DNA of 64,000 nucleotides from Candidatus Saccharimonadota bacterium. Lineage in GTDB: Bacteria > Patescibacteriota > Saccharimonadia > Saccharimonadales > Saccharimonadaceae. The stretch is from the NCBI GenBank assembly GCA_030528625.1, contig JAUMYN010000002.1, positions 62,001-126,000 on the forward strand. Reading direction: 5' to 3'. The translations under genes were made by a program, and so were the position numbers. Below are positions 1 to 64,000 of this stretch, piece by piece; positions within the stretch are counted from its first letter, which is position 1; each line of letters opens with the position of its first letter. Under the pieces are notes generated by a model. That model was not told the origin of the DNA and searched no databases. It saw only the letters and a program-made list of their open reading frames with translations.

Positions 1-295
1 AATCAGCAGCACCGGCCATCGAACTAGTATACGTCTTCATGTTCCTGGCAAACTCCTGCGTACGATCAAGCGCCGCCTTATAATCATCCCTGCTTGGCCC
101 GCCCAGCAAGACAACTGCCAAAATAATGCCGACGATGAGCAGCACCAGGCCAATCAATCCGCCGATAATCCCCCACAGCGCCCCCTTGCTCAGGCCCTTT
201 TTAGGCGGCATAGCATATGGCGTGCCTACTGGGCCGGGCACTGGCGGCGGCGACATTGGCTGCTGCGGCATGACTGGTTGGTTGCTATTATCCAT
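1..295 (-). CDS. Single-pass membrane protein with proline-rich N-terminus (partial)
   Basis: Start ATG at 295, preceded by AAGGAGG; the gene runs off the left edge, so only about 98 residues are visible. The first ~35 residues are Pro/Gln/Met-rich and would be cytoplasmic. A hydrophobic Gly/Ile/Leu/Val segment at about residues 41-66 is a clear membrane helix, followed by a charged region (SRDDYKAALDRTQEFARNM). This layout, a short proline-rich tail then one anchor and an outside domain, is common for small CPR and actinobacterial surface proteins. It starts 13 bases after the pnp stop, so it is probably cotranscribed with pnp. Function not recognised. Confidence 0.8.
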   Translation of the reverse strand, partial: MDNSNQPVMPQQPMSPPPVPGPVGTPYAMPPKKGLSKGALWGIIGGLIGLVLLIVGIILAVVLLGGPSRDDYKAALDRTQEFARNMKTYTSSMAGAAD

Positions 296-307
296 ATTCC
301 TCCTTGC

Positions 308-2449
308 TTATACTTCTTTTTCCATTGTACCACGCGGCGCGCCCAATCCAAGCATTGTCAGATTGATTTTACCCCGCTCGTCAATACCAGTAATTTTCAC
401 TCGTACCATCTGGCCTTCTTTGACCACATCAGTCACCTTGGCGACACGACCTTCAGCCAGTTTTGAGATATGCACCATACCATCAATCCCTGGAAGAATA
501 TTGACGAAGGCACCGAAATCCTTGATGCTGACCACCTTGCCTTCGTAGATTTTACCAACCTCCGGCTCCTCCACCAGGCTCTTGATCCAAGCAATCGCCT
601 TTTCAATCGAGGCGCCATCTGGGCTAGCCACGGTGATCAAGCCGTCTTCCTTGATGTCGATCTCAGCGCCGGTTTCGCTAGTAATCTTATTAATTACCTC
701 GCCACCCTTACCAATCACCGCGCCAATCTTGTCGGGGTTAATCTTCAGCTTCTCGATGCGCGGCGCATACGGACTGAGGCTCTCTCGCGGCTGAGCGATA
801 ACGCCGAGCATGTGCTCCAAAATCACCCGCCGGCCGTGCGCACTGCCAGCAATCGCCTGCTCTAGCACCGCCACTGGCAGGCCATGCACCTTCATATCCA
901 TCTGAATAGCCGTGATGCCCTTGGCTGTCCCCGTCACCTTAAAGTCCATATCACCGGCAAAGTCCTCGGCGTCGGCGATGTCGGTCAGAATATATGGCGT
1001 CGCACCATCCATCATTAGCCCCATGGCGATACCCGATACCGGCGCTTTCAGAGGCACGCCAGCATCCATCAGCGCCAAACAGCTAGAGCAAGTGGCGGCC
1101 ATACTGGTCGAACCATTCTGGCTCATAATTTCCGTCACGCTGCGGATGGCGTATGGAAATTCTTCCTCGCTCGGCAATACTGGCACCAGCGCTCGTTCTG
1201 CCAGGTAGCCATGGCCGATTTCCCGTCGTCCTGGGCTACCCAAGCGACGCACCTCGCCCACCGTATAGCCCGGCGCATTGTAGTGGTGCATATAGCGGCG
1301 CTCACCGTCCGTTACCTCCATCGTGTCCACCAGCTGAGCATAACTGAGCGGTGCTAAGGTGACAATATTCATACCCTGCGTCACCCCGCGGGTAAACAAG
1401 CTCGAACCATGAGCACGCGGTAAAAGCCCAACTTCTGAACTCAGTGGCCGCACCTCCGTCAGCTGGCGACCATCTGGCCGCAGGCCCTCTTCGACGATGC
1501 CGCGGCGCACATCGCTATGCAGCGCCGAGGTAAAGGCCTCGTCGTATTCAGCGCGCAGCGCCTCATATTCTTCGCCTCGTTTCTCAGCAAACTCAGCATG
1601 GAAAGTTTCACGCAGCTGAGCAATGAGTTCATTGCGCTGCGGGTACTCGCGGCGAATCGCCGCACCAAATTTATCGTCAGCCCAAGCGTTTACTTCCGCC
1701 TGAATGTCTTCATTTGGCAAGATCAGCTCGTACTGCTGAGCGGCCGGCGCTACCTTTTTTGCCAGCTCACGCTGCAGCTGAATGGCTGGCTGCATCATCT
1801 GATGCGCCCACGCGAGTCCCTCAACAATCACCTGCTCGCTCACTTCATTGGCGCCGGCTTCCACCATGGTGATGCCGCTCTCAATCCCAGCTACCACCAA
1901 ATCCAGGTCGCTGGCCGTCCGCTCTTCAGGGGTCAAAAAGGCCTTGAATTCGCCATTCACCCGGCCGACGCGCAGACCTGACACTGGCCCGTCAAACGGC
2001 GTACCGGTCAGCATCAGCGCCGCACTGGCCGCTACCATGGCCACCATATCAGGCCGAAAACTCGGATCCATACTTAGGACGCTTGAGACCACCTGCACCT
2101 CTTGCCGATACCCCTTCGGAAACAGCGGACGAATCGGCCGGTCAATCAAGCGCCCAATGAGAATTGCCTCGTCACTGGGACGACCCTCGCGCTTAATAAA
2201 GCGGCTGCCAGAAATTTTACCAGCGGCATAAAACTTTTCTTCATAGTCAATCGACAGCGGGAAATAATCCAGCTCCACCGGCCGCGAGCCGACCATGGCC
2301 GTGCCCAACACCACGGTGTCGCCATAGCGCGCCAGCACGCTCGCCGTGGTGCGAAACCCCACTCGATTCACCTCCAACGTCAGCGGCCGACCGCACCACT
2401 CGGTAGTCACCGAAAAAATATCCTTGCCAGTTGGATTAATAATGCTCAT
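308..2449 (-). CDS. pnp: Polynucleotide phosphorylase (PNPase)
   Basis: 713-aa phosphorolytic 3'-5' exoribonuclease acting in mRNA turnover. Two RNase PH domains flank a helical linker, then a KH domain ([15 protein letters not shown]) and a C-terminal S1 domain ([20 protein letters not shown]) ending [11 protein letters not shown], the full family layout. The frame extends 48 bases further upstream, but the ATG at 2449 fits the family N-terminus ([20 protein letters not shown]) and has GGGGAAAGGAT upstream. A -10 box TATACT at 2545-2550 gives a leader of roughly 90 bases, which could hold an autoregulatory stem as in other bacteria (inference). rpsO, its usual neighbour, lies 1.6 kb away rather than adjacent. 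Confidence 0.97.
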
Positions 2450-2544
2450 ATATGCTATCCTTTCCCCGCAGAGAGTAACAGGTGTTATGGCGCTCATCCA
2501 AACGCCCCAGCATCTATCACCATCCGCGACTTATGTTCCTTTTT

Positions 2545-2550
2545 AGTATA
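2545..2550 (-). promoter_or_regulatory. -10 box of pnp promoter
   Basis: TATACT with an extended TGC element, about 96 bases before the chosen pnp start. The resulting leader contains a 9-codon mini-ORF (MVIDAGAFG) whose stop overlaps an in-frame upstream ATG of pnp; whether it is translated is unknown. Confidence 0.55.
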
Positions 2551-2571
2551 GCACACTATCAGCAGCAGTCT

Positions 2572-3270
2572 CTATCGCGTCAGATATTGATGCGCATCGG
2601 TGATGAGCTCTGCCTCGAGAACCCCGGGTTCATCCTTGCCCCACAGCCACGCAGTGACGCGTCGTTCATCAGCTGGCTGCACAAGCTGGAGATACAACAG
2701 GTACGCCGCATAGACAGCCTTAGCTACCGCACCGTCCGTCCGCCGATTCAGGTCTGCGAGATGCTTATGAATATCTACTGGACCGCAAGAGGCAGCCGAT
2801 TCCACTAACTGACGCAGCGGTTGCATCAGTTCTGGCAGCGCTGCATCAACCCGGTACTGCACGGGCCAAATTTTATAGTCCGCTCGACCTAGCAACCCGC
2901 CAGATAGAGATTGACGGAGCGCCACGGAGCTCTTTTTTTGCTCGATAAGCTCTGCCAGCGGTTTCACCGGCCCCAGCAACCGCCAGAAGTTATTAGCATA
3001 GTTTTCATCACGATAGCAGCGCGATCTCAGAAAGTCCTCTGGCCCATTATAACGCGACTTACGATTGACCTCCTGCTTGTCAATGACGGCATCGGGCACC
3101 AGACCACCGAGCGCCTCAATGCAACCATCAACCTCGTCCACCTTCGACTTCGCCCCCGTAACGACCTCCTCGGCCCATGCCTCGCTCGGGCCGCCGATTT
3201 CCCAGCCATCCGCACCAGACCAGCTGTCATCGTGATCGCCATAACTGATAAAGCCAAACTGTTCTATCAT
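2572..3270 (-). CDS. Hypothetical protein, 232 aa
   Basis: No family recognised. Soluble, no signal peptide or membrane segment, rich in Trp and acidic residues at the N-terminus (GDHDDSWSGADGWEIGG) and helical afterwards. The start ATG at 3270 lies 6 bases after the -10 of a near-consensus promoter (TTGACA, 17 bases, TAAAAT), so the transcript is probably leaderless. It is divergent from the sortase gene and its stop lies about 120 bases upstream of the pnp start. The composition matches the neighbours, so there is no sign of recent transfer. Confidence 0.75.
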   Translation of the reverse strand: MIEQFGFISYGDHDDSWSGADGWEIGGPSEAWAEEVVTGAKSKVDEVDGCIEALGGLVPDAVIDKQEVNRKSRYNGPEDFLRSRCYRDENYANNFWRLLGPVKPLAELIEQKKSSVALRQSLSGGLLGRADYKIWPVQYRVDAALPELMQPLRQLVESAASCGPVDIHKHLADLNRRTDGAVAKAVYAAYLLYLQLVQPADERRVTAWLWGKDEPGVLEAELITDAHQYLTR

Positions 3271-3276
3271 CTTTTT

Positions 3277-3305
3277 ATTTTAACACTTTATATATATTAT
3301 GTCAA
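3277..3305 (-). promoter_or_regulatory. Sigma70-type promoter abutting a start codon
   Basis: TTGACA (3300-3305), 17-base spacer, TAAAAT (3277-3282), then 6 bases to the ATG at 3270. The predicted +1 falls on the ATG itself. Confidence 0.8.
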
Positions 3306-3338
3306 GCAGCTACCCTGTCAGGGTACGCGTGATTATGC

Positions 3339-3344
3339 TATACT
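3339..3344 (+). promoter_or_regulatory. -10 box of sortase gene (leaderless type)
   Basis: TATGCTATACT: extended -10 with TATACT at 3339-3344, exactly 6 bases before the ATG at 3351. There is no ribosome-binding site between them. Confidence 0.7.
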
Positions 3345-3350
3345 ACCCCT

Positions 3351-3959
3351 ATGCAACTTGCTCGCCGCCCCTATCAATCCGCCCGTCGCCTGGCTACGCT
3401 CGGCATCGCACTTCTGCTGCTGCTCGGCGGCAGTTACATCTTACTCACCGCACTCAGTCCGCTGCTTAGTTCGCCCTTCATTAACCCTACTGACAATGCT
3501 ACCACGCGATTGCTCGCCACCAGCGCCACCAAGCCGCCAGCCGAGCAGTTCACTGAACCCCGCCTCTACATCCCCAAAATCGACATCAACCTACCCTACG
3601 CCAGCGGCGGGCCAGAAGTCATGGAGCGCGGTGCTTGGTGGCGGCAGCCGCACAACGGCAACCCCAAGGACGGCGGCAACTTTGTCTTATCAGCTCATCG
3701 CTTCATCATGGGCCTGACGCCGCAGCAAACCTGGCGCAAATCGCCCTTCTATAATATTCACCTGCTTACTGTAGGCGACGAGATTATCATTGATTATCAA
3801 GGCCGGCGCTACACCTATGTCATTCGGCGGCTCTTTGATGTCGCACCCGACGCCGTACATATCGAGCAGCGCACCAAGCAGCCGCAGCTGACGCTGTATT
3901 CCTGCACCCTTGGCGGTGCGGCCGATGGCCGCAATGTCATCATCGCCACGCTCAAATAG
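3351..3959 (+). CDS. Sortase family transpeptidase
   Basis: 202 aa, membrane-anchored by a hydrophobic segment at about residues 13-38, with the catalytic domain outside. Catalytic His116 lies in LSAHRF, Cys185 in TLYSCTLGG and the partner Arg194 in ADGRN, so the full His-Cys-Arg triad is present. The core segment LYIPKIDINLPY is typical of class D/E-like sortases. Sortases link LPxTG-type surface proteins or pilins to the cell wall; the large adhesin at the end of this window may be a client, but its C-terminus is not visible. The gene stands alone, with no pilin-sortase island around it. The start is set by the -10 box 6 bases upstream. Confidence 0.93.
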   Translation: MQLARRPYQSARRLATLGIALLLLLGGSYILLTALSPLLSSPFINPTDNATTRLLATSATKPPAEQFTEPRLYIPKIDINLPYASGGPEVMERGAWWRQPHNGNPKDGGNFVLSAHRFIMGLTPQQTWRKSPFYNIHLLTVGDEIIIDYQGRRYTYVIRRLFDVAPDAVHIEQRTKQPQLTLYSCTLGGAADGRNVIIATLK

Positions 3960-4010
3960 CAAAACCCGCCCCTGTCATAGAGGCGGATCTATCAACCATT
4001 CCGACTGCGC

Positions 4011-4277
4011 TTATTTACGCAGACCCAGAGCGGCCAGCACTTGCTTGTAACTCTCAAAGTCGGTGCGCTCTAGGTATCTCAGGAGGCGCTTTCGCTTCCC
4101 TACCATTTGCACAAGCCCGCGACGAGCCATAAAGTCGTGTTTGTTCGCCTTTAGATGCTCTGTCACCTCTTTGATACGAGCCGTCAAAATCGAAATCTGC
4201 GCCTGCGGGCTGCCGACATCGTTCTTGCTGACCTGAGTCAAAGCAATCGCTTTTGCTTTATTATCCTTGCTAATCAT
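4011..4277 (-). CDS. rpsO: 30S ribosomal protein S15
   Basis: 88 aa, the usual S15 length, binding the central domain of 16S rRNA. Family signatures are visible: DVGSPQAQISILTARIKEVTEHLKANKHDF and the basic LLRYLERTDFESYKQVLAALGLRK end. The ATG at 4277 lies 9 bases after TATACT (4287-4292), so the leader is 2-3 bases at most and there is no Shine-Dalgarno. A leader that short leaves no room for the S15 autoregulatory structure known in other bacteria. Confidence 0.98.
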   Translation of the reverse strand: MISKDNKAKAIALTQVSKNDVGSPQAQISILTARIKEVTEHLKANKHDFMARRGLVQMVGKRKRLLRYLERTDFESYKQVLAALGLRK

Positions 4278-4343
4278 AGCCCCGTAAGTATACCAGGCTC
4301 AGGGCCAAAAGACAAGCTTCGTCCAACAAACACCGCTGAGCAG

Positions 4344-4838
4344 CTAGAACACCTGGGCGTAATTATAGCGAAGAGCTCCAGTGTCTGGCGCATGGCTCGC
4401 ATTAATACGACAGGTGGCACGCACTTTGTTGAACTGAGCCTTATCATCGTCAGTAGGATTGTTCAGTGCGGCGAAAATAGCAAAGCCGTTCACCGCCGAT
4501 CCGGCCCCGCTCTTGCACGGATACCAGCGAAAGATATACTTTGGGTCGGACACATTTTTACTTTTGATGCCGTCTCGATAGCCCGGCTTGAGGTATTTCG
4601 GCACCAATGAATCAACGCCGCCAGTATTAGAAAAATACCCATGGGCGCTCGGTAGCTCATTCTGGGATTCGGCCAACTGTAGCGCGTCGCCCGCCGTCTT
4701 GACAACGGCACGAATTTTCGAGTCCAGACCATCGTCTCGAACAAACGTATAGGCCATAATGACGATCGACGCCAAGATGGCAATCACCACGATAACAACC
4801 ATTAGTTCTATAACTGTAAAACCCTTGTGCTTTTTCAT
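4344..4838 (-). CDS. Type IV prepilin-like protein
   Basis: 164 aa. It begins MKKHKG|FTVIELMVVIVVIAILAS, a class III signal with the Gly before the cleavage site, Glu at mature position 5 and a long hydrophobic N-terminal helix, the hallmark of type IV pilins and pseudopilins. Two Cys in the C-terminal half (FRWYPCKSG and KVRATCRIN) could form the D-region disulfide. The ATG at 4838 is chosen because it gives the short basic leader peptide; a GTG at 4853 would add five residues. It directly follows truB (stop at 4856). No pilus assembly genes are in this window, so it depends on a PilD/PilB/PilC set elsewhere. Confidence 0.92.
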   Translation of the reverse strand: MKKHKGFTVIELMVVIVVIAILASIVIMAYTFVRDDGLDSKIRAVVKTAGDALQLAESQNELPSAHGYFSNTGGVDSLVPKYLKPGYRDGIKSKNVSDPKYIFRWYPCKSGAGSAVNGFAIFAALNNPTDDDKAQFNKVRATCRINASHAPDTGALRYNYAQVF

Positions 4839-4855
4839 ACTTCCATCATACACCT

Positions 4856-5524
4856 TTACGAGTGTATCCCCAAATCTTTCAGCATATATGCCTGCGCCAC
4901 ATCATAGTCGGCAATCCGCGTCCGTCGTAGCGCCTGGCAGTATGCGCCGGTGCCAAGCTGTTCACCGATAGCCTGCGCCATGCTGCGAATATAGGTGCCG
5001 CTTGAGACATGTGTCCTGATTTGCAGCAGAGGATACTGATAATCGATCACTTCAAGCGCGTACACCGTCACCTTGCGCGGCGGCAATACCACCTCTTTAC
5101 CGGCCCGCGCTAGATCATAGGCGCGCCGCCCGCCGACCTTGATGGCCGAGAAGGCTGGCGGGGTTTGCAGTATATCGCCAGTAAGATCTTGAAGTACCGC
5201 CTGTACTGCCTCCGCACTGGGACGGTCAGTCGATACCTTAGTCTTCTCTCCCTCGGGGTCGCCCGTCGAGCTAACCTCCCCCAGCCGAATCGTCGCCTCA
5301 TACCATTTGTCCAGCTTAAGAAACTGCTCGGACTGCCGACAGGTTGCGCCAATGACCAAAATCATCAGCCCGGTAGCAAATGGGTCAAGTGTCCCGGTAT
5401 GGCCTACCTTGATCTTTGTGCCATGAGCTGATGACAACACCCGACGTACTCGTGCTACCACGCCAAAACTGGTCATGCCAGCAGGCTTGTCGATCAGTAC
5501 TATACCTTCGCGCGGCAGCATCAT
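4856..5524 (-). CDS. truB: tRNA pseudouridine(55) synthase
   Basis: 222 aa, converting U55 of the tRNA T-loop to pseudouridine. The catalytic motif GHTGTLDPFATG holds the nucleophilic Asp, and KPAGMTSF at the N-terminus and RTHVSSGTYIRSMA in the second half are family motifs. It is short because the C-terminal PUA-like domain is absent, as in many small genomes. The start ATG overlaps the stop of the upstream gene by 4 bases (ATGA-type coupling), so the two are translated together. The order DHH-type gene followed by truB is conserved in many bacteria. Confidence 0.97.
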   Translation of the reverse strand: MMLPREGIVLIDKPAGMTSFGVVARVRRVLSSAHGTKIKVGHTGTLDPFATGLMILVIGATCRQSEQFLKLDKWYEATIRLGEVSSTGDPEGEKTKVSTDRPSAEAVQAVLQDLTGDILQTPPAFSAIKVGGRRAYDLARAGKEVVLPPRKVTVYALEVIDYQYPLLQIRTHVSSGTYIRSMAQAIGEQLGTGAYCQALRRTRIADYDVAQAYMLKDLGIHS

Positions 5525-7317
5525 CCCTGCTGTCCTGGGATCTGGAATTGTGCTGGGTCAAACTGTGTAGCGGGCTGCGGCGGCATCGTTGGCAAGCTCG
5601 GCAAGCTATTCGCATCCACGCCTAACGGTGCCGGCGGCACTGGCGGCAGCGTCGAAAAGTCTGGCAGCGGCGGCAGCGGCGGCTGCGCTGGTGTTAAGGA
5701 AGCTGTTACTGGCGCGTGCGGCATACCTTGCGGCAGTGCTGCGGTAGTGTTCTGCGCCAGCGCCATCGTATCAGCCTGTAGGGCTGACAAAATTTCGTCG
5801 CTCACTGGGGTAGCCGGCTCAATGGGCGTTACCTCAGGCGGCAGAGCGTCAGCCCCAGCCGCCCCAGCCTGTGGCGCTACCGGCACCGCTGATGATTCTG
5901 GGGTAAGTGGTGCGATGGCCGTTACTTCCGCCGCTCCAGCACTAGCATCGCCGGTCGGCGGCACAGCAAACGGATCAACCTTCGGCGGTTGGCTAGCGTC
6001 CTCAACCATTGCCGCATTTAATGGCTGCTCGCCAGGCATCGGCGCGGCAATGTATTCGCGGTGTGCGGCTGGTGCGGGCATCGTCACTGTCGGCTCGGGC
6101 ACCACTGGTGTTGGCTCAACCGCCGCTACCGGCTCGGGCGACGTTGCTACTACCGGCCCTGCTGCGTCCGCCACCGGCTGGGATAATACAGCGGCAAGAT
6201 CAGGCTCTGATGGCGCAGCAGCAGACTCCTCTGCTGGCCCAGTGGAAACTCCCTCCGCCGACGCGACCTCGGTAGTCGGCGATAGTTCACCCGCCTTGCG
6301 CTTCGCCAGGTGCGCCTCAGCCGCTCGGGCAGCCTCATCTTGGCGTTCGGCCTGCGTCTGACGCGCCACATCATCTACCGTGCCAGTCTTATTGTGGCGA
6401 ATTGACAATGAGCCATCATACTCGCCCTGCTTGGACGAAGGGGCTGCTATTTCTTCGGTCGCAGCTGTCGAGACCTCTTCTGCCTCCGACATCTCCTCAG
6501 TATCTTTCGCCGCATCGGTCATCTCTGCAGCTTCATTCTCTGTCGTCTCCGCCTCTGCCGCCTCTTGCAAACGCGTGGCAATCAGCTGTTGGTTGGCACC
6601 AGCCGCCATCAGCCCAGCCGCCACCGTCATCACGCGCGACGAAGTTGCCGGCCCGCTAAAGCGATCGGTTGCTGCCACAATACCCGTCAGTAGCGCTGTT
6701 GCAATCTGCTCGTCCATCACCGCCTTCGGCGTCTTTAGTTCGTCGACCAGCTCTGCCAGCATCTCGCTGACACCACTAGCCTTGGCATCATGCCAATCGG
6801 TCGTCCCCAGTGTGCTGCGCACCTCGCCCGACGTCACCGTCAACACCGTCGCATCATGCAATATCCGCCCATGCGCCGCCAGCGCCTCGTCCAGATGATC
6901 ATTGTCAGCCACATTCAGCCCGATCACCAGCTCGACATTGTAATCACCCTGCGAAAACTCCAAATCCGCCTCGGAAATCGTCGTTTTGTACGGCGTAATA
7001 AAAATCTTTACCACCGCATCATCCACCACCTTATAGCGCAAATGATCGGCCTTTTCTTTATCCAAGGCAATGATAAAATCGCGCAGACTATCAGCAGTGT
7101 CCTCAAATGTTCCCTCTGGCTGCAAGAAATCAATCGCCGGCGGCGTCTTGCCCGAGAATACAGCCGTGGCATGCTTACCCAGGACATTCAGAAATAGCGT
7201 GATACCCAGGGCGGCCGATAGCTCGTCAACCGATGGATCGCGGCTCACCGCCACCAGAATATTAGTCGCGTCCTTGATATGCTGGACGACCTGTGATTTT
7301 GCGGACGAGCTGCTCAT
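5521..7317 (-). CDS. Degenerate DHH-family (NrnA-like) protein with long Pro/Ala-rich tail
   Basis: 598 aa. Residues ~1-240 follow the outline of DHH phosphoesterases (NrnA/RecJ type): ILVAVSRDPSVDELSAALGI sits where motif I (H-x-x-PDGDxxGS) belongs, LTVTSGEVRST where the DHH motif belongs, and LLTGIVAATDRFS where GIxxDTxxF belongs. The metal-binding His and Asp residues are missing at each place, so it is probably not an active nuclease. Residues ~250-598 are low complexity, rich in Ala, Pro, Glu and Val. Its position directly before truB is the usual place of nrnA, which supports the homology. A role as a scaffold or an oligonucleotide- or membrane-associated partner is conceivable but unproven. 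Confidence 0.75.
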   Translation of the reverse strand: MSSSSAKSQVVQHIKDATNILVAVSRDPSVDELSAALGITLFLNVLGKHATAVFSGKTPPAIDFLQPEGTFEDTADSLRDFIIALDKEKADHLRYKVVDDAVVKIFITPYKTTISEADLEFSQGDYNVELVIGLNVADNDHLDEALAAHGRILHDATVLTVTSGEVRSTLGTTDWHDAKASGVSEMLAELVDELKTPKAVMDEQIATALLTGIVAATDRFSGPATSSRVMTVAAGLMAAGANQQLIATRLQEAAEAETTENEAAEMTDAAKDTEEMSEAEEVSTAATEEIAAPSSKQGEYDGSLSIRHNKTGTVDDVARQTQAERQDEAARAAEAHLAKRKAGELSPTTEVASAEGVSTGPAEESAAAPSEPDLAAVLSQPVADAAGPVVATSPEPVAAVEPTPVVPEPTVTMPAPAAHREYIAAPMPGEQPLNAAMVEDASQPPKVDPFAVPPTGDASAGAAEVTAIAPLTPESSAVPVAPQAGAAGADALPPEVTPIEPATPVSDEILSALQADTMALAQNTTAALPQGMPHAPVTASLTPAQPPLPPLPDFSTLPPVPPAPLGVDANSLPSLPTMPPQPATQFDPAQFQIPGQQG

Positions 7318-7367
7318 AAATTTATAGTTCCTGTTTGGTGTTTGTTTGCTATTCGCTATCTGCCAGG

Positions 7368-7397
7368 ATTATACCATAAGCATCACCAGTTAGTCAA
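7368..7397 (-). promoter_or_regulatory. Promoter of the DHH-like/truB/pilin unit
   Basis: TTGACT (7392-7397), 18-base spacer, extended TGG-TATAAT (7368-7373). The leader is about 45 bases, with AGGAAC before the ATG at 7317. It is divergent from the rpsT promoter. Confidence 0.75.
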
Positions 7398-7413
7398 TAG
7401 TTTGGCGGGATAC

Positions 7414-7442
7414 TTTACTTTATGACGATATTTCTGTATAAT
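7414..7442 (+). promoter_or_regulatory. rpsT promoter
   Basis: TTTACT (7414-7419), 17-base spacer, extended TG-TATAAT (7437-7442). The leader of ~38 bases carries AGGTAAAGGAAG, a normal Shine-Dalgarno. Confidence 0.75.
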
Positions 7443-7486
7443 CTCTTTTTGATTAGCGAAACAAAGTATAGAGGTAAAGGAAGTAT

Positions 7487-7903
7487 ATGCCAATCATCAA
7501 ATCCGCCATCAAGCGAGCCAAACAAACCCTGAAGCGCCGTGAAAAGAATATCGGCATCAAAAAAGACATTAAAGCAGCTGTCAAAGCCTTTATGGCGCAA
7601 CCGTCAGCCAAGACGCTGGCCGCCGCTCAGGGCGAGCTGGACACCGCTGTCAAGAAGGGCTTGCTCAAGAAGAACACCGTAGCTCGCCACAAGAGCGCGC
7701 TAAGCAAGATCGCTAAAGAGGCTGGCGTCAAACTAGAGACCACTAAAAAGCCAGTTGCCGCTAAGCCTAACACTACGGCTGCAGCCAAGGCGCCTGCCAA
7801 GAAGGCCGCACCAAAGACTGAAACAACTACCAAAAAAGCACCAGCTAAGAAGCCTGCTGCCAAGCCTGCTGCTAAAAAACCAGCCGCGAAGAAGGCTGCG
7901 TAG
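7487..7903 (+). CDS. rpsT: 30S ribosomal protein S20 with extended Lys/Ala/Pro tail
   Basis: 138 aa. Residues 1-85 are S20 (MPIIKSAIKRAKQTLKRREKN, then LDTAVKKGLLKKNTVARHKSALSKIAK), which binds 16S rRNA near the 5' domain and helix 44. The remaining ~50 residues are a KKPAAKPAAKK-type repeat rich in Lys, Ala and Pro, resembling histone H1 or mycobacterial HupB tails and not present in standard S20 (~87 aa). The tail probably binds nucleic acid unspecifically (inference). The start has AGGTAAAGGAAG upstream, and a strong terminator follows the stop. Confidence 0.97.
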   Translation: MPIIKSAIKRAKQTLKRREKNIGIKKDIKAAVKAFMAQPSAKTLAAAQGELDTAVKKGLLKKNTVARHKSALSKIAKEAGVKLETTKKPVAAKPNTTAAAKAPAKKAAPKTETTTKKAPAKKPAAKPAAKKPAAKKAA

Positions 7904-7922
7904 TAGCAACTTCTACTAACTT

Positions 7923-7957
7923 AATAAAACCGCCCTCGTATGAAGAACGGTTTTATT
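7923..7957 (+). terminator. Rho-independent terminator after rpsT
   Basis: A 10-bp perfect stem, AATAAAACCG paired with CGGTTTTATT around a 15-base loop, followed by an A/T run. It lies 20 bases after the rpsT stop and may also serve the convergent lipoprotein gene. Confidence 0.85.
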
Positions 7958-7977
7958 ATTATACATAATGAAACGTG

Positions 7978-8823
7978 CTACCTAACTCCCGCTCTTCGCC
8001 GTAGCTCCTCACTAGCAACTCCCAGGGTAAATAGCGCCCTATAAAGAGCCTTCTGAGCCCCCGGATCGATTGATGATGTACTGGCTTTATACCGCTCAGA
8101 CTGAGGGGTGCTGATATTCAGCTCTCGTTTATCAAAGTGTGTGACAAAGAAGCCAGCCCTATTTGTGTCATACGGCGAGTCATTACGAGCATCGATCCAC
8201 TCAACACTGAGGTCGTTTGGATGATTTAATATCTCACGAAAGTCCTCCAAAGTAAGCGCCCTATTGACATCAAGTCTTTTTCCAAGCTTGAAAGTGACCC
8301 CTGCACTAACAAACATCTCCTTACCATTTTCACCCCTCCTCATGTCGACAGATCCATAAGTGACTTCTCCTGTTTCTGAATCATATACGGTGGATGTCTC
8401 GGGGACACGATTGTCATCTGAAGTCTCAAACTCTCCGTCAGGGCCCAATACTGACCCCTTGTTAGAGAAACCATCGCCGCTCCAGGTCGGGGTTGCGCCA
8501 CTGCTCTCTAATTCCAGTATATCCATTATTCGCGCTGCCGCTACGATGGCAGACTCTTTCATTCGCTCCCTCATTGACTCAATCTCTGCGGTACGGACGG
8601 CCTCCCCGTCCACCGGAGCTACGTCCGGACTCTGTGATGCCATATCAGTGGCCGCCCCAACCGACTGTGTTGTCTCGCCCGGCGCACACGTCTTGGCCTC
8701 AGTAGAGCAGCCACCCACGAGCGTACTGAGTGCTAATATGCCAGCAGCCGCCTTCGTCGCCAACGACTTTCCATTACATTCCGCCCCTGAGAGCCTATCT
8801 TTATTCCTTTTATTCCTTGCCAT
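7978..8823 (-). CDS. Putative lipoprotein A with phase-variable-type promoter
   Basis: 281 aa. A basic N-terminus (MARNKRNKDR), a hydrophobic stretch and a lipobox LVGG|C at about residue 39 predict a lipid-anchored exported protein. The mature part starts with a Ser/Ala/Thr-rich linker and then an acidic globular region; no known domain recognised. Its promoter region is closely related to that of the lipoprotein gene at 39364-40206, although the proteins have little obvious similarity beyond the lipoprotein plan and the DxETGE-type segments. AGAAGGAT precedes the ATG. The (AG)5 tract in the promoter spacer suggests on/off or graded expression (see findings). Confidence 0.85.
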   Translation of the reverse strand: MARNKRNKDRLSGAECNGKSLATKAAAGILALSTLVGGCSTEAKTCAPGETTQSVGAATDMASQSPDVAPVDGEAVRTAEIESMRERMKESAIVAAARIMDILELESSGATPTWSGDGFSNKGSVLGPDGEFETSDDNRVPETSTVYDSETGEVTYGSVDMRRGENGKEMFVSAGVTFKLGKRLDVNRALTLEDFREILNHPNDLSVEWIDARNDSPYDTNRAGFFVTHFDKRELNISTPQSERYKASTSSIDPGAQKALYRALFTLGVASEELRRRAGVR

Positions 8824-8879
8824 ATTGCTTATATCCTTCTCCTCTGCGTTCAGAGGTGTTACTTATGGTTATAAGCCCT

Positions 8880-8906
8880 ATAATACTCTCTCTCTTGATT
8901 TGTCAA
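8880..8906 (-). promoter_or_regulatory. Promoter of lipoprotein A with (AG)5 spacer
   Basis: TTGACA (8901-8906), a 15-base spacer made of AATCA plus (AG)5, then TATTAT (8880-8885). The flanks AAAAACxCTTGACAAATCA match the promoter at 40263-40293, which has (AG)7 and a 19-base spacer. Confidence 0.8.
8886..8895. repeat. Dinucleotide repeat (CT/AG)5 inside a promoter
   Basis: Five uninterrupted CT units (AG on the minus strand) filling most of the -35/-10 spacer of lipoprotein gene A. Slipped-strand mispairing would change the spacer in 2-base steps; n=6 would give the optimal 17 bases. Confidence 0.85.
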
Positions 8907-8931
8907 GTGTTTTTGCCAGAATTTACCTAAT

Positions 8932-9834
8932 TCAGCAACCCATCGCCTTTGCCAACGCTGTTTCCAGCAGCAGCCAAGGACTTACAGTAGTAGATTTCAT
9001 CTGGCGGTCGGCATGGGCCAGCGCCGCAACAATACCGCGCAGCCGCTGGCGGTCGGCCCGAGTAGTCAATGGGGTCAATTTTTTCACCACAAAGGGATGT
9101 ACCGCCAGATCGGTCGCCACAGTCGCCGCGTTATCACCTAGCACCAATCCAGCCAGCGTCGTGAGCTGCGATGTTAGCAGCCCCACCGTCTGATAAGCGC
9201 CATCATCACCGCCCGTTAACTCTAGGTACCGTACAATGTGCTTCACCGCCGCCCGATCACGCCGCATCACGGCTTCTAATAGTTCAAACGCGCTCTCGGC
9301 GGCCGCCAGCGGCACCAGCGCATCCAGCAGCTCATCAGTCACCGCCTCTGCCAGCGCAAGCTGCTGCAACACCATATCCAGCCGCAGCTGATCGTACCCC
9401 AGCCGATCAATCAGCGTCGTCGCCTGCGCCAGACTGAGCGCCACGCCGTGTTCTTTTGCCTGCGCAACACACCATCTGGCAAGCTGTGGCTTTTGGCGCT
9501 CAGTGCACTGAGTATGCTCGCTGACCGTAGCGTGTTTTTGTAGCCATTTGTAGGTTTTGGTGCGCTTATCGGGCTTGGTCTCGAGCAAGATCAGCGTCGT
9601 ATCGGTCTGCTCGGCCAGTTCGGGCAGCAGCGCCCACGCTTCAGCATTATCGCTCAACTGACTAATAATCACCGGCGCCTCACCGCCAAACAGGGTCTGT
9701 CCCTGTAGTAATTCGCGCAGCCGCGCCGCATCGAGCGCCTCGCCATCGTACCGCAGTGGTAATGCACCGCTCAATAGTGCCGCTGCTTGCTGCCGCTTGG
9801 TAAACTCATTATCGCCAAGAAGGAGGTGGGTCAT
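8932..9834 (-). CDS. holA: DNA polymerase III subunit delta
   Basis: 300 aa clamp-loader subunit, matching the family in length and layout: the N-terminal MTHLLLGDNEFTKRQQAAALL (usually a LxGxDxFLxxE start), then VIISQLSDNAEAWALLPELAE and TTLILLETKPDKRTKTYKWLQKHA, and the domain III helices at the end (SPWLLLETALAKAM). The frame continues upstream into mutM, but ATG 9834 is the start: it overlaps the mutM stop as ATGA and is preceded by AAAGGAGG. Translational coupling with mutM is likely. Confidence 0.9.
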   Translation of the reverse strand: MTHLLLGDNEFTKRQQAAALLSGALPLRYDGEALDAARLRELLQGQTLFGGEAPVIISQLSDNAEAWALLPELAEQTDTTLILLETKPDKRTKTYKWLQKHATVSEHTQCTERQKPQLARWCVAQAKEHGVALSLAQATTLIDRLGYDQLRLDMVLQQLALAEAVTDELLDALVPLAAAESAFELLEAVMRRDRAAVKHIVRYLELTGGDDGAYQTVGLLTSQLTTLAGLVLGDNAATVATDLAVHPFVVKKLTPLTTRADRQRLRGIVAALAHADRQMKSTTVSPWLLLETALAKAMGC

Positions 9835-10823
9835 GCGCCCTCCTTTACCTGGCACGCTGGGCAGGTATGCGTGCCGCGGCCGCCGACTTTGGTCTTGATA
9901 ATTTCCTGGTCGGGATGGCGATAGCACGGCTGGCCCTGACGGCGAAATACGTGGGCAAACTGGAGATAATTACCCCGCCGACCTTCAGCATCAACATAAT
10001 TTTTATCCGTCGAACCGCCCTGGTCGATACTCAGTTGCAGCACTTTTTTCAGCTCTGTAAATAATGTGTTCAATTGCGCGTCCGTTACCTGGCGCACCCG
10101 CGTTTCTGGGTGAATCCGCGCCGCCCACAGTGCCTCATCAGCGTAGATATTACCCACCCCAGCGATCACCGACTGGTCGAGAAAGGCCGGCTTGATGAGC
10201 GAGCCGTTACGGCGGCGAATGCGCTGCACAAACTGTTCGGCGGTCGTCTCTGGATCCAGCGGCTCGGGGCCAACTTTTTGCATAAACGGCGTATTCGACA
10301 CCTCGACAGTCGGCAGCAGCTGTAACCAACCAAACTTGCGCTGGTCGTTAAAAAACAGCCGCGAGCCATCAGTAAAATCCAGCTGCACCCGCGTCGAGCG
10401 ATCGGGCAACGCGCCGATCAACGAGTCGTTCGGGTGTCCGCCGGCAAAGTCTGCTTCGAGCGTAGCGAGTTGTGGCAGTACATCCGGCCGAGAGGTGGCG
10501 TCTAAAAAAATCTGGTTGCGCGAAGCACCGGAATCCGGATTATTTTCAGGCGATACCTGAGGTCGATTATGACGAAACACCAGCTGCCCCGTCATCTTGA
10601 GATGCGTCAGCAAGGTATAGCCCGAATCCAGCTCAATGAGCAGCACCTTGGCGCGCCGCCGCACCGCCACGACGTTCGCACCATACAAAAATTGTTCAAC
10701 CTGCCCCGGGTCGTTGGGAAAGCTCTTTGGTGAATCAAACACCGCCGCGCGCACCACCCGCCGACCCGGCAGCAGCTCCGCCAGGCCCCGCCGCACCGTC
10801 TCGACTTCTGGTAGTTCAGGCAT
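9831..10823 (-). CDS. mutM: Formamidopyrimidine-DNA glycosylase (Fpg)
   Basis: 330 aa, removing 8-oxoguanine and FaPy. The catalytic N-terminus PELPEVETVRRGL (Pro2, Glu3), the conserved Lys in RRRAKVLLIEL, the helix-two-turn-helix SVIAGVGNIYADEALW and the C-terminal zinc finger are all present. Two oddities: an insertion of about 40 residues between TGQLVF and RVQLDF in the N-terminal domain makes it longer than usual (270-290 aa), and the zinc finger reads C300-x2-H303 ... C321-x2-C324, so one of the four usual Cys is His, still a possible zinc ligand. It is the first gene of a mutM-holA unit, 73 bases after the upstream membrane protein. Confidence 0.96.
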   Translation of the reverse strand: MPELPEVETVRRGLAELLPGRRVVRAAVFDSPKSFPNDPGQVEQFLYGANVVAVRRRAKVLLIELDSGYTLLTHLKMTGQLVFRHNRPQVSPENNPDSGASRNQIFLDATSRPDVLPQLATLEADFAGGHPNDSLIGALPDRSTRVQLDFTDGSRLFFNDQRKFGWLQLLPTVEVSNTPFMQKVGPEPLDPETTAEQFVQRIRRRNGSLIKPAFLDQSVIAGVGNIYADEALWAARIHPETRVRQVTDAQLNTLFTELKKVLQLSIDQGGSTDKNYVDAEGRRGNYLQFAHVFRRQGQPCYRHPDQEIIKTKVGGRGTHTCPACQVKEGA

Positions 10824-10896
10824 GAGCCAGCTCCACCGCCGCCGACACCACCATACAACCGAATGCCGCCGCCAATAACCCTAGCCCCATGACACC

Positions 10897-11535
10897 CTAC
10901 AGCCGAAACGGCGTTTCCTGCTGATTGAGCCCGACGCTAGCGGCCATTTTTTTACCCTCAGGAATCTGCTTGAGGAACATATCTAAGATCTCGTGCACAC
11001 TCGCCGCAGCCGAGCCCTTCGACCCGCTGCAATCCGATGTCCACAGCGTTTTGACTGGTTCGCCATTCATCAACGTTTCGAATTTGTACACCTTGCCAGT
11101 CGCGCAAATACCGCGCAGATCATTCTTGTCGTCTGGCAGCGGCCGCCCGTCCATCATTTTGCGCTTATCTAGCGCGTACACTAGTTCTTCATAGGCCTTA
11201 GTATTATTGTCAAATGTCTTGGCCTCCAGCTGCTTTTCCAAATAGCCCTCATGAGTTGTCATCGTTCGAGTATTCGGCGCCACTGTTATCTGGTAGGAGC
11301 GGAACTTCTCGTCTGCCACAATCGGCCCGCGCACCGTCACCCGTACTGACCGGCTTAGATCGCTGGATAGAAGCGCCTCTTTGCCAGGATCGGCCTGCGT
11401 CGGTGGTTCTTTTTTGGTACCACCCCCTAGCAATGCCTGACCGATTGCCAAAACGGCAGCAATCGCCACGATAGTAATGATGATCACTAGAAGCATCGGA
11501 ATAAACCGCGAGAAGGAATGACGTGAGTATCTCAT
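10897..11535 (-). CDS. Membrane-anchored hypothetical protein, 212 aa
   Basis: One N-terminal transmembrane segment (FIPMLLVIIITIVAIAAVLAIG, about residues 11-34), then a polar extracytoplasmic domain with two Cys (GICATG and TSDCSGSK) that could pair. Not recognised. The ATG at 11535 lies 6 bases after TATAGT (11542-11547), so it is probably leaderless. It is the first gene of a possible run into mutM and holA. Confidence 0.8.
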   Translation of the reverse strand: MRYSRHSFSRFIPMLLVIIITIVAIAAVLAIGQALLGGGTKKEPPTQADPGKEALLSSDLSRSVRVTVRGPIVADEKFRSYQITVAPNTRTMTTHEGYLEKQLEAKTFDNNTKAYEELVYALDKRKMMDGRPLPDDKNDLRGICATGKVYKFETLMNGEPVKTLWTSDCSGSKGSAAASVHEILDMFLKQIPEGKKMAASVGLNQQETPFRL

Positions 11536-11605
11536 GAGCTAACTATACCATAATAAGGCGGCAGCGCCAAGATAGAACGCCGCCGCACTGATCAACTACC
11601 CATTG

Positions 11606-11983
11606 CTACGGTTTGATGCTATAGCCCTGCAATTTACCATCAAGATAGACGAAGGTTGCGGTGTATTCCTTGTCGCTACACTTCACCTTGCCATTGAGAG
11701 TATTACCGACACCAGTTTCCGACGCCAAAGACTCGATCGACAGTTTACAGCTACCATCCAGCCGCAGGCTTTCTATCGCGGCAGTAAAGGTGGTTTCGTC
11801 CTGCTGTTGACGCAGTGCATCGGAGAATTGACTATAGGCTGACGACGGCTTGCCGCCGGCAATGTCATTCACAAATTGCTCGGCCAGCTTTCGATCACCG
11901 CTTGTTACAAAAAATAACACCGCGACCACCAGAGCCATGAAACCCAGGATGGCTGCTGCGATAATAAGTAGTTTTTTCTTCAT
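11606..11983 (-). CDS. Small membrane-anchored hypothetical protein, 125 aa
   Basis: Begins MKKKLLIIAAAILGFMALVVAVLFFVTSG, one transmembrane segment or an uncleaved signal, then a small exported domain with Cys in GSCKLSIE and KVKCSDKEY. Its plan (GDRKLAEQFVNDIAGGKPSSAYSQFSDALRQQ) resembles DUF3887/NTF2-like or DUF4878-type exported domains that bind unknown ligands; that assignment is tentative. The start at 11983 is chosen over an upstream in-frame one because of AAAGGAGC upstream and the signal-like N-terminus. Confidence 0.8.
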   Translation of the reverse strand: MKKKLLIIAAAILGFMALVVAVLFFVTSGDRKLAEQFVNDIAGGKPSSAYSQFSDALRQQQDETTFTAAIESLRLDGSCKLSIESLASETGVGNTLNGKVKCSDKEYTATFVYLDGKLQGYSIKP

Positions 11984-12069
11984 AATGCTCCTTTCGTGTT
12001 GTGCAATAGCTCTTACTATATCACAGGAAGCATGTCGCCACAAATCAATAACCCCAGGAAGCGGGAGCG

Positions 12070-14604
12070 CTACACCTCGCTCCAATGTGCGCCAATTGCC
12101 ACATCAACCTTCAAGCTAATTGCCAGCTCTGGACAAATTCCTTCCATTTCTTGACGCATTATTTCGCCGACTTTTTCAGCATCCTCTGGCGCGCACTCGA
12201 CTAAAATCGAATCGTGCACCTGCAATACTGGCTCGGCCAGCCCCGCCAAGCTTTCTTCCAGCCGAATCATCGCCAGCTTCATCAGATCAGCCTCCGTGCC
12301 CTGAATTGGCATGTTCATGGCTGCCCGCTCAGCCGCGGAGCGAACCATAAAATTACTCGAATTGACATCCGGCGTTGGACGGCGGCGGCCAAAATAAGTT
12401 GCCACGAAACCCTGCTCACGCGCCTGCGCTAATGTCTTGTCCAAGTAATCGCGGATTGGCCGGCGCAAGGCAAAGTAGTGATCAATAAATTGTTTCGCCT
12501 CCATAAAACTCATCTGTGCCGCGGCCGCCAGCCCATGCGGACTCATACCGTACAGCACGCCGAAATTGATCACCTTGGCAGCCCGCCGCTGCGCTTTCGT
12601 CACCTGCTCCATCGGCACGCCGTAGGTCTCCGCCGCCGTCTTGGTGTGAATATCCACGCCGCTATTAAAATCATCGATCAGCGCTTGGTCGCCCGCCAAC
12701 ACCGCCGCCAGTCGCAGCTCAAACTGCGAATAGTCCGCGCCCACAAACACCTTGCCCGGGCTCGGTACAAACGCCTGACGGATCCGCCGCCCTAGCTCAG
12801 TCCGCACCGGGATGTTCTGCAGGTTTGGGTTGGTGCTAGAAAGCCGCCCAGTGCTGGTAGTGTCCTGATGAAACGTGGTGTGAATCCGCCCATCGTCCGC
12901 CACCAGCTTCGGCAGCGCCTCCACATAGGTGCTCATGAGTTTTGCCAGCTCCCGATGCCGCTCAATCAGCTCAATAATCGGGTGCTGGCCACGCAGCTTG
13001 TCTAACTCCTTCTGCCCTGTCGAATAGCCAGTTTTACCCTTTTTAATGCCCGCCGTCGGCAGCTGTAATTTCGTAAACAGCACTTCAGAGAGCTGCGCCG
13101 GACTAGCAGGGTTAAATTCATAGCCCACCGCCGTATACATTTGTTGCTCAATCTGCCCGAGCTCTGCTGTTAGCTCCTGTCCCATCTGCGCCAAGGATGC
13201 CACATCCAGCCGCATCCCCCGCCGCTCCATCTGAAACAGCGGCCAAATCACCGGAAAATCATAGTCCATGGCAATGCACTGTAGCTCTGGCTGCCGCACC
13301 AAACTGCTCGCTTGTTCGGCATACACCTTTTGCAGCCGCGCCAGCTGCCGCGCCGGCCCAGCCCCTTCCGTAAAATCACCGCTCAGCGCTGATAAGCTGC
13401 GATCCCGCCTAAGTGGATCCAATAGAAACGCTGCCTGCCGCGCGTCCCACATGTCGCCAAAGCGTGCGCTGACGCCCGCCGCGTCCAGCGCGTGATACAG
13501 CGCCTTCACATCCTCCGCCACCACGCGCCCCTGCTCCAGCGCTCGCCACAGCGAATCGGGCGCAGCCGTTATGTCCACCGTATACGCTATATCTGGAGTA
13601 GACGCTAGATAGAGCGTGCCAGAAGTAGCGTCATCATACAGAGCAAACACCACCGCATCAAACAGTGGCGCACTCGGCAAAGGACGAATATCTGGCTCCG
13701 TCAGCACTTCTGGCACAAACGCCGCACCCTCCGCCTGCATATGCGCTGGCAGCTTCCCCGCCAGCGAATGAAACTCCAGCCGCCTCAGGATCTCCGCCAC
13801 GCGCGCATAATCACAATCATTAACATCAGCCACTTCCCAGTCTAGCTTCACTGGCGCGTCGCTCCATAGCCTGGCCACCTCGCGCGTCAGATAGGCCGAC
13901 TCGCGGCCCGCCTCCAGCTTGGTCTTCAGCGCGCCCTTTTGCTCATCCACGTGCGCGTACACCCCGTCCAGGTCGCCGTACGCCTGCAGCAACTTTACTG
14001 CCGTCTTTTGCCCCACGCCTGGCACGCCCGGCAAATTGTCGCTACTGTCACCCATCAGCGACTTCAAATCCAAAAACTGCTCAGTCCGAATACCATATTT
14101 CGCCTCAAAGCTCTCCGGTGTAAACTCCTGGATGTTACTCAGGCCATTTTTCATAGCAAACACCCGCGTCGTCGGACTAACTGCCTGCAACGCGTCAAGA
14201 TCAGAGGTGATCAGGCAGGTCTCTACGCCCCTTTCGGCCGCCTCAGCAGCAAAGGTCGCCATAATATCATCCGCTTCATAATCGTCCAATTCGTACAGCG
14301 GCCAGCCAAAGGCGTCCAGCAGTTCCATCAAGATAGGAATTTGAGCATAAAAATCATCTGGCGCTGGTTTTCGCCCTGCTTTATACTCCGGGTAGAGCTG
14401 GCGGCGCTTGCGGATATTGGTACCCTTTTTGTCCCACGCCACCGCCACATAGTCCGGCTCCAGCTTTTTGATCAATTCAATCGCCAAAGACACGAACCCA
14501 TACACGCCGCCCGTCGGCGTGCCGTCGGCCGTGCTGAGGCCAGGCATCGCATAATACCCTCGGTAAAACACCGATTTGCCGTCAATCACCGCCAATCGTT
14601 TCAT
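12070..14604 (-). CDS. polA: DNA polymerase I
   Basis: 844 aa: 5'-nuclease domain (residues ~1-290, with DDYEADDIMAT and MGDSSDNLPGVPGVGQKTA), a degenerate 3'-5' exonuclease-like domain (~310-460) and polymerase domain (~480-844). Motif B (RRAAKVINFGVLYG) is normal. Motif A reads DYSQFELR with Phe628 where DYSQIELR is usual, and motif C reads VHDS (D798) where VHDE is usual. The exonuclease acidic residues (D-x-E and Y-x-x-x-D) are not found, so proofreading is probably lost. The start ATG lies 6 bases after TATAAT (14611-14616), leaderless type. Role: gap filling and primer removal. Confidence 0.97.
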   Translation of the reverse strand: MKRLAVIDGKSVFYRGYYAMPGLSTADGTPTGGVYGFVSLAIELIKKLEPDYVAVAWDKKGTNIRKRRQLYPEYKAGRKPAPDDFYAQIPILMELLDAFGWPLYELDDYEADDIMATFAAEAAERGVETCLITSDLDALQAVSPTTRVFAMKNGLSNIQEFTPESFEAKYGIRTEQFLDLKSLMGDSSDNLPGVPGVGQKTAVKLLQAYGDLDGVYAHVDEQKGALKTKLEAGRESAYLTREVARLWSDAPVKLDWEVADVNDCDYARVAEILRRLEFHSLAGKLPAHMQAEGAAFVPEVLTEPDIRPLPSAPLFDAVVFALYDDATSGTLYLASTPDIAYTVDITAAPDSLWRALEQGRVVAEDVKALYHALDAAGVSARFGDMWDARQAAFLLDPLRRDRSLSALSGDFTEGAGPARQLARLQKVYAEQASSLVRQPELQCIAMDYDFPVIWPLFQMERRGMRLDVASLAQMGQELTAELGQIEQQMYTAVGYEFNPASPAQLSEVLFTKLQLPTAGIKKGKTGYSTGQKELDKLRGQHPIIELIERHRELAKLMSTYVEALPKLVADDGRIHTTFHQDTTSTGRLSSTNPNLQNIPVRTELGRRIRQAFVPSPGKVFVGADYSQFELRLAAVLAGDQALIDDFNSGVDIHTKTAAETYGVPMEQVTKAQRRAAKVINFGVLYGMSPHGLAAAAQMSFMEAKQFIDHYFALRRPIRDYLDKTLAQAREQGFVATYFGRRRPTPDVNSSNFMVRSAAERAAMNMPIQGTEADLMKLAMIRLEESLAGLAEPVLQVHDSILVECAPEDAEKVGEIMRQEMEGICPELAISLKVDVAIGAHWSEV

Positions 14605-14711
14605 AGTACAATTATAGCAAAAGTCGCGACACTCTACCTGCTACGCGTTTTTATTCTGCATAGCGAAGGCATATGATTGCAAAAAAGCATATTATATGCT
14701 AAAATGTGTTC

Positions 14712-14990
14712 ATGGAAAAAAAAGATACTCACACACCACAACAATCAGTAGAGACTGCGGGTCATGAAGACACCAAGGGGACTCGCGATCTTGGCGCAAC
14801 CGCCAGATGGGCCAGTCAGCTTAGCAAGGATAGAATTGCGGCCCTTGAAGCACGAGAGGAGAGGCGGAGAGAAATCGAAGCGCTAATGCAACCCGACGGC
14901 GTCAGCGAAGCTGCTATTCGCGCAGCCGCAGTGAAACACGCTCGTAAGCACGGGCTTGTTGATATTAGAAAGCCTCGGGGTGCCGACTAG
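14712..14990 (+). CDS. Small hypothetical protein, 92 aa
   Basis: Highly charged and mostly helical (RIAALEAREERRREIEALM), with no Cys, signal or membrane segment. The second half, SEAAIRAAAVKHARKHGLVDI, looks like a small helical bundle. Not recognised. The ATG at 14712 lies 6 bases after an extended -10 (TATGC-TAAAAT, 14700-14705); a GTG 6 bases upstream is the alternative start. It is similar in style to the 95-aa protein at 44631-44918, but no clear homology is visible. Confidence 0.65.
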   Translation: MEKKDTHTPQQSVETAGHEDTKGTRDLGATARWASQLSKDRIAALEAREERRREIEALMQPDGVSEAAIRAAAVKHARKHGLVDIRKPRGAD

Positions 14991-15103
14991 GCGACTATTC
15001 GGTTCTTGTGGTCTATGAGGATAAACGACCCGCGAAGGCCGGTACTAACCGACGCACCCGCGCCCGTTTGCCGGTTGGACGATGAATTGGTACAATAAAC
15101 CCC

Positions 15104-15697
15104 ATGAGTACGAGCAAACGCAACTGTAAAATCATCGCGCCGGTCGGACTGGCCGGAAGTGGCAAAAGTTCGGCCGTCGAATATCTCGCTGCCCGCAACT
15201 TACCTAAGATTTACGCTGGTGGACTTATCCTAGACGGTGTCAAAGAGATGGGCTGGGAATTGACGCAGGACAATGAGCGAAAATATCGCGAAATGATGCG
15301 CCAGAAGCATGGCAACGACTATTTTATTCGCCGCTGTGCCGAGCAGATGCACCGCCTGATTGACGCCGGGCAAAAGCGCATCGTGTTTGATGGGCTGTAC
15401 AGCTGGACCGAATACAAATTTCTCAAACATGAGTTTCCTGGCAGCCTGTCAGTCATCGCCATCGTCGCGCCAAATCATCTGCGCTATCGCCGCCTTGCGC
15501 AGCGGCCTGTTCGCCCCCTGTCAGAGCATGAAGCCATCAAGCGCGACTGGGCGGAAATTGAGGGCCTAGAAAAAGGCGGCCCCATCGCTATCGCCGATTA
15601 TTTCGTCACCAATGACGGCGACCTTGATCATCTGTACGCTCAGCTGGAAGCGGTCGTGCAGTCGGAACATTTTTGCAAAGCGCCAGAGGTCTGTTAG
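15104..15697 (+). CDS. P-loop nucleotide kinase, dephospho-CoA-kinase-like
   Basis: 197 aa. Walker A GLAGSGKS at about residues 15-22, followed by helix SAVEYLA. Later parts resemble the UPF0200/dephospho-CoA kinase group: IVFDGLYSWTEY, a basic lid-like segment RYRRLAQRPVRPLSEHEA, and RDWAEIEGLEKGGPIAIADYFVTN, which matches the ending pattern of nucleoside or dephospho-CoA kinases. Substrate not certain. The start is 7 bases after TACAAT (15091-15096). A free-standing CoaE role or a nucleotide kinase role are both possible. Confidence 0.75.
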   Translation: MSTSKRNCKIIAPVGLAGSGKSSAVEYLAARNLPKIYAGGLILDGVKEMGWELTQDNERKYREMMRQKHGNDYFIRRCAEQMHRLIDAGQKRIVFDGLYSWTEYKFLKHEFPGSLSVIAIVAPNHLRYRRLAQRPVRPLSEHEAIKRDWAEIEGLEKGGPIAIADYFVTNDGDLDHLYAQLEAVVQSEHFCKAPEVC

Positions 15698-15705
15698 TCC
15701 TATAG

Positions 15706-16602
15706 CTACCGCTTTACAGCCTCTTGATACTGCTGGCTAAAAAGCCCCCACACTGCTTCGGCCAAGGCTACCTTTGCGTCAGTTGGCGTTACATCTACAA
15801 AGTCCGAAGGGCTAGCCCCTAGCTCTTCCGAGAGATGCACCTCTACGCCAGTTGCTGCTACCGGATCAGCTACGCGCGACAGCACTACCGAACACTGCCC
15901 CCCTTGCGCCACTCCCTGACTACTCACGACGTTCAAATCGGCAATAAACGCGATACTTACTGGGTCATACGACGCCCTACATGCCAACAGCTCGCCGAGA
16001 GTCTTTGGGGCCCCGCTCAAGACCTCTTCTTGATTTGGGCTCTGTCGTATGGTCCATACCGCCGTACAGGCTACTTGCTCGCTCGCCTTGACGCTCACCG
16101 CGAGAAGATGGCGGTACTGAGTATTGGTGTTTTCGGGATAGGAAAATGACTCGACACCCGTCAATACCGAGACGACCACACCACCGACATCTATCTCCCA
16201 CGATACCAGCTCGTTCACCGGGTCTCCCTTTGACGTTACCATCTCCCCGACAGGCAACCCCTCGGCTTCGGCCGTAGCGATGGTAGTTTCCAGCAGGCGT
16301 TTTGCGCCACTAAACACCCGTTCAGTGCGCTCGTACAGTTTTTCTTGCTGCTCATGGTCGCCGGGGGCTTGATCAGCCTGTTCTGCTGCCGCACCTTGTT
16401 GCGATGAGGCCTCGGCAGGTGCTGGCGCTCGCCGTAACCACTCTCTCGCGCCTTCCAGCACACCAATAGCGCTCAAGACCGTGACAGTTCGAAAAAGCCG
16501 TCGTCGAGTAACACCCCCCTGCTCCGAGGTAGTTGTATCATCGGCACCCAATTCACCAACCGTCTTTATTCCATCAGGGCCAGGTAGATTACTAGTACTC
16601 AT
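15706..16602 (-). CDS. Putative secreted or anchored protein with twin-Arg-like N-terminus
   Basis: 298 aa. After a ~30-residue acidic lead, TRRRLFRTVTVLSAIGVLEGA resembles a Tat signal (R-R then a short, weakly hydrophobic stretch), followed by an Ala/Gln/Glu-rich linker and a globular domain with several Cys (VACTAVW, LACRASYD, GGQCSVV). Function not recognised. It starts 9 bases after an extended -10 (TGG-TAATAT). It lies in a run of minus-strand genes with the PP2C/orn gene and the OmpA-like protein, which may form one functional group. The Tat reading is tentative because the hydrophobic core is short. Confidence 0.65.
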   Translation of the reverse strand: MSTSNLPGPDGIKTVGELGADDTTTSEQGGVTRRRLFRTVTVLSAIGVLEGAREWLRRAPAPAEASSQQGAAAEQADQAPGDHEQQEKLYERTERVFSGAKRLLETTIATAEAEGLPVGEMVTSKGDPVNELVSWEIDVGGVVVSVLTGVESFSYPENTNTQYRHLLAVSVKASEQVACTAVWTIRQSPNQEEVLSGAPKTLGELLACRASYDPVSIAFIADLNVVSSQGVAQGGQCSVVLSRVADPVAATGVEVHLSEELGASPSDFVDVTPTDAKVALAEAVWGLFSQQYQEAVKR

Positions 16603-16662
16603 ACTCTTTCTATATTACCATAAGCTTATAGCCATGTCAATAGCGTGATGCGCCCGTCCCTG

Positions 16663-17196
16663 CTACTGCTTGACTGGCCGCAGATAGTACTGTAGCTCCT
16701 GAATACTGCCGCGGATGTCGTCCAGCGCCCGATGCGCTTCTGGTTTGGCAAACTTCCTGCCGTACTTACCCTCAAACACCACTTTCCAGGCGCTGACGTC
16801 CAGCATCCGGTAGTGTAGTTTTTGCTCCAGGCGCGGCCACTGGCGGCGCATAAAGCGCCGATCTTGGTGGATGGAATTACCCGCCAGCAGCACCGGCTGA
16901 TCAGCCGCAAAGTGTTCCGCCACAAACGCCAACAGCTGTGCCTCGACCTCCTCGGCCGGCCGCCCCGAGGCGTTCTGCGCCATCAGGGCGTCCCTGACCT
17001 CGCTAAATTTTTCCCAAAACGGCCCGACCATGCGCCGCTGCATCAGCGCGTCATCCGCCCGCACTACAGCCGTCAGCCGCCCCAGCTCCCGAAATTCCCA
17101 GTCAGTGGCAATCGCCGCGACCTCCAAAATCCGATCCTCTGCTGGATCAATGCCTGTCATCTCAAGGTCAATCCATAGTAATGTTGCGTGTGTCAT
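16663..17196 (-). CDS. orn: Oligoribonuclease (internal start within the PP2C frame)
   Basis: 177 aa DEDDh exonuclease that degrades 2-5-nt RNAs (nanoRNA) left by PNPase and other nucleases. WIDLEMTG holds Asp and Glu, HQDRRF the next Asp, and HRALDDIRGS the His-Asp pair. MTHATLLWIDLEMTG is the normal Orn N-terminus, so the ATG at 17196 is the natural start. A perfect TATAAT lies 6 bases upstream, the same leaderless arrangement as many genes here. Whether the cell makes Orn alone, a PP2C-Orn fusion, or both is open. Confidence 0.9.
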   Translation of the reverse strand: MTHATLLWIDLEMTGIDPAEDRILEVAAIATDWEFRELGRLTAVVRADDALMQRRMVGPFWEKFSEVRDALMAQNASGRPAEEVEAQLLAFVAEHFAADQPVLLAGNSIHQDRRFMRRQWPRLEQKLHYRMLDVSAWKVVFEGKYGRKFAKPEAHRALDDIRGSIQELQYYLRPVKQ

Positions 17197-18114
17197 GACT
17201 TTATTATACCCCAAGCGCCACACCTGACCAAGCTGTGCACGGACATCGTCGCGGTAAGGCTGCACTAGCTCAACCACAATCGCAGTCGTATCGTCCTTCT
17301 TGGTAGTATTCAATGGTGCTTGCGCTGCGCAGTGGACAAAGGACTTCCCATGAACAATCTCACCAATCTGCCTGGTAGTCACAATGTCAGGTGCGCGGTC
17401 TCCTGTAACCCCGTCTGAAACCAATACTACCCTGTCACCATAATCGACAGGGGCCATAAGTATATCTACTTCGCCGCGCAGGCTACCAGGCAGGCCCCTC
17501 ACAGAGGTATATATTTCCTTCCCCTTGCCATGATCGCGCGTCAACAGCGTCGCGGTACCGCATGCATCAACAAGATAGGCGCGGCTGTCGCCGCAGTGCG
17601 CGACACACAGCGTCTGCCGCTGCGTCGCTTCGTCAACAAATACTCGCGCAATAACGCCCGTAGTATCTCCTTCCTCCAAACCCTCCAGAGCGCTTTTCAT
17701 CACCTGAAAGCAGTTAGCTGCCCAGTTAGTTACCGCCCTAATACTTGACGGCTCGATACTATTCGGATACTTGGTAGTCATAAGCTCAGTAATCGCATCG
17801 GCAGCCCTCTGCGAAGCTTTTGCGCCATTTGCTGCACCGCCAACGCCATCAAAGACACCAAAAACACCCTGTCTTTCTAGGCATACACTACTATCTTGGT
17901 TATCACCCGTCGCTCGGCCCATCTTTTCGGCCTTGCTCACACTACCAAGTCCAGTCCTTAGATCAACCGGCCCGTAAGTCCCTATGCCTACGGGGCGCTC
18001 CAGCCACTGCCGACGAGGAATTCCTAGCGGGGGACGACTCTGGCGAAATGCCCGGTAGCTGTCATAGGGACCCTCCGCTCCAGCAAAGTGCTTATACCCC
18101 TCGGGGAGCACCAA
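16663..18114 (-). CDS. PP2C-type protein phosphatase in one frame with oligoribonuclease
   Basis: 483 codons without a stop. Residues ~50-290 are a PP2C phosphatase: ATGDNQDS, GVFDGVGGAANG, CGDSRAYL and VSDGVTGD supply the metal-binding Asp residues. It would remove phosphate from Ser/Thr of proteins, acting against a Hanks-type kinase elsewhere. Residues 307-483 are oligoribonuclease. The first start codon in this frame is a poor TTG at 18114. Upstream, an ATG at 18160 with TATACT (18172-18177) opens a 22-codon frame (MSTMGNKYRERVLSELGAPR) that joins this one if one base is removed near the CCCC/GGGG runs at 18097-18106, so the true start is probably 18160 with an indel. A -10 box for orn alone lies inside the frame at 17203-17208. 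Confidence 0.8.
   Translation of the reverse strand: MVLPEGYKHFAGAEGPYDSYRAFRQSRPPLGIPRRQWLERPVGIGTYGPVDLRTGLGSVSKAEKMGRATGDNQDSSVCLERQGVFGVFDGVGGAANGAKASQRAADAITELMTTKYPNSIEPSSIRAVTNWAANCFQVMKSALEGLEEGDTTGVIARVFVDEATQRQTLCVAHCGDSRAYLVDACGTATLLTRDHGKGKEIYTSVRGLPGSLRGEVDILMAPVDYGDRVVLVSDGVTGDRAPDIVTTRQIGEIVHGKSFVHCAAQAPLNTTKKDDTTAIVVELVQPYRDDVRAQLGQVWRLGYNKVMTHATLLWIDLEMTGIDPAEDRILEVAAIATDWEFRELGRLTAVVRADDALMQRRMVGPFWEKFSEVRDALMAQNASGRPAEEVEAQLLAFVAEHFAADQPVLLAGNSIHQDRRFMRRQWPRLEQKLHYRMLDVSAWKVVFEGKYGRKFAKPEAHRALDDIRGSIQELQYYLRPVKQ
17203..17208 (-). promoter_or_regulatory. -10 box for orn inside the PP2C reading frame
   Basis: TATAAT, 6 bases before the orn ATG; in the PP2C frame it is translated as part of the codons for GYNKV. 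Confidence 0.7.
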
Positions 18115-18179
18115 GCTCGGATAAGACTCTCTCTCGATATTTATTGCCCATTGTACTCATCTTTCTCTACTAGTATAGC

Positions 18180-19454
18180 TTATCGTGTTCTTTGACGGTT
18201 TTTCGATCGGCCGCCAGCCCTGGCTGGATGGATATTGCGCTGGCCGCGAGTGCCCCGGTTACCGCCATTGTTCCACCTACCTGGCTGCTTATGTACATGC
18301 GCTACCGATCCGTGTTTTGGCAGTTCATGACCAATAGTCCGAGGCGGCCTTGCCCCGCCCTGGCGTCCCGCCGATTCTCCTACTGAGGGGGCGCCCATCA
18401 ATGCCGTAAGAAGACGATTCTGCCGACGATCACCACCCAGGCGCATGGGCAGCGGAGGTATGATAATCGGTACAATGACCAATGTATGCTCATTTTTCTG
18501 CTGTGTCGTTTCACGAAACTCACCGTCTTGCCACACCATAACCGGCACCTCTTTAGTTTGGATAGCCTTCACTTGTATTTCAACACAGCGGTGTTCTTTC
18601 AGGGCATCAAGCACCGCCAGCTGCTGAGCCGTGAGACCATTCGTATCACCGCGATTCCAGCGTACGATGAGACCCTGGACTGTTTCGCCATTATCTTTGG
18701 CGATTTGTCGAATTGTCTCATTCAATTCCTTATTTCTTCGCTCCTCGCCCTCTGTAACCTCAAGCTTTAGCTCTCCTGCCTTCGCCTTGCCCAAACGACC
18801 AGCAAGAGCCTCCTGAAGCATCTCGGTAACAACCTCTGCTCGATGCCGTGCCAGCTGCTTATTCTTTGAATCGTCAGCATCGAGTCCAGCGCCATCAGGC
18901 CCGCCATTCCAGGTACGATCATCCTCATCCGAAGCAACCCCGTGTAGCGTTACCTCCGTGATTGTTGCGCCCCCTTCCAGTAGTTGCACAATCCCATCAG
19001 CCACCCTGCCTACCTGCGCAGCGCCATCAGTTGTCTCGCTCGCATCTGGGTCGTCCTTAAATAGCTCCGCCCACCGCATTAGCTGCACCCTAAACGGCAT
19101 AGCCGTCTCTACAGTCTTCACCGTATTTTTACGAACATAGCCACCCAGAGGCCGCTGCTGCTCGGTCTGCTCGCTCAGGCCATCAACCCTGATGCCGGGT
19201 AGTGCAACATGCTCCCCCAGCGGCTGCAACCCTGCCGACACACGGACGCTGCCCGAATCACTAATATGAACAGTCCCGGAAAGCTTGTTGGGCAGTGGCG
19301 TACCCTCGGCGGCCCCAGTTGCCAGCCCAGAAGCAGCAGCCGTAAGCAGCACCGAGAAGTGAGCTACCAGCCCAATAGCCCTTGATGTTCCCTCAAATCC
19401 GGTGTGGTTTTTGGAATCCAGTAAGGTATTCTCCGCGCAATTTCGTTCTGTCAT
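18180..19454 (-). CDS. Putative secreted OmpA-like protein
   Basis: 424 aa. The N-terminus has a weakly hydrophobic segment at ~residues 25-48 (AIGLVAHFSVLLTAAASGLATG) that may be a signal or anchor. Residues ~165-215 follow the OmpA C-terminal pattern (VTLHGVASDEDD ... NKQLARHRAEVVTEMLQEAL), the fold that binds peptidoglycan. The last ~80 residues are a basic, disordered tail rich in Arg, Gly and Asn. ATG 19454 is chosen because a consensus promoter ends 9 bases before it; an in-frame ATG 72 bases upstream lies inside and upstream of that promoter. OmpA-like assignment is by pattern only. Confidence 0.7.
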   Translation of the reverse strand: MTERNCAENTLLDSKNHTGFEGTSRAIGLVAHFSVLLTAAASGLATGAAEGTPLPNKLSGTVHISDSGSVRVSAGLQPLGEHVALPGIRVDGLSEQTEQQRPLGGYVRKNTVKTVETAMPFRVQLMRWAELFKDDPDASETTDGAAQVGRVADGIVQLLEGGATITEVTLHGVASDEDDRTWNGGPDGAGLDADDSKNKQLARHRAEVVTEMLQEALAGRLGKAKAGELKLEVTEGEERRNKELNETIRQIAKDNGETVQGLIVRWNRGDTNGLTAQQLAVLDALKEHRCVEIQVKAIQTKEVPVMVWQDGEFRETTQQKNEHTLVIVPIIIPPLPMRLGGDRRQNRLLTALMGAPSVGESAGRQGGARPPRTIGHELPKHGSVAHVHKQPGRWNNGGNRGTRGQRNIHPARAGGRSKNRQRTR

Positions 19455-19463
19455 AGTGTTTTT

Positions 19464-19492
19464 ATTATAGCAAATTATTGCTTTTTTGTCAA
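19464..19492 (-). promoter_or_regulatory. Consensus sigma70 promoter of the OmpA-like gene
   Basis: TTGACA (19487-19492), 17 bases, TATAAT (19464-19469), then 9 bases to ATG 19454. It is a perfect consensus pair at the optimal spacing and fixes the start codon. Confidence 0.9.
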
Positions 19493-19533
19493 TATACTGC
19501 TGTGTTTTGTTGGATTTTGACCCCAACGGGTGC

Positions 19534-19539
19534 TACACT
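19534..19539 (+). promoter_or_regulatory. -10 box of pyrH (leaderless type)
   Basis: Extended TGC-TACACT, 6 bases before the ATG at 19546. Confidence 0.6.
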
Positions 19540-19545
19540 GATACT

Positions 19546-20250
19546 ATGACCAAACGCATTCTTCTCAAACTCTCCGGCGAGCAACTTCAGGGCGAATTTG
19601 CTAGCGGATTCGACCCCGCCCGCGCTCGTTGGATCGCCGAACAAATCAAACCAGCCCTCGCCAGCGGCGCCGAAATCGTCATCATGGTGGGCGGCGGTAA
19701 TTACGTCCGCGGCAACCAAATCATGGGACACGGCATTCAGCCCGTCTCAGCCCACAACATCGGCATGCTCTCTACTCTGATGAACGCCATCGCGCTAGCG
19801 GATGTGTTCAATGACGCCGACCTGCCGACCCGCGCCCTCTCCACCGTTGAGGTGAACCAATTTATCGACCACTACACTTACCGCCGCGCCCTCAGCCACA
19901 TCAAAAAGGGCCGCGTCGTCATCGTAGCCTGCGGCACTGGCCGGCCATTCCTCACCACTGATACCGCCGCGCTCAATCTGGCGCTGGAAATGCAGTGCGA
20001 TGTTGTCATAAAAACAACGAAGGTTGACGGCGTCTACGACAAGGACCCCGCCAAGTTCCCTGATGCCGTGAAATTTGACTCCCTGTCCTACCACGACGCG
20101 CTGACCAACCCTGACATCGCTGTCATGGACAAAGCCGCCATCGGCCTGGCTATGGACGAACACATCCCGGTCCTCATCTGCGACCTCCTGACCGACGGTA
20201 ACATCGCCCGCGCAGCCGGCGGCGAGCCAGTGGGGACGCTTATTTCCTGA
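19546..20250 (+). CDS. pyrH: UMP kinase
   Basis: 234 aa hexameric bacterial UMP kinase of the amino-acid-kinase fold, making UDP for pyrimidine nucleotide synthesis. Motifs: RILLKLSGEQL, IVIMVGGGNYVRG, CGTGRPFLTTDTAALNLALEM and KTTKVDGVYDKDP, all in the expected order. The longer reading frame upstream is ignored because MTKRILLKLSGE is the standard N-terminus and TACACT lies 6 bases before it. It stands apart from its usual tsf/frr neighbours. Its 3' end overlaps the convergent gene by 11 bases. Together with pyrG in this window it supplies UTP and CTP. Confidence 0.97.
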   Translation: MTKRILLKLSGEQLQGEFASGFDPARARWIAEQIKPALASGAEIVIMVGGGNYVRGNQIMGHGIQPVSAHNIGMLSTLMNAIALADVFNDADLPTRALSTVEVNQFIDHYTYRRALSHIKKGRVVIVACGTGRPFLTTDTAALNLALEMQCDVVIKTTKVDGVYDKDPAKFPDAVKFDSLSYHDALTNPDIAVMDKAAIGLAMDEHIPVLICDLLTDGNIARAAGGEPVGTLIS

Positions 20251-21190
20251 GCGCCACGCCCATCAGTCCCATTTCGCGCAGGATGCCTTCACGACTTCGG
20301 CCAGCACCTGGAGTGTCTAACAGTCTTCGTACACTCTCCGACGGCGTAAAACCAACTTCTTTCAACAAAGCACTATACACCTCAATGGGATTACCGTGCG
20401 CGGCCACTGGGGGTGACATCCCAAGTTCCCTTAATCTACCCAGATACTCCTCCGCCACCTCCATGCCGCGCTCAAGTGCCTTATCCAAGCTGAGCGTATG
20501 CCAAAATGCATAACTGCCTGATCGCGCACCGCTCACTTCATGACGCACATCGATACCTCGAATAGCAGCCTCATCGATACCGTCAACCTTGAACTCCGCG
20601 AGTAGTCTCACCGCCTTGAGTGTCAGTTTGATACCCAGTCTATGATCGGCGTTGTGTTCGTATATAGTGGGGCGAATTGAATATGACAACATATCACTTA
20701 GGGCACTCGTCGTAGTGTATAGTGCGCCACCACACACTAATACCTGGTTGATGGTAAAATCACATCGACGTAACCATTCGGCCATATCCAACAGCTCATC
20801 AATGCCATATCCATGCTTAGTGTCATGCGGTGCCATTGCTGAAGATAATGCGTACTCCTCGGTTCTTTCCAAGCGCGGAGCGCCAAGTTGAGAGAAAAAA
20901 GCCACATCGATATCGCGCGGCTTAGGCACCATAACCTCTGGGTGAGCTAATGCTTCAAGAACGTTGCGTGCAGCACCACCGACTAGTCCGTAACCTTCTG
21001 GTAGTAGTTCTAAGTCAAAGCCAAAATTCGCCCGCTTAACAAGTTCCTCGCCCAATGGTATCGCCCACGTAGTAGGCAGGCCCTCCCACGCCACATCCCC
21101 CCTCGAGCACAGAATGTCATTTGGTGTGCGTGGACGCCCTTCTCCCATTGGTCTGGGAAACGGAGATTTGATTTGTGATTCCTCTACCAT
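20240..21190 (-). CDS. Nucleotidyltransferase-like protein (poly(A) polymerase head-like)
   Basis: 316 aa. GYGLVGGAARNVLEALAHPEV...PRDIDVAFF resembles the head of class II CCA-adding/poly(A) polymerases (GGxxRDxxLG ... DIDxA), and RRCDFTINQVLV resembles their RRDFTINA motif. The usual second Asp and flanking residues differ, so activity is uncertain. The C-terminal half is helical and unlike standard CCA enzymes. All five tRNA genes seen here encode CCA, so CCA addition from scratch is not demanded by them. The start ATG at 21190 follows a good promoter by 8 bases. It could be an NTase with another substrate. Confidence 0.65.
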   Translation of the reverse strand: MVEESQIKSPFPRPMGEGRPRTPNDILCSRGDVAWEGLPTTWAIPLGEELVKRANFGFDLELLPEGYGLVGGAARNVLEALAHPEVMVPKPRDIDVAFFSQLGAPRLERTEEYALSSAMAPHDTKHGYGIDELLDMAEWLRRCDFTINQVLVCGGALYTTTSALSDMLSYSIRPTIYEHNADHRLGIKLTLKAVRLLAEFKVDGIDEAAIRGIDVRHEVSGARSGSYAFWHTLSLDKALERGMEVAEEYLGRLRELGMSPPVAAHGNPIEVYSALLKEVGFTPSESVRRLLDTPGAGRSREGILREMGLMGVALRK

Positions 21191-21198
21191 AGATTTAT

Positions 21199-21227
21199 AC
21201 AGTAGCACATTTTCACAATATAGTCAA
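21199..21227 (-). promoter_or_regulatory. Promoter of the nucleotidyltransferase-like gene
   Basis: TTGACT (21222-21227), 17 bases, extended TGC-TACTGT (21199-21204), then 8 bases to ATG 21190. Confidence 0.65.
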
Positions 21228-21281
21228 TTTATTCGTGGTGTTCACCGTAACAGCTGGGGGATACACCACGAACCATAAGTG

Positions 21282-21632
21282 TTAATCTTTTTTCTTATCC
21301 AGCTTATCCAGCTTCAAGAAGTGGATAATAGCGTAGACCACAAAGGCCACTGCCAGCAGGGTGATGAGCGAGCTAATGAAGGCGCCGTAGAGGAATTCAC
21401 CCTTGCGGCCAGCAATCTCAACCGTGAACGATGCTGCTTGTAGGCCCTCCTGCGAACCAATAATCAACTGCACCAGCGGGTCGATGAATGCTGCCACCAA
21501 CTTCTTCACCGTGTCGCCAGCCGCGGTACCAATTGCCAAACCAACGGCCAGGCCGACCACGCCCTGGGTGCGAATAAAGTCCATAAACCCGCCCAATGGA
21601 CTATTCTTTACTACTTCTACTGCTTTTGCCAT
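21282..21632 (-). CDS. mscL: Large-conductance mechanosensitive channel
   Basis: 116 aa. FMDFIRTQGVVGLAVGLAIGTAAGDTVKKLVAAFIDPLVQLIIG is the first MscL helix with the Gly/Ala-rich pore constriction; the second helix is GAFISSLITLLAVAFVVYAIIHFLKL, followed by a charged end (DKLDKKKD). It is a pentameric emergency valve that opens under membrane tension on osmotic downshock. The start ATG is at 21632 with GGAGGAG 4-5 bases upstream. Unlike many neighbours it has a ~35-base leader with a clear Shine-Dalgarno. Monocistronic. Confidence 0.93.
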   Translation of the reverse strand: MAKAVEVVKNSPLGGFMDFIRTQGVVGLAVGLAIGTAAGDTVKKLVAAFIDPLVQLIIGSQEGLQAASFTVEIAGRKGEFLYGAFISSLITLLAVAFVVYAIIHFLKLDKLDKKKD

Positions 21633-21699
21633 ATACTCCTCCAAAGGTTATTTACTATCCTAATTATAGCGCATGAGTAGCTACAATGATACGATGGAA

Positions 21700-22761
21700 C
21701 TATATGGTATGGCCCCGAAGGACTCCCGGTGGTATATGAACCCTACCAGTACACTGCAGGGCTGCGTTCATAATTGCAATATCAGGGGTGGTGCGGCTGG
21801 ACTCGAAGTACCTCCTAGCAGCAAGGGAGGCCATTGCCGCATCCTTATCATCACCCAGCAGCTCAGCCAAAATATAGACCAACCGTTCATTCGATAACAG
21901 TTCATTATATGCTTCATCGCCAATATTCTGCCGAGCCCTATCGGCAGCGGCTTGCAGCTGAGTAGCCTCATCGTCCAGCCCAACCGCTTCAAGATCCTCA
22001 GCCTCGGCAGTAAGCAGCATACCTACCGGATTCGTTGCATACTCACGAAGAGCCCAAACATCACTCACACTTAGGGCGCGAAATATCATCCCCGGCTGCT
22101 GTGCTGCCCGTAGCGTCTGCGCAAGCCTGTCCATCGCATATGGCTGGTGCTCTTCGGGCAGTTCTTCACGAATAGTGCGCAGCGCATCGGCGAGGGAACT
22201 GCAAGTAGAGAGACCCCGCCTTTCATACATTTCCGCTGAAAGCCTCAAAGGATCCCCCTCGGACATGCCTCTAGCCCTCAAAGGAAAGTCATGCTCCAAA
22301 CCACCAGGGTCATACGAGCCAGACGACTGTTCCAGCCGACCCACAAACACCTTCGCACTCTCAAGAAGCTTTATTACTTCAGGCAATATGTCCCCGTACT
22401 TACTCCCCTCCATATGCTGCTCCACTAGCAACTGGTCATCTTTGCAGTCGCGGATCACGAAATCATAATCCACGGACGACCCAAGCAGAGGGTTGGAGAT
22501 AATAGATACTACTCGGTTCTTTATATTTTCTAGCGATGCTTCACGACATAGATTAAGCAGTTCATCGTCTGATATAAACTTTGTCACGCGGTCCTGAATT
22601 ATCTTATGCTCAGTGTCGCTACTCATAAAGGCTGTCCCGCCAGGCAAGATACCCCTCATGCTCGCTTCCATTATCTTCCGGTCACCGCGTAGCACCGCCG
22701 AAGGATTGCGTTCAATAATATGACGCAGCGCCGCATCATAGAATGGCCCAGCAAGGACCAT
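21700..22761 (-). CDS. Hypothetical protein, 353 aa (5' end possibly upstream)
   Basis: Mostly helical and acidic, with no membrane segment or known motif. A recognisable repeat-like C-terminal part (AAADRARQNIGDEAYNELLSNERLVYILAELLGDDKDAA) suggests alpha-solenoid packing. The first ATG is at 22761, but the frame stays open upstream to 22810 and the extra residues (FGSDDDPIKQWLTSHDDEIA) look protein-like. That open stretch abuts the end of the gene at 22808-23215, so the two may be one gene split by a one-base indel. No promoter or Shine-Dalgarno is clear before 22761. Confidence 0.65.
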   Translation of the reverse strand: MVLAGPFYDAALRHIIERNPSAVLRGDRKIMEASMRGILPGGTAFMSSDTEHKIIQDRVTKFISDDELLNLCREASLENIKNRVVSIISNPLLGSSVDYDFVIRDCKDDQLLVEQHMEGSKYGDILPEVIKLLESAKVFVGRLEQSSGSYDPGGLEHDFPLRARGMSEGDPLRLSAEMYERRGLSTCSSLADALRTIREELPEEHQPYAMDRLAQTLRAAQQPGMIFRALSVSDVWALREYATNPVGMLLTAEAEDLEAVGLDDEATQLQAAADRARQNIGDEAYNELLSNERLVYILAELLGDDKDAAMASLAARRYFESSRTTPDIAIMNAALQCTGRVHIPPGVLRGHTI

Positions 22762-22807
22762 GGCAATCTCGTCATCATGACTAGTAAGCCACTGCTTTAT
22801 CGGATCA

Positions 22808-23215
22808 TCATCCGAGCCGAAGCTTTAGATTGATGCCATAAGATCTCAATAAGGCAAATGCCTCGGCAGTAGGATGCCTTGTAATAACAGCGGTCAACAT
22901 CAGCAAAGTATCATAGAGCGTTCCTTGTTGTTGCTTGACTATATCATATAACAACGCGAACTTTTGGCCATCTGGTCGCTCCAGCAACGGAACGGCAGCA
23001 ATGTGCTTCACCTCACATGTCATAGAGCTAGCAACGATCGGTTCAGCAGTCTCCTTCCATGAGGTAACTATCTGGCACATCCGAGGAGAGGCGTATTCGC
23101 TCAGCAGCCATTCAAAGTCCCCCCTGCTGCCGGGCTGGTCTATCGTCTCTCCAGAAGGAGCGATATCTGATTGCAGTGAATCAGGCCGTTCACTATGCTG
23201 AGAGATCTTTTCCAT
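22808..23215 (-). CDS. Hypothetical protein, 135 aa
   Basis: Starts MEKISQHSERPDSLQSD 7 bases after CATAAT; an ATG nine bases upstream is possible. Soluble, helical C-terminus (LYDTLLMLTAVITRHPTAEAFALLRSYGINL). Not recognised. It ends immediately before the open stretch preceding the 353-aa gene, and a single-base change in the AAA run near 22820 would fuse them into a ~500-aa protein. It follows argS by 30 bases but has its own -10 box. Confidence 0.6.
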   Translation of the reverse strand: MEKISQHSERPDSLQSDIAPSGETIDQPGSRGDFEWLLSEYASPRMCQIVTSWKETAEPIVASSMTCEVKHIAAVPLLERPDGQKFALLYDIVKQQQGTLYDTLLMLTAVITRHPTAEAFALLRSYGINLKLRLG

Positions 23216-23245
23216 AATTAGCATTATGTCATACTTATTGTATAA

Positions 23246-24874
23246 TTACAACTTCTCTGGCGCAGCAATACCCAAGATTGCCAGGCCGGCCTTGAGGATA
23301 TCAGCATATGCCGCTACCAGCCCCACGCGGTGCGCCTCTTTGTCGCTACCCACTACCTGATTTTTCTCGTAATAGCGATTAAACTCCTGAGCTAGCTCAA
23401 AGAGGTAGTTGCAAATATGATGCGGCTCCAGGCTGCTAGTCGCCCGCTCTACCGTCTCGCGGTACTCGCTCAGTTTGCGCACCAGCGGCCGGTCTTCAGC
23501 GTCCAGCGTCGTCGGAAACGCCGCCGCAGTCTTCGTCTTGGTCAGGATGCCGCGCGCCCGCGCATGGGCATATTGTAAATAACTACCGGTGTTGCCTGTC
23601 AGACTGACTGCATCATTGATGTCAAACACCACATCGCCGCCAATTTTTACCTTCAAGAACTGGTAGCGCAGCGCCCCAGCCACCACCTCGTCAGTCGGCT
23701 CACCGCCCCGCTGGCGAATGGCCCGCTTGAACTCGTCAAACAGCCAGCCAATTGTCACGACATCACCATCGCGCGAGCTCATCTTACCAGTCGTCAGCTT
23801 AACCGTACCAGTGGAAATATTTTCCGTCACGCCCGTCATTTCTGGCATGCACAGCTCGGCTGCCTTAATGGCGCATTTGAAATAATCTTTCTGCTCCTCA
23901 GCCGTCACCATGTAGCTCTTCTCGGCATGAAAATCATCGTGCTTGAGCGTCATCAGCCCAATATCGCGGGCACCATACAGCCCCAGCCCGCGCGACGTCA
24001 CAAACACATTGTCAAAGCTGCCGTACTGGCTACCCTTGAATACCAGCGCACCATCAGACTCTTGGAAGACATCTGGCACATGAGCCTTCACAATCGGCAC
24101 ACCGCGCGCATCCGCCTCGCTTTCCAGATAGCGCCGCTCGATCGGCAGATTACCAATGCGCCGCATATTGGCGTCAATTTCATCAAAACTCCACTGCTTA
24201 CAGATGTCGTACGCTTGTTTGTACAGCGGGTCATCCAGGGTAAACGACTGCCGCGCCAGCTCCATAATCTCCGCCTTGGCCGCCTCATCCTCCTTGAATG
24301 CCCGCGCGCCCTCGGCATACATTTTGCTCATAAAGGTGTTGCGCTCATCCGCAGGAATTGCCGTTAGTTTGGCAATATCACCATCAATATAACGCAAAAT
24401 CGCCCACATACTCTTGCCGACATGCGCCCCCACGTCGCCGTGATAACTCACCCGGTGCAACCGAGCGCCGCTCACCGCCAGCAAATTGGCAATGGTGTCC
24501 GCCAAAATAGCATTAAAGGCGTGGCCGATATGCATCGCCTTGAATGGATTGGGGTTATTGGTCTCAATCACCACCGTCTGTCCAGCGCGCTGAGTAGCTG
24601 GTCGAGTTTTGATGCTCTCGAGAAGCGCCGCATCAGTTAATCGAATGTTGATGAACCCCGGCCCTGCCACACTCGCGTCAGCAACGTCCGGCTGGTCTCG
24701 CAATGCAGCTGCGATCGTTTCGGCAATCTCACGCGGGTTTTTACCCAACGGTTTGGCCAGTTGCAGCGCTATATTCGTCGCCCAGTCGCCAAACTGCGCA
24801 TCCGGCCGCGTCAGCTGCACCGTCGCTTCGCAGCCAAATTGGCGCCGTATCGTTTCTTCAATCATCTGTTCCAT
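23246..24874 (-). CDS. argS: Arginyl-tRNA synthetase
   Basis: 542 aa class I synthetase. It has the N-terminal ArgRS additional domain (residues ~1-85), HIGH motif as MHIGHAFN after ETNNPNPFKA, KMSSRDG loop in the second half, and the all-helical DALR anticodon-binding domain at the C-terminus (YLQYAHARARGIL ... FNRYYEKNQVVG). It charges tRNA-Arg; one such tRNA (anticodon GCG) is encoded at 59062-59138. ATG 24874 lies 7 bases after TATACT (24882-24887), leaderless type. Confidence 0.98.
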   Translation of the reverse strand: MEQMIEETIRRQFGCEATVQLTRPDAQFGDWATNIALQLAKPLGKNPREIAETIAAALRDQPDVADASVAGPGFINIRLTDAALLESIKTRPATQRAGQTVVIETNNPNPFKAMHIGHAFNAILADTIANLLAVSGARLHRVSYHGDVGAHVGKSMWAILRYIDGDIAKLTAIPADERNTFMSKMYAEGARAFKEDEAAKAEIMELARQSFTLDDPLYKQAYDICKQWSFDEIDANMRRIGNLPIERRYLESEADARGVPIVKAHVPDVFQESDGALVFKGSQYGSFDNVFVTSRGLGLYGARDIGLMTLKHDDFHAEKSYMVTAEEQKDYFKCAIKAAELCMPEMTGVTENISTGTVKLTTGKMSSRDGDVVTIGWLFDEFKRAIRQRGGEPTDEVVAGALRYQFLKVKIGGDVVFDINDAVSLTGNTGSYLQYAHARARGILTKTKTAAAFPTTLDAEDRPLVRKLSEYRETVERATSSLEPHHICNYLFELAQEFNRYYEKNQVVGSDKEAHRVGLVAAYADILKAGLAILGIAAPEKL

Positions 24875-24907
24875 ACCGACCAGTATACAACAGATGAGGC
24901 GCCAGAG

Positions 24908-25057
24908 CTATCCCTGATCTTCAACCAGCTCGTCCAGCTGCAAGCGTGTCATCGAGCTGGGACTAGCGCCCCGGACATGATGCAGCACGTATTCGAGCGC
25001 GCTCACATCATCCATACTCATACTGGTGTTGGTTGGTTGCGGTTTTTCTTCGGCCAT
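24908..25057 (-). CDS. 49-aa protein driven by a perfect consensus promoter
   Basis: Mini-gene between pyrG and argS: begins MAEEKPQPTNTSMSMDDVS and ends LQLDELVEDQG, with a central amphipathic stretch SALEYVLHHVRGASPSSMTRLQ. AAAGGAATAGAA precedes the ATG. It is acidic and soluble with no Cys. The promoter, TTGACA-17-TATAAT with an extended TGC, lies across the end of pyrG, so this tiny gene has its own strong transcription signal. Function unknown; it resembles a small regulatory or ribosome/RNAP-associated protein only in size and expression. Confidence 0.75.
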   Translation of the reverse strand: MAEEKPQPTNTSMSMDDVSALEYVLHHVRGASPSSMTRLQLDELVEDQG

Positions 25058-25094
25058 GTTCTATTCCTTTTTGTGTTTGGTTAGTAACATTTGT

Positions 25095-25123
25095 ATTATA
25101 GCACTGTTAGGTTATTTTGTCAA
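25095..25123 (-). promoter_or_regulatory. Perfect consensus promoter overlapping the pyrG stop
   Basis: TTGACA (25118-25123), 17 bases, TGC-TATAAT (25095-25100). The -35 hexamer encodes the last pyrG codons. It drives the 49-aa gene. Confidence 0.85.
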
Positions 25124-26698
25124 ATTAGCGATGGCGGCGCGGATCAATCCCCCGAAGAGCGGGTGAGGCCGGAACGGTCGCGATCGAAACTCTGGATGCG
25201 CCTGAGTGGCGATGAAGTAATCGCACTGCGGCGCTTCGACGAATTCCACCAGCGAGCCGTCTGGCGACGTTCCCGAAACAACCAGACCGCCCCTCTCGAT
25301 AGCCTGAACACATGATTGATTCACTTCATAGCGATGGCGATGACGCTCAGCCACCTCTGTTTGTCCGTAGGTATGCGCCGCCAATGAATCAGCTACCAGC
25401 ATCGCTGGATACTCACCTAGGCGCATCGTACCGCCGGTCGATTGCTTACCCGCTTGATCAGGCATTAGATAGACTACCCGTTGGTCGCCCGTCGCGCCAA
25501 ATTCCTCGCTGCCCGCTAGCGGCATCCCGCCGCGCTGCGCCGCCGCAATCACCGCCGTTTGCAAGCCCAGGCAGATGCCCAGATACGGCTTGTTGTTTTT
25601 TATACAATACTCAGCAGCCTGGATCTTCCCCTCGACACCGCGCGCGCCGAAACCACCCGGTACCACCACGGCATCCACCGCTGCCAACTCATCATCCGTC
25701 ACCGTCTCGGCATTCAGCCAGCGAATGTCCACCTCGGCCTTCTGCGCCCATGCAGCTGCCTTGATCGCCTCGGTCACCGACAGATAGGTATCGGCATTAT
25801 CGATATATTTTGCCACCAGGCCAATCGCCAGTCGGCGCGTGTAGTCAGTCTGGTCACGCTTGGCCAACCGCCGCCAGCGCGCCAGCTCTGGCTCCTGAGT
25901 ATTGCCGGTAAATTCGTTCAGCAGCTGGCCCAGATCGCGCGCCACAGTGAGCGGCACCTCATACACCGTCGAGACATTCGGCATCATGATAATTCCTTGG
26001 CGCCGCACCCCAGATGAAACAGCTATCTTATCGCCAATACTCTTGGGCGGCCTATTGCGCCCCTCCGTGCGCACGCCAACCACGTCAGGCATAATGCCAA
26101 AACCGCGCAGATCAGCCAGGGCGTTCTGGGCTGGCTTGGTCTTATACTCAGCACTAGCCTCCAAAAACGGTACATAGACCACGTGAACAAACAGGCAGTT
26201 GTCGCGGCCGACCTCCAGAGCAAATTCCCGAATCGCCTCAATAAAGCTCAGGGATTCATAGTCGCCAACCGTGCCGCCGATCTCCACGATATGCACATCC
26301 CCCTCGGCCGCCTGGTGAATCGCCTGCTTGATAGCATTCGTCAGGTGCGGTACGAGCTGTACTGTCTTGCCGCCAAATTTACCCGCTCGCTCATCATTGA
26401 TCAAATCTCGCAGCAGCCGACCCGACAGCGTGGTGTTGCGCTGGGTCAACTCAAGATCTAAAAACCGCTCATAATGCCCCAGGTCCAGATCGGTTTCGGC
26501 GCCATCCTTCGTCACAAAACATTCGCCGTGTTCTCTAGGACTCAACAGTCCAGCATCGACATTCAGATAAGGGTCGCACTTCTGCACCGACACGCTGATG
26601 CCCTTGGCCTGCAACACCGCGCCGATGCTGGCCGCCGTGATTCCCTTGCCAACACCCGACAATACGCCGCCCGTGACGAAAATATATTTCTTTGTCAT
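25112..26698 (-). CDS. pyrG: CTP synthase
   Basis: 528 aa. N-terminal synthetase domain (KYIFVTGGVLSGVGKGITAASIG; DGAETDLDLGHYERF) and C-terminal class I glutamine amidotransferase with the Cys nucleophile in LGICLGLQ and His-Glu in QAHPEFRSRP. It amides UTP to CTP using glutamine. The frame opens 36 bases further up, but MTKKYIFVTGG is the family start. A TATAAT box ends 9 bases before the ATG and overlaps the T-run of the preceding terminator. Confidence 0.98.
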   Translation of the reverse strand: MTKKYIFVTGGVLSGVGKGITAASIGAVLQAKGISVSVQKCDPYLNVDAGLLSPREHGECFVTKDGAETDLDLGHYERFLDLELTQRNTTLSGRLLRDLINDERAGKFGGKTVQLVPHLTNAIKQAIHQAAEGDVHIVEIGGTVGDYESLSFIEAIREFALEVGRDNCLFVHVVYVPFLEASAEYKTKPAQNALADLRGFGIMPDVVGVRTEGRNRPPKSIGDKIAVSSGVRRQGIIMMPNVSTVYEVPLTVARDLGQLLNEFTGNTQEPELARWRRLAKRDQTDYTRRLAIGLVAKYIDNADTYLSVTEAIKAAAWAQKAEVDIRWLNAETVTDDELAAVDAVVVPGGFGARGVEGKIQAAEYCIKNNKPYLGICLGLQTAVIAAAQRGGMPLAGSEEFGATGDQRVVYLMPDQAGKQSTGGTMRLGEYPAMLVADSLAAHTYGQTEVAERHRHRYEVNQSCVQAIERGGLVVSGTSPDGSLVEFVEAPQCDYFIATQAHPEFRSRPFRPHPLFGGLIRAAIANLTK

Positions 26699-26707
26699 GC
26701 ATCCTCC

Positions 26708-26713
26708 ATTATA
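26708..26713 (-). promoter_or_regulatory. -10 box of pyrG inside a terminator T-run
   Basis: TATAAT formed by the tail TTTTTATAAT of the upstream terminator, followed by GGAGGATGC and the pyrG ATG. Confidence 0.6.
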
Positions 26714-26715
26714 AA

Positions 26716-26739
26716 AAGAGGTGTCAAACGACACCTCTT
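26716..26739 (-). terminator. Rho-independent terminator of the 57-aa gene
   Basis: Perfect 10-bp stem AAGAGGTGTC/GACACCTCTT with a 4-base loop, followed on the minus strand by TTTAT. It lies 9 bases after the stop of the 57-aa gene and before pyrG. Confidence 0.9.
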
Positions 26740-26747
26740 AGGCTTAT

Positions 26748-26921
26748 CTACTCACACCCATCGCAAATCGTTAGACTGGCAGGGTCCAGCGGCGCGGCTA
26801 CACCACCCGACTGCTTTGCGTGCTCATCAGCCGCCTCCTGGGCCGCCCGCATTGCGGCATCAATGGCACTTAGTTTTTCTTCTAGCGTCATATCGTCGCT
26901 AAAAATTTGACTTGCATTCAT
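26748..26921 (-). CDS. 57-aa hypothetical protein
   Basis: Mini-gene bounded by its own terminator. It begins MNASQIFSDDMTLEEKLSAI, then an Ala-rich helix (AMRAAQEAADEHAKQ), and ends LTICDGCE with a C-x2-C pair that could bind metal or be redox active. AGGAACAGGAAC precedes the ATG. A possible -10 TACAAT lies at 26958-26963. Function not recognised; the size and the isolated strong terminator suggest a separately regulated small protein. Confidence 0.7.
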   Translation of the reverse strand: MNASQIFSDDMTLEEKLSAIDAAMRAAQEAADEHAKQSGGVAAPLDPASLTICDGCE

Positions 26922-26955
26922 GTTCCTGTTCCTCTATATGTAGTAGTACTTATGC

Positions 26956-27378
26956 TTATTGTACGCTAGATGTGGTGTCCTTGGCAATATAGTGTCGCCA
27001 GTTTTTTGTTGTAGTTTTTTCATCAAGCTGGCCAATTGGCATGGCATAGATGCGCGGCGTTGGCACTGGCGGCACAAACCCGTGCATTTTCTGCGTATAT
27101 GCCGCCATAATCGCCTCCTGCTCCGCCTCATCAGTCACCTCGCGAACCGTTGTGGTCAAAAACACTCCGTCTTTGGCCTCATTCCACACCACAAATTCAA
27201 CCTTACCAGTGCGAAACGCGTTCAGCGCATGACGCGAATCACGGTCCGACACCCAGAACACCTCCTTATCGACACGCACAAAATGCAGCGGTGTCACCAG
27301 CGGCGTACGATCCCGATTGACCGTTGCCAACGCCCCAACTTCCACGGTATCTAGAATTTCTGTTGTAATTTTATCCAC
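26956..27378 (-). CDS. Pyridoxamine 5'-phosphate oxidase-like FMN-binding protein
   Basis: 140 aa split-barrel fold: ALATVNRDRTPLVTPLHFVRVDKEVFWVSDRDSRHALNAFRTGKVEF is the typical PPOx/FMN-binding pattern, followed by GVFLTTTVREV. The enzyme group binds FMN, F420 or heme; the actual substrate cannot be told. It starts at GTG 27378 with AAAGGAAG 8 bases upstream and only 3 bases after the previous stop, so it is the last gene of the nrd operon. Confidence 0.85.
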   Translation of the reverse strand: MDKITTEILDTVEVGALATVNRDRTPLVTPLHFVRVDKEVFWVSDRDSRHALNAFRTGKVEFVVWNEAKDGVFLTTTVREVTDEAEQEAIMAAYTQKMHGFVPPVPTPRIYAMPIGQLDEKTTTKNWRHYIAKDTTSSVQ

Positions 27379-27381
27379 AAG

Positions 27382-28311
27382 TTAATCTTCCTTTGTTTTT
27401 AGTTGCGCTATTGTTTTATACGTCGCTGCCTCAACTACCTTTAGGCGCGACAATTTTCCGCCTGTAATAATACTATTCGGGTCTTTTTCTTTAACCCCAA
27501 ACTCCTGCTGCACCAGCACGCCAATGTCAGGATATGAGGCCGGGATTTTATCGATCCACTCCTGCGGAAATTCTACATCCAAGCTAATATCCACTCGAGC
27601 CTCCTGTCCGCGCGGCTCAACGACTGCCACAGTGCAACCATAGAGGCTGTGATTACTGTGGACTGGATGCTGCCCGCTTTCGATTGTGACATAATAATCC
27701 GCTGCAACACCAAGTTTTAACAAAGCAGCTTGACGGTTCATCGCACCGTCGTACGTTTCCTCAATTGTCATCGGCTGCTCAGCGACGCCCGAATTAACTT
27801 TCTTACCATCAACCCGCACTGGCAGCCCCGCGCGCCGGAAGCCGCGTGCAACCGCGAGGTGCTTCAGGGCGCTCTCCGTGCTCATGTAAACCAGCGGCAA
27901 CGTGGCCAGATACTGCTCAATGGCCATCACATCACCATCCAGCACTACTGGATTAATACAGCGCAGTTCGTCACTGTAACTTAGTTCAGGCAGCGGATAG
28001 AGCGCAAAGATGCTCAACCCTTGATTTAGTGCATACGCCATCTCTATAAGTGTACTGCCGCCGATATACCCATCGACGCCATTTTTAGGCTCGTTCACCA
28101 CCAAAACAGCTTCCGCTTTGTCAATCTTAGCAAAGTGCTTAAACATAAACCCCTGCTTGATAGCGCCATTGCGGTGCGACTGCTCGCGGTCATAAGCTGT
28201 CCCCTCAGCGCGGTCTGGCACATAGACGACATGCCCTGCCGCCTCTAGCTTTCGTGCCAAAGCCTCCATCTTATCGATAAACTTCATTGACCCACATAAT
28301 GTAATATTCAC
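27382..28311 (-). CDS. Fusion: nucleoside 2-deoxyribosyltransferase-like + YjjX/DUF84 NTPase-like
   Basis: 309 aa, two domains. Residues ~1-135 resemble nucleoside 2-deoxyribosyltransferases (MNITLCGSMKF; GGSTLIEMAYALNQGLSIFALYP). Residues ~150-300 follow the DUF84/YjjX non-canonical purine NTP phosphatase pattern (NSGVAEQPMTIEETYDGAMNRQ; YYVTIESG; VAVVEPRG). YjjX enzymes hydrolyse ITP/XTP. Lying directly after nrdB, the protein probably sanitises or salvages deoxynucleotides made by the reductase (inference). GTG start with GGAGGG 8 bases upstream. Confidence 0.8.
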   Translation of the reverse strand: MNITLCGSMKFIDKMEALARKLEAAGHVVYVPDRAEGTAYDREQSHRNGAIKQGFMFKHFAKIDKAEAVLVVNEPKNGVDGYIGGSTLIEMAYALNQGLSIFALYPLPELSYSDELRCINPVVLDGDVMAIEQYLATLPLVYMSTESALKHLAVARGFRRAGLPVRVDGKKVNSGVAEQPMTIEETYDGAMNRQAALLKLGVAADYYVTIESGQHPVHSNHSLYGCTVAVVEPRGQEARVDISLDVEFPQEWIDKIPASYPDIGVLVQQEFGVKEKDPNSIITGGKLSRLKVVEAATYKTIAQLKTKED

Positions 28312-28336
28312 AACGATTACCCTCCGTTATCGCCCA

Positions 28337-29317
28337 CTACTTTGTGGTATTCACCTCATAGCTGGTGTTGGTGCTCTCAAAGAAATTGACCAGTTCTAAC
28401 GTGTCATTGGCCGTGGCCATCCATTTAGCTGGATTTGCCACATTGTACTCTGGCTCAAAGCCCAGCTCAACCAAGCGACGGTCGGTCATATGCATCACAT
28501 ATTGGTTCACATAATCCGCATTCAGCCCCAAAATACCCTTCGGCAGCATGTCTTTGTTGTATTCTTTCTCGAGTTCCACTGCCTGCAAGATAAGGTTACG
28601 GATTTCCTCAGCAAATTCCTCGGTTTGCAGCTCTGGATTTTCGTCCAGGATGGTCAGTAGCAGATTAATACCAAAGGTCAGGTGCAAGTTCTCATCCTTG
28701 GTAATCCAGTCCAGCAGCGTACCGACATTGCGCAGCAAATTGCGCTGGCGGAAACTCATGCCCACCATAAAGCCAGAGTAAAACCAAATACCCTCAAGCA
28801 CGATGTTGTAAGCCACTAATGAACGAACAAAATCTTTCTTGCCTTCCAAGCTGTAGATGTCCAGATTTGGATCAAGCATCACTTCGAGGTGTTTGTTTTG
28901 GAAATCAGCCTTGTCAGCCAGCGATTTTTTACCAAAGCCAGCCGCATAAATTTCCTCGCGATCAAACGGAAAGGTCTCGATGATGTATTCAAAAGTCATA
29001 AAATGGTTAGCCTCTTCCCACATCTGTTTCGACAGATACAGTTGCGCTTCCGCCGCATTAACATACGGATAGATGCCAAACGCTAGCGATTTATTGATCA
29101 GCAGTTCGTTCGGATTAAGGTAGCTGATGACAGTTTTGAGCGCGTGCTTTTCTTCGTCGGACAATTTGTCAAAATCCGCCAAATCCTGCACCAGCTGCAC
29201 TTCGTTCGGAAACCAGGTGTTAGCCACCGCTTGATTATACAAATCGTACGCCCACGGGTAGCGAATCGGATGCAAACTCAGCCCGTCGCGCAGTCCTGAA
29301 CCTAAAATACCGCTCAT
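28337..29317 (-). CDS. nrdB: Ribonucleotide reductase small subunit, class Ic type
   Basis: 326 aa ferritin-like radical subunit. The six metal ligands are Glu71, Glu102, His105, Glu175, Glu209 and His212. The residue seven after Glu102, where the radical Tyr normally sits, is Phe109. Spacings 71-102-175-209 match those of the Chlamydia trachomatis class Ic protein as I recall them (89-120-193-227, Phe127), which uses a Mn/Fe cofactor in place of a tyrosyl radical. The start overlaps the stop of the 48-aa gene as ATGA. Confidence 0.95.
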   Translation of the reverse strand: MSGILGSGLRDGLSLHPIRYPWAYDLYNQAVANTWFPNEVQLVQDLADFDKLSDEEKHALKTVISYLNPNELLINKSLAFGIYPYVNAAEAQLYLSKQMWEEANHFMTFEYIIETFPFDREEIYAAGFGKKSLADKADFQNKHLEVMLDPNLDIYSLEGKKDFVRSLVAYNIVLEGIWFYSGFMVGMSFRQRNLLRNVGTLLDWITKDENLHLTFGINLLLTILDENPELQTEEFAEEIRNLILQAVELEKEYNKDMLPKGILGLNADYVNQYVMHMTDRRLVELGFEPEYNVANPAKWMATANDTLELVNFFESTNTSYEVNTTK

Positions 29318-29460
29318 TCTACGCTCCCCTCGTCAAATGGTAATTCATCCTGGATAGTCCCTGGCAGCGCATCCTCAACATAACGCGCCAAATCTTCCCA
29401 TCCAGATCCAACAATTGAGCCGTCCTCTGGGTATCCGTTCAATCCTGGTAATGTTTCCAT
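29314..29460 (-). CDS. 48-aa protein between nrdA and nrdB
   Basis: METLPGLNGYPEDGSIVG... ending FDEGSVE: acidic, no Cys, hence not a NrdH-type glutaredoxin. AAAGGAGGATAGATAAA precedes the ATG. The start codon of nrdB overlaps its stop, so it is coupled to reductase expression. It may be a small partner or regulator of the reductase; nothing similar is known to me. The longer upstream frame is rejected because it runs into nrdA and lacks a ribosome site. Confidence 0.7.
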   Translation of the reverse strand: METLPGLNGYPEDGSIVGSGWEDLARYVEDALPGTIQDELPFDEGSVE

Positions 29461-29476
29461 TTTATCTATCCTCCTT

Positions 29477-31882
29477 TTATTTATTAACTTTCGCAAACCC
29501 AAAGCCGCGCGCCTTGCCGCCGCCCGTTCTAATCTTTTGTTCAGCTGTTTTTTCCACCGACACGGTTGTCTGCTCCGACTGGTGCCGCGGCTTGACGTGC
29601 AGATAATATGACGTTTTCAGGCCGCGCCGCCATGCTTCAGAATAAATCTCCACATATTCATCAATGTCACGCGTCTCGAGGTACATGTTGCGGCTAATCG
29701 CCTGATCCACCCACTTCTGCGCCCGCGCTGCCACCTCAATGAAAGCGTATGGGCTGAGCTGGAAGCTGGTTTTGTAGACATCTTTGAGCTTTTGCGGTAT
29801 GGCGTCAATTTGTTGAATGTCGCCCTGGTTGGCAAACACCTCTTCTTTGATGTCGTCCCACAGGTTTAGCGCCTTGAGATCACGCACCAAATTATTATTC
29901 ACCTCTAGGAATTTACCGTTCAGCGTCGAGCGGCTGAAAATCTGGGCAAATTGCGGGTCAATTCCTGGCGTAGTACCAGCGATATGACCGATGTTAGCGG
30001 TCGGCGCGATAGCCATCAGCGTAGCGTTGCGCATGCCTTTTTTGACCTTGGCGCGCAAGGAGTCCCAGTCCAGCCGAGTTTTGCGATCAATTTTCACCTT
30101 GAGCTTGCGGTTGTCGGACAATTCGTCCAGCGTGTCAATCGGCAAAATACCCTTGCTCCAGCCACTGCCTTTGAACACTGGGTAGCTGCCCAACTGCTCG
30201 GCCAAATCCGCCGACTGGTCGATGGCGTGGTAGCTGATGAACTCCGTCAATTGATCGATCAAATCATAGGCCTCGTTCGACTCATAGCAGTAACCCAATT
30301 TCTCCAGCACATCAGTAAAGCCCATCATGCCCAGACCAATCGCCCGCGTCTGCTCATTCGAGTGCATCGCCTCAGGAATTGGCGTCTGGGTGATGTCCAC
30401 CAGATTGTCCAGCTGGCGCACCGCCGCGCGCGACGCGTCTTTCAGCCGATCCCAATCCCACGTTTTGTCCTCGTTCAAAAACGCCGACAAATTGATGCTG
30501 ATGAGATTACAGGTGGCGATGTTTTTCTCGTCCTGCGGCAGGGTAATTTCGGTACAGAGGTTGGACAGATGGATGGTGCCGGTGTTATTATTCAGCGCCC
30601 GCACATTGATAGTATCCTTCCAAGTCAGCCATGGGTGGCTGCTAGCCTGCAGGCTGGTCAGAATTTGCTTGAACTGCTGGCGCGCCGAGGTTTTTTCAAA
30701 CACTCGCAATTTACCCGCTTCGGCCAGCTTGATGTACTCTTTATAGCGCGCCGAGAACTCCTCGCCGTACAGCTCTGGCAGATCTGGCGTTTCCGCTGGG
30801 TCAAACATGTACCAATCCTGGTCTTTTTGTACCCGTTTCATAAATTCATCAGAGATGAATACGGCGGTGTTAGCAAAGCGCGTGCGCATGTATGGGTCAC
30901 CCGAGTTGGAGCGCAGGTCGATAAACTGCGCGAAATTCAGGTGCCAGTTTTCCATGTAAATGGCTGCTGCGCCGGCCTTTTTACCCTTGCGACTGACCGC
31001 AAACAGTGCCGTGTCAATCATCTTCATGAACGGAATTGGGCCGGTTGACTCGGTGTTGGTGGTTTTCACTGGGCTGCCGGCCGCACGCAGCTTGGTAAAG
31101 CCGATGCCGATGCCACCGGTGCCCTTGGCGATCCACATGGTGTCGCGCACGCTCTTCGCGATCGACTCCATATTGTCCTGCACATCTATTAGGAAGCAGT
31201 TACTGAGCTGCGGAAAGGAACCGCCAGCATTGATGCGCGTCGAGCCGCCCGGCACATACTCCAGGTTGCTCATGTGTTGATAGAACGCAATGGCCGCTGC
31301 GGTCGGGTCTTTTTCGTTATAGCTCAAACCCATGGCGATGCGCATGTGGGTAAACTGCGGTGTTTCCAGCGGCTGCTTATCTTTTTTGCGCAAAGCGTAG
31401 CGGTTACGGTTGGTAATAACTCCAAGATACTTACTCAACTCATCCTTGCTCGGATCCAGCGCCTGGCCCAATTTCTTCAGGTCAAACCGCCCGTCGGCCA
31501 TCCGCTCATCCAGCAGCCCCGCCTTCACCGCATCTTTGATGAACTGCGGGAATTTCTGCGCGTGCAGTTTTTTTAACTCATCGGCCGTCTCGTAATCGCC
31601 CAAAGTGTTTTTATAAATATTTTTCAGGAGCAACCGTGCCGCAATCTTATCATAATCTGGATCATCTTTGACGTTTTGCAACGTCGTCTGAATCACCGCC
31701 TCGTCCAGCTGCTCAGACGTAATACCGTCAAACAGCGTCAGCTGCAACTCGGTGGCAATCTGCACCACCTTTGACACCTGATCGGGCAGCCCCTCGCAAG
31801 CCCGCAGTATCGCCGTATTGATTTTATTGGCGTCAAACGGTTCTTTCGTTCCATCGCGCTTGACGACATGAATATTGGTCAT
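29477..31882 (-). CDS. nrdA: Ribonucleotide reductase large subunit
   Basis: 801 aa. N-terminal ATP-cone (HVVKRDGTKEPFDANKINTAILRAC) for dATP feedback, then the 10-stranded barrel with the active-site Cys in QLSNCFLIDV, the radical Cys and Glu in LSNLCTEITLP, and the second redox Cys in NIATCNLISINLSAF. The C-terminal end (GGGKARGFGFAKVNK) has no Cys pair, which class I enzymes normally use to pass electrons from thioredoxin. ATG 31882 follows GGGGGAGGTGCA. An in-frame ATG at 31960 with GGGAGG would add 26 residues including two Cys and a Gly-rich linker. Confidence 0.97.
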   Translation of the reverse strand: MTNIHVVKRDGTKEPFDANKINTAILRACEGLPDQVSKVVQIATELQLTLFDGITSEQLDEAVIQTTLQNVKDDPDYDKIAARLLLKNIYKNTLGDYETADELKKLHAQKFPQFIKDAVKAGLLDERMADGRFDLKKLGQALDPSKDELSKYLGVITNRNRYALRKKDKQPLETPQFTHMRIAMGLSYNEKDPTAAAIAFYQHMSNLEYVPGGSTRINAGGSFPQLSNCFLIDVQDNMESIAKSVRDTMWIAKGTGGIGIGFTKLRAAGSPVKTTNTESTGPIPFMKMIDTALFAVSRKGKKAGAAAIYMENWHLNFAQFIDLRSNSGDPYMRTRFANTAVFISDEFMKRVQKDQDWYMFDPAETPDLPELYGEEFSARYKEYIKLAEAGKLRVFEKTSARQQFKQILTSLQASSHPWLTWKDTINVRALNNNTGTIHLSNLCTEITLPQDEKNIATCNLISINLSAFLNEDKTWDWDRLKDASRAAVRQLDNLVDITQTPIPEAMHSNEQTRAIGLGMMGFTDVLEKLGYCYESNEAYDLIDQLTEFISYHAIDQSADLAEQLGSYPVFKGSGWSKGILPIDTLDELSDNRKLKVKIDRKTRLDWDSLRAKVKKGMRNATLMAIAPTANIGHIAGTTPGIDPQFAQIFSRSTLNGKFLEVNNNLVRDLKALNLWDDIKEEVFANQGDIQQIDAIPQKLKDVYKTSFQLSPYAFIEVAARAQKWVDQAISRNMYLETRDIDEYVEIYSEAWRRGLKTSYYLHVKPRHQSEQTTVSVEKTAEQKIRTGGGKARGFGFAKVNK

Positions 31883-31984
31883 TGCACCTCCCCCTTTACC
31901 CTTTTTTGTTGGGCTACAAAAAGCTGCGCCAGCACCTCCTCTGGAGCATTTCTTGCTCATTGCCTCCCGTGTTTGTGTGTACAT

Positions 31985-32000
31985 CGCTATATATCTAGCG
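31985..32000. promoter_or_regulatory. Palindromic operator candidate before nrdA (NrdR-like box)
   Basis: Inverted repeat CGCTA-N6-TAGCG with an A/T centre (TATATC). It resembles the NrdR box (ACACwATATATwGTGT) in size and centre but not in every arm base. It lies just downstream of the predicted nrd transcription start. No nrdR gene is in the window. Confidence 0.4.
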
Positions 32001-32010
32001 TCTGTCTTCT

Positions 32011-32039
32011 ATAATAAGCACTAGATGTAGGGTTTGCAA
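32011..32039 (-). promoter_or_regulatory. nrd operon promoter
   Basis: TTGCAA (32034-32039), 17 bases, TATTAT (32011-32016); the only good promoter upstream of nrdA. The leader is ~120 bases to ATG 31882. Confidence 0.6.
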
Positions 32040-32158
32040 GGGTTTTGGTAAAAATTACAATGGTGAATATTACGACAGGCACATATGCCCTCGAGGCGAC
32101 AGAAGACGCTCGCAGCAGCGCTTGATGACCGCCCCCATAAAACCCCTTGCCTAGCTTG

Positions 32159-32164
32159 TATAAT
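32159..32164 (+). promoter_or_regulatory. -10 box before the 102-aa basic protein gene
   Basis: TATAAT, 21 bases before ATG 32186; a second candidate TACACT lies at 32170-32175, 10 bases before it. Confidence 0.45.
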
Positions 32165-32185
32165 TCACCTACACTGATAAGTAAT

Positions 32186-32494
32186 ATGGTTGACAAGGAA
32201 GAGGCCTGGAGAGAGTATAATGCGCCACACATTGAGCATCTTAAAAGCAGGGCGCTGGAGCCAGATCTTTCTTGGGTAGTGCGAGTGCTCCGGACCTGGT
32301 GGGCGAATCGTGCTATAAAAAAGCGCAACAATGAGACATTTTCGAACATCGGAATACTCGCTGTTCGTTTGATGGAACGCGACCGACAAGACGGCAAGCA
32401 GCTCGTTATTTCCCGAGCGCCTAAAAACGGGCCCCGTAGGGTGGTATACGAACCCCCACTTCCCTACCCACCGCGGCGTCGATATAAAAAATAA
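32186..32494 (+). CDS. Basic hypothetical protein, 102 aa
   Basis: Starts [22 protein letters not shown]; Arg/Lys- and Trp-rich ([22 protein letters not shown]) with a strongly basic, proline-rich end ([10 protein letters not shown]). Composition suggests nucleic-acid binding, but no domain is recognised. It overlaps nothing on the other strand that looks coding. It precedes a minus-strand tRNA-Ser. Confidence 0.6.
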
Positions 32495-32525
32495 CCCCGA
32501 ATTGCCTCGAGGCATGCTTTCATCG

Positions 32526-32615
32526 TGGCGGAAGGAGAGGGATTCGAACCCTCGAAAGGATTGCTCCTTTACACGCGTTCCAGGCGTGCCAGTTCAACCA
32601 CTCCTGCACCCTTCC
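32526..32615 (-). tRNA. tRNA-Ser (anticodon GGA)
   Basis: 90 bases with a class II long variable arm. Acceptor GGAAGGG/TCCTTCC, T-arm GAGGG-TTCGAAT-CCCTC, anticodon loop CTGGAAC, discriminator G and an encoded CCA. It reads UCC/UCU. Confidence 0.95.
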
Positions 32616-32700
32616 GCAACATCTGTCATTATACAAGATCCATGATATACATTCTAGGCCAGGACACAATACAGCCTTTGTATATATGGCTATATTATCG

Positions 32701-32706
32701 TATAAT
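32701..32706 (+). promoter_or_regulatory. -10 box of the EEP-family gene (leaderless type)
   Basis: TATAAT, 7 bases before ATG 32714; no Shine-Dalgarno between. Confidence 0.65.
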
Positions 32707-32713
32707 ATGATTT

Positions 32714-33556
32714 ATGAGTAGGTCTGTTGTCCGTATCGGCGCTCTCAACGTCGAGAAGGGCGGCTATCCGGCATATCAAAAAGATCTTTTTGGCACCCCT
32801 CCGCGCGCAGAGCAGATTAGGCGCGCCATAGAGGATATGAATCTTGACGTGTTTGTAGGAAGCGACGTGCAAGGTTGGAAAGACCCAGAGGCGCGCAACC
32901 TATGCTTGCCGCCTCATCTACAGGAGCACTGTACGTTTGTGCCGCTCAATGACAAGTGGCTCGAAGAGCACGAGCCGAGATATATGCGACATCTCGGCGT
33001 TGTTATTGCTACGAACAGGCCAGGCGAAACAGAGGCGCTCGATCTCTGCGGTCGGCAGGCGGTTTCCTATACGATGAATCTCGGTGAGGCAGGCCTGCGC
33101 ATCATCGGCGCATACCTCAATCACGCATCTGAAGCGATACGCGCACAGCAGGTGGGCGCTATCGTGAAGATCCTTAGGGGCGAAGTGCCGACTATTATCA
33201 TCGGTGACCTGAATGCACAAGAGGCACTGCGGGAGGTGACGCGTACTGAACGGATACGCTCGCATCTCATCAAGGCGGCCGGCCTTGGGCTTTCACTTAT
33301 AGGGCACCCCCACGGCCCTCGTCTTCTCGGGCTGGAAGAGCGCACCGCATTGGCGCAACTTAATGCCGTTGGTGCGATTAATGTTGCCCGTCACCTCGGA
33401 GCATCGCGATCAACCGCGCTCAACCCGGGCTGGCTATTCACGGTCGATCACGCCTATCTTCACGGTCTCCCGCCCGATGGAGGACGCGGCTTTCGTGTTC
33501 ATAGTCCGCAGGGCGCTTCCGACCACAGGGGAATATCTTTGTCACTGGCCATATAG
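32714..33556 (+). CDS. Endonuclease/exonuclease/phosphatase family protein
   Basis: 280 aa. Family motifs in order: [10 protein letters not shown] (metal-binding Asn/Glu), [30 protein letters not shown] (catalytic Asp-x-Asn) and a C-terminal [10 protein letters not shown] (Asp-His). These supply the Mg-dependent phosphodiesterase site of the DNase I/exonuclease III/IMPP fold. No signal peptide, so it acts inside the cell; the substrate (DNA, RNA or phospholipid headgroup) is not evident. Start 7 bases after TATAAT. Confidence 0.85.
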
Positions 33557-33607
33557 ACTCACCCGCACAGTTGCGTCCGCGGGAGAACATGCCTATAATA
33601 AAAGCTG

Positions 33608-34491
<884 letters not shown>

Positions 34492-34495
<4 letters not shown>

Positions 34496-35706
34496 GACTA
34501 CTCAAGCATCATCTGGAGAACGCCTTTGAATCGCTGCGGGCGCATCGCTTGCGCACCGGTCTGACACTGGTCGGCATCATGCTCGGCATCGCCAGTCTCA
34601 CCATAACGATATCGCTTTTGGGCGGCGTACGCACCCTGTTTGCTCCGCCGACAGCAACCACTGGAGGGACGATAGCACTGGTGCGTTCAGGCCTACAGCC
34701 AAGCGACAACCTTCTCACAGCGGATCTCTCTGGGCTGGGAACCGCTCATACGCTGACCGAACGCGACAGCGCCGCACTTGGACGCCTTCCTGGCGTGACG
34801 GCCGCGCCGATGTCCGTACTGCGAGCCACCCTTACGGCGAATCGCGATAAAACCACCGTCAAGGCCGACCAGGCTACTATCATCGGCACGACGGCCGCCT
34901 TCAAGCAGCTGGCCAATTTGGAAGTTGCCGCGGGGCAGTTTATCGATGAAGTGGGCGGCGCTGTCATCGGTGAACAGCTGTCGATTGACCTATTCGGCAC
35001 TGAAAACTCGGTGGGTAACGTCTTTTCCGTGGGTGACGAGCCAATCACCGTGGTTGGCGTACTAAAGAAAACAGCCGCAACACCCAGCTATATCGGCGGC
35101 GACCTGAGCATGAGCGCTATCATACCACTCTCGACCGCCAAACAGTTCACCCAACGCACGGCGCAGATTCAGCAAATCGTCCTATCAACCTCTGATGCGA
35201 CTACCCTGTCAGCAGTCCTCAGCACGACGCGGGACACCCTGGATAAACTCCACCAAGGCGCTGGCGATTATCATATCGTCACCGAGCAACAACTGCTCGC
35301 CGCCCGCAGCCGCCTCACCACCACCATCGCCACCACCGTCGCCGTTATTGCTGGCGTCTCCCTGCTGATGGGCGGTATCGGCATCATGAGTATCATGTTG
35401 GTCAATGTCGCCGAACGGCAGCGCGAGGTAGCCATTCGTAAAGCCATCGGCGCCACCAACGGGCAGATCATCCGCCAATTCCTCATCGAGGCTGGCCTAA
35501 TTAGCCTCATCGGCGGCGGTTTGGGCTACCTCCTCGGCCTAGGCGGCCTCTACGCCCTGTCCTGGTATCTCCCTCTGACCATCACTCTCGAGTGGCAGCT
35601 GGCACTGCTGGCTGTTAGCACTGCACTACTCACTGGCCTGCTTTTCGGGTTGTATCCGGCACTACGAGCCACCAATCGCAATCTTATCGACAGCCTACGC
35701 ATCTAG
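34492..35706 (+). CDS. ABC transporter permease (MacB/FtsX-like)
   Basis: 404 aa. One N-terminal transmembrane helix (~residues 19-42), a large extracytoplasmic MacB-PCD domain (~45-265), then three C-terminal helices (~270-295, 325-350, 360-385) with the FtsX-type loop VNVAERQREVAIRKAIGATNGQIIRQF. It pairs with the ATPase just upstream (4-base overlap). No periplasmic adaptor gene is next to it, as expected for a single-membrane cell. Its 3' end overlaps the convergent isomerase gene by 12 bases. Confidence 0.93.
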
Positions 35707-36750
35707 GCCGTCAGGCGACAGCTGCTTCTTCAGCTGTTCAACCAGCGCCACCGGCTCGGGATCAACGCCATTGAGCACCGCTCCGTAAATACTAGCCATA
35801 TCACCGAGGCTCAATCCCCAGAGCAGCTGCTGCACCAGCGTTTCGCCTTGCAGCTCAACAGCCAGAGCCTTCGGGCGCAGTCCGCTCAATAAGCGATCGC
35901 TCAGCTCCATCCGCTCGCGAATGCGCGGGCGCTCCAACTGACTGCGAAGATCAACCACCGCAAAGGGTTTGTCCACCGGATGCGACGACCAGCCGATAAA
36001 TTCATTGTGATTAAACTCTGGGTACTGATCCCAAAACGCCACATTCTTGGCTGATTCATTCCAGCTAATCTTCCATTTGTACGCCAGCGGCCAGGTCAAT
36101 TCGCCAGCATAAAACACCGGGGTCTTGCCAACTAGCTGACCAGCCAATTGTTTCGCCAGGTTGCGGCTGGCAGGCACCTCGGGCGCCCAGACGGCAATCT
36201 CCTGCTCCAGCCACTCAGCCTGCTGACTGACCTGATCATACAACTGACGATCCGTCACGCCAGCATGGGCCAGCAGCGCCAACAATCCCCGCAAATGATA
36301 CACCGTCGACATGCGCGGCTGCGATCCGGTCGGCACTACCACATGCGGCACAGTATCCTGCGCCGCCCGCTGGGTGAGCTGCCCGCCAGTCGACAGAGCC
36401 ATCAGCTGGCACCCAGCCTGCCGCGCTTGCTGATAGCAACACAGTGTTTCCTCGGTGTTACCAGAATGACTCACTGCGATCACCAGAGTTTCTGGGCCGA
36501 TATAGTCAGGCAGTGCGTATCCTTTGACGATCTCTACGGGAATTGACAACTGCCGCGCCACCAGTACTTTGACCATATCAGCCGCCAAGGCCGAACCGCC
36601 CATGCCGGCAATCACGACCTGCCGCACTGGCCCGGCCTCAGCCGGCAGCTGCACAACCACTTCATGGCGCGCCTGCGCCGGCACCTGACTGACTGCCCCC
36701 AAGGTGTCCGACGGATCCCGTTGTTTCAAAAGATTCATATTATCAAGCAT
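35695..36750 (-). CDS. Bifunctional phosphoglucose/phosphomannose isomerase
   Basis: 351 aa. SIS-domain architecture: VVIAGMGGSALAADMVKVL, the phosphate-binding ALPDYIGPETLVIAVSHSGNTEETL and the C-terminal SIS half with WNESAKNVAFWDQYPEFNHNE carrying catalytic Glu/His. It matches the archaeal/actinobacterial PGI/PMI family, interconverting glucose-6-P, fructose-6-P and mannose-6-P. It starts at ATG 36750 with AAGGAGGAG upstream and shares a palindromic promoter region with the divergent 164-aa gene. Confidence 0.93.
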   Translation of the reverse strand: MLDNMNLLKQRDPSDTLGAVSQVPAQARHEVVVQLPAEAGPVRQVVIAGMGGSALAADMVKVLVARQLSIPVEIVKGYALPDYIGPETLVIAVSHSGNTEETLCCYQQARQAGCQLMALSTGGQLTQRAAQDTVPHVVVPTGSQPRMSTVYHLRGLLALLAHAGVTDRQLYDQVSQQAEWLEQEIAVWAPEVPASRNLAKQLAGQLVGKTPVFYAGELTWPLAYKWKISWNESAKNVAFWDQYPEFNHNEFIGWSSHPVDKPFAVVDLRSQLERPRIRERMELSDRLLSGLRPKALAVELQGETLVQQLLWGLSLGDMASIYGAVLNGVDPEPVALVEQLKKQLSPDGLDA

Positions 36751-36769
36751 CTTGCACCTCTCCTCCTTG

Positions 36770-36790
36770 TTATGCTATAGTATAGCATAA
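36770..36790. promoter_or_regulatory. Palindromic divergent promoter (two face-to-face extended -10 boxes)
   Basis: A 21-base perfect palindrome, TTATGCTATA-G-TATAGCATAA, so each strand reads TATGCTATA-C/G-T. It lies between the isomerase (minus) and the 164-aa gene (plus) and can supply a -10 box to both; it could also be an operator. Confidence 0.6.
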
Positions 36791-36820
36791 GTGTAATCAT
36801 AAGAATATCAAGGGGTGGGC

Positions 36821-37315
36821 ATGAATATTCAACCGAACAACCAGGCGCAAGCAATTAGCGACGACCAAGAACTAGCAAAGGCATTAGCAGGGGTGTCTCA
36901 AGCAGCTGATGACTCGCTTAACTTTGAAGAAACCGGTGCGCCAGCGGTGGCTCCAGTGGCACCTGTTGCCGAGCCGGTCAACGAATCAGCCGTCGACCCA
37001 GTAGCGGCGCCAGCGATACCAACCCCTGTTGAACCAGTAGCCGCGCCAGAGGCGCCAAGCACGCCAACCGATCCGTCGCTTGATGCAATCAAACAAAACG
37101 CCCTCAATGAGCTGCGTCCGCTGGTAGGCAAGCTCAATGTCTCGCCAGAAGAAAAATTTGATACCTACCTGCTCCTCTTGCGCTCCACTGACGACAAGGA
37201 GCTCATCGGCCCAGCCTACGAAGCCGCCAGCAGCATCGTCGATGAAGCGCGCAAGGCTCAAGCCCTCTTGGACATCATTAAAGAAATCGATTATCTTTCG
37301 GCGCCAAAAGCCTAA
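36821..37315 (+). CDS. Hypothetical protein with Pro/Ala-rich linker and helical C-terminal domain
   Basis: 164 aa. Residues ~1-35 are acidic, ~36-85 a PVAPVAEPV-type Pro/Ala/Val linker, and ~88-160 a compact helical domain (LNELRPLVGKLNVSPEEKFDTYLLLLRSTDDKELIGPAYEAASSI). Not recognised. The ATG at 36821 follows AGGGGTGGGC. Its stop overlaps the convergent TrmB-like gene by 4 bases. The layout suggests a tethered helical module that docks on a partner. Confidence 0.7.
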   Translation: MNIQPNNQAQAISDDQELAKALAGVSQAADDSLNFEETGAPAVAPVAPVAEPVNESAVDPVAAPAIPTPVEPVAAPEAPSTPTDPSLDAIKQNALNELRPLVGKLNVSPEEKFDTYLLLLRSTDDKELIGPAYEAASSIVDEARKAQALLDIIKEIDYLSAPKA

Positions 37316-38070
37316 TCTGGCGACGAGGCGGCAGGTTCTAGGGCCTGCCACATGAGATCAAACAGCTGCCGCTGAATATCGGCAAAGTAGTGATTGTCGA
37401 TAATCACGCCGCTGGTTTCATTATATTGATCGATGGTGATCACCGCCACTTTCGCACCGTAAATCAACGTATAACAACCGGTATCATGCGGCGAGCTTCC
37501 CAAAAAACGGCTTTCAGCGAACCCAGCCGGCTCGCTGACTCGTTGTCCCTGGCGTAACACCTTCACAGTCAAACGCTGCGCGGCGCGCTGGCGGCTAAAA
37601 TGCGGAAAATTATTATACAAGTACCGACTGACCTTTGGCGAAGAAATTGCCCGATAGTCCGCTATCCCCTGAAGCCGACAGGTCTTGAGCACATCGCGCA
37701 AAATCATCGCTAGCCCCTCGTCACCCCGATACGACGAGACGAAATGAAACAGCGCCGCGTCCTGCGCCTGACCGCCAAGCGACGCAATATAGCCGTCCAG
37801 CCGCTGCGTAGCGCCGCGTAACGCCTGCTGCTTTTCATCAATAATCTCTCGAATCACTTCGGGGTCTTTGGCGCGATACGCGAGCCGCTTGCCATACGGC
37901 GTGGTCGTCACCAGCCCCGCCGACTGGAGAGACTTGAGCGACTCCAGCACACTACCGCGATTGATGCCGGTCGCTTCAGCAACTTTACGAATCGACGATT
38001 CAGGATAACGAACCAGCGCCTCATAGATTCTTTTGTCACGAATAGATAGGCCAATCAGTGAGAAATCCAT
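37312..38070 (-). CDS. TrmB-like winged-helix transcriptional regulator
   Basis: 252 aa. The N-terminal winged helix (residues ~8-75: RIYEALVRYPESSIRKVAEATGINRGSVLESLKSLQSAGLVTTTPYG) matches TrmB/MarR-type DNA binding. It is followed by a coiled coil (PEVIREIIDEKQQALRGATQRLDGYIASLG) and an effector-like domain of ~150 residues without membrane segments. TrmB regulators usually sense sugars. The targets are unknown; the divergent two-gene unit at 38186-39252 and the isomerase nearby are candidates. ATG 38070 lies 7 bases after TATACT (38078-38083). Confidence 0.85.
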   Translation of the reverse strand: MDFSLIGLSIRDKRIYEALVRYPESSIRKVAEATGINRGSVLESLKSLQSAGLVTTTPYGKRLAYRAKDPEVIREIIDEKQQALRGATQRLDGYIASLGGQAQDAALFHFVSSYRGDEGLAMILRDVLKTCRLQGIADYRAISSPKVSRYLYNNFPHFSRQRAAQRLTVKVLRQGQRVSEPAGFAESRFLGSSPHDTGCYTLIYGAKVAVITIDQYNETSGVIIDNHYFADIQRQLFDLMWQALEPAASSPD

Positions 38071-38185
38071 GTATTCTAGTATAACACGGCGAAAAAGTGT
38101 CATAAAATATCAGCCGTTTTTCGTTCACTCGGCACCCTTATTGCTGCATACTTCATGGCGTAACCATAAAACGAAAGGATGGTAT

Positions 38186-38548
38186 ATGACAGAGTTTCTA
38201 AGCAAACATAACGGACACAAACAAGAGTCGCCGACAGGCGACGATAGTCTTGGGCCAGCAGATAATACAGTACTGCGACCCCGCGGAGCAGTTATTATAC
38301 ATTATGGCAAGGAGGCGCAGCTGCGTGTTCCTATACCTAAAGCTCTCGCGAGCGAGCTTGTTACAGCAGCAGGCGTCACTGAACGGTCTGTCGGCGACGT
38401 CGCCTATAGGGCGTTGGCTGAATTTATCAAAATACTACAACAGAGCTCGCCTGGTTGGGCTGAAAAAGCAACCGCCCACAATGAACGCGTACGACATCTA
38501 TTGCCGCCACCTAAGGCGAAGGAAAGTATAGAAGGAGAGGCTATATGA
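38186..38548 (+). CDS. Hypothetical protein with ribbon-helix-helix-like segment, 120 aa
   Basis: Residues ~45-85 (LRVPIPKALASELVTAAGVTERSVGDVAYRALAEFIKIL) have the strand-helix-helix pattern of RHH/CopG-like DNA binders. The N-terminal 40 residues are polar and probably disordered. CGAAAGGAT precedes ATG 38186. The stop overlaps the start of the next gene as ATGA, and that gene carries a similar segment, so the pair is likely one unit. Antitoxin-like in form, but no toxin partner is obvious. Confidence 0.6.
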   Translation: MTEFLSKHNGHKQESPTGDDSLGPADNTVLRPRGAVIIHYGKEAQLRVPIPKALASELVTAAGVTERSVGDVAYRALAEFIKILQQSSPGWAEKATAHNERVRHLLPPPKAKESIEGEAI

Positions 38549-39252
38549 CAAACATAACCGTATACCCTCATACAGCATTCCGCCCTGGCAACGAGGCTAT
38601 AGCAGTCACCACCTCAGCCTCTCCGGGAGAGATTCTGCGCTCAGACAGCGTATTGGGCCGAGCAGTTATTGGCGCATCTAAGGTGCTGGAGATCGACATA
38701 TACCCCTTTAAGGATGCTGTCGTCTTTGAGGGAAGCGTGCCGAAGATAGACGAACGAAGGGAAAGGCTCGCCAAAAAGGCCCTTGAGCTTGCCGGGCGAG
38801 CTCTTGAAAAGCCCCACTGGGAATCTTCGACTGTACCCAGTAAGGATGCTTTAGCGTCCTTGATTCAAAAATTTGGAGCGCCATACGGAGATCCTGAAAA
38901 AGATTCGCTCTATAGCCGCCTGACACATTCGCTAAGCGATTTTGCTGATACTACAACCCATGATGGTACACTTACCCATATGAGAAGGCGACCATACTGT
39001 CCTCTCAGTCCCGAGCTCGCCGCGCTGATCCGCGAAGCTAGAACATCTCAAGAAGAGCACAGCCCAGAACTACTCTCGGGCGTTCCCGAGCCGCTGCTCG
39101 AGAAGTTGTCTTGGCTGGCTCGGGTCGATGGACTTCCAGCGGAAGCTCAGGTCGTGACCGCACTAAAAGATTACGTGAGGCGAAGGCTGGCCGATTCCGA
39201 CCTGCCGCTAAAAGCGAGGGCCGCAGAAGCGAGAAAACAGGCTCGTCAATAG
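38545..39252 (+). CDS. Hypothetical protein, 235 aa, paired with the RHH-like gene
   Basis: Translationally coupled to the gene above. The last ~55 residues (VPEPLLEKLSWLARVDGLPAEAQVVTALKDYVRRRLADSDL) repeat the strand-helix-helix pattern of its neighbour, followed by a basic tail. The first 170 residues are not recognised. It is terminated by a strong 10-bp hairpin at 39311-39333. The pair might arise from duplication of one DNA-binding module with added domains. Confidence 0.6.
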   Translation: MTNITVYPHTAFRPGNEAIAVTTSASPGEILRSDSVLGRAVIGASKVLEIDIYPFKDAVVFEGSVPKIDERRERLAKKALELAGRALEKPHWESSTVPSKDALASLIQKFGAPYGDPEKDSLYSRLTHSLSDFADTTTHDGTLTHMRRRPYCPLSPELAALIREARTSQEEHSPELLSGVPEPLLEKLSWLARVDGLPAEAQVVTALKDYVRRRLADSDLPLKARAAEARKQARQ

Positions 39253-39310
39253 CCCCGCCTGAAAGCTCGAGCGTCTCATGTATTCTCATCACGGCGATGC
39301 GGCACAAAAC

Positions 39311-39333
39311 TCCCGCCACCAACGGTGGCGGGA
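39311..39333. terminator. Bidirectional terminator hairpin
   Basis: TCCCGCCACC-AAC-GGTGGCGGGA, a perfect 10-bp GC-rich stem between two convergent genes. On the minus strand it is followed by GTTTTG. The T-runs are weak. Confidence 0.75.
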
Positions 39334-39363
39334 ATATTGGGATATGGATAACCTCGTCGGTGA

Positions 39364-40206
39364 CTACGATATTCCCTCTATCGTTTCGGCGAGATATTTT
39401 TTGGGGTCTTTGGCACCGGGAGTACCGACCCCTTCCGTCCTTATTTTCCCATCCTGATCAATGGTAATATAACGGTAGGTATATGTTTCTCCATCCTGAC
39501 GTGTCTCTACAATGCTTTCAAGCCGCATATTCTTATTGTTTATAATTTCAGCGACGTCCTCTGGCGTCAAATTTTCATGAATAGTTTCGTCTGTCGGAAT
39601 ATTCAGCTTCACCTCCGTTCTCCACTCAAACTGAGAACAATTAGCGATTTCTCCGGTTGCGTCTGTACAAACTTCTCTCTTTCCGTTGATAAACTCCAGC
39701 TGATTACCTTTTGGAAGTGGTGTCACTTTAAAGCCGGTCTCATATGTAGTACTCCTTGTTACTCCCTCGGTTTCTGCGGGCTCTTTTTCATGATAACTAA
39801 TGGTCAGCGAGTTATCTTTAGTCCATAGAGATGTATAATTGCTAGGATCTTCAGGGTTCTGCCACAAAGTAACGTGCGGTAGTTTTTTGCCCGTCGGGTC
39901 TCCTTCTGGCAGTTCTTCTCTCATACCTTCGAGCCGGCTCATTAGCTGCCCAGCAGTAATGCGGTTTACTCTCTCATACTCCTTTGGCGATAATTGGTTA
40001 TCGCTTGATGGCCCCGCCTCCGCGGTAGCAGCTGGCGGCTGCTGGCAAGGCCCTTCGGCGCCAGCGCTACAACCGCCCAAGATGCCACTAGCCGCAGCAA
40101 TTGTGGCAAGGCCTAGAGCCGTCAGCCTTCCTGTGCCTGGCTCACCCTTATCCTTATGCTCGCCAGTCCTATTAGTGCTGCCTGCTTCGGGATTCTTACT
40201 CATCAT
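39364..40206 (-). CDS. Putative lipoprotein B with phase-variable-type promoter
   Basis: 280 aa. Basic/polar N-terminus, hydrophobic LTALGLATIAAASGILGG|C lipobox with the Cys at about residue 46, then a Pro/Ala/Ser linker and a beta-rich mature domain (LEFINGKREVCTDATGEIANCSQFEWRTEVKLNIP) with paired Cys. The mature domain is not recognised. Promoter and spacer layout are shared with lipoprotein A (7978-8823), but the (AG)n tract is longer (n=7). AGAAAGGAT precedes the ATGATG start. Confidence 0.85.
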   Translation of the reverse strand: MMSKNPEAGSTNRTGEHKDKGEPGTGRLTALGLATIAAASGILGGCSAGAEGPCQQPPAATAEAGPSSDNQLSPKEYERVNRITAGQLMSRLEGMREELPEGDPTGKKLPHVTLWQNPEDPSNYTSLWTKDNSLTISYHEKEPAETEGVTRSTTYETGFKVTPLPKGNQLEFINGKREVCTDATGEIANCSQFEWRTEVKLNIPTDETIHENLTPEDVAEIINNKNMRLESIVETRQDGETYTYRYITIDQDGKIRTEGVGTPGAKDPKKYLAETIEGIS

Positions 40207-40262
40207 CTTGCTTTATCCTTTCTAGCCCTGATATATGGCCATGCTTTATGTGGATAAGTCCC

Positions 40263-40293
40263 ATAATACTCTCTCTCTCTCTTGATTTGTCAA
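40263..40293 (-). promoter_or_regulatory. Promoter of lipoprotein B with (AG)7 spacer
   Basis: TTGACA (40288-40293), a 19-base spacer of AATCA plus (AG)7, then TATTAT (40263-40268). Two repeat units longer than the copy at 8880-8906. Confidence 0.8.
40269..40282. repeat. Dinucleotide repeat (CT/AG)7 inside a promoter
   Basis: Seven uninterrupted CT units occupying the -35/-10 spacer. Loss of one unit would give the optimal 17-base spacing. Confidence 0.85.
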
Positions 40294-40421
40294 GGGTTTT
40301 TGTCATGTTTTGGTGGTTTTGCAAGGATAAGCGAGGGTGGAAGTGGTGGTTTGCTGGTTGAACAGGACGAGGCTGACGCATATAGTTTGCGTTATTTGCA
40401 ATTTCATGGTACGGTAGACTA

Positions 40422-42503
40422 ATGACGGAGCAACTACACCCAGACAGTCTTTCGGCTCAGACGGCCTACGAAGCCGCTGCCATACCCCAGGCTGAAATCT
40501 ATGCCGCCGATGTGGCAGCCCAGACAGCGAGCTTGCTTCACACAATGCAGGATCCCGTCAATCGGTTAGCTGAGGCTCGCGGCCAGTACTTCCCCCATGC
40601 CCGACTAACTCCTCCAGATGACGCGGCTGCGGACAAGGACGCTAAGGAAGAAAACGACGAAAAACCTGTCCCGAAAAGCACACAGCCGCAAAACGTGGCC
40701 GATGGCCTCTACCCTGATCCTTCGTATAACGGCGGGTTTCTTCGCCATCTCCTGCGTCTTCGACCTGGCGACTCCTACCAGAATACCTCCGAAGGCTACA
40801 GCCCAGACAAAAACGACCCGCCAGAGGCGGCTGAGATAAAACGAGTATTTCGCCGGGCGATCTTGCAGGCCGCCCTCGACCTTGGCGTCCTCCACCAAAA
40901 GCTGGGGCCGCCTCTTGAAATCAATGGCACAGCGCTTGGTGCGGCGCTGCCAGAAGACATACGGCCCATCGGCGAGGTCGATGCGCTTATCATCCCTGGT
41001 GGCGCTGGCGCGACCAACGGCATTCGTCTCTGCGCTGCTCTTGAAGCCCTCCGCAGGGGGATCGTCACGACTGATCATCTTATTATGACCGCCTGCGATC
41101 GACTGGTCGGCGACGCCGAAAAGCAGCGAGCAGCAGCCGCTGGTCTGCCCGCCGGCGATACTGAGTTTGAGTCATGCCTCAAAGCTGCCGAGACAGCGTG
41201 TAGGGACATTACCTGGGAGAAGGGCGAAATTGCAGCCCCTTATCCAAGCGGCCATCCGACCAAAGCACACCAGGCATGGATTCGCCTGATGACCCCTGAA
41301 GGCATGAAAATAATAACTCTCAGTGTTATCTCAGCACCTGTTGACTTACGCCGCACCATGGCAGATGGCAGCCGGCCGACGCGCGCCAACACGCAAGAGA
41401 CCTTCCGCGCCGCCTATCCGCTACTTGGCGAAGGCGGTACAATCGCCATTTGTTCGCATGACACCTGGGTGCCCTATCAAGAAATAGCGGGTCTCGACAC
41501 CTTTGGACTGGAGGTCGACAGACCAGTTGTTGCCTTTGGGCCGCAAAGAACGAATCGCCTCACTCCTGACGGCGACCTTACCGATGCTGAACAGGTGGTT
41601 GACGAAATCGCCAAGGTATATAGCTACATTGAGCGACTGAATATACGCGCTCAAACACTGCGCGATAGCTTTGAGCTGATTTGGTCCTATATTACTACGC
41701 CTATCCCTTCATTAGAAGAACTGCGCTGGGTAAAAACCACTCAGGGTTACCGCAATATACCCGTTGCCAAAAATAATGAACTCTACTATGAACCATTGGT
41801 CAAGCTGGCCGACTACGGGATCGCCGGCCAGGCCTACTATTCCCGGCCAAATGCCACAACAGACCGCCCAGTCAGCGGTGTTGATGGGCAGCCATACCTT
41901 CGTCAGTCAGTTGCCGAGAGGCTGCGGGCTGTCAACCAGTTTTTATCGCTGCCTAGTGTCACCGAATTCTTTGGCGGTGAAGTTGAACTCTACGTCGAGG
42001 ATGGGCTACGCTCCACTGAGCTACAATCTCGACTGTTTAACGAGCTTATCCCCGCGGCACTCAAAGAGCAGCATCCAACAATGAGCGAGTCCGAGCTGCT
42101 CAAGCGGCGCAACCAGATTATCGCCAGGCCGTCCACCCCCGACAACCCGTCACCGCACGCCACCGGCGGTGCGGTCGATCTGCGCCTGCGCTTTAAGCCA
42201 TCGCCGTGGACGCCCGACTTTGTCCCCGATAGCTTTGTCGACATGGGCCATACCGATGGCGACACCGGAACTCGCAACAACCCTGATTATTTTGAAGAGT
42301 TTCCGCCAACGACCCCGGAAGAGGTAAAAGCTCAGCAGCATCGCCGCCTGTTGTACCATCTGCTGACTAGCTACGGCTTTACGGTCAATCCGCACGAGTG
42401 GTGGCACTTTGATTACGGTGATCAGCTATGGGCATTTATGCGGCAGCATGCTCTGGACGATACGGCGGCGCGTGCGTATTTCGGTGCCGCCACGACACCA
42501 TAA
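40422..42503 (+). CDS. Two-domain protein: YdcF/DUF218-like + VanX-type D-Ala-D-Ala dipeptidase
   Basis: 693 aa. Residues ~190-400 contain VDALIIPGGAGATNGIRLCAALEALRRGI, reminiscent of the YdcF/SanA DUF218 fold, tentatively assigned. Residues ~500-690 are an M15D dipeptidase: SPHATGGAVDL is the SxHxxGxAxD zinc site and EWWHFDYGDQLW carries the catalytic Glu and third His. VanX enzymes cleave free D-Ala-D-Ala or help reuse peptidoglycan fragments. No signal peptide is seen, so it may act inside the cell on scavenged dipeptide. TACGGT lies 6 bases before ATG. A terminator follows. Confidence 0.8.
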   Translation: MTEQLHPDSLSAQTAYEAAAIPQAEIYAADVAAQTASLLHTMQDPVNRLAEARGQYFPHARLTPPDDAAADKDAKEENDEKPVPKSTQPQNVADGLYPDPSYNGGFLRHLLRLRPGDSYQNTSEGYSPDKNDPPEAAEIKRVFRRAILQAALDLGVLHQKLGPPLEINGTALGAALPEDIRPIGEVDALIIPGGAGATNGIRLCAALEALRRGIVTTDHLIMTACDRLVGDAEKQRAAAAGLPAGDTEFESCLKAAETACRDITWEKGEIAAPYPSGHPTKAHQAWIRLMTPEGMKIITLSVISAPVDLRRTMADGSRPTRANTQETFRAAYPLLGEGGTIAICSHDTWVPYQEIAGLDTFGLEVDRPVVAFGPQRTNRLTPDGDLTDAEQVVDEIAKVYSYIERLNIRAQTLRDSFELIWSYITTPIPSLEELRWVKTTQGYRNIPVAKNNELYYEPLVKLADYGIAGQAYYSRPNATTDRPVSGVDGQPYLRQSVAERLRAVNQFLSLPSVTEFFGGEVELYVEDGLRSTELQSRLFNELIPAALKEQHPTMSESELLKRRNQIIARPSTPDNPSPHATGGAVDLRLRFKPSPWTPDFVPDSFVDMGHTDGDTGTRNNPDYFEEFPPTTPEEVKAQQHRRLLYHLLTSYGFTVNPHEWWHFDYGDQLWAFMRQHALDDTAARAYFGAATTP

Positions 42504-42540
42504 AAACTCCCCGCCATTACCGACGAGGAGTTTCCTTTTT
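42504..42540. terminator. Terminator between the dipeptidase and groEL genes
   Basis: Stem AAACTCC/GGAGTTT with additional inner CG pairs, then CCTTTTTT on the plus strand; on the minus strand the same stem is followed by TTTTAT, so it can stop both convergent transcripts. Confidence 0.75.
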
Positions 42541-42551
42541 TGATGTAATTT

Positions 42552-44198
42552 CTACATCATTCCCATGCCGCCCGGCATACCGCCACCAGCAGCTGGTGCT
42601 TCTGGCTCTGGCAGGTCAACCACCAGTGCGCCCATGGTTGCCGCAGTCGAAGCGATTGACACGGCGTTTTGCACTGCCTCCTTGGTGACGCGCGCTGGGT
42701 CGATGACGCCGTCTTTTTTGACGTCCACTAGGCCCGCTTCAGGCTTCATGACATTAACACCCTGCCCTGGCCTGCCGGCTTCCACCTGCGCCAAGAGCGC
42801 ATCGGCATTCAGGCCAGCATTTTTCATAATCTGCAGGAATGGCTGCTTCAGCGCATCCTTCAAAATCTGACGCCCAGCCGATACGCTGTCCGCGCCCTTC
42901 ACTTTCAGGCCTTCCGACAGATTGACCAGCGTGACGCCACCGCCGGCCACGATACCCTCAGCCAAAGCCGCCTTGGTAGCCGCCACGGCGTCATCCACGC
43001 GGAATTTCTTTTCATCAATCTCGGTTTCGGTGGCGCCGCCCACTTTAATGACCGCCACCTTGCCGCTCAGCGCTGCGGCGCGCTTGTCCAGCTGCTCTTT
43101 TTCGTACTCACTTGAGGCGTTATCTGACAGCGCTTTAATCTGCGCAATTTGCTCCTTGACGCTAGATGGCTTGCCCGCACCCTCAACGATGGTGGTTTCA
43201 TCCTTGCCGACGATGACCTTGCGCGCCGTACCCAGCACCTCTAGGCCAGCGTTCTCAAAGGTCAAGCCATGCTCCTCGGAAATCACCGTTGCACCAGTCA
43301 GCACCGCGATATCGCGGAAAATTTCCTTACGGCGGTCACCAAAGCTTGGCGCCTTGACCGCCACGGTATTAAACACGCCCTTCAGCTTGTTCAGCACCAA
43401 AATACTCAGTGCCTCACCTTCGACGTCATCAGCGAACAACACGACGTCTTTTTTGCCACTCTGCGCCAATTTTTCCAACATCGGCAAGAATTCCTGCACG
43501 CTTGAAATCTTTTTGTCAGTGATCAAGATGGCTGGCTTTTCATAGACCGCCTCTTGCCGACCAGTGTCGGTGACAAAGAACGGACTGACCCAACCCTTGT
43601 CCAGACTAAAGCCCTCGACCACCTCGGCCTCCAACTCCAGGCCTTGGCCGGCCTCAACCGTCACCACGCCGTCTTTGCCAACTTTTTCAATCACGCTGGC
43701 GATCAACTTGCCGATCTCCGCATCACCCGCCGAAATAGTCGCTACTTCCGCCACGCGCTCAGACTTGCCCTCGATTGACTCAGCCAAGCCGTTCAGCTCT
43801 TTGACAATCTCACGACCTGCCTCCTCGATGCCGCGCCTGAGTTCCATCGGATTATGCCCCGCAGCGATCAAACGGTTAGCTTCCTTGAGAATCGCATAGG
43901 TCAGCACCGTCACAGTCGTGGTGCCGTCACCCGCCTGCTTGTTCAAATTCTTGGCAGCTTGCTTGATAAGATCCGCGCCAACCTTATAGCCCAGCGTCTC
44001 GTCGTCGTTTTCCGGCAGCTCAATACCTTCGGCCACTGTCACGCCGTCATGCGTCACCGTCGGCCCACCAAAGCCCTTGGCGATCACCACATTGCGGCCC
44101 TTCGGCCCGTAGGTCACCTTGACCGCGTTATACAGCGCCTCGGCGCCGCCCAGCACGCGAGCGCGCGCGTCGTCATCGTAAAATACTTTCTTTGCCAT
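42552..44198 (-). CDS. groL: 60 kDa chaperonin GroEL
   Basis: 548 aa, ATP-driven folding chamber. VTYGPKGRNVVIAKGFGGPTVTHDGVTVA, the ATPase motif AGDGTTTVTVL and the C-terminal GGM repeat (AAGGGMPGGMGMM) are all normal. It lies just after groES under the CIRCE-controlled promoter. No other chaperone gene is in the window. Confidence 0.99.
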   Translation of the reverse strand: MAKKVFYDDDARARVLGGAEALYNAVKVTYGPKGRNVVIAKGFGGPTVTHDGVTVAEGIELPENDDETLGYKVGADLIKQAAKNLNKQAGDGTTTVTVLTYAILKEANRLIAAGHNPMELRRGIEEAGREIVKELNGLAESIEGKSERVAEVATISAGDAEIGKLIASVIEKVGKDGVVTVEAGQGLELEAEVVEGFSLDKGWVSPFFVTDTGRQEAVYEKPAILITDKKISSVQEFLPMLEKLAQSGKKDVVLFADDVEGEALSILVLNKLKGVFNTVAVKAPSFGDRRKEIFRDIAVLTGATVISEEHGLTFENAGLEVLGTARKVIVGKDETTIVEGAGKPSSVKEQIAQIKALSDNASSEYEKEQLDKRAAALSGKVAVIKVGGATETEIDEKKFRVDDAVAATKAALAEGIVAGGGVTLVNLSEGLKVKGADSVSAGRQILKDALKQPFLQIMKNAGLNADALLAQVEAGRPGQGVNVMKPEAGLVDVKKDGVIDPARVTKEAVQNAVSIASTAATMGALVVDLPEPEAPAAGGGMPGGMGMM

Positions 44199-44216
44199 CT
44201 CTCAATACTCCTTACT

Positions 44217-44483
44217 TTACGCTACTGTTGCCAAAATATCTTCTTCGCGGACGATCAAATATTCCGCGCCGTCAATCTTTAGCTCCGTGGTTGAATATTC
44301 TTTATATACAATCTTATCGCCCACTTTCACCTGCTTGACATCCGCGCCGACCGCCTTCACCTCGGCCATAACTGGCTTTTCCTTGGAACTATCCGGCAGA
44401 TACAGCCCGCTGGCAGTCTGGGTTTTCGCCTCCTCGCGCACCGCTACCACGCGGTCGCCCAGAGGCTTGATAGGTGTACTCAT
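44217..44483 (-). CDS. groS: 10 kDa co-chaperonin GroES
   Basis: 88 aa lid of the chaperonin. IKPLGDRVVAVREEAKTQTASGLYLPDSSKEKP, with the mobile loop, and the closing YLIVREEDILATVA are family-standard. ATG 44483 has GGAGGAAATTG upstream; an in-frame start 15 bases earlier would remove the ribosome site. It is the first gene of the groES-groEL operon. Confidence 0.99.
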   Translation of the reverse strand: MSTPIKPLGDRVVAVREEAKTQTASGLYLPDSSKEKPVMAEVKAVGADVKQVKVGDKIVYKEYSTTELKIDGAEYLIVREEDILATVA

Positions 44484-44517
44484 AACAATTTCCTCCATTT
44501 CAATTAGCTATGCCCCC

Positions 44518-44547
44518 ATTGTAGCGCACCAAATTAGCACTCGTCAA
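44518..44547 (-). promoter_or_regulatory. groESL promoter
   Basis: TTGACG (44542-44547), 18-base spacer, TACAAT (44518-44523). The -35 box sits in the loop of the CIRCE element and the spacer contains its left arm, so a bound repressor would block polymerase. Confidence 0.75.
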
Positions 44548-44560
44548 GGCTGAGTGCTAA
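44534..44560. promoter_or_regulatory. CIRCE operator (HrcA binding site)
   Basis: TTAGCACTC, 9 bases, GAGTGCTAA: an exact match to the consensus inverted repeat bound by HrcA. It implies an hrcA gene elsewhere in the genome. Confidence 0.97.
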
Positions 44561-44595
44561 TATCGCCTCTCTGCCACTGGCGGATCATAAAAAAT

Positions 44596-44624
44596 TTGAC
44601 TTATTTTGCAACTTATGCTATTAT
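44596..44624 (+). promoter_or_regulatory. Promoter of the 95-aa gene (leaderless type)
   Basis: TTGACT (44596-44601), 17 bases, extended TGC-TATTAT (44619-44624), then 6 bases to ATG 44631. Confidence 0.8.
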
Positions 44625-44630
44625 TAAAAT

Positions 44631-44918
44631 ATGGAGATTCCCGTTTCACAACAGGCCGCTGAACAAGGCTGGTCGCCAGCTCAGATTATTACGGACCTGG
44701 GCGTCGAAAGACTCACTCAGCTTGCTGAAGAACAAGGATACCCTCACCCAGCAGATACGGCGCAGCGCTTACACAATCAGGCGCAAGAGAGGCGCGACCG
44801 AGAGCTCGCGGCACTGCTCGGCGAGGACAAGAAGCGGGCAGCTGGCAAGACTGGCCTATTGCTTGTTAATGGTACCATCGTGACTAAAGAGGAGTTCGAT
44901 AACAGTAGGGCTGCTTAA
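44631..44918 (+). CDS. Small hypothetical protein, 95 aa
   Basis: Soluble and helical: MEIPVSQQAAEQGWSPAQIITDLGVERLTQLAEEQG, then a charged helix (QERRDRELAALLGEDKKR) and a short strand-like end LLLVNGTIVTKEEF. Not recognised. The start is fixed by TTGACT-17-TATTAT ending 6 bases upstream. The stop comes ~25 bases before the -10 box of the MurF-like gene. Confidence 0.65.
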   Translation: MEIPVSQQAAEQGWSPAQIITDLGVERLTQLAEEQGYPHPADTAQRLHNQAQERRDRELAALLGEDKKRAAGKTGLLLVNGTIVTKEEFDNSRAA

Positions 44919-44954
44919 TCACCTCCTTGCTCATAATCTTGCTATAATCATGCT

Positions 44955-46238
44955 ATGAGATTCTTTCAATTTGTCGTTGCACGCCTCCTGGCGCGGGCGG
45001 TGCGCACCTTTTTTCGCGCCAATCCGCACATCCGCCTAGTGGCGGTCGTCGGCAGCGTCGGCAAAACCAGCACCAAATCAACCATCGTTGATATTCTCAG
45101 CACCGCCAAAAACGTCCGCACCAATCGCGGTAACTTCAACGCTGCCTTTAGCGCGCCGCTGGAGATGCTCGGGGTTAACGGGCCAGACAATCCCCGCTCT
45201 ATCAGCGGCTGGCTAACGACGCTGCGCCGCGCCTATCGCTCCGCCCGACAATCGCACGACATTGACGTTATCGTCCAAGAATTCGGCATCGACCACCCCG
45301 GTGAAATGGCCGCGTTTGGCCGCTACGTCCGCCCTGATCTGCTGGTCGTCACCGCTATTTCGCCTGAACACATGGAGTTTTTTGGCGACTTGGAGACAGT
45401 AGCCCGCGAGGAGTTTGCTCTGTCAGCTCAAAGCGCCGTGACACTCTATAACCGCGATGATATCGCCCCAGCGTTCGTCAACTGTGCTGCCTCTCGACGC
45501 GTCATTTCCTATGGCACTGAGCCAGGTGCTGATTGCTGCATCACCACCGAGGCATTTGCTCACGGCAAGGGCTACACTTGCCGCCTGACCCGCGGCGACC
45601 AGACCTCGCGCGCCTTCCTGATGCCAGTGGTGGCCCCGCATCAGCTTCGCATTGCTGCTGGCGCGGCTGCCGTGGCGCTGGAGTTTGGGCTTGCTATTGA
45701 GCATGTTATCACCGCCTTAGAACAATTCACCCCTGTACCAGGCCGCATGAACCTCTTGGCGGGGATACATGGCGCCACGTTGATTGACGATTCGTATAAT
45801 TCCAGTCCGCTGGCTGCCGCCTCGGCGCTGCGCGCCCTCTACCAGTTGCCAGCTGCCGCTAAGATTGCCGTACTGGGCGACATGAATGAGCTGGGTGACA
45901 CCACCGAGGCCGAGCATCGCACTTTGGGGACACTATGTGATCCGCATCATCTGACGCACCTCATCACCGTCGGCCAAAATGCCCGCCGTTTTTTGGCGCC
46001 AGCCGCCGCAGCCGCTGGTTGCACCGTTACCTCGTTTGACAAGGCCACCGAGGCTGTCAGGCTCCTTAAAAGTTTGGCGCAAAAGGACAGTATCCTGTTG
46101 TTCAAAGGCTCGCAGGGCGGCATCTACTTGGAGGAGGCGCTCAAGCCTCTCCTTAAACACTCCGCCGACAGCACAAAACTGGTTCGCCAATCGCCAGAGT
46201 GGCTAGAGAAAAAACGGGCGTTTTTCGACGAAAAGTAG
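44955..46238 (+). CDS. MurF-like Mur ligase
   Basis: 427 aa. N-terminal membrane-like helix region (MRFFQFVVARLLARAVRTFF), ATP-binding VVGSVGKTSTKSTI (GxxGKTS/T type), a central domain with ISPEHMEFFGDLETVAREEF (position of the metal- and carbamyl-Lys-binding residues), and the C-terminal domain with PGRMNLLAGIHGATLIDDSYNSSPLAAASALRALYQL, the typical MurF ending. It probably adds D-Ala-D-Ala to the UDP-MurNAc-peptide. The unusual N-terminal helix replaces the standard MurF uridine-binding domain, so the substrate end may differ. TATAAT lies 6 bases before ATG. Confidence 0.85.
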   Translation: MRFFQFVVARLLARAVRTFFRANPHIRLVAVVGSVGKTSTKSTIVDILSTAKNVRTNRGNFNAAFSAPLEMLGVNGPDNPRSISGWLTTLRRAYRSARQSHDIDVIVQEFGIDHPGEMAAFGRYVRPDLLVVTAISPEHMEFFGDLETVAREEFALSAQSAVTLYNRDDIAPAFVNCAASRRVISYGTEPGADCCITTEAFAHGKGYTCRLTRGDQTSRAFLMPVVAPHQLRIAAGAAAVALEFGLAIEHVITALEQFTPVPGRMNLLAGIHGATLIDDSYNSSPLAAASALRALYQLPAAAKIAVLGDMNELGDTTEAEHRTLGTLCDPHHLTHLITVGQNARRFLAPAAAAAGCTVTSFDKATEAVRLLKSLAQKDSILLFKGSQGGIYLEEALKPLLKHSADSTKLVRQSPEWLEKKRAFFDEK

Positions 46239-46242
46239 CTCG

Positions 46243-48414
46243 CTAGGGATTCTCCGACCTTTCAAACCGCCGCCGCAGCGCAATGATTGTCATGCCGGCC
46301 AGCTCTTCAGTGCCCAGTCCCCGCATATAGGCGACCACTCGCTGCGCCAAAGGAGGGTCAGGACAGTCGTCACGCAGCTTTGGTGATCGACCAGCCTGCA
46401 TCGCCTCAAGAGCTGTTCGCATGTGCCGCCAAAAGCTATAATAATCACCCTTCACCTTCCAGCGGCCGCCGCGGGCGTCCTCGACCACAAATCCCTCGAC
46501 AGGTTTGCCGTCCAGCCGATACGACATGCCGCGCACCTTCTCGTACCACTCAACGAACTCTTGCCATGAGGTAAACGTCGCTGCTTGCCGCTTGGTCTGG
46601 CCGCCAAAACGGCGAATAAACGCCTGACGCTCGGTCTCGTCCCGCGCCGCAAACTGGGCCTGGCGCTCCACAATCTCCAAGAGCACCAATTGATCCTTGT
46701 GATATTCAATGATGTGCGGATCAAACACGGGCGATATCACCTCAAAAAGCAAACACACGTGCTGCTCCCGCAGATACTCCGCTATGGCCGCCAGCTGCGC
46801 CGCATACTGCCGCCGAAACGCCCGCCGAAAGGTCTCAGCATACTCGCCTTCAGTGGTGGATTTTGACGAGATAACCAATTCGCCCAACACTTCATCATAG
46901 CCGACCATTCCCAGATAGCCGTTTTCCTTGACCCAGGCCTGTACTGGAAAGGCCATCGTCTCGGCCAAACTGGCCAGTTCTGTGTCGCGCCGCTCGCCGA
47001 TGTTAAAAAACTTGTCATAGCCGCGAATAACGATGTCGTGCGTCAGGGTATTGATAAACAGACCGCGCGCTCGCATCGTCTGTGCTGTCCAAGTCTGCTT
47101 GTAAAACACCTCTGGCTTGAAATGAAACGAACTAATATTGCCTGGCAGCACCGTTTCGCGAATATGGCGATTGGTGCGCAGCTGATGGAGTAGCGGCGCA
47201 TTCTCTGGATAGAGACGAAGTTCGCTTTGGTGATGAGGAACCACCACCTCCTGAAAGCCGTCTGCGTCCAACTGCACAGCCCGCAGCTCACCGCCAAACT
47301 CGACCTTACCCTCCAGATTAAAGCACCGTTCATTGTATCGCAGCGGATAATGTTGCTGGTTGCGGTGGCCGTGAATCTGAAATGTCTGTTCTGGCGTTTG
47401 CCGTACAAAGGCATCATCAACCGCACCGACTTCCTCGTAGCGACCAACGCCGCGCACCAGCTGGTCGGTTGATAGCAGCGCCAACTGGGATGGCAAGGTG
47501 CTCAGCCCGCCATGCGTCACTAAAACGGTCCGACCATTCGATTCATATAGTACATATTCTCTCATGCGCCGCATCAAACGCACCACCAGCTGTTTATCGA
47601 TACCAGCGCGCTCCAGCTGCCGCCGCGTCCGCCCGTTAAATTCGCGCGAGGCTACTGGCTGGCCAGTCGCCCACTGCCAGAGGTAAAGATCGTGATTGCC
47701 CTCGACAAACAGCACGTTTGGCTGCGGCAGCAACGCTTCGCACACAAAGTGCAGCACCCGGTCGTTTTCCGTGCCGCGATCTAACAGGTCGCCAACAAAA
47801 ATATACAGCTCATCATCCCGGAGCGGATAACGCTGGAAATATTCTTTCAGTGGCTCATAGCAACCCTGAATATCGCCAATGTGATGAATTTTGCGATACC
47901 GACCGACGTCTTCATACTGGTTTGCCAATACTGCCTGGAGCTCTTCTGCTGAACGCACCACGGTAGCCTGTCGGGGCAGCCGGCAAGATTGGAGGCGCCG
48001 ATGCATTTTTTCCAATACCGCCTCGTCAACCACTTTATGCTCGGGACGCTGCTGATTATACTGGCGGCACTGTTCAAGCGGCACCGCAGCAAAGTCAATC
48101 ACCACCAAACGATACCGGTATTTCTGGCATAATTTCATATAGTGTGTAAAATACGACGACGCGGTATGAGTGGCATCAACCACCGTTGTTTCGCCGCGCG
48201 CCATCCGCTCCTCTAGCTTTTCGTTCAGGAGCTGCCAGACCGCCCTGTCCTGTCGCGACGGCATGACAAGTCGCCCCTCTGTCGTCAACTGCGGTGTGGA
48301 AAATAGCAGACGCAGCTCATCAGGAGACAGCGTGTACGGCGTCAACCCCTGTTCGCGCAAAAAGGTTGACTTGCCCGATCCCGGAATGCCGCGTGTCACA
48401 AACAGCAGCCGCAT
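46243..48414 (-). CDS. Polynucleotide kinase - phosphatase - RNA ligase in one chain
   Basis: 723 aa, three catalytic modules. Residues 1-165: 5' kinase with Walker A GIPGSGKST (9-17) and a T4 Pnk-like DATHT (80-84). Residues ~175-395: calcineurin-type phosphatase with GDIQG (180-184), GDLLDRG (208-214), GNHD (239-242), HGG (301) and HGHR (348-351). Residues ~430-723: Rnl1/Trl1-like RNA ligase with KFFN (468-471), nucleophile Lys496 in KENG, FE (557-558), EGFVV (640-644) and KVK (653-655). All motifs are intact. It would heal 5'-OH and 2',3'-phosphate ends and seal broken RNA, most likely tRNA cut by toxins. The order matches bacterial Pnkp but the ligase type differs. It is followed by nothing related; the gene starts 3 bases after a MurE-like stop. 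Confidence 0.85.
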   Translation of the reverse strand: MRLLFVTRGIPGSGKSTFLREQGLTPYTLSPDELRLLFSTPQLTTEGRLVMPSRQDRAVWQLLNEKLEERMARGETTVVDATHTASSYFTHYMKLCQKYRYRLVVIDFAAVPLEQCRQYNQQRPEHKVVDEAVLEKMHRRLQSCRLPRQATVVRSAEELQAVLANQYEDVGRYRKIHHIGDIQGCYEPLKEYFQRYPLRDDELYIFVGDLLDRGTENDRVLHFVCEALLPQPNVLFVEGNHDLYLWQWATGQPVASREFNGRTRRQLERAGIDKQLVVRLMRRMREYVLYESNGRTVLVTHGGLSTLPSQLALLSTDQLVRGVGRYEEVGAVDDAFVRQTPEQTFQIHGHRNQQHYPLRYNERCFNLEGKVEFGGELRAVQLDADGFQEVVVPHHQSELRLYPENAPLLHQLRTNRHIRETVLPGNISSFHFKPEVFYKQTWTAQTMRARGLFINTLTHDIVIRGYDKFFNIGERRDTELASLAETMAFPVQAWVKENGYLGMVGYDEVLGELVISSKSTTEGEYAETFRRAFRRQYAAQLAAIAEYLREQHVCLLFEVISPVFDPHIIEYHKDQLVLLEIVERQAQFAARDETERQAFIRRFGGQTKRQAATFTSWQEFVEWYEKVRGMSYRLDGKPVEGFVVEDARGGRWKVKGDYYSFWRHMRTALEAMQAGRSPKLRDDCPDPPLAQRVVAYMRGLGTEELAGMTIIALRRRFERSENP

Positions 48415-48417
48415 TAG

Positions 48418-49692
48418 CTATCGCCCCGCAATCTCCCGCACCACTTCCGTATCATTCCACGGCAGCCGCTGGCCATTCACGATGCGGTACTGCTCATGCC
48501 CCATGCCAGTAATCAGCACCATATCACCCTTCTTGGCCGCCCCCAGCGCTCGCTCAATCGCCTGACGCCGATCGGCGATCTCTGTCGTCTTCGCTGCACC
48601 GCTAGCGCGCTCAATGCCCTCATACAGCATCTGTCGAATCTGCGCCGGATCCTCATTATAGCTCTCTTCATCAGTCAGGAAAATCCGATCTGCGCCGCGC
48701 GCTGCAATCTCGCCCATGATCAAGCGTTTACCCTGGTCGCGGTCGCCGCACACCCCAAACACCAGCAGCACCCGACCGCGTGCAATATCCCTCGCTGTCG
48801 CCAATAACTTCTCTAATGCATCCGGCGTATGTGCATAATCAACAATCACATCATACCCCAGGCCCTCAACTGCCCGCTCAAACCGCCCTGGCACCGCCTC
48901 CAAATTAGCCACGCCTTCCTGAATATCTTGCAATTTCACCCCCAACAGATAGGCCAAGGTCACCGCCGCCGTCATATTCAACACATTAAACTCGCCTGGC
49001 AAATGCGTCGCCAGCTCAAGATGGGTCTGATGATCCAACACCACATCGGCCTCGGTACCCTTGCGGTATAGCTTGACCCGCATAATTCTCGCCTCGGCTT
49101 CCGAATGTGTCCCGTAGGTCATTTTTTGCTCGCTGGCGGTGAGCTGATCTGCCTGCTCATAACAAGCATCGTCACGATTCAGCACCGCAAACCTTGGCCG
49201 CAAGCGCAGCAAACCAGCCTCAGTTGCCACGGTGTCTTGCGTCGTCGACTGGGAATACTGCGCAGTATTTGTCAGCACCACCGCTTCAATCGGGACGCTA
49301 TTCAATGACCGCTCTAGCGCCTGCGACGGGACCTCCAGCACCACATAGTCAACATTGGCCCGCCTAGCATCGCGGAAAAACCGCTGTACTCGCGCCGCCG
49401 TTGTCGCTGAAGCAGGCACCGCACAGGGGCGCCTTGTGCCATCAATTTCGGTAAGTATCGTCGTTAGTAGCGCTGTCTTGAACCGCGCCTCTTTCAAGAT
49501 TTCATTGATATAACACGCGGTGGTGGTCTTGCCGCTCGCCCCGCTAACCACGATCACCCTGAGGTGCTTTGATGGATTGCCATAGCGAGCACTTACCAAG
49601 CGGCCCTGCGTCTTGCGATAGACGCCGCGAACCATCGTTGCCGCGTAGTCTGGCAATATCCGCTGCACCCCTTTCACAAACGCCTGCTTCAT
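48418..49692 (-). CDS. MurE-like ligase paralogue with altered active site
   Basis: 424 aa. P-loop SGASGKTTT at residues 50-58 and Mur-ligase C-terminal domain with DYAHTPDALEKLLATARD and FGVCGDRDQGKR. In place of the canonical THEHLDYHGT...AKRRLF segment, which supplies the metal-binding His and the carbamylated Lys, it reads TNTAQYSQSTTQDTVATEAGLLRL, with neither. The substrate-recognition segment (DNPR in mDAP enzymes) reads LTDEESYNEDPA. It may be inactive, regulatory, or act on another substrate. TATAAT lies 8 bases before ATG. It forms a tandem pair with the gene at 49722-51023. Confidence 0.8.
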   Translation of the reverse strand: MKQAFVKGVQRILPDYAATMVRGVYRKTQGRLVSARYGNPSKHLRVIVVSGASGKTTTACYINEILKEARFKTALLTTILTEIDGTRRPCAVPASATTAARVQRFFRDARRANVDYVVLEVPSQALERSLNSVPIEAVVLTNTAQYSQSTTQDTVATEAGLLRLRPRFAVLNRDDACYEQADQLTASEQKMTYGTHSEAEARIMRVKLYRKGTEADVVLDHQTHLELATHLPGEFNVLNMTAAVTLAYLLGVKLQDIQEGVANLEAVPGRFERAVEGLGYDVIVDYAHTPDALEKLLATARDIARGRVLLVFGVCGDRDQGKRLIMGEIAARGADRIFLTDEESYNEDPAQIRQMLYEGIERASGAAKTTEIADRRQAIERALGAAKKGDMVLITGMGHEQYRIVNGQRLPWNDTEVVREIAGR

Positions 49693-49721
49693 ATGTTTGT
49701 ATTATATCACCTCTTGGCGCG

Positions 49722-51023
49722 CTATAGTACCGCTCGTATTGCAGCTCGGGCTGCCGCCATCTCATCCCAAGGATGTTCGCCGTCGGCCCGCTCTATTGTT
49801 TTTTCATGTCCCTTGCCTAGTAGCACAACCGTGTCATCGGCTACGGAAACTCGTTGCATCGCCCGCATAATAGCCTCCGTCCGATCAGGCACCAAGAACA
49901 AATCCTTTTCGAGCTGCTTGCCCGCCGCCTGTACTCCTTCGGCGATGTGCGACAAGATTACTGCGCCATCCACATCGCGATCATCCTCTTCGGTCAGAAT
50001 CACCTCATCGCAATACGTTCCAGCAATTCTGCCCTGAATAGCTCGTTTCGACTCATCGCGCCGCCCAGCGCTGCCAAACACCGCAACCAGCTTGCCCTTA
50101 GTCTGCTGGCGAATGTCCCGCAACAACCGTTCAAACGCATCTGGCGTATGCGCAAAATCAACGATCACCGTAAAGGGCTGCCCTTCGTTCACCGTCACCA
50201 TTCGCCCCTCCACCGTCTTGAGCGCAGCAATTCCTTGTTCGATTTGCCGCCGCGTCAAACCAACTCGCCGCCCTACCGCCACCGCAGCCAAGCTATTGTA
50301 AACATTAAATTCCCCTGGGATATGACAGCGAATGGTATATGCCTCACCGCCCACTACCGCCTTGTAGTGGCTTCCCTTGCTATGGAGCTCAATCTGTTCG
50401 GCACGCAGTTCACCCTGGTGAACACCGTAAGATTCTCCATGTCCCGTTGCCTGCAAAAATGCCGCTCCAGCTGGATCGTCGGCATTCACCACCGCAAAGC
50501 CCTGCGGATGCTTGCCAGCCAGTGTAAACAGTCGCCGCTTCGCCTGCTGATAGCGGGCAAATGTACCGTGATAATCCAAATGCTCATGCGTCACATTAGT
50601 CATTACCGCTATCTCATAAGGAACGCCCCACACTCGATGCTGGGCAAGCGCATGACTGGTCGTCTCAAGCACCAACCATTCGACGCCCTGCGCTCGCATT
50701 TCTGCCAGCCGCCGATTCAGGAGAGGAGCGGACACTGAGGTCATGTGTTGCAGCTGCGGTTGAATAGCGTCGCCGACACCATACGCCACCGTTGTCATAA
50801 GTCCCGTCCTGATACCAGCCTCGCTCAGCATCTTGTGGATCATAAAGCAAGTGGTGGTCTTGCCGTTTGTCCCAGTCACCCCAATCAATCGCATGTGGCG
50901 CGCCGGCCTCCCCTGCCGCAATGAATGCGCCACCGCCTCCAGCAAATGGCCCGTCGGCTCAATCGCCCGAAACACCTTTGACGGCAGAAGGGTTTTGATT
51001 CGTTGTTTTATATTCCGTTGCAT
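49722..51023 (-). CDS. MurE-like UDP-MurNAc-peptide ligase
   Basis: 433 aa. GVTGTNGKTTTCFMI P-loop, intact THEHLDYHGTFARYQQAKRRLF with the His and carbamyl-Lys, and DFAHTPDAFERLLRDIRQQ/FGSAGRRDESKR in the C-terminal domain. It is N-terminally short: the uridine-binding MurE domain is mostly missing. The recognition loop reads LTEEDDRDVDG, not DNPR, so the diamino acid added (Lys, Orn or other) cannot be called. With the MurF-like protein nearby and FemAB enzymes downstream it fits peptide-stem synthesis. TATACT lies 7 bases before ATG, divergent from tsaD. Confidence 0.88.
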   Translation of the reverse strand: MQRNIKQRIKTLLPSKVFRAIEPTGHLLEAVAHSLRQGRPARHMRLIGVTGTNGKTTTCFMIHKMLSEAGIRTGLMTTVAYGVGDAIQPQLQHMTSVSAPLLNRRLAEMRAQGVEWLVLETTSHALAQHRVWGVPYEIAVMTNVTHEHLDYHGTFARYQQAKRRLFTLAGKHPQGFAVVNADDPAGAAFLQATGHGESYGVHQGELRAEQIELHSKGSHYKAVVGGEAYTIRCHIPGEFNVYNSLAAVAVGRRVGLTRRQIEQGIAALKTVEGRMVTVNEGQPFTVIVDFAHTPDAFERLLRDIRQQTKGKLVAVFGSAGRRDESKRAIQGRIAGTYCDEVILTEEDDRDVDGAVILSHIAEGVQAAGKQLEKDLFLVPDRTEAIMRAMQRVSVADDTVVLLGKGHEKTIERADGEHPWDEMAAARAAIRAVL

Positions 51024-51091
51024 GGCTCCCAGTATACCATTCTTTCGCCTGCTTGCGCCGCCCAGCCTTCTTCATGAGGGGCGAAGTTTGC

Positions 51092-51097
51092 TATACT
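51092..51097 (+). promoter_or_regulatory. -10 box of tsaD (leaderless type)
   Basis: Extended TGC-TATACT, 7 bases before ATG 51105; divergent from the MurE-like -10 at 51031-51036. Confidence 0.65.
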
Positions 51098-51104
51098 AAA
51101 GCAC

Positions 51105-52178
51105 ATGAGATTATTGGGAATCGAATCCAGTTGCGACGAAACGGCAGCAGCGGTGGTCGAGGACGGCCAGCGGCTACTGAGTAATGTGGTGCATTCGCAG
51201 ATCGATATTCATGCTGAATACGGCGGGGTTATTCCAGAAATTGCCGCCCGCAGCCACCTGGAGGTTATCAATCCAGTGATCAACAAGGCACTGAGTGACG
51301 CCGGCTGCACCTGGGACGATATTGACGCTATTGCCGTCACCTATGCGCCAGGACTGATCGGTTCGCTGCTGATTGGCACGCTGGCCGCTCGCACCCTGGC
51401 GATTATTCATCGCAAGACGTTGTACAAAATACATCATGTAGAGGCGCATGTCTACGCGAATTTTATTACTCAGCAAGATGAAGGAGCGGCAACACCCCTG
51501 ACCCTTCCGGCCGCGCAGCCCACCTTCCCGCTCCTCTCGCTCATTGTCTCCGGCGGGCACTCGCAGCTGGTGCTGTTCCGCAGCCACGGCGATTACCAAC
51601 TGATTGGCCAAACCCAAGACGACGCCGTCGGCGAAGCCTTCGACAAAGTCGCCAAAATCCTTGGCCTGCCCTACCCCGGCGGCCCCGCAATCGCCAAAGC
51701 CGCCGAACAGGGCGACCCCCAGGCCTTTCACCTCCCTACCGCCAAGCTCCAAGGCAAGTACGATTTTTCCTTCTCCGGCCTCAAGACAGCCGTTCTGAGG
51801 GCTGTGCAGCGCGAAGTGGGCAAAGACTTCACCTTTCCGTCTCACCGGCTTCCAGCGCTCGTAGGCGACGAATTACGGCATAATATGGCCGCCTCCTTCC
51901 AATACATTGCCATCAAAACGCTGGTTGATAAAACTCGCCAGGCTTACGATGATTTCCAGCCAGCCTCGGTGGTCATCGCTGGTGGTGTGGCCGCTAACCA
52001 AGAACTGCGCCGCCAACTACGCCAGGCACTGCCAATTGACATTGACTACGCACCCATCCAACTCTGCACTGACAATGCCGCCATGATTGCCGCTCTCGGC
52101 TACTACCGCGCTCAGATCGACACGCCCGCCGACCCCTATGACCTTGAGGTGCAGCCCAGCCTTTCCATGGCCGCCTAG
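51105..52178 (+). CDS. tsaD: tRNA N6-adenosine threonylcarbamoyltransferase
   Basis: 357 aa, installs t6A37 on ANN-decoding tRNAs with TsaB/TsaE. It has the family N-terminus LLGIESSCDETAAAVV, the metal-binding pair in HHVEAHVYAN, SGGHSQLVL, YPGGPAIAKAAEQG and the final IAGGVAANQELRRQL/LCTDNAAMIAALGYY. A ~25-residue insertion after AHVYANFI is modestly unusual. Its end overlaps the convergent FemAB gene by 4 bases. Confidence 0.98.
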   Translation: MRLLGIESSCDETAAAVVEDGQRLLSNVVHSQIDIHAEYGGVIPEIAARSHLEVINPVINKALSDAGCTWDDIDAIAVTYAPGLIGSLLIGTLAARTLAIIHRKTLYKIHHVEAHVYANFITQQDEGAATPLTLPAAQPTFPLLSLIVSGGHSQLVLFRSHGDYQLIGQTQDDAVGEAFDKVAKILGLPYPGGPAIAKAAEQGDPQAFHLPTAKLQGKYDFSFSGLKTAVLRAVQREVGKDFTFPSHRLPALVGDELRHNMAASFQYIAIKTLVDKTRQAYDDFQPASVVIAGGVAANQELRRQLRQALPIDIDYAPIQLCTDNAAMIAALGYYRAQIDTPADPYDLEVQPSLSMAA

Positions 52179-53401
52179 CGTGCCCACGACCGAATAGCGC
52201 GCAGCCAACGCACCAATCGATGCCTGGCTGGTCGCAGTACCGCCTCATAGCAGGCTGCTCGACGTTCCAGCTGCCCCTGAAAGCCCAGCTTAAACTGATA
52301 CACCCCCTCTTGGTCATTCTTGCCGTTAAAATGCCCGTTGGTGCCATAAAAATCATAGACGCTCACACCCTGAGCAGCCGCCAGACACAGCGCATGGTGC
52401 TGCAATAGATACGGTGCATTCAAAAAGCCGTACTGCTTATCTGAACCGCCCAAAAAATAGGTCATACTCGGGCCAATACGCATAAAAATACCGCTCGCCA
52501 GGGGGAGATAGGTAACGTCCGATGGTATACCTGCCAGCCGTCGCTCCAACCCCGCCTGCTGGTCGCGCAGTTTGCGGCGTTTCGCGTCGTCGCCTGCTCG
52601 GGTCTGCTGCTCCTGCACCGCCCGCAGCTCCGCCTGTGTGTCCGCCCGCAGCCGCGCCGCGTCAACCCGTGCCAATAAAAACTGCGCCTGCTCTCTCGAA
52701 AACAGCGTAAAAAATTGCTGATAAAACGCCTTATTGCGTCCGTCAAACTGTCGACGATCAGCGGTTGCTATCATTAGCGACGCAAACTCGTCCAACTGCT
52801 CAACATCAGTCAGCTCGACCACCTCCACTCCATATTTCAGCGCCGAGCGCACCCCGCGGCGGGTTTTGGCGTTATAGCTTGCCAACAGCTCCTCAGCGCT
52901 CACCCTCACCCCTGGCGTCAAAGATTTGGTATAAAACCAGCGCTGAAACTTATCGCCACTATCCGTCAGGTGAGTTGGCACCAGACGAAATCCTGCCCGC
53001 AAAATGGCTTGGATGGCCGCTTCACCCTGCGGATCGTCCTGCATATGCTGATGATCCACCCCTGTTGCGAGCACCACTGGCGGCTGCAAGCGCAGACTCA
53101 AGCCGCCCTGCCGCTTCACATACTGGCGCAGCTCACTCGCCGCTTCCGTCACCAAATCGTCATCACTATAATCAAGCACCGGCCCCTGTAAGCACTCGTA
53201 TTCATACCCAAAGGGCGTCTTCCAAGCGATCAACGCCGCCACGCCAACCAACGCCGTTTTGCGCCACAGCCCCACCAGCTCGGTACGCCAGCCCGCCCGC
53301 GCCAGTCGCGCCGTATTGGCCGGTGTCTGCACAAAGGTGCCATACGGACTCTGCTCCAAAAACGCCAGCATTTGTTCTGGACTTATCTCTGCAATTCGCA
53401 T
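52175..53401 (-). CDS. FemAB-type peptidyltransferase (peptidoglycan bridge or similar)
   Basis: 408 aa. Two GNAT-like halves separated by a coiled coil (RADTQAELRAVQEQQTRAGDDAKRRKLRDQQAGLERRL, residues ~250-295), as in FemA/FemX. SALKYGVEVVELTDVEQLDEFASLM and the C-terminal DFYGTNGHFNGKNDQEGVYQFKLGFQGQ are family motifs. It uses aminoacyl-tRNA to add residues to the lipid II stem peptide. TACTAT lies 6 bases before ATG. A second FemAB gene lies divergently next to it. Confidence 0.9.
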   Translation of the reverse strand: MRIAEISPEQMLAFLEQSPYGTFVQTPANTARLARAGWRTELVGLWRKTALVGVAALIAWKTPFGYEYECLQGPVLDYSDDDLVTEAASELRQYVKRQGGLSLRLQPPVVLATGVDHQHMQDDPQGEAAIQAILRAGFRLVPTHLTDSGDKFQRWFYTKSLTPGVRVSAEELLASYNAKTRRGVRSALKYGVEVVELTDVEQLDEFASLMIATADRRQFDGRNKAFYQQFFTLFSREQAQFLLARVDAARLRADTQAELRAVQEQQTRAGDDAKRRKLRDQQAGLERRLAGIPSDVTYLPLASGIFMRIGPSMTYFLGGSDKQYGFLNAPYLLQHHALCLAAAQGVSVYDFYGTNGHFNGKNDQEGVYQFKLGFQGQLERRAACYEAVLRPARHRLVRWLRAIRSWAR

Positions 53402-53503
53402 ACTTCTATAGTACCACTATGCTACAATGAGAAACGAAAGACAGTTTAATGGGTTGACAATTACCTCTGTTATTGTCACCATTATGTTGTGGAGGTTACA
53501 ACA

Positions 53504-54421
53504 GTGCAGCATCACTTTTTACAATCAACCGCCTGGCAGGCATTTCAGGAAGCGCTGGGGCGCACCACCTTTCGCCGCTCTGGCAACGGTTGGGAATTTC
53601 TCGCCATACTGGAGCGCGGCAAGGGCAATGCCCGCCTCTACTGCCCGTACGGTCCAGCAGCGCGTGACACCCAAGCCTTTCACGCGGCGGTGGATGCCCT
53701 GGTGAAACTAGCAAAGTCCAAACAAGTCACGTTTGTGCGCGTCGAACCAACAGCGCCAGAGTTTGCAGCGCAGCTCAGACAACAGGGGTGGAAAAAAGTT
53801 ACCTACCAACACCTCCAACCAGCTCATACTAATATCGTTGACCTCTCTCAGGATAGTGATGCCCTGCTTTCCGCCATCGGTTCATCAAATCGCAACCTGT
53901 TTCGCAACTATCAGAAGAAGGGGCTCGTCATACATCAATCAACCGATCCGGAGCAGATCAGCATTTTCCTAGAGCTCATCCACAAGGTCGCCGCACGAAC
54001 CGGTATGCGACCCCATGCTGACCACTATTTCATCCAGCAAGCCAAAACCCTCTTCCCTCTCGGCGCGGGATCGCTGTTCTATGTTACCCATCAAGACACG
54101 CCCATCACTGCCAGCATCGTCTATGACGACGCCACGACTCGCTACTATGCCCACACTGGCAACGACAGCGATTATACCAAGCAGCGTGGCGGCAATATTC
54201 TCATTCCTCATATGATGCTTGATGCAAAAGAAAAAGGCCTACAGTATTTCGACTTTTACGGGGTGGCACCGCCGGATGCTCCAAACACCCATCCCTGGAG
54301 CGGCTTCAGCGCATTCAAGCGCTCCTTTGGCGGCGATGATCTTTCCTATGGTGGCATTTGGGAGTTACCTCTACAGCCTGCCAAATACTGGCTGTATCGC
54401 GCCTATCAAACCCTCCGCTAG
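53504..54421 (+). CDS. FemAB/FemX-like peptidyltransferase lacking the coiled coil
   Basis: 305 aa. STAWQAFQEALGRTTFRRSGNGWEFLAILERGKG, the GSSNRNLFRNYQKKGLVIHQS segment and DFYGVAPPDAPNTHPWSGFSAFKRSFGGDDLSYGG are typical of the FemAB/MurM family. It is shorter than the neighbouring FemAB protein because the coiled-coil insert is missing. GTG start at 53504 with GGAGG 8 bases upstream; no ATG exists at that position. The two transferases probably act in turn on the same bridge. Confidence 0.88.
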   Translation: MQHHFLQSTAWQAFQEALGRTTFRRSGNGWEFLAILERGKGNARLYCPYGPAARDTQAFHAAVDALVKLAKSKQVTFVRVEPTAPEFAAQLRQQGWKKVTYQHLQPAHTNIVDLSQDSDALLSAIGSSNRNLFRNYQKKGLVIHQSTDPEQISIFLELIHKVAARTGMRPHADHYFIQQAKTLFPLGAGSLFYVTHQDTPITASIVYDDATTRYYAHTGNDSDYTKQRGGNILIPHMMLDAKEKGLQYFDFYGVAPPDAPNTHPWSGFSAFKRSFGGDDLSYGGIWELPLQPAKYWLYRAYQTLR

Positions 54422-54456
54422 CCCCCTGCTCTGTGGTATCACGCATCAAACTGTGT

Positions 54457-54462
54457 TATACT
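54457..54462 (+). promoter_or_regulatory. -10 box of valS
   Basis: TATACT about 130 bases before the valS ATG, giving a leader of about 123 bases, unusually long for this window. Confidence 0.6.
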
Positions 54463-54468
54463 AGAGAG

Positions 54469-54591
54469 CGAAGATAAACACACGGAGACAAACCATCAGC
54501 GAGTAGCGATGTAGGGAGTTCCACGTGGAGATTTCTCATTGTTATTTGTGGTGGTTTTTCCATGTGAAAAACTAATGCGGGAATCAGACAC
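54469..54591 (+). promoter_or_regulatory. Structured valS leader (candidate attenuator)
   Basis: Holds a 7-bp hairpin GTTTTTC-CATGT-GAAAAAC (54554-54572), a CCACGTGG palindrome, a GTG-GTG-GTT Val triplet run (54548-54556) and start-stop pairs ATG-TAG and ATG-TGA. No T-box sequence is recognisable. Role inferred only. Confidence 0.35.
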
Positions 54592-57150
54592 ATGCAATTA
54601 GCGAAACAATACACCCCAAATGACTATGAGCCGGACATTTATGCCCTCTGGGAGACCAGCAACGCCTTTGCGCCTACCGGTCAAGGCCGCCCCTATGGCG
54701 TCGTTATGCCGCCGCCCAACGCCAACGGCAACCTTCATATCGGCCACGCACTAGATATGAATCTCAAGGATATTTTGGTGCGCTATCACCGCATGAAGGG
54801 AGATGATGCGGTGTTTATCCCCGGGGCTGACCATGCCGGCTTCGAAACCTGGGTAGTCTACGAAAAAGAACTAGCCAAAACAGGCAAGAGTCGCTTTGAC
54901 TTCAGTCGCGAGCAGCTCTATAGCCAGGTGTGGAATTTCGTAGATGAGAAGCGGGGCAATATGGAATTGCAGCTGCGCGCCCTCGGAGTGAGCGCCTCGT
55001 GGCGGCATATGACCTTTACGCTGGATGACAAGGTAGTCAGTACGGTGTACGACACCTTTCAGCGGCTGTGGCAGGACGGCCTGGTGTACCGCGGCGAACG
55101 AATCGTCAACTACTGCACAACCCACCAGACCAGCTTCGCCGATATTGAGGTAGAACACCAAACAGAGCAGGGCACGCTATGGCGTATCGCCTATCCAACT
55201 CTCGACAAGATCGGCGAAATTATCGTAGCCACGACGCGGCCAGAAACCATGCTGGGCGACGTGGCCGTGGCGGTGCACCCCGACGACGAGCGCTACAAAC
55301 ACCTAATCGGTACCAGGGTGCTGCTGCCGATTGTCGATAGGGAAATCCCTATTATCGCCGACGAATACGTCGATCCAGCCTATGGTACTGGCGCGGTGAA
55401 AATTACTCCAGCGCATGATCCGAACGACTTTGATATCGGTCTGCGGCACGAGCTGCCGCTGCGTAAAGTGATCGATCACGAGGGGCGAATGATCAATGTA
55501 CCACCCCAGTTCCTCGGCCTGACAGCTGCCGATGCCCGGCAGCGCGTCCTAGCATCGCTCCAGGCGGCTGAACTACGCCGCGGCGAACAGTCTATTGAGC
55601 ATGCCGTCGCTCACTGCTATAAATGCGGCAGCGTGATTGAGCCGATGGTGAAGGATCAGTGGTTCATCAAGGTTAGGCCGCTAGCCGAGCGAGCCATCGC
55701 CGCGCTCAGGGCAGGGGAGATTGCCTTTTACCCAGTATCAAAACGCCAGGAACTGATCGCTTATCTGGAGCAACTGAAAGACTGGAATATCAGCCGCCAA
55801 ATTCCGTGGGGTATCCCGATTCCAGCCTTTGTAAACGAAGCCGATCCGTCTGATTGGATATTCGACACTCGCACCAGCGAGCCAAAGATTGTTGTAAATG
55901 GCACAACATATATCAGAGAAGAAGACACCTTCGACACCTGGTTCTCCTCTGGCCAGTGGCCGTTTATCGTCACCGATTATCTGGACGGCGGGGAATTGGC
56001 GCGTTTCTTCCCGGCCAGCCTGATGGAAACCGGCATGGACCTTATGCGCGCCTGGGTGGCTCGGATGATTATGCTGAGCCTCTACCGCACGGGCAAAATA
56101 CCGTTCAAGGACGTCTACTTGCACGGCATGGTGAACGACGAGCACAACCAAAAAATGTCCAAATCTAAGGGCAACGTTATCAATCCGATGGAAATGGTGG
56201 CCGAGTACGGCTCAGACGCGCTACGTCTCGGCATTATTAGCGGCCGCGCACCGGCCCAGCACCAAGCCTTTAACCGCGGAGCGGTCATCGCTGGGCGCAA
56301 TTTTTGTAACAAGCTGTGGAATATTGCCCGCTTTGTGGAGGCGCAGATTGGCGACAATCATGTTATTGTACCGCTGGAGCCGCAGACGCCAGCCGATCAC
56401 TGGATTATTCGCCAGCTCAACAATGCTGTCAACGACACGGCCGTAAAATTAGAGCAGTATCGCTTCTCAGAGGCCGCAGAAACCGTTTATCACGCTATTT
56501 GGGATGATGTGGCGGATTGGTACATTGAGGCCTCTAAAACGGCTATCAATCGGCCGCTGCTCTCGTGGGTGCTGGCGACCAGTCTGCAAATGACCCATCC
56601 GTTTGCGCCATTTGTCACCGAAACCATCTGGCAAACGCTGAATTATACTGACGGCATCCTGATGCGTGAAAAGTGGCCTACCCCTGAAGCATACGATGAG
56701 ATTGCCGCTGAGCAGTTTGAACAGCTAAAAACGCTGGTGACCGAAGGCCGCTGGGTGATTACTGAGCTGCCGGGCAATAAGAAATACCGTTTGCTCTACG
56801 GCACTGATAGCCTGATCGCTGATAACGCCGATACGATTAAGCATCTGATGCGCCTCGAGGCGATTGAACACACCGATCAGCCGCGCGGTTTGCGTCTGGC
56901 TAGCCTCAACAGGGAAGCGTGGCTAGATATTGACGCCGAAACGCTGTATCAGCATCAGTCAAATCTAGAGCTGCGCCTCGTGGAGGCTCGCCGTCTCAAA
57001 GCGGCGCTAGAAGCACGCCTGGCCAATGACGCTTATTTGGCGAAAGCGCCAGCACACCTGGTTGAAGAAACGCGCCAACACCTCACCGAGCAAGCCGGGC
57101 TGATTGACCGCCTAGTGCACGAGCTTGAGGTGATTGGCGTCGGCCCGTAG
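54592..57150 (+). CDS. valS: Valyl-tRNA synthetase
   Basis: 852 aa class I synthetase: NANGNLHIGHALDMNLKDIL (HIGH), editing domain with TTRPETMLGDVAVAVHPDDERY, NQKMSKSKGNVINP (KMSKS), anticodon-binding domain and the C-terminal coiled-coil arm (NLELRLVEARRLKAALEARLANDAYLAKAPAHLVEE). YKCGSVIEPM holds half of the zinc motif. It charges tRNA-Val and edits Thr-tRNA. The leader is long and structured, suggesting regulation by charging. Confidence 0.98.
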   Translation: MQLAKQYTPNDYEPDIYALWETSNAFAPTGQGRPYGVVMPPPNANGNLHIGHALDMNLKDILVRYHRMKGDDAVFIPGADHAGFETWVVYEKELAKTGKSRFDFSREQLYSQVWNFVDEKRGNMELQLRALGVSASWRHMTFTLDDKVVSTVYDTFQRLWQDGLVYRGERIVNYCTTHQTSFADIEVEHQTEQGTLWRIAYPTLDKIGEIIVATTRPETMLGDVAVAVHPDDERYKHLIGTRVLLPIVDREIPIIADEYVDPAYGTGAVKITPAHDPNDFDIGLRHELPLRKVIDHEGRMINVPPQFLGLTAADARQRVLASLQAAELRRGEQSIEHAVAHCYKCGSVIEPMVKDQWFIKVRPLAERAIAALRAGEIAFYPVSKRQELIAYLEQLKDWNISRQIPWGIPIPAFVNEADPSDWIFDTRTSEPKIVVNGTTYIREEDTFDTWFSSGQWPFIVTDYLDGGELARFFPASLMETGMDLMRAWVARMIMLSLYRTGKIPFKDVYLHGMVNDEHNQKMSKSKGNVINPMEMVAEYGSDALRLGIISGRAPAQHQAFNRGAVIAGRNFCNKLWNIARFVEAQIGDNHVIVPLEPQTPADHWIIRQLNNAVNDTAVKLEQYRFSEAAETVYHAIWDDVADWYIEASKTAINRPLLSWVLATSLQMTHPFAPFVTETIWQTLNYTDGILMREKWPTPEAYDEIAAEQFEQLKTLVTEGRWVITELPGNKKYRLLYGTDSLIADNADTIKHLMRLEAIEHTDQPRGLRLASLNREAWLDIDAETLYQHQSNLELRLVEARRLKAALEARLANDAYLAKAPAHLVEETRQHLTEQAGLIDRLVHELEVIGVGP

Positions 57151-57160
57151 GCCGCTCCGC

Positions 57161-57508
57161 CTAGTCGATCAGGAGTCGATGCCCATCAATATCGCTGTTG
57201 CCATGTGCCGTGCGTTTCTGATGGGCATGACGGCGGTCGTTGCCGCGCGGCGTCGACCGGGGATTGTGCCGCCCCTCCTTGACCACCTTGGCCAGCGACG
57301 GCTCCTCGGCGTGGGTATGCGGAGTAGAGCCAGGGCGCAATCGAGCTGCTTCGGCTGTTTCATTGGCTGGGCCGCTGTCGGCATGAGCCGAGCTCACTGC
57401 TGAAACCAGCGCCTTGTCCACATTGGTATCGTGCAAGAACACCCCGCAGGCCGTCGTCAGGCTCAGGAGCATAGTCAGGGGAGTGAGGAGCTGAGTAAAT
57501 TGATTCAT
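57161..57508 (-). CDS. Small putative lipoprotein, 115 aa
   Basis: MNQFTQLLTPLTMLLSLTTA|CGVFLHD: short hydrophobic signal with a Cys at residue 21 in a weak lipobox (LTTAC). The remainder is polar and His-, Arg- and Asn-rich, probably disordered; no domain. No Shine-Dalgarno, but a good TTGACA-17-TAATAT promoter lies 50 bases upstream. Its 3' end almost touches valS (convergent). Confidence 0.65.
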   Translation of the reverse strand: MNQFTQLLTPLTMLLSLTTACGVFLHDTNVDKALVSAVSSAHADSGPANETAEAARLRPGSTPHTHAEEPSLAKVVKEGRHNPRSTPRGNDRRHAHQKRTAHGNSDIDGHRLLID

Positions 57509-57558
57509 GTGCTTGTTTCTTGTTTATGTTAGCTCGCCCTCGCGGGGCACTAATCATC

Positions 57559-57587
57559 ATATTAGCACAAGCTTTATTTTTTGTCAA
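57559..57587 (-). promoter_or_regulatory. Promoter of the small lipoprotein gene
   Basis: TTGACA (57582-57587), 17 bases, extended TGC-TAATAT (57559-57564). The leader contains a TAG-GCCC/GGGC-CTA-type hairpin. Confidence 0.75.
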
Positions 57588-57678
57588 GTATATGTACTGT
57601 GGCTTTAGTATCGACTCACTCAAACCACCTGGTTTTACCATAAAACAAGCCCCTATCGGGACTTTTGAACTATCATAC

Positions 57679-57766
57679 TGGCGGAAGGGGAGGGATTCGA
57701 ACCCTCGATGGGTCGCCCCATGCCGGTTTTCAAGACCGGTACCTTCAACCACTCGGTCACCCTTCC
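57679..57766 (-). tRNA. tRNA-Ser (anticodon TGA)
   Basis: 88 bases, long variable arm. Acceptor GGAAGGG/CCCTTCC, anticodon loop CTTGAAA, T-arm GAGGG-TTCGAAT-CCCTC, discriminator G, encoded CCA. It reads UCA and other UCN codons by wobble. Confidence 0.95.
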
Positions 57767-57775
57767 AGATGTATT

Positions 57776-57868
57776 TGGCGGAGGAGGGGAGATTCGAACT
57801 CCCGCTCCAGGTTTCCCCGGACTAACGATTTAGCAAACCGTCCCCTTCAGCCACTTGGGTACTCCTCC
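57776..57868 (-). tRNA. tRNA-Ser (anticodon GCT)
   Basis: 93 bases, long variable arm. Acceptor GGAGGAG/CTCCTCC, anticodon loop TTGCTAA, discriminator G, encoded CCA. It reads AGC/AGU. Nine bases from the preceding tRNA-Ser gene, so probably one transcript. Confidence 0.95.
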
Positions 57869-57970
57869 GTATTGCCTCGGTATCACCGAATGCACTATGG
57901 CAAGTGTACCACATATTCGCGCCGATGGATAGACCCCGGCGAGCCATTTGGCATCGCGGCAGCGGTATAT

Positions 57971-57998
57971 TTGACATTTTCGGCATAATCGGTATAAT
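57971..57998 (+). promoter_or_regulatory. Promoter of the VirB2-like gene (leaderless type)
   Basis: TTGACA (57971-57976), 16 bases, TATAAT (57993-57998), then 7 bases to ATG 58006. Confidence 0.85.
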
Positions 57999-58005
57999 AC
58001 ATAGT

Positions 58006-58410
58006 ATGAAGACGCTGTTTCATTCTTTCGTCAAAATCGGCCTAGCTTTCGGGCTTTGTTCCCTGATTATCGCGACGCCAGCCCTGGCGTTGGGCGAAAC
58101 GGGCGCCCAAGGCGGAGTCAATGCCGCTCGCGGCGCGGGCGTTCCTGGCAATTTGGTGGGCGACGAAAGCTCTATCGTGCGTCAGATCGTGAATATTATG
58201 CTGTATGTCATAGGGGTACTGAGCGTAATTATGCTGATTTATGGCGGGCTGCGTTATGTGGTTTCTGGCGGCCAAAAAGAAGCCGTCACCAACGCCAAAA
58301 ACACCATTCTCTACGCACTGATCGGTCTGCTTATCGCTCTCTTTGCCTGGGCGATGGTCAAATTTGTCCTTGACGCCGCACTTGGCTTTAGTGGCGGCAC
58401 TGACGTCTAG
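58006..58410 (+). CDS. TrbC/VirB2-like small membrane protein
   Basis: 134 aa. Signal sequence (residues ~1-28, ending TPALALG), a short Gly/Ala-rich loop, then two membrane helices (IVNIMLYVIGVLSVIMLIYGGLRYVVSGG and ILYALIGLLIALFAWAMVKFVLDAALG) separated by a basic loop (QKEAVTNAKNT). This is the size and topology of VirB2/TrbC pilin subunits of type IV secretion systems. No other T4SS genes are visible here. Promoter and start arrangement indicate a leaderless, probably strongly expressed mRNA. Confidence 0.85.
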   Translation: MKTLFHSFVKIGLAFGLCSLIIATPALALGETGAQGGVNAARGAGVPGNLVGDESSIVRQIVNIMLYVIGVLSVIMLIYGGLRYVVSGGQKEAVTNAKNTILYALIGLLIALFAWAMVKFVLDAALGFSGGTDV

Positions 58411-58434
58411 GGTGACGCGACATAATGCTCGTGC

Positions 58435-58440
58435 TATACT
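58435..58440 (+). promoter_or_regulatory. -10 box of the two-helix membrane protein gene
   Basis: Extended TGC-TATACT, 6 bases before ATG 58447. Confidence 0.65.
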
Positions 58441-58446
58441 GAAGCC

Positions 58447-58944
58447 ATGGACACACAACCCGATACCACCCCTCGCACCGACTTGACGCAGCCATTTTCA
58501 TGGCAGGCACCCGACAGCATTCCAGTGCAGCGCGGATTGACCTGGCATGTGATATTTATCACCGCCACCCTGGGATTGATGCTCCTGGCGCTGTTCGTCT
58601 TCAAGAGCTGGACGTTCTTTATTCTGCTGCCGATCATGGCCCTGGCGTTACTGCTACTGAATGCCAAACCGCCAACTATGATTACTTACGCCATTAGCCC
58701 CAAGGGCGTCTATGTGGGCGATAAGCTGTATGATTTTAGCGAGTTTCGCTCGTTCGGCCTCATTGAGTACCAATCTCAACATTCGGCGGTACTACTGCCA
58801 GTGCGGCGCTTTTCACCAGCGGTAACGCTGTATTTTTCGGCTCAGGAGGGCGAGCAGGTGGTGGACATGCTGGGCGCTCGATTGCCGATGCAGCCGATGC
58901 AGCCAGATATCTTGGAAAAACTGATACGGATCATCAAGCTCTAG
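58447..58944 (+). CDS. Two-helix membrane protein, 165 aa
   Basis: N-terminal polar region, then two adjacent membrane helices (HVIFITATLGLMLLALFVF and FFILLPIMALALLLLNA) and a cytoplasmic PH-like beta-rich end (ITYAISPKGVYVGDKLYDFSEFRSFGLIEYQSQHSAVLLPVRRF). The end has the bacterial PH-domain flavour but is not assigned. It stands directly after the VirB2-like gene with its own -10 box. Confidence 0.75.
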   Translation: MDTQPDTTPRTDLTQPFSWQAPDSIPVQRGLTWHVIFITATLGLMLLALFVFKSWTFFILLPIMALALLLLNAKPPTMITYAISPKGVYVGDKLYDFSEFRSFGLIEYQSQHSAVLLPVRRFSPAVTLYFSAQEGEQVVDMLGARLPMQPMQPDILEKLIRIIKL

Positions 58945-58945
58945 C

Positions 58946-58974
58946 TTGTCGATCAGGTATAAGTGTGCTAGAAT
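58946..58974 (+). promoter_or_regulatory. Promoter of tRNA-Arg
   Basis: TTGTCG (58946-58951), 17 bases, extended TGC-TAGAAT (58969-58974), about 80 bases before the tRNA. Confidence 0.6.
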
Positions 58975-59061
58975 ACAATAGTTCAGCGGACGTCGTCATA
59001 CGGGCCGGTGAAAGCACTTTATATTTTTGTTACGGCCCGAGGTTTTACCGAACGGCTGTAT

Positions 59062-59138
59062 GCACCCGTAGCTCAGCTGGATAGAGCGTTGGCTTGCGGA
59101 GCCAAAGGTCGTACGTTCGAATCGTGCCGGGTGTACCA
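59062..59138 (+). tRNA. tRNA-Arg (anticodon GCG)
   Basis: 77 bases. Acceptor GCACCCG/CGGGTGT, D-arm GCTC...GAGC, anticodon stem TTGGC/GCCAA around TTGCGGA, T-arm GTACG-TTCGAAT-CGTGC, discriminator A, encoded CCA. G34 rather than the usual A34 (inosine) is unusual for bacteria. Confidence 0.93.
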
Positions 59139-59195
59139 AGTTGTTATCAAAGCGTCGCATCAGGCGGCGTTTTTTGTTATAATAGCTCATGGCGA

Positions 59196-59285
59196 GGAGA
59201 GGTGCAGGAGTGGTTGAACTGGCCGCTCTCGAAAAGCGGTAAGGCCTCACGGCCTTCGAGGGTTCGAATCCCTCTCTCTCCGCCA
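59196..59285 (+). tRNA. tRNA-Ser (anticodon CGA)
   Basis: 90 bases, long variable arm (TAAGGCC...GGCC). Acceptor GGAGAGG/TCTCTCC, anticodon loop CTCGAAA, discriminator G, encoded CCA. It reads UCG. A TATAAT at about 59178-59183 is its likely -10 box. Confidence 0.95.
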
Positions 59286-59380
59286 GATAGAGCCCCATTT
59301 AGTCCTCGGCTATGCTGTCGAGGGCAATTTCTTTTGCTCGAGAGGTGTGTGATATAGTTATAGTCGGAAAGGGAACAGTC

Positions 59381-60187
59381 ATGAAAGGAATTAACAGCTT
59401 TATTGAGGATACTCTTAAGAAGGCATCCTCTGTTGCGATGGAAAGCTCCGGGAATATGCAGTATGTTGTTAAGCCTGAAGACAGAAATCAAATTCTCACC
59501 CAGGCTGACATTGAAATCGGAAGAATGATTACCGCCCAAATCCTGACAACATTTCCCGATCACAATATTATAGACGAGGAGCTGGGGTGCGTAGATAAGG
59601 GCTCGGCATTTACTTGGGTCGTTGACCCTATCGACGGAACTAGCAATTTTGCCGCAGGGCTTCCGCATTACGGCATCATGCTAGGCTTACTTCATCATAA
59701 CATCCCTATTGCGGGAGGAGTCTCCTTGCCGGCCCTTGATGCAGTCTATCTAGCAATAAAGGGTGGTGGCGCCTGGAGAAACGGGCAACGGATCAAGGTT
59801 ACCGACGAAACGAATCTATCCATGGTGTTAGGGGCCTATGGAATTGACGGCCACCCAGACACCCCAGAGCGAACCCGGCAAGAGATGCTTCAACTTCAGG
59901 AGTTAATTCTTTCCATGCGCAACCTTAGAATCTCAAACAGCGCCTATGATCAAATGATGGTTGCTCAGGGCACTTATGGTATATGCGCAAATCAAACCAG
60001 TAAGATTTGGGATAATGTGGCTCAACAGGTCATTATTGAAGAAGCTGGCGGAGCATACACTGACATTTCGGGCGCACCAATGGACTATTCCGAAGCTCTC
60101 GCCCGCTCTCATGAGAACTTCACATGGCTAGCAGGGCCTCCAGCACTGCATAAACAGGCCCTGGAGGCAATCAGTCGCGATCGTTAG
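59381..60187 (+). CDS. Inositol monophosphatase family protein
   Basis: 268 aa. Li-sensitive phosphatase fold: IIDEELG (metal-binding Glu), WVVDPIDGTSNFAAGLPHYGIMLGLL (motif DPxDGTxN) and KIWDNVAQQVIIEEAGG (third Asp), all conserved. Substrate may be inositol-P, fructose-1,6-bisP or 3'-phosphoadenosine phosphate. ATG 59381 follows GGAAAGGGAACAGTC and TATAGT. The DNA is AT-richer than upstream. Confidence 0.9.
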   Translation: MKGINSFIEDTLKKASSVAMESSGNMQYVVKPEDRNQILTQADIEIGRMITAQILTTFPDHNIIDEELGCVDKGSAFTWVVDPIDGTSNFAAGLPHYGIMLGLLHHNIPIAGGVSLPALDAVYLAIKGGGAWRNGQRIKVTDETNLSMVLGAYGIDGHPDTPERTRQEMLQLQELILSMRNLRISNSAYDQMMVAQGTYGICANQTSKIWDNVAQQVIIEEAGGAYTDISGAPMDYSEALARSHENFTWLAGPPALHKQALEAISRDR

Positions 60188-60422
60188 GATTCGACGGGGG
60201 AAATTCGCCGCCTCGCGCAGTGTCGAGCCAGTAGTAATTATATTATCTAATAGGGTATAGATGACATCAGGCGATACCGGGCTACGAACTTCATGCCCCA
60301 GGGGATCACACCAGCAAGAATGAGCAAAGGAATCCCATCGACTATCTATTGACTTTTTGCAGCCAGTATGCTAGCCTGTAATCATATCTACTAAACCTAA
60401 CACATAAAAAAACCACCACAAC

Positions 60423-63400
60423 ATGACATATAGCCTTGGCATTAAGCCTATCTCAAAACTCAAAGTAGTATTGTTTTCGATGCTCGCACTGATAATCATC
60501 GCCGCGGGCGGCACATGGTTCGCCTCATCGCGGCTAAAGGTTAATGCCGCCGAAGCTGACGCCTTTGTTACCACCTGGCGGGTGGCGGGTGATGCAGCTG
60601 GTCGAACGATCATTATTCCGATCAACTCTCTCCTTAATCAATACGCTCATCTCGGCCCAATCGTCATCAATTTCACGATTGATTGGGGTGATGGCTCACC
60701 AGTGGAAACTTTCACTAATGCCTCTTTAGTTGGGGCTCCTCGTATTAGCCACACCTACGCCACCCCCGGCGATTACCAGGTGAAAATTCGTGGTAGTTTT
60801 CCTGGCTGGGATATGGGGGCTCTAAGTGGCGACGCTAAGGCTAATGCCAATAAGATCATCTCCCTTGACCAGTGGGGTACATCAAAGTGGCGCAGTATGG
60901 AGCATGCCTTTTATTATGCCGAAAATATGGTCGCCAAATACACCGATCAGCCAGATACCTCATTAGTAACCAATATGCATCAGGCTTTTGCCTTTGCTCG
61001 TAAGTTTAATGGTCGCATCAATTTTGATACTAGGAATGTCACCAACATGTCTAGCATGTTCCATGAGGCCAATGCCTTTGATTCGCCTATAACCTTTAGC
61101 GATACTTCTAAAGTTACTAACATGTCTGGTATGTTCCTTGGTGCAACTAGTTTCAACCAACCAATCAATTTTAACACCAGTAATGTCACTAATATGGGCT
61201 CAATGTTCCAGCGTACCACCCGCTTTAACCAGCCACTTCAGCTTGATACTCGAAATGTTACTAATATGAATGCCATGTTCCAGCAAAGTGGATTTAACCA
61301 TCCACTAAACTTCAATACTGCAAAAGTCCAGAATATGTCTAGCATGTTTATGAGTGCACCAAAGTTTAATCAACCACTAAACTTTGATACGAGAAGTGTT
61401 AAAAACATGTCTTCTATGTTCTTTAACTCACCCCAAAATAGCCCGCTAAACTTTACCGATACCAGCCAAGTGACAAATATGTCAATGATGTTCCATCTAT
61501 CAAAGTTTAACCAACCGCTGAACTTTGATACTCGTAGTGTTACTACAATGGAGTCGATGTTCTCAAACAGCGCCTTTAATCGACCGATTACTTTTAACGG
61601 ACAGAGCCTCGTCAGTGCTAAAAAGATGTTTGCTGGCAATCGGACTTTCAATAGTGCGGTCACTCTCTCTAACACAACTAAGCTCAACGACATTTCTGGT
61701 ATGTTTAGCGGGGCGGTGAGGTTCAACCAGCCAATTACATTCTCAACCAGTACCGTAACTAAAATGAACGAAATGTTCATGGAGGCAAGTGCTTTTAACC
61801 AGAATATTGCGGAGCTGGATTTTGGCCGGCTAGCCAGTGGCGAGTTGGCGGACCTTGTTTCTAAATCGGGTCTGTCGGTTGCTAATAATGATCGCTTGAT
61901 CAAACGCTGGCGTCAGCAACTAGGTGGGCTTACTAATCAGCAACCAAAGTCGACTGGTCTGAAGTTTTGTAAAGCTGAGGCTGATCGAACAATATTAGTA
62001 GCTAAGGGCTGGGCATTCGAAGATACGCGCGACTGTTCAGCCTATATGCAGGCTCCAGTTGACATCATTCTCCCTGCCGAATCATTTGATGAAAACAACA
62101 CCGCCAACACTCACCTTACTAATATTACCGTCCAAAATCACCCCGATGATAATCCAGACGATGTCAACACGGTAACGCTTAGTTGTGCCATCCCTGGGCC
62201 AGATGATAATGCTTTTAAGGTCGAAGGCAATCGCCTGATCTTTAAGCCCGTAGCCGATTACGAGACAAAAAATAGCTATAGCTTCTGCCTTCGCGCTACC
62301 GATACTGCTAATTTATTTATCGATAAAAACTTTACAATTACAGTGCGTGATGTTAATGAAGTGCCAAGTATTGCTCCGCAAAACTTTAGTGTGGCTGAAA
62401 ATAGCCCTAACGGCAGCGAAATTGGTCAAATCGTGGCCAGCGATCCTGACAATGGTCAAACGCTAAGTTACGAAATAGTTTCTGGAAATAATCTTAATAT
62501 CTTTGAAATTACTGCTGGCGGCAAATTAAAAGTTAAAAATAACGCCAACTTAGATTACGAACAAGCCCAGCAGGCGGTTTTAGCAGTTAAAGTTAAAGAT
62601 AGCGGATCGCCACAATTGTCAGCTCAAGCTAACATAACGATTGCTATTACTAATGTCAATGAGGCACCGGGCTTTACCTCGCTTGCTAATATTACGGTTA
62701 ATGAAGATGAAACAAAAGTTCACACTTTGACAGCCAACGATCCAGAAAATGGTGCCCTGACTTTCTCGAGCGACAATCTGCCAGCCTGGATAGCTCTAGC
62801 TGGCGATAAGCTAACGCTCAAGCCAGCTCAAGCTCAAGTTGGTTCTCATCAAGTCACCGTCAAAGTGAGCGATGGACACAATACAGTCAATCAGGTTATC
62901 AATATTCAGGTAAATAATGTTAATGACGCGCCGGTGGTAACCTCTAGCCCGATTTTGCAGGCCACCAAGCGTGAAGCTTACAGCTACATTATTTCAGCGA
63001 CCGATGAAGATGGCGACGCCCTCACTTATAGCGCTACTACTAAACCAGCTTGGTTAAACTTCAATCCAGCAACTCGAGAATTATCTGGTACGCCAGATAA
63101 CGATGAAGCGGGCAATAGTTATCCGATAGTCTTGATGGTCAGTGATGGCACAACCAGCACCAATCAGAGCTTCAGCATCTTCGTTAATGATAAAAACTAC
63201 GCGCCGACGATTGCCGATCAAAGCTTTAACCTCAACGAAAACGCCGCTAACGGCACCGAGGTTTATCAAATTATAGCCTCTGACCCAGACAATCATCCGT
63301 TGCGCTACGAAATTAGCTCTGGTAATAATCTAAATATTTTTGAGGTAACGGCTGACGGTAAATTAAAGATTAAGAACAGCTACAATCTTGACTATGAGCT

Positions 63401-64000
63401 TACTAGACGAGTTGTGCTTCACATTCGAGCTATTGACAATCAAAGTCCAGCCTTGAGTGCCGAAGCAAAACTGACGGTTAACATTCAAGATGTTAACGAG
63501 GCACCAAACTTCACTTCGGCTGATCATGTCAACCTTAAACATATCGACACTAAAGTTCATACTTTGACCGCCAGTGATCCTGAAAACGACGCTTTGACTT
63601 TCTCGGCTGATGCTTTGCCAGCATGGATAAGTTTAATGGGCGATAAGCTTACTATCAATCCAAGTGAAACGGAGATTGGCGACCACTCGATTGTCGTTAA
63701 AGTCAGCGACGGCACTCATACCACTAGCCAAACGCTTCAGATCAAGGTTCTGCCAGGCAATGTTGCGCCTGTGATTAACGACCAGAACTTCAGCATCGCC
63801 GAAAACAGTATCAACGGCACCGAGGTTGGTCAGATTGTAGCCAACGACTTTAACACAGAAGATGTTTTAAGTTATGAAATTGTCGCAGGCAATGACCTGA
63901 ATATTTTTGAAGTAACCGCTAGTGGTAAGCTTAAGATCAAAAACAACACCAATCTTGATTTTGAAAAAGTTAACCAGATCATTTTGACAGTAAAAGTGAA
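60423..64000 (+). CDS. Giant BspA/cadherin-type surface protein (partial, runs off the window)
   Basis: Open from ATG 60423 to the window end (1,192 codons seen). Residues 1-43 carry a signal/anchor (KVVLFSMLALIIIAAGGTWF); ~45-125 a PKD-like domain (IDWGDGSPVETF ... HTYATPGDYQVKIRG). Residues ~180-460 hold about 12 BspA-like leucine-rich (DUF285) repeats of ~24 residues: VTNMSxMFxxAxxFNQPLNF. A Cys-bearing linker follows (FCKAEAD ... DTRDCSAY). From ~545 on, cadherin-like and dystroglycan-type cadherin-like domains alternate with DxNEAP and DPDN Ca-binding motifs. It is an extended adhesin, probably for host or partner cells. Codon use is AT-rich. There is no clear ribosome site; a -35/-10-like pair (TTGACT ... 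TAGCCT) lies upstream. Confidence 0.9.
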   Translation, partial: MTYSLGIKPISKLKVVLFSMLALIIIAAGGTWFASSRLKVNAAEADAFVTTWRVAGDAAGRTIIIPINSLLNQYAHLGPIVINFTIDWGDGSPVETFTNASLVGAPRISHTYATPGDYQVKIRGSFPGWDMGALSGDAKANANKIISLDQWGTSKWRSMEHAFYYAENMVAKYTDQPDTSLVTNMHQAFAFARKFNGRINFDTRNVTNMSSMFHEANAFDSPITFSDTSKVTNMSGMFLGATSFNQPINFNTSNVTNMGSMFQRTTRFNQPLQLDTRNVTNMNAMFQQSGFNHPLNFNTAKVQNMSSMFMSAPKFNQPLNFDTRSVKNMSSMFFNSPQNSPLNFTDTSQVTNMSMMFHLSKFNQPLNFDTRSVTTMESMFSNSAFNRPITFNGQSLVSAKKMFAGNRTFNSAVTLSNTTKLNDISGMFSGAVRFNQPITFSTSTVTKMNEMFMEASAFNQNIAELDFGRLASGELADLVSKSGLSVANNDRLIKRWRQQLGGLTNQQPKSTGLKFCKAEADRTILVAKGWAFEDTRDCSAYMQAPVDIILPAESFDENNTANTHLTNITVQNHPDDNPDDVNTVTLSCAIPGPDDNAFKVEGNRLIFKPVADYETKNSYSFCLRATDTANLFIDKNFTITVRDVNEVPSIAPQNFSVAENSPNGSEIGQIVASDPDNGQTLSYEIVSGNNLNIFEITAGGKLKVKNNANLDYEQAQQAVLAVKVKDSGSPQLSAQANITIAITNVNEAPGFTSLANITVNEDETKVHTLTANDPENGALTFSSDNLPAWIALAGDKLTLKPAQAQVGSHQVTVKVSDGHNTVNQVINIQVNNVNDAPVVTSSPILQATKREAYSYIISATDEDGDALTYSATTKPAWLNFNPATRELSGTPDNDEAGNSYPIVLMVSDGTTSTNQSFSIFVNDKNYAPTIADQSFNLNENAANGTEVYQIIASDPDNHPLRYEISSGNNLNIFEVTADGKLKIKNSYNLDYELTRRVVLHIRAIDNQSPALSAEAKLTVNIQDVNEAPNFTSADHVNLKHIDTKVHTLTASDPENDALTFSADALPAWISLMGDKLTINPSETEIGDHSIVVKVSDGTHTTSQTLQIKVLPGNVAPVINDQNFSIAENSINGTEVGQIVANDFNTEDVLSYEIVAGNDLNIFEVTASGKLKIKNNTNLDFEKVNQIILTVKV
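60970..61800 (+). repeat. BspA-like (DUF285) leucine-rich repeat array
   Basis: About 12 protein-level repeats of ~24 codons with the cores NMSxMF and FNQPLNFDT. The DNA copies have diverged but keep the AT-rich base use. Confidence 0.9.
62372..64000 (+). repeat. Alternating cadherin-like domain array
   Basis: Cadherin-type domains starting near 62380, 63220 and 63783 share FxxxENxxNGxEVxQIxAxDxxN and SGNNLNIFEVTAxGKLKIKNxxNLD. Between them lie dystroglycan-type domains (KVHTLTAxDPENxALTFS ... LPAWI). The array continues past the window. Confidence 0.85.

Follow-up and report, generated by a model that had tools for sequence, protein, structure and literature searches.

Candidate phase-variable promoters with AG-repeat spacers precede lipoprotein and other orphan genes in Saccharibacteria

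Two lipoprotein genes in a Saccharibacteria genome lie behind promoters in which a run of AG dinucleotides separates the -35 and -10 hexamers, and closely similar promoters recur in related genomes, mostly ahead of orphan genes that do not encode lipoproteins. The best explanation, and probably the correct one, is that these are slippage-controlled (phase-variable) sigma-70 promoters.

Results

Two promoters with AG-repeat spacers

The source genome spans 788 kb in six contigs, from which we analyzed one stretch of 64 kb (the window). Its relevant features are as follows.

40263..40293, minus strand: promoter B, TTGACAAATCAAGAGAGAGAGAGAGTATTAT, with the -35 hexamer TTGACA at 40293-40288, the 19-bp spacer AATCA(AG)7 and the -10 hexamer TATTAT at 40268-40263
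40269..40282, minus strand: (AG)7 tract of promoter B, the proposed slippage site and the longest simple repeat in the window
40294..40302, minus strand: A-rich element CAAAAACCC, which abuts the -35 hexamer of promoter B on its upstream side
39364..40206, minus strand: lipoprotein B (ORF 40206-39364), 280 aa, with a signal peptide and the lipobox LGGC
8880..8906, minus strand: promoter A, TTGACAAATCA(AG)5TATTAT, with TTGACA, the 15-bp spacer AATCA(AG)5 and TATTAT
7978..8823, minus strand: lipoprotein A (ORF 8823-7978), 281 aa, with a signal peptide and the lipobox VGGC

Promoter B, read on the minus strand from 40293 to 40263, is TTGACAAATCA(AG)7TATTAT, just as the preliminary description had given it, with its (AG)7 tract and 19-base spacer ahead of a lipoprotein gene. 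The likeness to promoter A that had been pointed out also held, since both sites carry TTGACAAATCA, TATTAT and an upstream A-tract (CAAAAACCC at promoter B; CAAAAACAC, just upstream of the -35 hexamer, at promoter A). At both promoters the repeat lies between the two hexamers, as in hif-type promoters, and the distance from the -10 hexamer to the ATG is 56 nt. An A-tract resembling CAAAAACCC is present at most copies of the promoter in the genus, and the element at promoter B may have an UP-element-like role.

The (AG)7 and (AG)5 tracts were the two longest repeats found in a survey of simple repeats in the window, where other long simple repeats are nearly absent. Matches to AGAGAGAGAG numbered four in the real window, compared with a mean of 0.06 in shuffled windows, and the arrangement of promoter plus tract, which occurs twice in the window, appeared in none of 300 Markov-simulated windows. 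Chance is excluded as the origin of this arrangement.

By ORF reading, promoter A is flanked by what we take to be genes for ribosomal protein S20 and a HolA-like protein. Promoter B lies in a divergent gap shared with a gene whose product has an M15 peptidase C-terminal part. This gene, at 40422-42503, encodes a 693-aa protein that combines a C-terminal D-Ala-D-Ala dipeptidase (M15) domain with a long N-terminal part lacking a Pfam match.

Copies in the same genome and in relatives

The preliminary description had guessed that more copies exist elsewhere in the genome. We found one more there and 24 in relatives, for a total of 27 unique sites. The third copy in the source genome (G000:C3:531429), TTGACAAATCGAGATAGAGAGAGTAATAT, has an interrupted AG tract and a spacer of 17, at which it is probably fixed. 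It lies upstream of a gene for a 222-aa protein without a lipobox and is syntenic with a copy in the G006 genome located between recJ and an S21-like gene. A search of the genus, family and class recovered copies within the genus in G005, G006 (three), G007 and G008, and copies in seven other genera (g8, g16, g21, g22, g29, g57 and g98); most genera had none. When we scanned one genome per species across 84,980 species, every matching record was labelled Saccharibacteria or Patescibacteria; the named relatives are Candidatus Saccharibacteria, apart from a single Patescibacteria record. With the pattern reversed as a control, there were next to no matches.

Across genera, the conserved motif is TTGACAAATC[A/G](AG)n TA.T.T; A-tracts often precede it, and AGG and CATAA often follow. 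We set several matches aside. Those at L009 and L089 were dropped as chance occurrences, as their (AG)4 does not abut the -10 hexamer, and a match in a virus collection (L082) was a phage-like contig with a short (AG)4. Three IMG/VR contigs (L143, L145 and L147) have a promoter in common, TTGACAAATTGAGAGAGAGA; it contains an imperfect AG run and a spacer of about 17 and is not the same element. At two sites, L062 and L097 (near 9143), the start codon follows the -10 hexamer by only 8-9 nt, and the mRNAs may be leaderless.

Spacer lengths center on the optimum of ordinary promoters

At the 27 sites, AG runs range from 4 to 9 units and spacers measure 17 (14 sites), 19 (seven), 15 (four), 13 (one) and 23 (one); none of the 27 is even. 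TTGACA is joined to the AG run by a variable prefix (AATCA, AATCG, AATCT, AATGA, AATTA, AATAC, AAT, AAC, TGC and others). Since the total is odd despite these prefixes of differing sequence and length, gain or loss of AG units can always reach 17.

As a reference, we collected 104 ordinary TTGACA/TATAAT promoters from nine genomes of the genus. Their spacers were 17 in 63/104, 18 in 18/104, 19 in 2/104 and 15 in 0/104. A spacer of 15 or 19 was thus present at 11 of 27 AG sites and 2 of 104 ordinary promoters (Fisher p = 2.5e-7, which is only indicative because related AG copies are not independent). Unit steps carry the AG-promoter spacer through the optimal length (13/15/17/19/23), and the two sets of promoters share the same mode, as would be the case for hif-type spacing. 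Promoters A and B, with spacers of 15 and 19, do lie on opposite sides of the 17-bp optimum, as had been proposed.

Tract length differs between orthologous and duplicated sites

Tract length varies across species at an orthologous promoter and also distinguishes duplicated copies in one genome. Within the prmC-prfA gap, three species of the genus have an alignable orthologous promoter whose spacers measure 19, 17 and 19 bp; the genes it drives show no detectable similarity from one species to another. In most other genera and in the source genome of the window, prfA and prmC are adjacent or nearly so. In several genera of Saccharibacteria, this gap is also a hotspot at which unrelated orphan genes have been inserted (L094, L097, L099, L103, L115, L118, L123, L129 and L138), with the AG promoter at some of these loci only.

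In the G103 genome, a cassette consisting of the promoter, the leader and about 24 codons occurs at two places, with (AG)7 at one and (AG)8 at the other and near identity downstream of the -10 hexamer. The duplicated cassette is direct evidence of whole-unit tract change over a short evolutionary time. The proteins encoded by the two copies (L103 and L104) are unrelated beyond the shared codons, which suggests recombination that swapped the coding sequence behind a common promoter.

Genes downstream of the promoters are mostly orphans

The preliminary description had envisaged a small family of switching surface lipoproteins, in which a lipobox protein would follow every promoter copy. The dispersed copies, the position of the repeat in the spacer, and the differences in n at orthologous and duplicated sites agree with this proposal. 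The downstream genes do not: only four of about 25 ORFs (A, B, G006 and G078) encode a lipobox, the third copy in the source genome precedes none, and most of the products are orphans that are not lipoproteins. The ORF in G165 has a signal-like N terminus and that in G036 is pilin-like; the remaining products are mostly cytosolic-looking, with no signal peptide by eye and no recognized domains. A better description is a family of promoters ahead of orphan genes, lipoproteins included.

Lipoproteins A and B are 25% identical over 220 aa (E 0.003-0.05), a weak similarity driven in part by the signal peptides. Lipoprotein B also resembles the G006 lipoprotein (E 3e-5), again partly through the signal peptide. 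A protein search for homologues of A and B elsewhere in the genus found none, and scans of A, B and the other downstream orphans examined (ten in the Pfam scan) gave no family above the cut-off in Pfam, NCBIfam or PHROGs. An AlphaFold2 model of lipoprotein B consists of a helix and an antiparallel sheet at moderate confidence (mean pLDDT 63). Its fold is not assignable, as Foldseek returned no match at E 0.001 and no clear match in the PDB; the best VIA match (Z 6.7) is within noise.

MutS is absent and other AG tracts are few

MutS_I, the mismatch-binding domain, was absent from 12 of 12 genomes tested and was found in 11 of 14 controls. A survey of Saccharibacteria likewise found no evidence of MutS or MutL (PMC8406219).

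The source genome contains four uninterrupted (AG)5+ tracts in all. The two outside promoters A and B are also in slippage-sensitive places. In one (G000:C3:104768, outside the window; L067), a CA run leads into (AG)5, and this sequence encodes a type IV pilin-like leader (...HHTHTHRERGFTIVEL...). The leader is in frame in this assembly, and the protein is a possible coding phase-variable pilin. The other (G000:C3:328532; L068, L106) is an (AG)8 inside a methyltransferase-like ORF whose halves are in different frames. In relatives the frame is open throughout, and G030, the relative that we inspected, has no AG run there.

Discussion

How the promoters could switch

If the promoters are phase variable, the (AG)n tract that fills the spacer would gain or lose one AG by slipped-strand mispairing, moving the spacer in 2-bp steps (13, 15, 17, 19 and so on). 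A spacer of 17 bp would give a strong promoter, and one of 15 or 19 bp a promoter that is weak or off. In this assembly both promoters would be in the low state, with A (15) and B (19) each differing from the optimum by a single unit. Without MutS-type mismatch repair, even short tracts could become mutable. As a dispersed cassette, the promoter recurs in front of orphan genes that are lineage-specific, those for lipoproteins A and B included. We infer the mutation mechanism, the strength at each length and the reversibility of the change from sequence, as we do a role in diversifying the surface or host-interaction repertoire of an epibiont. The AG tracts of 5-8 units are short compared with those of classical contingency loci.

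Alternative explanations

Alternatively, a dedicated regulator might bind the AG spacer as a conserved site, or the purine tract might serve a regulon as a structural element; in either case, length would matter little and there would be no switch. Conservation across genera extends beyond the bare hexamers, to TTGACAAATC, the downstream AGG/CATAA and the upstream A-tracts, as this explanation would predict. The combination of n = 7 with TTGACAAATCA and TATTAT, common to three species, also fits a fixed site; by the same token, the tract may be fairly stable. Yet a regulator site should have a fixed length, and we observe 4 to 9 units, with one-unit changes both between orthologous sites and within a duplicated pair; nor would such a site be expected to have a spacer mode equal to the 17-bp optimum of ordinary promoters and a parity that is always odd. 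We therefore consider this explanation unlikely. Control of the MerR type, in which a bound protein remodels a long spacer (19-20 bp), might be proposed for promoter B, and several copies do measure exactly 19 bp. MerR operators are dyad-symmetric, and we rejected this explanation since the AG run has no dyad; spacers of 13, 15 and 17 are also at odds with it, making it very improbable.

A neutral origin, with a promoter cassette spread by recombination and AG length drifting without selection for switching, seems to us somewhat less likely again than a regulator site. It would account for the G103 cassette, duplicated along with its first 24 codons, for the patchy distribution across genera and for the interrupted copy in the source genome. 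It leaves unexplained the odd parity across different prefixes, the mode at 17 and the perfect tracts kept at orthologous places when long simple repeats are nearly absent from the window. Phase-variable promoters remain our preferred explanation.

Relation to known systems

The class of mechanism, hif-type phase variation through promoter spacing, is already known. In Haemophilus influenzae, a (TA)9-11 tract in the hifA/hifB promoter region has been proposed to alter the -35/-10 spacing (van Ham 1993, Geluk 1998, as summarized in PMC2651432). As that summary presents it, the likeness lies in a dinucleotide repeat between the hexamers, a change of 2 bp per unit and the proposed control of surface-protein expression. 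The hifA/hifB locus itself, a divergent promoter pair over (TA)n serving fimbrial genes, is not what we found: the Saccharibacteria repeat is AG, the promoters act in a single direction and the product at A and B is a lipoprotein. Also unlike hifA/hifB, the loci are dispersed, share one conserved promoter motif, serve orphan lipoproteins together with cytosolic-looking products and occur where MutS is absent.

Other systems share single features. At porA of Neisseria meningitidis, a promoter repeat likewise changes the level of expression, but the tract is mononucleotide (poly-G) and serves one porin gene (PMC3639595). Phase variation of lipoproteins is known in Mycoplasma, from Vlp of M. hyorhinis (PMC11868660). 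There too the bacterium is host-attached and has a small genome, lipoproteins are among the products, and combinatorial expression would be expected in both. The Vlp genes, however, form one cluster with coding repeats, whereas the Saccharibacteria loci are dispersed and for the most part neither related in sequence nor lipoprotein genes. The hypervariable repeat protein of Gracilibacteria BD1-5, likewise from the CPR, is encoded at a variable repeat locus, but there a coding 9-mer undergoes mainly synonymous changes and no promoter is involved (PMC6851277). In a literature search of open-licence PMC papers, preprints excluded, no paper described phase variation in Saccharibacteria. Three aspects appear to be new: that such promoters exist in Saccharibacteria, that they form a conserved, dispersed cassette, and that this cassette is paired with orphan genes where MutS is lacking.

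Implications

A broader reading, which we hold tentatively as possible rather than probable, is that these promoters form a genome-wide contingency system of Saccharibacteria. A portable AG-promoter cassette, copied to new sites, would recruit orphan genes for lipoproteins, pilin-like proteins and cytosolic proteins; these would switch independently of one another as host-interaction factors and be mutable through the loss of MutS/MutL. If true, it would give the CPR a first phase-variation system. Saccharibacteria are mostly small-genome epibionts, and such switching would bear on how they diversify their surfaces toward bacterial hosts and phages. The AG signature would predict both which genes switch and the state caught in each assembly, predictions that are testable with existing reads and cultured TM7 strains.
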